IMG/VR virus record: IMGVR_UViG_3300047195_000574 | Coordinates: 1 to 26,078 of that record | DNA from: a virus | Reading direction: 5' to 3' (one strand) | Length of the DNA stretch: 26,078 bases | Shown: piece by piece, positions 1-26,078 of the stretch | How the letters are laid out: every line of letters begins with the position of its first letter | Numbering within the stretch: position 1 is the stretch's first letter | The notes under the pieces: model-generated | What the model saw: the letters and a program-made list of their open reading frames with translations, nothing else | Databases searched by the model: none | Told to the model about the DNA's origin: nothing | Made by a program: the position numbers and the translations under genes

Positions 1-1
1 G

Positions 2-310
2 ATAAATCAACTTGCAGCCGTCGAAGTTGCCGGAACGAGTATGAGAGTGATTTTTGATAATTGCCGATTTATCACGCTGGCAAATTCAGGCAGGACTGGA
101 AATGTGATGGGCCTGTTAATCAACCATTCTACGGCAAATGTTCTGGTGAATGGTTGCGTATTCGATACAAACGCCGTAAATGCTGTAAATGGTGCTCCTG
201 ATATAAACGTTGTCTCGGGGACGTGCGTTGTTACTAACAGTTTGTATGAAAAGACGAGCGGGACGATAACTTTTCCACAAAGTATTGGAAGTAGTGGTTT
301 TAGTCGTTAA
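2..310 (+). CDS. Partial beta-helix protein (3' end), possible tail spike
   Basis: The reading frame is open from the left edge, so the start lies outside the window and the ATG at 41 is probably internal. The 102 visible residues show short beta-strand repeats ending in small or Asn/Cys residues (VIFDNCRF, VLVNGCVFD, VVSGTCVVTNS), the pattern of a right-handed parallel beta-helix as in pectate-lyase-like phage spikes and depolymerases. No catalytic residue can be assigned from this fragment. It sits just upstream of a small exported protein and the terminase genes, so a virion or host-surface role is an inference from fold and context. An ordinary secreted beta-helix protein is an alternative. 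Confidence 0.6.
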   Translation: MNQLAAVEVAGTSMRVIFDNCRFITLANSGRTGNVMGLLINHSTANVLVNGCVFDTNAVNAVNGAPDINVVSGTCVVTNSLYEKTSGTITFPQSIGSSGFSR

Positions 311-319
311 GGAGAACAA

Positions 320-937
320 ATGAAAAGGTTATTGATGTTGTTTGTGATAGTGACGTCGTCAGTTGCGTCGGCGATTGACGTTTCGGGTATTGAGCAGGGC
401 AGTTTGAAAATACTGAGGGCGACGGCCCGTGAGGACCCGAACACCGGCATTGGCTCGGTAGCGATAACCCAGGCGACGGCGGGCGACTACGATTCGAGGC
501 CGACGGTCGCAAACGGGTTGAAGATAATCGACGAGACGGGCCTGATGAGGACGAACAAGAAGTATATAGGGGTACTGGCCTGCGCACGGGCGGCGGCTGA
601 CAAGACGTTTACCGTGAATTACTGGTTGTGGTTCGCCGGCAGAGGGCCCGCGATTAAGGCGGTTTCGGTCGATTATACGACCGGGACACAGAAGGTAGTT
701 GTCTATCCGCATACCGGGGTTGCGGTTTCTGATTCTTACTGGGCCGATAGCGGGACGGTAACGAGCGGACTGCCGGTAACAATAGGGGAGAACGCAAGTG
801 GCGTAAATGGGGTCAAAATCATCGTATTTGACGCCATGGGCGCCGACGCTATTTACGCCGAGGTCCTTAACGCGGATGGCACGACGGGCGCCGAGGCGGG
901 CGATGTAACGGTCTATTGGTTCACAATGTCGGGATAG
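320..937 (+). CDS. Exported hypothetical protein with signal peptide
   Basis: A 205-residue protein of unknown function. The start is fixed by TAAGGAG at 308-314, five bases before the ATG. Residues 1-18 look like a Sec signal peptide: Lys-Arg, a hydrophobic core, then SVASA before a likely cleavage site. The mature part is rich in Thr, Gly, Val and Asp with alternating hydrophobic residues, suggesting an all-beta domain, and has no Cys-rich or catalytic motif I recognise. It follows the beta-helix fragment by nine bases and probably shares its transcript. An exported product is unusual beside packaging genes; it may be a surface or accessory factor rather than a virion part. Confidence 0.75.
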   Translation: MKRLLMLFVIVTSSVASAIDVSGIEQGSLKILRATAREDPNTGIGSVAITQATAGDYDSRPTVANGLKIIDETGLMRTNKKYIGVLACARAAADKTFTVNYWLWFAGRGPAIKAVSVDYTTGTQKVVVYPHTGVAVSDSYWADSGTVTSGLPVTIGENASGVNGVKIIVFDAMGADAIYAEVLNADGTTGAEAGDVTVYWFTMSG

Positions 938-938
938 C

Positions 939-988
939 CACGAAGGCACAAAGACACGAAGTAAAAAAATTCTTAGGGACTTAGTGAC
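939..988 (+). repeat. Tract of imperfect 8-nt repeats
   Basis: Directly after the preceding stop codon there are three 8-nt units, CACGAAGG, CACAAAGA and CACGAAGT (939-962), a short A-rich spacer, then two units TTAGGGAC and TTAGTGAC (973-988). The tract lies in the 63-nt gap before the small terminase gene. Similar CACGAAGG-type repeats occur, as I recall, as dispersed intergenic repeats in Planctomycetota and some other phyla. The role is unknown. Confidence 0.7.
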
Positions 989-1000
989 TTATCGGCAAAA

Positions 1001-1462
1001 ATGAAGAAGGGCAGGCCGGACAAATACGACGAGTCAATGGCCGAGCGGGCCGGTGAAATGGCTGAGTGCGGTTATTCAGACCGCGCCATGTGGTCGAAAC
1101 TCGGGATTGAGCAGAGGACGTTTTACAACTACAAAAAAGAGCACAAGGTGTTTGCGAAAGCGATAGAGGACGGGAGAAGGCGCCTGGTTGATAACGATAT
1201 CGAACCCTCTTATATGCAGCAGGCAATCCCGCACGATGAGGTAGTTGAACTCCGAGAGCTGCGGGGGCGGGGCAAGAAAAAGAAAATGACAACAGTAGGT
1301 GAGAGGGTGCACAAGGACGTTGTGAATGTATTGGCCGCTGAGAAGATACTGAAGGTGCATAAGCCGGAGAAGTACGGCGACAAACTACAGTTAGTCGGCG
1401 GAATAAAGGTAAGCTTCAACGTAACGAAGAACTATGCAGGCAGTACTCGAAAATCAGATTGA
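1001..1462 (+). CDS. Phage terminase small subunit-like protein
   Basis: A 153-residue basic protein, likely the DNA-recognition subunit that loads the packaging motor. The N-terminal region at about residues 20-60 reads as a helix-turn-helix (GYSDRAMWSKLGIEQRTFYNY), followed by a charged helical stretch with a GRGKKKK patch near residue 95 and a C-terminal segment containing LKVHKPEKYGDK, a layout typical of small terminases. The strongest support is position: its 3' end overlaps the large terminase by 29 bases. No clear ribosome site precedes the ATG; the repeat tract ends only 12 bases upstream. A transcriptional regulator with the same fold is possible but less likely in this context. Confidence 0.8.
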   Translation: MKKGRPDKYDESMAERAGEMAECGYSDRAMWSKLGIEQRTFYNYKKEHKVFAKAIEDGRRRLVDNDIEPSYMQQAIPHDEVVELRELRGRGKKKKMTTVGERVHKDVVNVLAAEKILKVHKPEKYGDKLQLVGGIKVSFNVTKNYAGSTRKSD

Positions 1463-2879
1463 GACAGCAGGCGATGAGGTCGATTTGAACTGGCATTTTC
1501 ACCCGCCGCAGTCGAAGGCCCTCGATATCCTGATGGGTTATGAGGACCCAGAACTTGTGTTATTATTTGGCGGGGCCAAAGGCGGAGGTAAATCATTGAC
1601 CGGTTGCCGGTGGGTGGTGATGGACGCCCTTGAACTCATAGATAAATATCACCTGACACCGTCGGAGAATCCGTTGCCTATCGGTTTTATGGGCCGCAAC
1701 CGCTCGACTGATTTCGTTAAGACGACACTTGAGACGTGGAAGAGGGAGATACCATCAAGACTCAACAGAATCAACGAGCAGAAGCATGAGATTATCATAG
1801 TGGAGACGGTGAAATATTTTTACGGCGGGTTCGATAACCGAGAGGCGATTGAGAAGTTTAACTCGGCTGAGTATTGCCGGTTCTTTGTGGACCAGGCGGA
1901 GGAGTGCTCGAAGGAGGACATAGCATTACTGAGAGCGACCTTCAGACTGAAAATCAAGGGAAGGATACCGACCTTCAGGGGTTTATTAACGGCTAATCCG
2001 CGCCAATGCTGGCTTAAGCAGGACTTAGTGAAGAACCCGCAGGGAAAGGGAGGCAACTATTTCGTGCAGGCACTGCCGAAGGACAATCCCGACCTGCCGC
2101 CTGATTATATCAATACACTCAAAAAGGCGTTCGCAGGCAGGCCGGAACTGATAAGCGCTTATATCGACGGGTCCTGGGACGCTATAACGGGCACAGACAC
2201 GATAATCCTCGATAAATGGGTGGAGGCCTCGCACAATCAGAAGTTTATCGGTTCAGTGAAGAGTAAATTAGTCGTAGTTGATACAGCCCGGTTCGGAGAC
2301 GACCGCATGCCTATCGCTTATATGGAAGATACAGAGACAAAAGAGCTCGAGGTTTACGGTCATAGAAGCGCAGATACGGCCGTTCGACTGATCGGGGAAA
2401 TGGCGAACAGGCACAAACTTGAAGACGACAAGCCGCCGACAATCATAATCGACGGGGACGGATTAGGCGGTCCGATAGCTGATTTTTTGAGAAAATCGGG
2501 TTATGACGTTTACGAAATACACTCCGCAGGCGAGTCGAGTGACCCGGAACGGTTTTATAATCTCAGAGCTGAGATGTGGTGGACGGCGGGGGAGGCATAT
2601 CAGAGAGGAGAAATTTTTGAAAGTTACGACGGCGAATATCGCGAGGCGATGGAAAGAGAACTGACAATACCACGGTACGACTTACGAGACGGCCGAATAC
2701 TTGTAGAGAGCAAAGAAGACATAAAAAAACCGGACAGATACGGACAAAGCCCAGACCTGGGCGATATGAGGATTTACGGTCTTTACGGGCGGCGGTTTGC
2801 GAGGATACCGAACTTGGCGAAAAAGGACAGGGAAGGGGCAAGGACCCGATCGAGGAACCCGTCGCCTATGGCGGTATAA
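1434..2879 (+). CDS. terL: Phage terminase large subunit (ATPase/nuclease)
   Basis: The 481-residue packaging motor, which hydrolyses ATP to pump DNA into the prohead and cuts the concatemer. The ATPase domain has a Walker A GGAKGGGKS at residues 46-54 and a Walker B FFVDQAEE at about 150-157 with adjacent acidic residues. The C-terminal RNase H-like nuclease shows the acidic positions expected: VVVDTARFGDD (D283), IIIDGDGLGG (D340/D342) and SPDLGDM (D441/D444). The length is normal for the family. It overlaps the small subunit by 29 bases, suggesting coupled translation; no strong ribosome site is visible at the ATG. All key residues appear intact. Confidence 0.97.
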   Translation: MQAVLENQIETAGDEVDLNWHFHPPQSKALDILMGYEDPELVLLFGGAKGGGKSLTGCRWVVMDALELIDKYHLTPSENPLPIGFMGRNRSTDFVKTTLETWKREIPSRLNRINEQKHEIIIVETVKYFYGGFDNREAIEKFNSAEYCRFFVDQAEECSKEDIALLRATFRLKIKGRIPTFRGLLTANPRQCWLKQDLVKNPQGKGGNYFVQALPKDNPDLPPDYINTLKKAFAGRPELISAYIDGSWDAITGTDTIILDKWVEASHNQKFIGSVKSKLVVVDTARFGDDRMPIAYMEDTETKELEVYGHRSADTAVRLIGEMANRHKLEDDKPPTIIIDGDGLGGPIADFLRKSGYDVYEIHSAGESSDPERFYNLRAEMWWTAGEAYQRGEIFESYDGEYREAMERELTIPRYDLRDGRILVESKEDIKKPDRYGQSPDLGDMRIYGLYGRRFARIPNLAKKDREGARTRSRNPSPMAV

Positions 2880-2922
2880 GAATTGAGAATTTAGAAGTGA
2901 AAATTAAGAAAGGGAATTAAAA

Positions 2923-3222
2923 ATGGTAAGTAGAAATCAAAAACCGGATGAACAGACACAATCGACAATCGGCACTGAAAAGAAAGAACCGGGTCTTACG
3001 GTACCAGAGGTAAACGAACTGACGGTCCTGTTGACGAAATCACTGGTAAGTCGCCAACTCGAGCCGGAGCATGCGAAACGCATGGGGGCACTGAGAGCCA
3101 GGGCAATAGAAACGAACCTTAAAATCGAGAACCATCAATGCCCGAAGTGCAAACAGCCATACGCTACCGTGGAAGGCACGACGATTCTCAACTGCCAGAA
3201 CAACAACTGCAGGAAGAAATAG
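2923..3222 (+). CDS. Small zinc-ribbon protein between terminase and portal
   Basis: A 99-residue protein of unknown role. The C-terminus carries CPKC (residues 73-76) and CQNNNC (91-96), a four-Cys zinc-ribbon pattern separated by 14 residues. The N-terminal 70 residues are polar and probably helical, with a charged segment near 45-68. A purine-rich GAAAGGG lies 10 bases before the ATG and the stop is one base from the portal start, so it is translated within the packaging operon. Zinc ribbons usually bind nucleic acid or protein; a packaging or transcription accessory role is inference only. Confidence 0.8.
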   Translation: MVSRNQKPDEQTQSTIGTEKKEPGLTVPEVNELTVLLTKSLVSRQLEPEHAKRMGALRARAIETNLKIENHQCPKCKQPYATVEGTTILNCQNNNCRKK

Positions 3223-3223
3223 A

Positions 3224-5284
3224 ATGGCCGACCAGGAACAGGAAATCTTCGATTTGAGCTGTGAGTTCGCCAGGGAGGGCAGGGAGGCGAACTACGACTG
3301 GCGCCAGCAGGGCCGCAAGTGCCGGCGTTTCGTCGTTAATAAAGGGGGCGATGACCAGTGGGAAGAGGCGGACAAACTCGCACTTCAAAACAAGGGTGTC
3401 CTGCCGATAACGATAAACGGGATGCTGCCGATAAGGGACCATATTGTCGGCAGGCAGGCGCAAAGCCCGCGGGACCTGACCGTTCTGCCCGCCAAAGGCG
3501 GAAACGGCGTAACGGCGATGATTATCTCCGCGATGCTCAAGCATACGATAGGCCAGTCGTACGGTCTTAACCTGAAGGCGGAGATGTTCAAAGACGGAAT
3601 AACGACGGGACGCGGCTTTTTAGGCGTGGATACTGACTATTCGACCGACCCGGTAAACGGGGACATTGTTTTGAAACTCTTTTCGCCGTTTCACGTCGAT
3701 ATAGACATGCTGGGTCTGCAATATGATTTGAATCAGTCGGGCCGATTTGTAAATACATACGAGTGGGAGGACCGGGACAATCTATTCGCCCATTACAAAA
3801 ACGCCAAAGAAGAGTTAGGCGAATATACAATTGAAACGAACACCGGATTCCCGCTAAAAAGGACAATACAGAAGGTGGCGTCCTGGTTCATGGGGACGAA
3901 GTTCGGCGAGGACATAGACCTCGAGGACTCGCAGAACCTTGACGAGGAAGTTTACAGTCAGTTGATAAGGCGACGGTTCCCGGTCCGAACGAGTTGGCTC
4001 AAGACGTGGGAAAAGGTTGTTTACTGGGCCGACTTGGAGCAGCAGAAGGTCCTGCGTCTTACGGATGCCGGAGACGTCGCAAGGGCAAGGCAATCAGTTA
4101 AATATCTGCCTGAGAGGTTCAAAATCTACGAATCGGTGTTGCCGGTCCTGCATAAGGTTAAGGCGGTCGGCGATATCAAACTCGAATATAAAAAGGACCC
4201 GTTCAAATTCTTAGGTGGGTTAGGATGGAGTTTCGACAAGAAGGGCAATCCCCTAATCTTCGATGTGCCGGCACTGTTCCCCTGTGTTGGTTTCTATGCT
4301 TATTTTGAAGACGGCGAGACATTCGGGAAGATGGACAACCTATTAGGACCTCAGATGGAGAGGAACAAGCGCAGGACTCAGTTTTTACGACTTCTCAACT
4401 CGATGGCGGCGGCCGGGTGGTCGTGGGAGGAAGGGTCTTTAACGTCGGAAATGGAGGAGAAGCTTGAGAATTTTGGGACCAGGCCGGACCTGAATATAAA
4501 ATGGAAAAAACAAACACCCCAGAAGATTCAGCCGGTGGATACTGCCGGGGCGGGTTATTTAAGCGCCTCGATGACCTCTGAAAGGGACATGGAGGAAATC
4601 GCCAGCGTCAATCGTGAATCGCTGGCGAAGAGGGGGCCGGTACAATCCGGGGTGGCAATCGACCTGAAACAGCAGGCGGACAATACAGGCAATGAGATTG
4701 TCTTCAGTAACCTGTCATATTCGAGCGTGATATTTGGTAACCTCTTAACGCAGATAATAAGGTGCGGCGAATATTATTCATACGAAGAGATTAAGTCATT
4801 GATAGATGAAGAGGACCTGATTTCCGGGCCGATTCTAACGGAGGCGGTCCGTCGAGTGGGTCCTGCCCCTCAACCGCCTCAACCGCCGAACCAGGCGGCG
4901 ATGCAACTGGCCTCGACACAGTTCGGCGAGAAGGGCCAGATGCTAACGGCTGCCGTAGGTATCGAATACGAAAAGAAAGTCGCAGAATTTCAGCAGGCGG
5001 ACCAGAAATACAAGGAGTCAATTAAGACCGAGGGCGAGAATGTGATTATGGAGGCGATCGGGGATATCAAGGTCGGTAGATACGGCCTGAAGGTTGTCGA
5101 GGCACCGACCTCGCCGACCTTGAGGGCAGAGAGATTCGAGCAGGTTGTTGCAATCGAAAAGATGAGGCCGAGAGAAATGCCATTCAAAGTTTTGATTGAT
5201 GCCTCGGACATCCCAAACAAGGAAAAAATCATTGAGGAAACAAAGAACCAGCAACCGGTAATGCCGACAGGGGCGGGCAGATAA
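3224..5284 (+). CDS. Phage portal protein, P22 gp1-like
   Basis: A 686-residue portal, expected to form the dodecameric ring at the head vertex that joins terminase and later the tail. The segment PITINGMLPIRDHIVGRQAQ (about residues 62-81) followed by SPRDLTVLPAKGG is the hallmark start of P22-type portals, and the length is close to the ~725 residues of P22 gp1. The middle part has GITTGRGFLGVDTDY and FSPFHVDIDM, also typical. Near residue 545 a proline-rich PAPQPPQPPNQ run precedes a helical C-terminal region like the P22 barrel. The ATG follows the previous stop by one base, with AGGAAG upstream. Position after terminase fits. Confidence 0.93.
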   Translation: MADQEQEIFDLSCEFAREGREANYDWRQQGRKCRRFVVNKGGDDQWEEADKLALQNKGVLPITINGMLPIRDHIVGRQAQSPRDLTVLPAKGGNGVTAMIISAMLKHTIGQSYGLNLKAEMFKDGITTGRGFLGVDTDYSTDPVNGDIVLKLFSPFHVDIDMLGLQYDLNQSGRFVNTYEWEDRDNLFAHYKNAKEELGEYTIETNTGFPLKRTIQKVASWFMGTKFGEDIDLEDSQNLDEEVYSQLIRRRFPVRTSWLKTWEKVVYWADLEQQKVLRLTDAGDVARARQSVKYLPERFKIYESVLPVLHKVKAVGDIKLEYKKDPFKFLGGLGWSFDKKGNPLIFDVPALFPCVGFYAYFEDGETFGKMDNLLGPQMERNKRRTQFLRLLNSMAAAGWSWEEGSLTSEMEEKLENFGTRPDLNIKWKKQTPQKIQPVDTAGAGYLSASMTSERDMEEIASVNRESLAKRGPVQSGVAIDLKQQADNTGNEIVFSNLSYSSVIFGNLLTQIIRCGEYYSYEEIKSLIDEEDLISGPILTEAVRRVGPAPQPPQPPNQAAMQLASTQFGEKGQMLTAAVGIEYEKKVAEFQQADQKYKESIKTEGENVIMEAIGDIKVGRYGLKVVEAPTSPTLRAERFEQVVAIEKMRPREMPFKVLIDASDIPNKEKIIEETKNQQPVMPTGAGR

Positions 5285-5285
5285 T

Positions 5286-5417
5286 ATGCCAAGAAAATTC
5301 TCCAATAAACATAAATTGTTGCCAAAAGAATGGGACAAAAAAATCATAAAAAAGTTTGGATGGGGTCTTGAATTTTATGAATACTACCAAAAAAGAGGTT
5401 TCAGAGATGGCAGATAG
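5286..5417 (+). CDS. Small basic hypothetical protein (43 aa)
   Basis: A 43-residue ORF starting two bases after the portal stop. It is rich in Lys, Trp, Tyr and Phe (LLPKEWDKKIIKKFGWG, EFYEYYQKRGF). It lacks a clear separate ribosome site, so re-initiation after the portal is assumed. Its composition is AT-richer than the flanking genes, and the next ORF overlaps its end by 11 bases. Function unknown; tight packing is the main reason to consider it real. Confidence 0.5.
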   Translation: MPRKFSNKHKLLPKEWDKKIIKKFGWGLEFYEYYQKRGFRDGR

Positions 5418-5526
5418 GCATTTGAGTTGTGCGGAGAAACAGTTTCGTCGCCGGTTGGCGAGATGGATAAAAAAATGTCCCGGCAAAGAAATAATCAAAG
5501 CGTTGTGTGGCTTAGGAAGTGCTTAA
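5407..5526 (+). CDS. Small basic hypothetical protein (39 aa)
   Basis: A 39-residue ORF overlapping the end of the previous one by 11 bases, with AGAGG about eight bases before the ATG. It is basic, with QFRRRLARWIKKCPGKE and three Cys in total, and probably forms one amphipathic helix. It lies in a run of tiny ORFs between the portal and the scaffold region. I do not recognise it. Confidence 0.5.
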   Translation: MADRHLSCAEKQFRRRLARWIKKCPGKEIIKALCGLGSA

Positions 5527-5539
5527 TAAGGAACGTAAG

Positions 5540-5593
5540 ATGCCTGGTGCATGCTGTAAAAGACGAAGACGAAAAGGCCGAAGGAAACGATAA
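5540..5593 (+). CDS. Arg/Lys-rich micro-ORF (17 aa)
   Basis: A 17-residue ORF with AAGGAA seven bases before its ATG and a TAATG stop/start junction with the next gene. Ten of its 17 residues are Arg or Lys (CCKRRRRKGRRKR), so the peptide would be strongly nucleic-acid binding if made. It may instead be a translational coupling device for the following gene or a chance ORF, since the same purine-rich bases serve as ribosome site for the next ATG. Confidence 0.3.
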   Translation: MPGACCKRRRRKGRRKR

Positions 5594-5796
5594 TGCCTGA
5601 CCACAGGAAGCATACACCATTAACCAGTATAGCCGAACGGGGCATTTACGGGGCCGCATACGGGGCTAAGAAGGCCGGGAAGTCAAAGCCGGACTTCGTG
5701 CCGGAGAGTGTCTGGAAGTTATCTCTTGAGGTCCTGAAAATGCACCTTGAGGAATCAAAGGGCAAGAAACTGCCGGAGCATGTGAAAGGGAAATAA
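5593..5796 (+). CDS. Hypothetical protein (67 aa)
   Basis: A 67-residue basic protein with no recognised domain. It starts in a TAATG overlap, with AAGGAAA seven bases upstream. Features are an N-terminal Gly/Ala segment (GIYGAAYGAKKAGKSKP) and a helical C-terminal half with alternating Lys and Glu. It is separated from the next ORF by two bases, consistent with an operon of small late or accessory genes between portal and scaffold. Function unknown. Confidence 0.65.
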   Translation: MPDHRKHTPLTSIAERGIYGAAYGAKKAGKSKPDFVPESVWKLSLEVLKMHLEESKGKKLPEHVKGK

Positions 5797-5798
5797 CA

Positions 5799-5990
5799 AT
5801 GGCGAAAATGGCAAGAGCAGAAAAAGCGATAGCGATGCAACCAAAGACGGACGAGGAATGGCGAGCCTGTGACGATGCAAATACTCTAAAAAACTATAAT
5901 GCAATATCAACAGACCCGAAACGATTGGCCGCAGCGAAGAAAGTCCTGCAGGCGGAAATCGAGTTGGCACAAGCGGGTTTGAAGGCGTAA
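5799..5990 (+). CDS. Hypothetical helical protein (63 aa)
   Basis: A 63-residue protein, predicted largely alpha-helical and Ala/Lys rich, with KTDEEWRACDDANTLKNY in the middle and a C-terminal amphipathic helix (KRLAAAKKVLQAEIELA). GGGAAA lies about six bases before the ATG. It sits two bases from both neighbours. It could be a small head accessory protein, but nothing in the sequence proves that. Confidence 0.65.
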   Translation: MAKMARAEKAIAMQPKTDEEWRACDDANTLKNYNAISTDPKRLAAAKKVLQAEIELAQAGLKA

Positions 5991-5992
5991 AT

Positions 5993-6175
5993 ATGGAACA
6001 GGAAGAATTTATAAACTCTTTGGGTGAGGAGCTGGCAGATACGATGAAACTGGACTTCTACGGCTCTGTCCGGTTCAATATCCAGGGTGGCCGGTACACA
6101 GGCGCCAATATTGAAAGGAGCGTAAGACCGGAAAAGGTTGAGAACGGGAAAGAGGAGAAGGTGGGCGGAAAATGA
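5993..6175 (+). CDS. Small protein resembling DUF2292/YezD type
   Basis: A 60-residue protein. The core at residues 20-44, with FYGSVRFNIQGGRYTGANIE followed by a basic stretch, resembles the short DUF2292/YezD-like proteins, in which a YGS-[hydrophobic]-Q-x-G strand pair is followed by an IE-basic segment. The match is by eye and the family itself has no firm biochemical role. The C-terminus is Lys/Glu/Gly rich. It overlaps the next gene at an ATGA junction. Confidence 0.6.
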   Translation: MEQEEFINSLGEELADTMKLDFYGSVRFNIQGGRYTGANIERSVRPEKVENGKEEKVGGK

Positions 6176-6411
6176 CATTAAGTGATATATCGAAGAATAA
6201 AAGAGAGACGATAGAAGCAGGGGGCGTCATGTATAAACTTGAATTACCGGACGACGATTACTTCTCGGTTCGAGGAGAGCTTGCCGACTTATTCGATGAC
6301 ATTCCAAGAGAGGCGATGGGAATCCGTAATTTAAATTTTCACGAGGAAAACGACCCGCTCCATTCGTTCAGATATGATGGTGTGCTGGTAGCAAAAAGCA
6401 GCTCTTTATAA
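6172..6411 (+). CDS. Hypothetical acidic protein (79 aa)
   Basis: A 79-residue acidic protein of unknown function, starting at an ATGA overlap with the previous gene. The middle has YKLELPDDDYFSVRGELADL and LFDDIPREAMG, and the end is Ser-rich. It is the last gene of the small-ORF run: a strong intrinsic terminator begins 35 bases after its stop. Nothing identifies a domain. A head-decoration or assembly accessory role would fit its place before the scaffold but is a guess. Confidence 0.6.
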   Translation: MTLSDISKNKRETIEAGGVMYKLELPDDDYFSVRGELADLFDDIPREAMGIRNLNFHEENDPLHSFRYDGVLVAKSSSL

Positions 6412-6445
6412 AACCTCATAAGCAATAGGGTGGCTCAGAAAACTG

Positions 6446-6490
6446 AAGCCCTGTCATACGCTTAACGGCGTGTGGCAGGGCTTTTTTATT
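6446..6490 (+). terminator. Intrinsic terminator after the small-ORF run
   Basis: Two 16-nt arms (6446-6461 and 6468-6483) pair completely if two G-U type pairs are allowed, around a 6-nt loop TTAACG, and run into six T residues (6482-6487). This is a textbook rho-independent terminator. It separates the terminase-portal unit from the scaffold-capsid unit, implying lower read-through into, or a separate promoter or processing site for, the capsid genes. Confidence 0.9.
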
Positions 6491-6630
6491 TACCGGCAAC
6501 GTGCCGGGTTTCCTTCGTGCAAAGGGATTGCACGGACCTACCGCGGGTCGCTACGCGGGTTGCCCCCCAATATGGGGGACTACGCCTGAACTCGGCAGGG
6601 ATACCGAGGTTTCGGTCAGTCGAAGACCGC
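6491..6630 (+). other. Hairpin-dense leader before the scaffold gene
   Basis: The 236-nt gap between 6412 and 6647 holds, after the terminator, a series of short perfect stems: CCGGCA/TGCCGG (6493-6507), CGTGCAA/TTGCACG (6516-6534), CCGCG/CGCGG (6541-6558), CCCCC/GGGGG around AATAT (6564-6578), CTCGG/CCGAG (6591-6608) and CGGTC/GACCG (6613-6629). A frame is open from 6501 into the scaffold gene, but it begins in the terminator shadow and lacks a ribosome site. I saw no convincing promoter. It may be a structured 5' leader, a processing region or an RNA element of unknown class. Confidence 0.5.
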
Positions 6631-6647
6631 AAAAAACGAGGTGCATT

Positions 6648-7568
6648 ATGGCAGAGGTATTGGACAAATTGTCAGGTGGTGACATGAGTGATGTGGAAAT
6701 ACAGGCAGTAGAGGCGCCGAAGGCGGGCGAGGAAAAACCGGCTGAAACTTCGGCGGCGGAACCGCCAAAGGCGGGCGAGGGAAAACCGCCCCAAACGGAG
6801 CCGGAAGGCGAAGTAAAAACCCCTGTAAAACAGGTGGCGGAACCGCCGGCAACCGAGCCGGACGTTGATGAATTGCTCAAAGAGGTTGAGAAGGCGACTG
6901 CTCCGGGCGGGGCGCCTGCGGGCGTTATACACGATCTGCAGGAAGAGCGCCGGGCCAGGCAGGAGGCCGAACAGAGGGCGACGGCGCTTGAGAGAGACCT
7001 TGCCGAGGCAAGGGCGTCGCGGTCAACTGTTACGACTAAGACGTGTTCATTAGAAGAGGCGCTTGAAAAAGGCGAGATTACACCGGACGACGCTGTGACG
7101 GCATCCCAACAGGCTCAATGGAACAAGAACGCCCGTGAACGCGAAGCAACGAATCGCCAAAGAACCGAGCAGGAGACCACAAGGTCCGTTGATGTTTTGA
7201 AGACGGTGGCGGCGACGCAGGAAGAGCAGGTTTCCGCAGCACTTTCAGTTGAAAAAGTGGGATTTCTGCGGTCCTATTCTGCTGTTATAGGTGGAGCAGG
7301 GAAACACCTTACTCAAGAAGATGCGATAGCTATTGCCGAGGTTATTCACAGGGGCGGCAACGGCGCTGTTGAATGTTACAACCGGTGCAGGAAAATCCTC
7401 GTTACAAAAGACCCATCACTCAAAGAAGCACTTTACGGCAAACCGAAACCAGGTGCACCCGTGAAAGAAACAACTAATTTGAAACAAGAAAAAACCGGCG
7501 AAATAACTCAGGAAACCATCCTCGAAACGTCTGACCTACAGGCGGCGGAAGATATGTTCCTTAAGTAA
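6648..7568 (+). CDS. Putative capsid scaffold protein
   Basis: A 306-residue protein probably guiding capsid assembly. The ATG at 6648 is chosen because GAGGTG lies at 6638-6643; a longer frame from 6501 runs through hairpin-rich leader, and ATG 6684 is an alternative. The N-terminus is acidic and Pro/Ala rich with two similar units (APKAGEEKPAET and PPKAGEGKPPQT). Residues about 85-135 form a coiled coil (LQEERRARQEAEQRATALER), followed by helical, Gln/Arg/Glu-rich sequence. This composition and its location just before the major capsid gene are typical of phage scaffolds. Sequence identity to a named scaffold was not recognised. Confidence 0.75.
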   Translation: MAEVLDKLSGGDMSDVEIQAVEAPKAGEEKPAETSAAEPPKAGEGKPPQTEPEGEVKTPVKQVAEPPATEPDVDELLKEVEKATAPGGAPAGVIHDLQEERRARQEAEQRATALERDLAEARASRSTVTTKTCSLEEALEKGEITPDDAVTASQQAQWNKNAREREATNRQRTEQETTRSVDVLKTVAATQEEQVSAALSVEKVGFLRSYSAVIGGAGKHLTQEDAIAIAEVIHRGGNGAVECYNRCRKILVTKDPSLKEALYGKPKPGAPVKETTNLKQEKTGEITQETILETSDLQAAEDMFLK

Positions 7569-7578
7569 GCCGGATAAT

Positions 7579-7616
7579 CCCCCGCGTTAGTTTTGCACCT
7601 TGCAAAACTGCGGGGG
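7579..7616 (+). repeat. Palindromic element, copy 1 (before capsid gene)
   Basis: Inner arms AGTTTTGCA (7589-7597) and TGCAAAACT (7601-7609) pair perfectly over a 3-nt loop; outer arms CCCCCGC (7579-7585) and GCGGGGG (7610-7616) also pair perfectly, with a 3-nt bulge GTT. It lies in the gap between scaffold and capsid genes, immediately before the capsid ribosome site. The same architecture recurs at 10264 and 21253, so it is a dispersed element and not just a local hairpin. No T-run follows it. Confidence 0.85.
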
Positions 7617-7619
7617 GAA

Positions 7620-7625
7620 AAGGAG
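7620..7625 (+). promoter_or_regulatory. Ribosome binding site fixing the capsid start
   Basis: AAGGAG lies six bases before ATG 7632. It rules out the upstream in-frame start at 7593, whose first codons fall inside the palindromic element. The strong site sits three bases after the hairpin, which may influence its accessibility and suits a highly expressed capsid gene. Confidence 0.85.
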
Positions 7626-7631
7626 TTTATC

Positions 7632-8798
7632 ATGACTGCAACAGCGTGGGGGACTAATGACCCCAGAACACAAAAAACGTGGCTTCAACAGTATTTTGAT
7701 TATGCGATAAAGTCGCTGATGCTCAGCGGTATGATGGGGACTGGTCCTGACCAGCCCTTCCAAATCGTCGATAAAATAACAGACGAACGCAAGAAAGGCG
7801 ACAAGGTCGGCCTCGAGCTGGAAATCCCGTTGTCCGGGGTGGGCCAGGGCGACGGCGGTCGAGTGACCGACCACGAAGAGGCGATGGTCATTCAGAACAT
7901 GGAAGTAGTTATCCATGAAAGAATGCACGGAGTCGTCTCGGATGGCAAGCTCAGTGAGAAGAGGACGGCGACGAACTTCCGCGAGCTGGCGATGAGGCAG
8001 TTGAAGGTATGGTCGAAGAACGTCGCGCAGGAGCCGGACCTGATAGCTGCCCTGTTCGGACTCTACAACGCAAGCGGGATCGCAACCGTGAATGAGGTCC
8101 TGCCTTCGGCCAACCGTATTGTTTACGGGGGCCAGAGTGTAGCCGGGGCAGTTTCGGCGGCGACAATGACGAGCGACGCGCTTTTGAGTGCCGAGACGGC
8201 GGCGAGCACACTGTGCGGCCTGCAGTTCCTATCGGTTATCAAACGCAAGGCGATGTTAGCGACGCCGAGAATCAGGCCTCTAAACGTCAACGGGATGGAT
8301 TGTTACAGGGTACTCATCCACCCGTATCAGAAAAAGGCCATTGTGCAGAGCACCGGTGAGCAGGCGTTTATAAAGATGCTCACAGAAGCCGAGCAAAAGG
8401 GAAAGGGCAATCCGGTACTTTCAGGCGGGCCGTTCTTCTATGATGGTATGTTCATCCAGGAATACGACCGTTGCCCGATAAGGACCGGAGCCGGTGGCAC
8501 AACGCCTTCTGAGGGGTTCTGGCTCAATGCAGGCAGGACGGCGACTACAGATCCTGTTGCAAACACAAGGACGGTGGCGGCGGGCATGTTGCTCGGTTGC
8601 CAGGCGGTAGTGTTGGTCCCAGGCGCAAAGCCGGAATGGGTCGAGGACTGGGTTGACGGCAATATACCGTGGGCAAAGGCACACCTGATGTACGCAACCA
8701 AGAAAGTCCAGTTCAATGCGTTCACTCCGCCCTCAACTAATGCCGCGCAGGAAGATTACGGCTGCATCCAGTTCCAAAACCAGGTGATTGTAGATTAG
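7632..8798 (+). CDS. Major capsid protein, N4-gp56 family
   Basis: A 388-residue protein forming the icosahedral shell. The N-terminus (TATAWGTNDPRTQKTW, then AIKSLMLSGMMGTGPDQPFQ) and the segment KKGDKVGLELEIPLSG followed by a GDG motif and a DHEEAMV segment match the N4-gp56/DUF4043 capsid group, which has an HK97-like fold. Further on, FRELAMRQLKVWSKN and a C-terminal region with LVPGAKPEWVEDW fit the same family, and the length is typical. The start is set by the AAGGAG at 7620. A strong terminator follows 20 bases after the stop. I see no domain insertion or truncation. Confidence 0.93.
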   Translation: MTATAWGTNDPRTQKTWLQQYFDYAIKSLMLSGMMGTGPDQPFQIVDKITDERKKGDKVGLELEIPLSGVGQGDGGRVTDHEEAMVIQNMEVVIHERMHGVVSDGKLSEKRTATNFRELAMRQLKVWSKNVAQEPDLIAALFGLYNASGIATVNEVLPSANRIVYGGQSVAGAVSAATMTSDALLSAETAASTLCGLQFLSVIKRKAMLATPRIRPLNVNGMDCYRVLIHPYQKKAIVQSTGEQAFIKMLTEAEQKGKGNPVLSGGPFFYDGMFIQEYDRCPIRTGAGGTTPSEGFWLNAGRTATTDPVANTRTVAAGMLLGCQAVVLVPGAKPEWVEDWVDGNIPWAKAHLMYATKKVQFNAFTPPSTNAAQEDYGCIQFQNQVIVD

Positions 8799-8818
8799 CG
8801 TTAAGTGAAAATTCGAGC

Positions 8819-8848
8819 GGGCCGCCGTTCGTGCGGCGGCCCATTTTT
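8819..8848 (+). terminator. Intrinsic terminator after the capsid gene
   Basis: GGGCCGCCG (8819-8827) and CGGCGGCCC (8834-8842) form a perfect 9-bp GC stem with loop TTCGTG, followed by A and five T residues (8844-8848). It lies 20 bases after the capsid stop and probably lowers transcription of the downstream tail and fibre genes relative to capsid. Confidence 0.92.
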
Positions 8849-8889
8849 GAAGGTGAGAAAATTAAGGCAGTTCATAAGGAGAATTGAAA

Positions 8890-9609
8890 ATGAAACGTTT
8901 GATACTTTTAGTTGCGGCGGGCATATTACTTGCCTTTACGCAGGTTTTAACAGCGGAGCCGGTGAAGTATATCGTCGATATCGTTGATCTGTCTGGAAAT
9001 CCGTACCTGTCGGCGAGTTCGGTTACAATATACAGGCCCGGGACCTCCACGGCCGCTACAATATGGACGACGGAATCGATGGAAACGGCGATTACGAACC
9101 CGATTGTAACGGGACTGACGGATGGAAGTTTTGAGTTTTACGGCGATTACCCGTCTTACGATATCAAGGTCGAGAGCTCCGTGCATTCGGCCGTCGTTAC
9201 GAAATCCTCGTTTTACCCGACGAACCGGCGAATAATATACCCGGGTGCTGATTTCGGCCTTTACAAAACCGTGGAGATAGCCGACGCATGCGACACAATT
9301 CTATCGGCGGAAAGCGGTAAGACATTCATCTGCACGGGACTTACGGGCTATGGCTCTCCGACAAACCAGATAATGACTTTGCCGCCCTGCTCGGCCGGAT
9401 TGTGGTTCACATTTGTTGACGCCAACGCAACGGCAAATGCCGACCTAATTATCCAGTGCTATACAAGCGACACGATAAATGGAGGAACAGCCAGTAAGGC
9501 ATATACCTGCACGGGCGATGCCGTTAAACAGGCGGTTACTATAGTGGGTCAGAACGATACCGCCTGGCTGATTCTTTCGGAGAACGGGACCTGGGCAAAC
9601 GCTAACTAA
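8890..9609 (+). CDS. Exported protein in virion cluster, unknown function
   Basis: A 239-residue protein with a signal peptide (Lys-Arg then a hydrophobic run, likely cut after residues LTA near 22). ATG 8890 is preferred over TTG 8884 because AAGGAG at 8876-8881 is eight bases upstream of the ATG. The first 90 mature residues look like a small beta-sandwich of the type that carries phrases such as VDLSGNPYLSASSVTIY and GLTDGSFEFYGDYPSYDIKV, reminiscent of fibre or carboxypeptidase-regulatory-like domains. The second half contains a conserved-looking beta region with Cys and Gly. It lies between capsid and adaptor genes. The secretion signal on a gene in this position is odd. Confidence 0.75.
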   Translation: MKRLILLVAAGILLAFTQVLTAEPVKYIVDIVDLSGNPYLSASSVTIYRPGTSTAATIWTTESMETAITNPIVTGLTDGSFEFYGDYPSYDIKVESSVHSAVVTKSSFYPTNRRIIYPGADFGLYKTVEIADACDTILSAESGKTFICTGLTGYGSPTNQIMTLPPCSAGLWFTFVDANATANADLIIQCYTSDTINGGTASKAYTCTGDAVKQAVTIVGQNDTAWLILSENGTWANAN

Positions 9610-9618
9610 GGAGTCGCA

Positions 9619-10263
9619 ATGAGTATTGTAATCAGTGCCTTGATAACTGGTCTCAACGACGAGATATCGGCCGAGGAGAAAATCTCTGCACTATCAACGA
9701 AGATGGAAAGGGCAATCAAAAAGGCCCTGCGTTGGTCCTCGATGCAGGGCCGATGGTCATGCCTTCACAAGACGGATGCAAGCCAGTCGGTTACAGCGGG
9801 GACTCAAAACCTGACAAAGATGGCGGACTTTCACCTTTTGGACAATATCACATTAAACGACGGAACTTACGAAGGGCCGCCGCTTGAACCCCTGGAAGGA
9901 GGGTTTTATCAGTGGCTGACGAACCGGGAACATGAGACATCGAGCAGTTACGGCGAGCCGGTAAACAAGGTGGAACGCGGCAACAATATCTATCTTGAGC
10001 CGTTGCCGGACGGCGCATACACGGCATCGATAAACTACTGGTCGATTCATCAGACGTCAGACCTTGCATTAACGACGGTGCTTGCCTTCCCGGACGTTTT
10101 TGAGTCAGCCCTTGTTTATGCCGTCTGCGCTGCATATCTGGACACTACCGACAGGCACAACAAGGCGACCCTTTACTGGGCGAAGGCACTGGGAGAACTC
10201 GACGACTTGAGGGATGGGTTCGAGGATAAAAGGGAAAGTGTAATAAAATATCAGGATTTATGA
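9619..10263 (+). CDS. Head-tail adaptor-like connector protein
   Basis: A 214-residue protein probably joining portal to tail nozzle. The pattern of an N-terminal helical part (ISAEEKISALSTKMERAIKK), a Trp-rich segment near 38-46 (RWSSMQGRWS), a beta stretch with SVTAGTQNLT, IYLEPLPDGAYTASINYW near residue 125, and a C-terminal helical part with an ALVYAVCAAYLD segment is that of podovirus adaptor/gatekeeper proteins seen after capsid genes. AAGGAG lies ten bases before the ATG. The stop codon is directly followed by palindromic element copy 2. The role rests on pattern and position, not on a firm match. Confidence 0.7.
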   Translation: MSIVISALITGLNDEISAEEKISALSTKMERAIKKALRWSSMQGRWSCLHKTDASQSVTAGTQNLTKMADFHLLDNITLNDGTYEGPPLEPLEGGFYQWLTNREHETSSSYGEPVNKVERGNNIYLEPLPDGAYTASINYWSIHQTSDLALTTVLAFPDVFESALVYAVCAAYLDTTDRHNKATLYWAKALGELDDLRDGFEDKRESVIKYQDL

Positions 10264-10317
10264 CCCCCTTAGTTTTGCACTCCGTCCGAAGCGGACCTCG
10301 CAAAACTGACAAGGGGG
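10264..10317 (+). repeat. Palindromic element, copy 2
   Basis: Starts at the base after the adaptor stop. Outer arms CCCCCTT (10264-10270) and AAGGGGG (10311-10317) and inner arms AGTTTTGC (10271-10278) and GCAAAACT (10300-10307) pair perfectly, with a 3-nt bulge GAC before the 3' outer arm. The 21-nt apical region contains its own stem GTCCG/CGGAC (10284-10296). It has no T-run, so it is not an ordinary terminator. Confidence 0.87.
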
Positions 10318-10329
10318 CGAAAGGTAAAT

Positions 10330-11193
10330 ATGAAGAATTTAAGAATCTGGTGGGCGGCGGTTTTGACCGTGGTGGTTTTGATGTATGTTTTGGGCTGGAC
10401 GTACAGCTACAACGTAACTACACCCGCCGACTCGGAATCGCCGACCCTGGGCGCACAACGAATCAGGGAAGGAAAACTGGCCATGCAGGAGCGATTAGAC
10501 CGTGACATGTATTTTCCGGTCATATCGAGTGAGGTATCGAGTGAATACGCGGGCCTGCATCGATGGTTGACGTTCTACTGTCCTAATACAGCGCCTTCAT
10601 CACTGCCGGCGGGGCAAGGCCGTCTCCAGATACAAACGGTCGGGACAAACCCGGAATTGTTCTTTTATGATCAGAACGAGCAGGGTACGCAAATTACCTC
10701 GAACGCCCGGGTGAACTTAGGCGATGCCTCTATTGCAAACAATAACTGGCTTGTCTCTATAAACGCGGCGGGGACGGGGACCGCAAACCTCATCAAAGCA
10801 GATGTGAACGATAAGGCTGTACTGCCGGATGGCGCTTTAACGCTAACGAGCGCAGCTCCGACGGTTGATACCGGAATCGCCAATAAGAAATACGTCGATG
10901 ATGCGATAGTTGCAAGCGCCTATTCGGGTTATGGTGCATGGGATACTAATACAACTGGAGTTACATATACGGCAGGGGCCGATGGAACGGTCCATTGTTA
11001 TACAAACGGGCCGAACGCAGAACATTCCCTGCAGGGCGAGACACCTGTTGGTACGATAAGGGTTAAGCAAGTGACAGGAGCGGTATATGCCACTAATCCG
11101 GTTTTGGGTTTTTCGATGGACGTAAGAAAGGGTGATACTTGGAAAATTACCGTTACAAATGCTACGGCGACTGTTTACTGGCTGCCAAAATAA
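10330..11193 (+). CDS. Fibre-like protein with N-terminal membrane anchor
   Basis: A 287-residue protein. Residues 7-23 are a hydrophobic segment after MKNLRIWW, reading as a signal anchor or uncleaved signal peptide. Then comes TTPADSESPTLGAQRIREGK (about 31-50) and an ERLDRD segment, a pattern I know from phage fibre/virion attachment regions, and TGIANKKYVDDAI near 185-200, a motif frequent in tail fibre proteins. The rest is beta-rich with many Thr, Gly and Asn. AAAGGT precedes the ATG. Fibre attributes plus a membrane segment are unusual together; membrane-bound assembly, host-surface display or a mispredicted start are options. Confidence 0.7.
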   Translation: MKNLRIWWAAVLTVVVLMYVLGWTYSYNVTTPADSESPTLGAQRIREGKLAMQERLDRDMYFPVISSEVSSEYAGLHRWLTFYCPNTAPSSLPAGQGRLQIQTVGTNPELFFYDQNEQGTQITSNARVNLGDASIANNNWLVSINAAGTGTANLIKADVNDKAVLPDGALTLTSAAPTVDTGIANKKYVDDAIVASAYSGYGAWDTNTTGVTYTAGADGTVHCYTNGPNAEHSLQGETPVGTIRVKQVTGAVYATNPVLGFSMDVRKGDTWKITVTNATATVYWLPK

Positions 11194-13854
11194 ATGAAAC
11201 TTTCTGAAATATCGCGTTTAGCGGGCCTGGCGGAACGTGCTGAGGCGCAGGACATCAAGTGGGCGGGGATATTCTCGCCCGATTTCGGGGAGAGGGAGGA
11301 CATACCGAACATAATTCTGCCTGACGGATTCACCGCTGAAAACCGCAATGTTCTGCTTCTTAACGGTGTTATAGAGCGGATGAAGATGAGGCTGCCGGAG
11401 TTGTTAGAGGCGGAGTTTTCGACGGGAACGCTGACGGCCGTGAACGGAAGCGCAACATTGACCTCAAATGCGGCGGGGACGTGGGGGACCTCAGCGACAC
11501 ACAAGCCCTGCTGGGGCTCAGACCAGTGCGCAACCGGAGGCCGGACAATCAAGATATACGACGACGGCGGCTGGCACAGATACACAATTAAAAACGTTGC
11601 CGATACCGGAACGACACTCACTTTGACGCAGACCTACGCACAGACGGGAGGGGCGGGCCTGAACTATAAAATAAGTCCAATGTCTGCGGATTGGTGGCTG
11701 AAATTTGCCAACGAAGGCGATTATTTATTGGTGACTACGAAAAGTCATATCGAGCCGGGAACATCGGATTTTTCGATGACTGGAAGATGCAAATCAAGTC
11801 AGGCGGAAACCGTATTATTGGTTTTTGAATGGATAAAACCCGGGCCAACAACGCTTTGGATTTATTTTCAGATAAATAAAGCGTCCGAGGGAGGACAGGC
11901 GCATTTTGTAATGTCGGGTGCCGGCGGCGGTGCCAGCGTTAACGCAGGCCCTAATATACAAGACGGTCAGGAACACACAATAGGAGTAAGTTGTGACAGG
12001 GACGGTTACGCACGATTATACGTTGATGGCATTCAGGTCGGCATGGAAAACATGGCCAACCTATCAGCAGACAACTTTATCACGGCAACATACGGACCGG
12101 TCTTTTGCGTGCCGCCTTCAATCGGTTATTTGGACCAGGTGCGTTTTTATAAAGGGGTCATTTTGTCAGATGAACAAATGGCGGCGATTCACAATAACGG
12201 TGCGGGTATCAAAGTTATTTCGGCTGAGATTGCTGCATTATCGCCGGAGGCGGCCTTTTACGCGGAATTTGACGAGGGGACGGGCAACCCGGTCGGAAGA
12301 TACTATTCAGGGACTGCGTGGTCGGATTCGGCAATGACACTTGAGGGGAATACGGCATGGGAGTGGGGCGGGATTAGAAGGGGCACCGAAGTCGGCAAGG
12401 TAAAGACGCCGGATGGTTTCCCGATACTAAAGTATCATAGATTAGTCAAAACAACGGCGGGTGAAGAGTATCTGATGGTCTTTACGAAGGCGCACGCCTA
12501 TTTGTGGAGTACGGCCTGGTCGGCATTTATGTTGAAATTCACCTGTGCCTCGGACTGCGTGATGTGGCAGACGATTGACTTCAATAATCAGATAGTCGCC
12601 ACGAACAACGTCGATAAGATCCAGATCTGGGGTGCAACGGTTGGGAACGCCTTTGCGGCCCTGAGCAACGCGAGCGGCCTCAATGTCGGGGCGGGTGTTT
12701 ATCTGACCGCAGCGACGTATATGACGGAATACAAGGGCTATATTATTGTGGCTGACGTCGTAGTAGGGGGGACACACTACCCATTTTATATGTACTGGTG
12801 CACAAAGGACACTGAGACGGACTGGGACCAGACGGGGACGGGGGACGCCGGGGACGGAATTATAACGGGAGGCGGGCGATTCAGGGGATTTGGTAATTAT
12901 AGTGGTTTCCTGATTATAGCGAAAGAGACGCAGATGTACCATGCGTGGCTGGTAACAACATCGGAGGTCTTCGACCATGATATTGACTACGACAACGTGG
13001 GGTGCCTCGCTCCTGAGACGCTGATAAACGATAGGGAGGGACGATTATACTGGTTAGCCAGTGACTACACAATACGGGAATGGCGGGCGGGGATAATCTC
13101 ACAGGCGAAGGCCGTTACAGTCAAAAAAATCAATCCGCAATACGCGGAGCGTGCGAAGGCGGGCTTTATAGATATTTACAACCAGCTCAACTTTGCCCTG
13201 CCATTCGGTTCGGCGGCGACGGGAAATAACGTAATACTTACATTCGACCCGCCGATTTCCGGACTCGACATGTCTCAGGGCAAGTGGGGCGAGCTCGATA
13301 TCGATGTCTCGGCTTTTGGCGACTATACGAGGCAGACGGTTTATACCTGGTTGACATGGCCTTTTGTGAACTGGCCGGGTATTGGATGGAAGAGTTGGGA
13401 GGGTCCGGAAAACGTAATCGGATTTCCATTAGACCTCGCGGCTGATTTCGACGGCTATACCTACTGCCTTCACTCGGCTGAGACGGACAACGGTCTGGGA
13501 TACTCTGGTCACTTTGTTCTTTCAACTGATATGCTCATACAACAGGCATTAAAACGATACGGCAACGCCCTGGGCCAGTATAAAAAACTGTCGAAAATCA
13601 GGATTTTTCTCAAAAGACAGTTATCGGGCGACTTCACAGTAGAGGTCAAGAGAGACAACGAACAGAACTACCAGGTAGTCGGCAATGTCGATATGTTCGA
13701 TTCAGAGAACCGGGATGTCGTGGAAGGCGAGATTGACTGCGATAGTTGCGGCTTGACTTTGAGGGCGAAACACTACCTTGCAAAGTGCGGTGCCTCGAGC
13801 AGGTTTGAATTTCTCGGTATTATGTTCGGGTTCATACCGGCGGGGGCGAGATAA
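11194..13854 (+). CDS. Tail nozzle/hub-like protein with LamG-type domain
   Basis: An 886-residue protein, likely the tail tube end piece. The N-terminus (GIFSPDFGEREDIPNIILPD, AENRNVLLLNG, then RMKMRLPELLE) has the form of podovirus nozzle proteins, and the C-terminal 480 residues contain repeated beta-blade segments (WRAGIISQAKAVTVKKINPQ, WGELDIDVSAFGDY) as in gp10-type propellers. Residues about 185-340 are a laminin-G/concanavalin-like insert: HTIGVSCDRDGYARLYVDG, IGYLDQVRFYKG and LSDEQMAAIHNNG are classical LamG_3 features. Such a lectin-like insert may bind surface glycans; that is inference. The ATG follows the preceding stop directly, with no clear ribosome site. Confidence 0.78.
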   Translation: MKLSEISRLAGLAERAEAQDIKWAGIFSPDFGEREDIPNIILPDGFTAENRNVLLLNGVIERMKMRLPELLEAEFSTGTLTAVNGSATLTSNAAGTWGTSATHKPCWGSDQCATGGRTIKIYDDGGWHRYTIKNVADTGTTLTLTQTYAQTGGAGLNYKISPMSADWWLKFANEGDYLLVTTKSHIEPGTSDFSMTGRCKSSQAETVLLVFEWIKPGPTTLWIYFQINKASEGGQAHFVMSGAGGGASVNAGPNIQDGQEHTIGVSCDRDGYARLYVDGIQVGMENMANLSADNFITATYGPVFCVPPSIGYLDQVRFYKGVILSDEQMAAIHNNGAGIKVISAEIAALSPEAAFYAEFDEGTGNPVGRYYSGTAWSDSAMTLEGNTAWEWGGIRRGTEVGKVKTPDGFPILKYHRLVKTTAGEEYLMVFTKAHAYLWSTAWSAFMLKFTCASDCVMWQTIDFNNQIVATNNVDKIQIWGATVGNAFAALSNASGLNVGAGVYLTAATYMTEYKGYIIVADVVVGGTHYPFYMYWCTKDTETDWDQTGTGDAGDGIITGGGRFRGFGNYSGFLIIAKETQMYHAWLVTTSEVFDHDIDYDNVGCLAPETLINDREGRLYWLASDYTIREWRAGIISQAKAVTVKKINPQYAERAKAGFIDIYNQLNFALPFGSAATGNNVILTFDPPISGLDMSQGKWGELDIDVSAFGDYTRQTVYTWLTWPFVNWPGIGWKSWEGPENVIGFPLDLAADFDGYTYCLHSAETDNGLGYSGHFVLSTDMLIQQALKRYGNALGQYKKLSKIRIFLKRQLSGDFTVEVKRDNEQNYQVVGNVDMFDSENRDVVEGEIDCDSCGLTLRAKHYLAKCGASSRFEFLGIMFGFIPAGAR

Positions 13855-14471
13855 TGGCTATAAAACTGCCGAAAGGGTTTTTCAGTTTCACAGGGTTCGA
13901 TATAAGCCGTATCGATAATAAGAACAACATAAAAGGAATCTGGGACATTAAAGTTATTTTAAGAGAATTATTCGACGACCTTCAAAAACTAAGCGCCTAC
14001 CTGAACGCCGAAAGCGGGGGGATAGAGGGAGAAATCATATCGAACCATTCCGAACTTGAGGAACTTGATTACGCGAGCGCAGAACATACTGGCTTTGAGC
14101 CGACTGTTACAAAAGGTAATCTGACTGGAGTATCACCAATAACTGTAAGCGGCGGCACTGGTGCAGTCATAGGAAGCGGGGCAGAAATTTCATTCTCAGT
14201 CATTTCAAGTCCTGTTCATCTTGCTTACTGTGCGACAGCCGCTGGGCCTTTTAACACGATAAGCGCCTACCTTGATGTAGATGAAACTGGAGAGTTAATA
14301 ACTGTAAATTGCCTTATTGATAATATGCAAACACATCTCGATGAAGCAAAACCTCGTCTGCTCCAGCACATGCCGATTATAGTTGTCAAGATTTGTGAAG
14401 AGCCTTGTGAGACCTGGTACTGTCTCTGGGGATTTATCGATTCTTGTTTAGCTAATGTGACATGCATTTAA
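13854..14471 (+). CDS. Tail fibre-like protein, short
   Basis: A 205-residue protein starting in a TAATG overlap with the nozzle gene. The motif NHSELEELDYASAEHTGFEP near residues 64-83 is close to a recurrent phage tail-fibre phrase (H..L..LDYAS..HTGF), and the preceding 60 residues include an amphipathic helical attachment-type segment. The C-terminal third has six Cys and ends WYCLWGFIDSCLANVTCI, perhaps a disulfide-bonded tip. Tight coupling with the nozzle supports a tail role. The Cys-rich end resembles the next two proteins. Confidence 0.65.
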   Translation: MAIKLPKGFFSFTGFDISRIDNKNNIKGIWDIKVILRELFDDLQKLSAYLNAESGGIEGEIISNHSELEELDYASAEHTGFEPTVTKGNLTGVSPITVSGGTGAVIGSGAEISFSVISSPVHLAYCATAAGPFNTISAYLDVDETGELITVNCLIDNMQTHLDEAKPRLLQHMPIIVVKICEEPCETWYCLWGFIDSCLANVTCI

Positions 14472-14472
14472 T

Positions 14473-15027
14473 ATGGCGTACAAAATAGCTCTAACAAGTT
14501 CTGGTAAAGCAGCCGTAACGGCGAGCGGGAAACTCGCCTTGACCGTTCACAGATGTCCTGTTTGCGAAATAGGCGTAGAAGAACCGGAGTTTCTGAACGT
14601 CTATATAGCAGACCATCGACCTTGCTGGCCTGACTGTCACGAAATACCGCCTCCCACTCCGGAAGGCCCTTTCGCGTGCGTAAAGTCAACGGGGTCATTG
14701 AATGGAACTTATGTAGTTGAACATACAGGTTTTTGTATGTATTCGTCAGGAGTACTTGACTTAACATCGCCACTTACAGGAACATTCTGGTTTGATGTGA
14801 TAGATTGCTCAGGCGAACCTCATCTGTTTGTAGAATTTAACCAAATTAGGGTAGAACTTGAGTTCGGTTCGGAGTTTATAAAAGTCACGGTATTTGTCGG
14901 AGCAGGCTCGCTAAAATTATTTGAGGCACACATAGACAAAGACATTCCCTGGTGTATAGGGCCTAACATTTATACAGAATGCCCAATAAATTTTTATGGA
15001 TGGCATGGCGGAACTGCAAGGGTGTAA
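14473..15027 (+). CDS. Cys-rich hypothetical virion protein
   Basis: A 184-residue protein, no family recognised. The first 25 residues hold two similar units (SSGKAAVTASGKLALT), then CPVC, CWPDC, CVKS, several further Cys and a C-terminal CIGPNIYTECPINFYGWHGG. The central part is beta-rich (LEFGSEFIKVTVFVG). It follows the fibre-like gene by one base and precedes another Cys-rich gene by two bases, so the three probably form a unit, perhaps tail tip or receptor-binding parts with metal or disulfide cross-links. No ribosome site is clear. Confidence 0.6.
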   Translation: MAYKIALTSSGKAAVTASGKLALTVHRCPVCEIGVEEPEFLNVYIADHRPCWPDCHEIPPPTPEGPFACVKSTGSLNGTYVVEHTGFCMYSSGVLDLTSPLTGTFWFDVIDCSGEPHLFVEFNQIRVELEFGSEFIKVTVFVGAGSLKLFEAHIDKDIPWCIGPNIYTECPINFYGWHGGTARV

Positions 15028-15029
15028 TA

Positions 15030-15260
15030 ATGAACGACTATTGCGAAAAATTCACCGGCGGTTTTTGCACAAGAATAAATCTTTACTGCCCACGGTCTTA
15101 TTGTTTGAAGGAGTGTAAGGGCGAAGGAAAAATAAACGTGCCGAAGATTACGGCTTCAGGCCGAACAAGTGGCAACGGTTGTTGCGGCGGCAAAACAACA
15201 GAAGTTGACGATGCTCTTGAAAGAGATGCAATGATAGAATCGGGTCTAAAGGAGAGTTGA
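15030..15260 (+). CDS. Small Cys-rich protein (76 aa)
   Basis: A 76-residue protein. The start at 15030 is preferred to an in-frame ATG at 14979, because AAGGGTG lies nine bases upstream and the longer form would overlap the previous gene by 49 bases. It has eight Cys, arranged as YCEKFTGGFC, YCPRSYCLKEC and GCCGG, then an acidic C-terminal tail. The spacing could bind zinc or form disulfides. It lies two bases after the previous stop and one base before the next gene. Function unknown. Confidence 0.6.
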   Translation: MNDYCEKFTGGFCTRINLYCPRSYCLKECKGEGKINVPKITASGRTSGNGCCGGKTTEVDDALERDAMIESGLKES

Positions 15261-15261
15261 T

Positions 15262-16218
15262 ATGGGATTTTCATTGAGCAGTTTATTCGGCGGAGACGGC
15301 GACAGCGGCGGGTTTAAGGAAATACCATCAACGCCGGGACAGGACCAGATGAGGTCTTTCCTTCTCGAACTGGTGAACCGGGTATTGAAGTATCCGACGC
15401 GGCAGGTAGCGCCTGCGAGTACATATCAGACGCAGGCACTGAGCCGGTTAGGAGAGTTTATGAGTACGGCACCTCGAGGTTACGAGGCCGGGATTGGCGA
15501 GCTCGAAAAGACGGTGGCCGGCGGATATAACCCGGCGACAAGCCCGGAATACGCGGCTTACCGGGACGAATCGCAATGGAATGAAGAGCAGGAGGTAAAC
15601 GCCCTGAAGCGTTCTCAAGAAATGAGAGGGGTCATGCCCGGGACTCCGGCACTCAAACAGGAATGGTTAAGCAGAACGCCATACGCATCGCAGAGAGGGG
15701 GATTTCTGGCAAACCTGATGGACCGGGAAAGGACGAGGCAACTTAACGCGGCGCCGGCACTGATAGAGGCGGGTACGAATGTGCCCTTGAGACAGATACA
15801 GGCCGGTCTGACTATGGGCAATCTGCCGAGAGAGATCACACAGGAAGAAAACGATGCACTGTTCGAGTCGCTAACGCAGACGCTCTTAGGAGATTATACA
15901 ACCAAGGCGCCAATTGCTCAAACTATTCTCAATGAGCCGAGATACGCATATCAACAGGGCCAGGAAAGCGGCGGAGGGGGAATAGGCGACTTGCTCGGTG
16001 GGATACTCGGTCCGCTTCTCGGCGGGTCAGGCGGAGGACTTCAAGGTCTTATGAGCGGGATAGGTGGTTTATTTACACCTGGTGTTATGGCCGAAGGCGG
16101 GTCAATGCTCGAATCGCCGGGGGCAATTGCGGGCATTATGCAGTTATTGGGCGGCGCCGGCGGGGCAGTCGCCGGCGGTGCCGGAGGTCTTGTATCACTA
16201 TTGGCGTCACTTATATGA
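15262..16218 (+). CDS. Putative internal virion/DNA-ejection protein with Gly-rich hydrophobic C-terminus
   Basis: A 318-residue protein. AAAGGAG sits seven bases before the ATG. The N-terminal two thirds are helical and polar (RSFLLELVNRVLKY, SRLGEFMSTAPRGYEAGIGE), followed by a very Gly/Leu/Ala-rich hydrophobic stretch from about residue 235 to the end (GIGDLLGGILGPLLGGSGGG and AGGAVAGGAGGLVSLLASLI). This layout recalls podovirus ejection proteins that insert into the cell envelope. It is translationally coupled (ATGA) to a membrane methyltransferase-like gene and precedes two more internal-type proteins. Exact homology was not recognised. Confidence 0.6.
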   Translation: MGFSLSSLFGGDGDSGGFKEIPSTPGQDQMRSFLLELVNRVLKYPTRQVAPASTYQTQALSRLGEFMSTAPRGYEAGIGELEKTVAGGYNPATSPEYAAYRDESQWNEEQEVNALKRSQEMRGVMPGTPALKQEWLSRTPYASQRGGFLANLMDRERTRQLNAAPALIEAGTNVPLRQIQAGLTMGNLPREITQEENDALFESLTQTLLGDYTTKAPIAQTILNEPRYAYQQGQESGGGGIGDLLGGILGPLLGGSGGGLQGLMSGIGGLFTPGVMAEGGSMLESPGAIAGIMQLLGGAGGAVAGGAGGLVSLLASLI

Positions 16219-16541
16219 TACAAACGATATTGATTATAGCAGGATTGATTTTGAGAGGGTTATCTGTTTGGCAACTCGGGGACGGATTCAGCCTGCAACT
16301 GAAAAAGCCGAAAAAACTCGAAACGAAAGGAATATACCGATTGATGAGACACCCTTCATACCTGGGTAGTTTGATGATTATATCAGGTCTCAGCTTGATA
16401 AACGGCGTTTTTGGCGTTCTGGCGATTTCAATGTCCTTCTTTTTGGAGAGGATTACGGACGAAGAGCAGATAATTGATGCACCGGACTACGACGAATACA
16501 AGAAGAAAACAGGCATATTCTGGCCTAATTTTTGGAGATAG
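16215..16541 (+). CDS. ICMT/PEMT-like membrane methyltransferase, short
   Basis: A 108-residue integral membrane protein resembling isoprenylcysteine carboxyl methyltransferase and phospholipid methyltransferase enzymes, which use S-adenosylmethionine at the membrane face. Diagnostic parts: GIYRLMRHPSYLGSLMIISG (39-58) with the RHP motif, then FFLERITDEEQIID (75-88) with paired acidic residues, and the end YDEYKKKTGIFWPNFW. Hydrophobic segments lie at about 2-20, 50-62 and 63-78. It is about half the usual 190-220 residues, so it may be a catalytic core only. It overlaps the ejection-like gene by four bases (ATGA) and is followed by another internal protein. Activity and substrate are not shown. 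Confidence 0.72.
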   Translation: MIQTILIIAGLILRGLSVWQLGDGFSLQLKKPKKLETKGIYRLMRHPSYLGSLMIISGLSLINGVFGVLAISMSFFLERITDEEQIIDAPDYDEYKKKTGIFWPNFWR

Positions 16542-16544
16542 ACA

Positions 16545-17741
16545 ATGCCTACATACATGGGAATACTACCGCCGAAACCGAGAACCTTCAGACAGGATTT
16601 TCTGCCGGCCCTATTAGCGGGAACGTTGAAAAGCGGCCGGCAACAATCGCAACAGGACTACGAAACCAAGATGATTATGGACATCCTGTCCGGCGTGGAC
16701 CCGAGGACGGCGATAGCGCAACCGCAGGGCGGGTTGTTCTCGAAAATCATAGGCGGCCAGCCGTCAACGAGTAATCTAAGTCCTTTCACGCAACAGGTCC
16801 TGTCAACGATGGTCGCCCAGAAACTCGAAGACCCGTTGGCGAGAAGGGGACGATTAGCGAACGTTATCGGGACGGAGACTCAGACGGAAGGTATGAGGGA
16901 AGATATTGCGGCTTCGCGCGAGACGAGACCGCTTAAACTGAAAAGCATGAGGCAGGAAATCGACGCCCGCGAAAAAGAGATCGCATTTATCGAGCAGACG
17001 AACCCGGAACGGGCGAAGGCATTGAGAAACCAAAATGCACAGATAGAGCAACAACTCGAAGAGAACCGCAAGAAGTTGCCGCTCGAACTGCAAAACCTTC
17101 AACTGTCAATCGATATAGCGAAAGAGAATCTGTCACAAACGAGCGACCTTGCTCCGGTCAAAAAACAATATCTGCAGGCGCAGTTAGACGAGGCGACAAA
17201 CGCTATTGATACAAATAAAAAGATGACTCCTCTTGAGATTCAGCAGTTAGAAGCGACTATCGAAAACATCAAGGCAAACACGGAGTATATCAAGGGCGGT
17301 AAAGGCAAGGGGACCGAACCGTATGAGTTTAATGAACTTTCAAATGCGAGCAAATTCGCAGATCAGGTTCTTATAACTGCGAAAAGAGGTTGGTTAAGCA
17401 GTGTCGGACGATATGACTATCCAAAGGAAGCCCTGCAATCAGCATATAAAAGATTTATTGTTTATGCTGCCCCGAAAACACAAGAGCAAATGGACCAGTT
17501 GAATACTTTGTGGAAGAGCAAGATGAAAACAAATGAGTTTGAGTGGTCTGATGATATGTTCGGTGCGGCAGGGGGCGCGGCCACAGGAAATAGATATACA
17601 AGCGAAAATTCGCGCGTTAATTTTTTAATGGGATGGCTCGACGGGCAAGATGTCCAGATTCAAATGCCCAATGATTCGATATGGACCGTGCCCGAAGACA
17701 AAGCAGATGAGGCAGTAAAACGAGGCGGGAAAAGACTGTGA
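16545..17741 (+). CDS. Coiled-coil internal virion-type protein
   Basis: A 398-residue protein, no family firmly recognised. GGAG lies nine bases before the ATG. The first 60 residues are compact and Gln-rich; residues about 125-260 form a long coiled coil (ETRPLKLKSMRQEIDAREKE, IEQQLEENRKKLPLELQNLQ) with a repeated KKMTPLEIQQLEATI-type heptad pattern; the C-terminal 130 residues look globular. Position between the methyltransferase and the giant protein suggests an internal/ejection protein. It overlaps the next gene at a GTGA junction. Confidence 0.6.
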   Translation: MPTYMGILPPKPRTFRQDFLPALLAGTLKSGRQQSQQDYETKMIMDILSGVDPRTAIAQPQGGLFSKIIGGQPSTSNLSPFTQQVLSTMVAQKLEDPLARRGRLANVIGTETQTEGMREDIAASRETRPLKLKSMRQEIDAREKEIAFIEQTNPERAKALRNQNAQIEQQLEENRKKLPLELQNLQLSIDIAKENLSQTSDLAPVKKQYLQAQLDEATNAIDTNKKMTPLEIQQLEATIENIKANTEYIKGGKGKGTEPYEFNELSNASKFADQVLITAKRGWLSSVGRYDYPKEALQSAYKRFIVYAAPKTQEQMDQLNTLWKSKMKTNEFEWSDDMFGAAGGAATGNRYTSENSRVNFLMGWLDGQDVQIQMPNDSIWTVPEDKADEAVKRGGKRL

Positions 17742-20700
17742 AATCTTACGACTTATCAGACATAGGGGGTGTTTTGGTAGTAGATGCATTAGAAGATGAA
17801 AATGCTTCAAATGACCTGTCTGATTTGGGGGGGATACAGATATCTAAGCCCGATGATTTGTCGGATTTGGGAGGAAAATTAGTAAAACCGCCGGCGGGAT
17901 TCACGGAGAAAATCACGCCGAAGAGAACCAAGTTTTGGATCGCCGGGGGCGATATCTCGCCGATGGGCAGAAGGCCCTCAGAATTGCCCATTTCGAGATT
18001 TATACCTAAGACGGTCGAATCGTGGAAACGCGGCTGGCGTCAGATGGACATTGACTTTCTTTACAACGATGTTATCGACGGCAAAATCACCGAGGAACAG
18101 GCGGACAAGGCATTCGCCGACTTTGAGAGAATCGAAAAAGAGAACCCTATCGAGGCGAAAAACTTTGCTTCGAAGATATGGTATGCAACTGCCCGAATGC
18201 TGCCGGGAATGACGAGAGGATATTATGAGGGTGCGAAGTACGGACTTGTTGGAGCTGGAATGGCTTTGGCGGCCGGACAGGCAGGCCCGCAAGTCCTTGC
18301 ACCTGAAGAGGCGATAACAGTACCCGGCAGTTATGTAATAGGACAGGGGGTCGGTTCGCTGTATTACTGGTCTAAACAGGGTCGAGGAGCAATTTACCGT
18401 GAGGCCAGAAGGCAGGGAGTCAAGCCGGAAACGGCCGCATTAGTAGCGAGTATCGGCGGGCCGATTTACGGGGCGATAGAGTTTAGTCAAGTATCTAAGA
18501 TTGTGCCGGGCGTTAACTTAATCAAGGGCAGAATCCCCAAAATAATACTCGGAATTTTACTAAGGACCGGCCACGAATCCCTTGAGGAAGGCGAGCAGCA
18601 GATAATTCAGGACCTTTCGCAGAGCGTAGGCAAACTGATTGATAAGAAAATCGATGTTGCCGATATACCGGACGAATTGAAAAAAGCGGCTAAGAACTCC
18701 TGGCAGGCGACTTATCAATCGTTAGGGCCAATGGCCCTGTTACAGATACCGGGTGGCGTTGTTTCTATGGCCGGGGCTGAAAAGGCAACCGAAACCGAGC
18801 AGGCAAAACAGATACCATCGAAAGAGGACCTGATACGACAGGAGGAGTTTAACCAAGCCGCGGAGCGAACAAATACTGAAATCGACCAGCAGGAGGAGGC
18901 GTTTGAAAGGGCGATGGCTGAGCTGGAGGGCGAAGAGGCCTCACACCAGGAGGCCATAAGGCAGGAGAGGACCAAGACAATACAAGAACTTGCCAAACCA
19001 ACCGCTCCCTTAAGGAGAGAATTTACCGCAGAGGAAAAAACTAATATATCTGCCCAAGCTAAAGCAAGATTGAATGTGATAGAATTGAAGTCAACAGGTC
19101 AAAAAGCAAATAAAGAAGCAGGATTGCCCTCACAACCAGCGCAGTATCTTACTCTTGAAGAAAAGGCCGAGCGTGATTTTCTCAGGCAAAATGCAGATAA
19201 TCCCGATGCAATAATTGATGCATATCAAATACCGAAGCCCAAAACGCATTTTCAGAAGGGTATTGATGAACTGCAAGCGCAAATGGAGAGGGAAAAGCAA
19301 ACACCTGAAGAAATCCAGCGATTAAGAAAGCTTGCTGAAGAACCTGTAATGCCCCAGATTGCAAAAACACCCTCCCAACTACCGCAAGTAGAGGTCGAAG
19401 GCCCGACAGTAACGGCTGGTGAAGCCAAGAGGCCGATAAAAGGTGTGGTTGACCTGTTAGGACAGCCGGTGGTAGAGGCGGCGCCGAGGCAGAAACAACT
19501 CGGTTTGGGCCTCGAATTCAAACCCGGGGAGGCACAGGACGTTGAAATCACACAGGAATTGGCCTCATTCGTCGATAAGTGGGTCCACGAGACCGAAGAG
19601 ACAGTCGATGCAATCGGCAAAAAGACCATTCGATACGTCAATAGTCCGGATGTCGATGAGATTTACAATGGGATAGTCGATTCGGGCGAAAAGATGACAA
19701 AGTTATTTAAGAAGGAAACAAACCCATCACTTCAGGTAGCAACAGCTTTGAGACAAGCGACATTAGGTAGGACATTTGAAAAGACAGTGCAGATACCGGC
19801 GCCGCCGGCGGGATTTACGGAGGACGTAACACCATCCCCCATAGTTTCAGAAACCGAAACCGGCATGGGGGGTGATACGCAATGGCCGGAACCATTGCGT
19901 ATCATGTGGAACCGGATGAAGAGGCCTGACCGCAAGGCATACGCACAGGCATACGCCGCATGGCAGGTCGGCGGAATGAAGGGCAAGCCGCCGAACGCAG
20001 AGCAGTGGGTATTGGCAAACCATGAGGCGGCGGGAATCAGGAGTAAGGTCAAATTGGCGATAGAACTGGGACGGCGAAAAGACACTATGACGCCGGAGCA
20101 GGTAAAGGACAGGGCGGACAGGATACGTTACCGAAAGAAACTTATCGAGGAGACGTCCGCCGCGATACAGGGCCACGACCTGTACCAGTCGAACGAAGAG
20201 TCGAGAAAAGAGCGAATGGGCGATATCGGGCCGGGGTTCTATTACGTTTCGCCCGATTTGGCAACGGAGGTCTTCGACGTTATCGGCAGGCCGAAGGTCG
20301 GCAGGGGGACGCGGTTACAACAAATGTTCACTACGGACCCGGCGGCGGGCGCCAAGCCGATAGATGAGGCGTTACAGTCGGCGAAACTACGATATACCGA
20401 AGGCAGTGAGATGGGCAGAGAGGGGTTCGATATCGGGCCGGGCGAGTTTGCCCAGGCGGTTAAGGAGGCGGTGGAAGGTTCGGCGGGCGAGAAGGTTAAC
20501 GAGAGGTCCTTGAGAGAGGCAGAGTCGGGCGATCCATATCTGAGGATGTTAGGGGCAAAACTGGAAATGCTGCGAAGCGGCGAGACCGCCGACACAATAG
20601 ACGAAGCACTGACCCGAATCGGGGACGAACTCGGGCTCGAACCGGATGTTTACGAGGACCTTCTTATCGGTGAAGAGTCGGCGGCGATGAAGCAGATCCG

Positions 20701-23700
20701 GCAGGCGCCGACCGAGGCCGAGAAGGAAATGATCATAGATAAGCTGGCCCGGCAAAAAGTCGAGAGGCAGAACCGGTTCGAGGGCCATCAGGCAGCCGCG
20801 GAAATACTCGAAGCCAATAAGATAGCAGATGATGTGGAAATCAAAGATGTGGAAGGCATCACAGAAGAGGGATTACCCGTCAAACCCGAGGATGATATCC
20901 CGTTCGAGACGAGGGGAGTAAGAACCGGGGCATATCTCGGCAGGGCGGGTCAAGAGGTAATTTTACTGGCCTACGGAGCTGATAGCGAGACGGGCTATCA
21001 CGAGGGCTACCACGCTCTTAGGGACCGGCTGACGGCAAATGATAAGAAGGTCTTAGATGCGAAATATGAGGGCGATACCGAAAGAGAGGCCAGCGAATTC
21101 GCTGAGTTTGCCGCGGACAGGGCAGAAGCGCCTTCGAATTATATCCGCCACATCTGGAAGAAACTCATTGAAATCCTGACGAGAATCAAAAACGCCCTTG
21201 CAGGCAGAGGATACAAAACGGCGGAGGATATATTTGAGGGGATACGAACGGGGACGGCCCCCTTAGTTTCGCAGGGCAAAACTGGCAAGGGGGCTGTCGC
21301 AAGGCCTCCACAGTTTGAGACGAAGAAAGGCCCTGTTTTCTATTCGAAGTTGCGGCGATTAGTCGAGGAGCGGATGCCGAACGCTATGGATGCCGAGGCA
21401 TTTCGCTCGTTCGTCAAGAAGATGGGCGTCAAAGATGAGGAGATGGAATGGTCGGGGGTAAATGATTTGCTCGACTGGCCCAATACATTAACAGGGCAAT
21501 GGAATAAAGCAGGGGGAAAACCTGTAACGGTCAAGAAAAAGCAGGTCTTAGATACGATCGCCGCGAACAGTATTGAGATTCAGGAGGTTGAAAAGTCTGA
21601 GGAAAGGTGGAAGAGAACAAAAACAGAGGAAGGAACTTATTCTAAAGAAGAACAACCCACAAAGTTTGAAAGTTACCAGCTCCCCGGCGGGGAGAATTAC
21701 AGGGAGTTGCTTTTGCAACTGCCCGGCAAATATACACTCGAAGGCGAGGAGAAATTTCAATATAAATCAACACACTGGATAGAAGGTAACGTTCTCGCCC
21801 ACATCCGCTTTAACGACAGGACGGACGCCGAAGGCAAGAAGGTCCTGTTTATCGAGGAGATACAAAGTGACTGGCATCAAGCGGGAAGGAAGCAGGGATA
21901 CCAGCAAAAAGCCAAACCATACCTATACGACGACGGAAAATACTGGGGAATAAAACATCCAGACGGCACGCTGGTTGGGCATTATGAAACAAAAGAGGCC
22001 GCCCAAAAAGTTATCGACGAGAGAGTTGACACGATGGGCTTTGTCCCCGATGCTCCCTTCAAGAAGACATGGCAGGAGCTGGCGTTCAAGAGGATGCTGC
22101 GATACGCCGCGGAGAACGGATACGATAAAATCGCCTGGACGACGGGAGAGCAACAGGCGGAGAGATACGACCTGAGCAAACAGGTGAAAGAAATAGAATG
22201 GTGGAACCAAACAAAAGATAATATCTCGCTTAGGGTGCGGGGATTAGATGGCAACATTATTATCGCCAGAGAAGATATAAAACCACAGGAAGCAGAAAAC
22301 ATCATTGGAAAAGACATCACAAATAAAATCCTAAAAGATATTAGCAATCATATACACGATGGAAGTTATTCTGGGCAAGACCTCAAGGTTGGCGGGGAGG
22401 GGATGAAGGGTTTTTACGATAAGATTCTGCCGGAGTTTGCGAACAAATACGCAAAGCAGTGGGGGGGCCGGGTCGGGGAAACAATAGTCCCTGACACAGA
22501 CGAAGGGGCTGAAGGATATGTTGTATTCGGACCAAACAATACCGTAATGGGGCAATACCCGACAAGAGCAGAAGCAAAGATTGTTGAAGAAAAATACGGC
22601 GAAGGTTATTGGATTGAAGAGGTTCAAAAAAATGATTTGCGCGTTCATTCCCTCGATATTACGCCCTCGATGCGGGAGTCGGTAATGGCGGGTCAGCCGC
22701 AGTTTGAGCACAAGTCGGCCGACCAGTGGCGGAGGGAAGGTATAAAACGGGCGGAAATAGAGGCGGCGAAGGCGCGACTGCGGGCGAAGGCGGGGATGAA
22801 GAGTGTCAACCGGGGCCGAATGAAGGCGGTAATAAGGGATGTAACACCCTTGATAACGACTGAGTTTTCACCGCAGGAAACAGAGGCGGTGAAGGGTTTG
22901 CCGATAACTGGCAGGAAGCCATTAACGACGAAAATCAAGGACGTTACACCCTGGGTATCGGAGGAATGGCAACCGGAGCCGAAACTGGCGGCGAAGCCGG
23001 AGGGTCCAGAAGGTGCTCCGATGCCGGAGGCAGCTCATTTGGGACCAAGGAACCGGCGGGGGCCGGTAGTTACCGATAAGGAGCTCACGGAAGAAATATA
23101 CAAGGCGAACCGCGCCCGGCGAGAGTCGATTGTTCGATTGGGGTTAAGTATCGAAAATCTTGGCGGTACAATCGCCAAAGAGGCACGTCTGACCTTCAAG
23201 TCGATAGACCGTGTTTTGCGGGACGTCAATCTGGCTATCAAGCGGATAATGGTCGATATGGAACAAAGGTGGAAGCAACGGGAAGGTCAGCACATGGAGG
23301 AGATTCGCCCGTTCATGAAGACGACCCGCAAGATGAAACGGGGCGACTGGAAGGACTATGACCTGGCGTTAAAGAGCGGGGACCGGACAAAAATTGAGGT
23401 GATGCAGGCGAAGTATCCGGCTTTGGTCGAGGCGGATGCGAAGTGGCGTCAGGTTGCGGATGATATTATCGAACTCGAAAGACAGGTCGGACTCGAAGAG
23501 GACTATCGGGAATGGTATTATAACAGGCGGGTTAGGGACCTGCCGGGCCTGAAAAAGTGGATAAACGACCAATACGGTGAGAGTGGTATAATGACAATTT
23601 TCGAGGCCGCATTACAGAGGCGCAAGGAAAACGCCGGCGGTCGTAAACTCACACCGGAGGAAGAGGCAACGGTCCTGAATAATACCTTGCGTGGGTTTGT

Positions 23701-25135
23701 CGGTCGAAGGGTATGGCTTTCAAAACCGGGCAGCACCAAAGAGAGAACTTTATTTGCCTTCGACGAGAATATCAATCGATTCTACTATGATTCAAGGCAG
23801 GCGATGGTAATGAGGATTGCCGATGCCCACGCGGCAATAGCATCGAGGGAATTTTTCGGAAGAGAGACGCTTGAATTGCAGAACCTACGGGCCGAAAAGA
23901 GCCGTCTGGCAACAAGGTTATACAAAGCAACTACCCGAATAGGCGATAAGAAAGTCGATGAAGGCGATATCAAGAAGGAGCATTTAAGTAAGGCCCGGAT
24001 TAGGTTCGAGGAAATCAGCAAGAGAATCGAGGAGTTCAAAAACCAGTCGATTGAGAGTTCCGCGGGCAATCTCGCCAACGAACTGGTTATGAAAAGGAAG
24101 ATAAGGCCGGAGGATGAATATAAACTTCAAAGTGCACTCGAGGCGTATTTTCAGCCGGCGAGGGCAAGCCATTCACTACACTTCGTAAGGTCAACGGCAT
24201 ATACAACGCACATCGGTAATTTCCTGTCGGCTATGACGAACCTTATGGACTACGGTTGGATATTATACAGAGCGCCTTACCATACATTATCGGCAACATT
24301 GCGGGCGACAATACCCGGATTAAAGAGTCGATATACAATGGATGAACTAGGATTAAACGAAATGGCCTACGATATGGACAAATTCGGGATGATTCAAAAA
24401 TGGGTGTTCAGAGGCGCTGGGTGGAAGTTGCTCGATATCAAGATGAAAAACATACTGGCAGATGCAGTTTATAGCGACTTTATGTCTAAGGCCCGGAAAG
24501 CAAAAAATCTTAAGTCGGGTACGGACTTTATGGACCGCCTGCAGGAGTTCTTCGGCGATGATACGAAGGGAGTTATCGAGGACCTGCAAAGCGGGCTAAA
24601 GACGGAACAAACGACAAAACTTGTTTTCGACGAGGTTACAAGAAAACATCCATTACTGCGTTCGGCAATGACTGAACGGTACTTGCGGTCGAACTGGGCG
24701 AGGTATGGTTATATCCTGAAGAATTTCGGTCTCAGGGACGCTCAATATTTGTTAGATGAGGCGTTCAAGGACTTCGGCAAACACCCGGCCCGAAGCGTTA
24801 AGAGAATACTCTGGATGGCGTTTACCTTAACGGCGGCCGACGTAGGCGTAAGAGTATTGAGGGACCTGTTCAGGGGAAGGAAGATTGAACTCGATAAGGC
24901 CGTGGCGGATGCCTGGTTGAACCGGCTTTTCCTGTCGCGATACAACATAAACATAATGAGACGAGAAGGACTTGGCAAAGGGATTACTGAGGCCATATAT
25001 CCGCCAACTCCTGTTGAAATAAGTGTAAGGCAGATACCTTTGGTCGGAGAACCGTATTACAACTGGTTCGGCGAGGGCAGACGCAAGGAACTCGAGAAAC
25101 AGGAAAAAGAAAGTAAAAAAAATCAGGGTATGTGA
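17738..25135 (+). CDS. Giant polyvalent internal virion protein with zincin motif
   Basis: A 2465-residue multidomain protein, likely carried in the head and ejected with DNA. It starts at GTG in a GTGA overlap. Residues 5-46 hold three DLSD[IL]GG repeats. After a Gly/Ala hydrophobic segment (about 160-240) comes a charged coiled region, then YHEGYHAL with HExxH at 1088-1092 and acidic EREASEFAEF 25-32 residues later, a zincin-like peptidase pattern. A large domain at about 1195-1650 contains FIEEIQSDWHQ (1371-1381), AWTTGEQQAERYD (from 1466) and LDITPSMRESV, well known by eye from phage polyvalent proteins but of unassigned chemistry. The C-terminal 700 residues are helical and end PLVGEPYYNWFG. 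Linker phrases PPAGFTE and DVTP recur. One palindromic element (copy 3) is in frame at residues 1173-1187. Confidence 0.8.
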   Translation: MKSYDLSDIGGVLVVDALEDENASNDLSDLGGIQISKPDDLSDLGGKLVKPPAGFTEKITPKRTKFWIAGGDISPMGRRPSELPISRFIPKTVESWKRGWRQMDIDFLYNDVIDGKITEEQADKAFADFERIEKENPIEAKNFASKIWYATARMLPGMTRGYYEGAKYGLVGAGMALAAGQAGPQVLAPEEAITVPGSYVIGQGVGSLYYWSKQGRGAIYREARRQGVKPETAALVASIGGPIYGAIEFSQVSKIVPGVNLIKGRIPKIILGILLRTGHESLEEGEQQIIQDLSQSVGKLIDKKIDVADIPDELKKAAKNSWQATYQSLGPMALLQIPGGVVSMAGAEKATETEQAKQIPSKEDLIRQEEFNQAAERTNTEIDQQEEAFERAMAELEGEEASHQEAIRQERTKTIQELAKPTAPLRREFTAEEKTNISAQAKARLNVIELKSTGQKANKEAGLPSQPAQYLTLEEKAERDFLRQNADNPDAIIDAYQIPKPKTHFQKGIDELQAQMEREKQTPEEIQRLRKLAEEPVMPQIAKTPSQLPQVEVEGPTVTAGEAKRPIKGVVDLLGQPVVEAAPRQKQLGLGLEFKPGEAQDVEITQELASFVDKWVHETEETVDAIGKKTIRYVNSPDVDEIYNGIVDSGEKMTKLFKKETNPSLQVATALRQATLGRTFEKTVQIPAPPAGFTEDVTPSPIVSETETGMGGDTQWPEPLRIMWNRMKRPDRKAYAQAYAAWQVGGMKGKPPNAEQWVLANHEAAGIRSKVKLAIELGRRKDTMTPEQVKDRADRIRYRKKLIEETSAAIQGHDLYQSNEESRKERMGDIGPGFYYVSPDLATEVFDVIGRPKVGRGTRLQQMFTTDPAAGAKPIDEALQSAKLRYTEGSEMGREGFDIGPGEFAQAVKEAVEGSAGEKVNERSLREAESGDPYLRMLGAKLEMLRSGETADTIDEALTRIGDELGLEPDVYEDLLIGEESAAMKQIRQAPTEAEKEMIIDKLARQKVERQNRFEGHQAAAEILEANKIADDVEIKDVEGITEEGLPVKPEDDIPFETRGVRTGAYLGRAGQEVILLAYGADSETGYHEGYHALRDRLTANDKKVLDAKYEGDTEREASEFAEFAADRAEAPSNYIRHIWKKLIEILTRIKNALAGRGYKTAEDIFEGIRTGTAPLVSQGKTGKGAVARPPQFETKKGPVFYSKLRRLVEERMPNAMDAEAFRSFVKKMGVKDEEMEWSGVNDLLDWPNTLTGQWNKAGGKPVTVKKKQVLDTIAANSIEIQEVEKSEERWKRTKTEEGTYSKEEQPTKFESYQLPGGENYRELLLQLPGKYTLEGEEKFQYKSTHWIEGNVLAHIRFNDRTDAEGKKVLFIEEIQSDWHQAGRKQGYQQKAKPYLYDDGKYWGIKHPDGTLVGHYETKEAAQKVIDERVDTMGFVPDAPFKKTWQELAFKRMLRYAAENGYDKIAWTTGEQQAERYDLSKQVKEIEWWNQTKDNISLRVRGLDGNIIIAREDIKPQEAENIIGKDITNKILKDISNHIHDGSYSGQDLKVGGEGMKGFYDKILPEFANKYAKQWGGRVGETIVPDTDEGAEGYVVFGPNNTVMGQYPTRAEAKIVEEKYGEGYWIEEVQKNDLRVHSLDITPSMRESVMAGQPQFEHKSADQWRREGIKRAEIEAAKARLRAKAGMKSVNRGRMKAVIRDVTPLITTEFSPQETEAVKGLPITGRKPLTTKIKDVTPWVSEEWQPEPKLAAKPEGPEGAPMPEAAHLGPRNRRGPVVTDKELTEEIYKANRARRESIVRLGLSIENLGGTIAKEARLTFKSIDRVLRDVNLAIKRIMVDMEQRWKQREGQHMEEIRPFMKTTRKMKRGDWKDYDLALKSGDRTKIEVMQAKYPALVEADAKWRQVADDIIELERQVGLEEDYREWYYNRRVRDLPGLKKWINDQYGESGIMTIFEAALQRRKENAGGRKLTPEEEATVLNNTLRGFVGRRVWLSKPGSTKERTLFAFDENINRFYYDSRQAMVMRIADAHAAIASREFFGRETLELQNLRAEKSRLATRLYKATTRIGDKKVDEGDIKKEHLSKARIRFEEISKRIEEFKNQSIESSAGNLANELVMKRKIRPEDEYKLQSALEAYFQPARASHSLHFVRSTAYTTHIGNFLSAMTNLMDYGWILYRAPYHTLSATLRATIPGLKSRYTMDELGLNEMAYDMDKFGMIQKWVFRGAGWKLLDIKMKNILADAVYSDFMSKARKAKNLKSGTDFMDRLQEFFGDDTKGVIEDLQSGLKTEQTTKLVFDEVTRKHPLLRSAMTERYLRSNWARYGYILKNFGLRDAQYLLDEAFKDFGKHPARSVKRILWMAFTLTAADVGVRVLRDLFRGRKIELDKAVADAWLNRLFLSRYNINIMRREGLGKGITEAIYPPTPVEISVRQIPLVGEPYYNWFGEGRRKELEKQEKESKKNQGM
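21253..21298 (+). repeat. Palindromic element, copy 3, in frame within the giant gene
   Basis: Arms GACGGCCCCCTT (21253-21264) and AAGGGGGCTGTC (21287-21298) pair over 12 bp including one G-T pair; inner arms AGTTTCGC (21265-21272) and GCAAAACT (21276-21283) pair apart from one mismatch, with 3-nt bulge GGC. It encodes residues 1173-1187 (TAPLVSQGKTGKGAV), a linker between the zincin region and the next domain. The 36-nt core is a multiple of three. It shares its core with copies at 7579 and 10264. Confidence 0.85.
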
Positions 25136-25138
25136 AAT

Positions 25139-25483
25139 ATGGCTAAGGCAACCTTTCAGGAATTGTTTGAGACCGTAACGAGAATCGAATCGGGTCTGAC
25201 AACTATAAACGAAAGATGCTCTACGCATTATAGAATACTTGAAGGACACACTCGAACACTATACGGCGCAAACGGGAACAATGGCGTTGTCGGCAAACAG
25301 GAAAAACAGGATAACAGGATAAAAACTCTTGAGGAGAACAGAAAAGACATCAAGGAGGCGGGCAAAAAGTGGAAGGACCGTTTGATTGACTGCACTATAA
25401 AAGTTGCAGGAATTGCAGTAATAATTTTTATTATAATGATTATCGAACACTGGGCGGTGATAAAGGGAATTTTCGGATTATGA
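25139..25483 (+). CDS. Holin-like protein, XhlA type topology
   Basis: A 114-residue protein. The N-terminal 85 residues are polar with coiled-coil character (RIESGLTTINERC, EKQDNRIKTLEENRKDIKEA) and a single hydrophobic helix follows at about 88-105 (VAGIAVIIFIIMIIEHW). This is the topology of XhlA-type holin accessory proteins and small phage holins, which act in the inner membrane during lysis. It begins three bases after the giant gene and is the last gene of the late transcript. No lysin gene was recognised near it. A coiled-coil membrane protein with another role is possible. Confidence 0.6.
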   Translation: MAKATFQELFETVTRIESGLTTINERCSTHYRILEGHTRTLYGANGNNGVVGKQEKQDNRIKTLEENRKDIKEAGKKWKDRLIDCTIKVAGIAVIIFIIMIIEHWAVIKGIFGL

Positions 25484-25783
25484 ACGACCTTTGAAGACCC
25501 ACTTTTCGGCGACAAACAGCAGAGAAAAAAACACTATAATAGTCAGTACTATCCCGCCAATATAACCGGCAAGAAACGACAGGCCAAAAATCAGAGAGCA
25601 AGCAAGGACATATCTACCGTCGTGAAACCAGAAAGTAATCAATCGATTTTTTAATGAGGCAACCCGCCTGTACGTTTCTTCTGATAGTTCGTGGACCGGT
25701 TGTCCGTTTTTCAGTTCATCGAGGTCATACTCTAACTGGCCCGTAAATTCACAACCGGATTCTTTGTTTTTTTGCTGTTCCAT
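25478..25783 (-). CDS. Minus-strand small membrane protein, moron-like
   Basis: A 101-residue protein on the opposite strand. The N-terminal 55 residues are soluble and acidic (EYDLDELKNGQPVHELSEET), followed by two hydrophobic helices at about 58-74 and 75-92 forming a hairpin, and a basic end (KWVFKGRS). AAGGAC lies just before the ATG and a near-consensus promoter sits 20-47 bases upstream. Its stop overlaps the holin-like gene by six bases in convergent orientation. Independent promoter plus opposite strand resembles a moron, a gene expressed outside the lytic programme. A superinfection exclusion or host-membrane role is a guess. Confidence 0.7.
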   Translation of the reverse strand: MEQQKNKESGCEFTGQLEYDLDELKNGQPVHELSEETYRRVASLKNRLITFWFHDGRYVLACSLIFGLSFLAGYIGGIVLTIIVFFSLLFVAEKWVFKGRS

Positions 25784-25801
25784 AAGTCCTTATTCGGCAA
25801 T

Positions 25802-25830
25802 ACTATACAACAATATTGAAAAAAAGTCAA
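25802..25830 (-). promoter_or_regulatory. Sigma70-like promoter for the minus-strand membrane gene
   Basis: On the minus strand TTGACT (25830-25825) and TATAGT (25807-25802) are separated by 17 bases, five of six matches to each consensus hexamer. The predicted start of transcription is close to 25795, leaving a short leader with AAGGA before the ATG at 25783. A T-rich stretch fills the spacer. Confidence 0.85.
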
Positions 25831-25860
25831 GTATTTTCCGAAAAATATCTGATTTTTTCG

Positions 25861-25888
25861 TTGACGGATGACCGAAAGAGGGTATAGT
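25861..25888 (+). promoter_or_regulatory. Sigma70-like plus-strand promoter, divergent
   Basis: TTGACG (25861-25866) and TATAGT (25883-25888) are separated by 16 bases. It points right, back to back with the minus-strand promoter 30 bases away, and would begin a transcript near 25895 that covers the small ORF and the structured RNA. The 30-base gap between the two promoters is AT-rich and could hold an operator. Confidence 0.7.
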
Positions 25889-25924
25889 TGCAATCGTATT
25901 AAAAAAATGAATATGGAGATTCAA

Positions 25925-25990
25925 ATGCCGTCGTGTCAAATAAGAGGCAATAATAAATCTTGGGGCCGGTGGGATTCTCTCATGTCTTGA
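25925..25990 (+). CDS. Possible 21-aa leader ORF
   Basis: A 21-residue ORF with GGAG six bases before its ATG (an in-frame ATG at 25907 has no ribosome site). The peptide has three Ser-Cys or Ser-Trp pairs, two Trp and two Arg. It lies about 30 bases after the predicted transcription start and is fully inside a structured RNA segment, so it is either a leader peptide or a chance ORF. Confidence 0.3.
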   Translation: MPSCQIRGNNKSWGRWDSLMS

Positions 25991-26020
25991 CGCGACGGCG
26001 GGATGAACATCGGCTTTTTT
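25927..26020 (+). ncRNA. Candidate structured RNA with closing stem and U-run
   Basis: A 13-bp closing stem (GCCGTCGTGTCAA 25927-25939 with TTGACGCGACGGC 25987-25999, one G-U pair) surrounds a 47-nt loop with inner stems AATC/GATT and AGAG/CTCT. GCCGGTG (25965-25971) could instead pair with CATCGGC (26008-26014), which ends in six T residues (26015-26020). Two incompatible folds before a U-run look like an attenuator or riboswitch arrangement; no known class is matched. The plus-strand promoter lies upstream. Confidence 0.45.
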
Positions 26021-26061
26021 ATTTTAAGCTCTTTGGCATAAAAATACAGGGAGAACACCCA

Positions 26062-26078
26062 GTGAAACATAACATATA
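26062..26078 (+). CDS. Possible start of next gene (partial)
   Basis: GTG at 26062 follows GGGAG by nine bases and the frame is open to the window edge, only five codons. It would be the first gene controlled by the divergent promoter and the structured segment. Too short to identify. Confidence 0.35.

Follow-up and report, generated by a model that had tools for sequence, protein, structure and literature searches.

A half-size ICMT/PEMT-like membrane protein in a conserved slot of the putative ejection cassette of podovirus-like phages

We analysed a small membrane protein, termed mini-ICMT, which is very probably the core of an ICMT/PEMT-superfamily methyltransferase maintained in a conserved slot of podovirus-like phages. 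It comprises only the C-terminal catalytic half of ICMT (TM3–TM5 and the C-terminal cap), a half-size form that had not been seen in the first-pass annotation of this DNA. The window, i.e. the whole stretch of 26,078 nucleotides analysed here, is a 26-kb IMG/VR viral record, and part of the genome is thus missing. As the best explanation of the role of mini-ICMT we tentatively suggest methylation of a hydrophobic C-terminus, that of the protein encoded directly upstream, putative ejection protein 1 (E1).

The 108-residue open reading frame with RHPSYLG and EE…YDEY features pointed out in the first-pass annotation was recovered with exactly the same boundaries (Table 1), and its residues E83, E84, Y92 and Y95 lie within DEEQIIDAPDYDEY. 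The reported ATGA coupling holds, the ATG of mini-ICMT sharing nucleotides with the TGA that ends the preceding gene; the partner is the upstream and not the following gene, and the downstream gene starts 3 nt past the mini-ICMT stop. The DNA pattern encoding G-x-Y-3x-RHP-x-Y-x-G was found once in the window and not at all in 100 shuffles. Following the frame upstream, a stop is reached without any start codon, which means that a hidden N-terminal half is absent and that mini-ICMT begins at TM3.

Table 1 Features of the window discussed in the text.
Feature	Position	Strand	Evidence
P22-like portal protein	3224..5284	+	PF16510, 4.9e-50; places the block in a podovirus-like morphogenesis operon
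Major capsid protein	7593..8798	+	Phage_capsid_3 / phrog_334
Tail/virion structural protein upstream of the cassette	11194..13854	+	phrog_3287, 4.8e-16
E1, putative ejection protein 1 of 318 aa without cysteine, ATGA overlap with mini-ICMT start	15262..16218	+	Agrees in position, length and tail with its counterparts in five other contigs
Codons of the uncharged hydrophobic E1 C-terminal tail (last 18 residues, GAVAGGAGGLVSLLASLI)	16162..16215	+	
Half-size ICMT-like membrane methyltransferase (mini-ICMT, predicted), 108 aa	16215..16541	+	PF04140 9.9e-11, PF04191 1.2e-10; model pLDDT 94.7; 5vg9 Z 12.8, 4a2n Z 10.9
RHPSYLG motif, mini-ICMT residues 45–51	16347..16367	+	R45, H46, P47, Y49 invariant in 63 relatives
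E83-E84 ... Y92-x-x-Y95 region	16461..16499	+	E83, E84, Y92 invariant, Y95 nearly so, in 63 relatives
Putative ejection protein 2 (E2), 398 aa, no cysteine, charged C-terminus	16545..17741	+	Position
Very large protein of 2465 aa, putatively ejected and free of cysteine	17738..25135	+	Local phage endolysin PHROG match, phrog_7348 3.3e-14

Using hmmscan against Pfam, mini-ICMT matched the ICMT profile PF04140 with 42.4 bits (gathering cut-off 24) and the PEMT profile PF04191 with 42.2 bits (gathering cut-off 25), as well as DUF1295 at 2e-5, confirming the ICMT/PEMT-like family proposed before. The alternative of an NnrU-like protein was not borne out, as the NnrU profile was absent from the Pfam matches up to an E-value of 10. 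Against the NCBIfam equivalog for ICMT sensu stricto (NF040696), mini-ICMT reached 39 bits, aligning to positions 78–188 of 190 only. Because this score is far below the cut-off of 160, mini-ICMT is by its sequence a member of the ICMT/PEMT superfamily and not an ICMT in the strict sense. The residues Y41, R45, H46, P47, Y49, E83, E84 and Y92, invariant in an alignment of 63 sequences, are all kept in mini-ICMT.

With six sequences AlphaFold gave a model of insufficient quality (pLDDT 77), and all comparisons were made with the one obtained from 63 relatives. It superposed on the eukaryotic ICMT 5vg9 over 106 residues with 1.9 Å and on positions 79–192 of Ma-ICMT (4a2n) over 105 residues with 1.6 Å, at Z-scores (Table 1) of a size that helical bundles may ordinarily reach (under about 13) and to which the sequence match adds independent evidence here. 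The combination that the first-pass annotation had named as speaking against its family call, no PF04140 or PF04191 match together with a fold lacking the SAM pocket, was not what we observed, the predicted fold superposing on ICMT catalytic cores. Sterol and steroid reductases share this fold (4quv, Z 12.2; 7c83, Z 7.3), so that the fold alone cannot separate SAM- from NADPH-dependent enzymes; for mini-ICMT, a methyltransferase is favoured by the RHPxY and EE residues together with the Pfam scores. Among the BFVD predicted viral structures no match to the model with an E-value ≤ 0.001 was obtained.

For comparison with cellular proteins, 80 relatives were gathered from genome contigs of bacteria and archaea, where they are widespread. 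Nearly all of them carry about 70–130 residues ahead of the matched region; their lengths are mostly 174–264 aa, and two extra N-terminal helices (TM1–TM2) are present in nearly all. Among the few shorter ones, L048 is cut off where its contig ends and L045 has an internal stop.

The motif DNA pattern identified 16 viral loci, five of which encode a half-size protein of 109–122 aa (IMG/VR contigs L110/G004, L112/G005, L114/G006, L116/G007 and L118/G009); a profile scan of viral contigs recovered the identical five. Four further loci (L085, L086, L088, L095) are ordinary longer ICMT members on viral contigs. The five other phage mini-ICMTs share 34–46% identity with the window copy, and PF04140 and PF04191 were matched by all six. 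In a first tree with cellular sequences the six formed one clade with support of 78/58, rising to 94/79 and 95% of bootstraps after long-branch removal; with few alignment columns, we take the support for a common phage clade as good but not firm. Five of the six have a shorter loop before Y92, without the FG of cellular ICMTs.

Other searches did not extend this set. Single-protein scans of viral contigs with the window mini-ICMT, E1, E2 and the capsid protein found nothing, the first alignment with Ma-ICMT and beetle ICMT found no member in viral contigs, and a plasmid search yielded no mini-ICMT match. By tblastn against 50,697 phage records, the window and G006 copies had no match, and the G007 copy matched only records with full-length ICMTs or bacterial-looking DNA. 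In one 240-kb record labelled 'Acinetobacter phage MD-2021a' (L126) the ICMT is surrounded by genes for metal efflux and of chromosomal type, and this record looks bacterial. Profile searches of about 1,190 distinct bacterial genomes belonging to the same phyla as L004/L005, L059 and L006, sampled in four draws of which two shared genomes, gave nothing above the level of full-length cellular ICMTs, and hence no prophage copy was found there.

In all five contigs mini-ICMT immediately follows a gene of 248–317 aa and is itself followed at once by another late gene; the window shows the same order, which answers the conservation check suggested in the first-pass annotation. The ATGA overlap with E1 is present in the window and four of the contigs, and in G009 is replaced by a 2-nt gap. 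The portals recognised in the five contigs belong to P22-like families (phrog_156, phrog_1216), and the capsids of the mini-ICMT phages to at least three families (phrog_334, phrog_1357, phrog_9953). As G004 and G006 are related (tail protein 57% identical), about four to five independent lineages carry mini-ICMT. The flanking genes align between phages at only 14–28% (upstream) and 13–22% (downstream) identity, making mini-ICMT by sequence identity the best-conserved gene of the cassette.

The location in an ejection cassette proposed earlier agrees with this context, the neighbours being putative ejection proteins judged by their position, by the endolysin-like match in the large gene and by annotations in relatives; Paracoccus and Rhizobium phages of the same capsid type carry annotated structural or injection proteins. 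The endolysin PHROG match of the 2465-aa protein covers residues 1319–1492, the protein also matches phrog_28077, and pieces resembling it occur in cyanophage and Pelagibacter phage proteins. In G005 (L112 15072–19994, L113 1–6610) and G007 (L117 389–7329) long gene runs lie beside the tail genes, which, judged by sequence starts alone, look like sugar- or glycan-modifying genes. Genes annotated as acetyltransferases are found beside late structural genes in Paracoccus phage KLEP18-1 (L002 11145–11534) and Pseudomonas phage Itty13 (L139 27167–27604). We considered GNAT genes near internal virion proteins as a parallel and set it aside, the annotation of KLEP18-1 gp18 being unsupported by Pfam and the literature not settling the matter. 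Near the right end of the window (25915–26010) there is a hairpin with a 14-bp stem (−33.8 kcal/mol, z −3.7 versus shuffles, no Rfam match), which could be a structured RNA or a regulatory element.

The C-terminus is an uncharged, hydrophobic Gly/Ala-rich stretch in all six E1 proteins. The five contigs contain 145 open reading frames of 100 aa or more, and such a C-terminus is present on just five of them, precisely the genes directly upstream of mini-ICMT; in the window E1 is likewise the only protein of this kind. The products of the genes downstream of mini-ICMT end in charged residues. Known ICMTs act on prenyl-cysteine, and to our knowledge CAAX prenylation is absent from bacteria. Window E1, mini-ICMT and the 398-aa and 2465-aa proteins contain no cysteine at all, and the E1s of the other contigs none or one. 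Since the window's ejection proteins are cysteine-free and bacteria are without CAAX prenylation, a prenyl-cysteine substrate among the cassette neighbours appears unlikely, and so does, for these neighbours, the action on C-terminal cysteines that had been suggested for this class of protein; a host protein might still serve as such a substrate.

Related contigs without mini-ICMT were obtained by a scan with the G004/G006 tail protein. In one of them (L136) the E1 homologue, 52% identical to G006 E1 (1.6e-42), runs past the hydrophobic region into a Peptidase_S74 domain (2.9e-16), which is also present on the L138 homologue (1.2e-10) and on a Rhizobium phage protein (5.6e-7). This self-cleaving chaperone domain, C-terminal in the E1 genes at L136 18620–19438 and L138 13416–14177, usually sits on tail spikes and fibres. 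The Ser…Lys spacing of the self-cleavage dyad is kept in all three proteins (SDERLK, SSRNVK, SDARLK); in endoNF the dyad is S911/K916 (PMC8326128). With this spacing kept, the mature S74-bearing homologue would be expected to end near the hydrophobic region too. A strict co-occurrence of the hydrophobic E1 tail with mini-ICMT is ruled out by L135 and Paracoccus phage KLEP18-1 gp19, which have the tail and neither S74 nor mini-ICMT, so the tail does not require the enzyme. S74 accompanied mini-ICMT in 0 of 6 cases and occurred without it in 3 of 5 (one-sided Fisher about 0.06, calculated by hand on related sequences). The two share the slot and were never found together, an exclusion that at these small numbers is only suggestive.

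In the account we tentatively favour, mini-ICMT would act as an intramembrane SAM-dependent methyltransferase of ICMT type reduced to its catalytic half, and its phage-specific clade would belong as a regular component to the ejection-protein operon of several podovirus-like lineages. Its synthesis in the host membrane would coincide in time and place with that of E1, and the two might meet co-translationally. Mini-ICMT, which would sit in the membrane with its positively charged loop (KKPKKLETKGIYRLMR) in the cytosol and would bind SAM, may contact the hydrophobic Gly/Ala-rich C-terminus of E1 and methyl-esterify or otherwise methylate it. ICMT caps the C-terminal carboxylate of prenylated proteins, and the proposed capping of E1 would be its analogue, leaving a neutral tail that could enter the membrane of the next host when the genome is ejected. 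The conserved core, the single clade, the fixed slot with its ATGA, the hydrophobic tails confined to E1 and the S74 domain in the same slot are consistent with E1 methylation. Speaking against it are the lack in E1 of the prenyl-cysteine that known ICMTs use, the occurrence of the tail without mini-ICMT and, arguably, the altered loop before Y92; the loss of TM1–TM2 could also affect stability or oligomerisation. That a dedicated minimal intramembrane methyltransferase chemically caps the C-terminus of the phage's own ejection protein, functionally standing in for the S74 chaperone of its relatives, is an extension that we regard as unlikely.

The main rival, which we place nearly level with E1 methylation and nonetheless hold to be somewhat unlikely, is a PEMT-like lipid or isoprenoid methyltransferase modifying the inner membrane of the host, either at entry or late in infection; its targets might be head groups or isoprenoid carriers, and the change might help ejection, lysis or superinfection exclusion. 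The ICMT/PEMT superfamily mostly acts on lipids or lipidated substrates, PF04191 scores as well as the ICMT profile and the window's ejection cassette offers no cysteine substrate. However, an enzyme acting on lipids in general would have no need of a single fixed position behind E1 across divergent phages, and no further lipid gene was recognised among those of the window. A structural role is less likely, and indeed decidedly unlikely: mini-ICMT would then be a membrane component of the ejection machinery, a packaged or inserted three-helix bundle anchoring E1 and binding SAM only for stability or regulation. Its small size, its strict position and coupling to E1, and an E1 tail suited to packing against membrane helices would fit this role, but the invariance of the catalytic-core residues at such overall identity is hard to explain without catalysis.

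The widespread cellular relatives and the full-length ICMT homologues on other viral contigs would also be compatible with a host-derived auxiliary gene (moron), unrelated to the ejection proteins and located in the late operon by chance. We consider this origin highly improbable, as it is already disfavoured by the single phage clade, the half-size form in all six copies and the same slot despite different capsid families. The missing N-terminal half, present in nearly all cellular relatives, might finally suggest a decaying, truncated ICMT gene without function, which is scarcely credible and is refuted by conservation, six divergent copies of similar length having kept their motifs, open frames and mostly coupled starts.

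These results bear on how short-tailed phages bring their ejection proteins into and across the host membrane. A predicted membrane methyltransferase conserved while its operon neighbours diverge points to a chemical step in ejection with one obvious candidate substrate, and its conserved slot in divergent phages suggests a dedicated role, not described before, when the virus enters or is assembled. Should the core suffice for activity, mini-ICMT would rank as the smallest active ICMT-fold protein encountered in this analysis; most of the other relatives found are about 180 aa long or longer.

Among solved structures the best relative is Methanosarcina acetivorans isoprenylcysteine carboxyl methyltransferase (Ma-ICMT, PDB 4A2N; phmmer 4.6e-7, aligned over its residues 99–192 only), with which mini-ICMT shares the catalytic core including RHPxY, EE and YxxY; unlike this 194-aa enzyme, it lacks TM1–TM2 and has no apparent prenyl-cysteine substrate. 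Eukaryotic ICMT (PDB 5V7P, 5VG9) resembles it in the C-terminal core (Z 11.3–12.8) and differs by its 288 aa, additional helices and prenylated CAAX protein substrates. From the PEMT phospholipid methyltransferases, whose profile it matches, mini-ICMT differs by its phage location. The Peptidase_S74 chaperone (PF13884) fused to E1 homologues takes the same slot after the hydrophobic region with an unrelated fold. A phage family without a given function, phrog_26245 (131-position profile), matches mini-ICMT residues 27–98 at 2.5e-6 and may hold relatives. For Edwardsiella phage eiAU, ORF51 was reported to have a BLAST hit to isoprenylcysteine carboxyl methyltransferase (PMC3025963), but this gene is placed among DNA-replication genes and not in an ejection cassette. 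In the limited literature searched we found no report of a half-size ICMT or of an ICMT in an ejection operon. ICMT-like phage genes had been mentioned earlier for Edwardsiella phages, and what appears new here is the half-size form and its ejection-operon setting.
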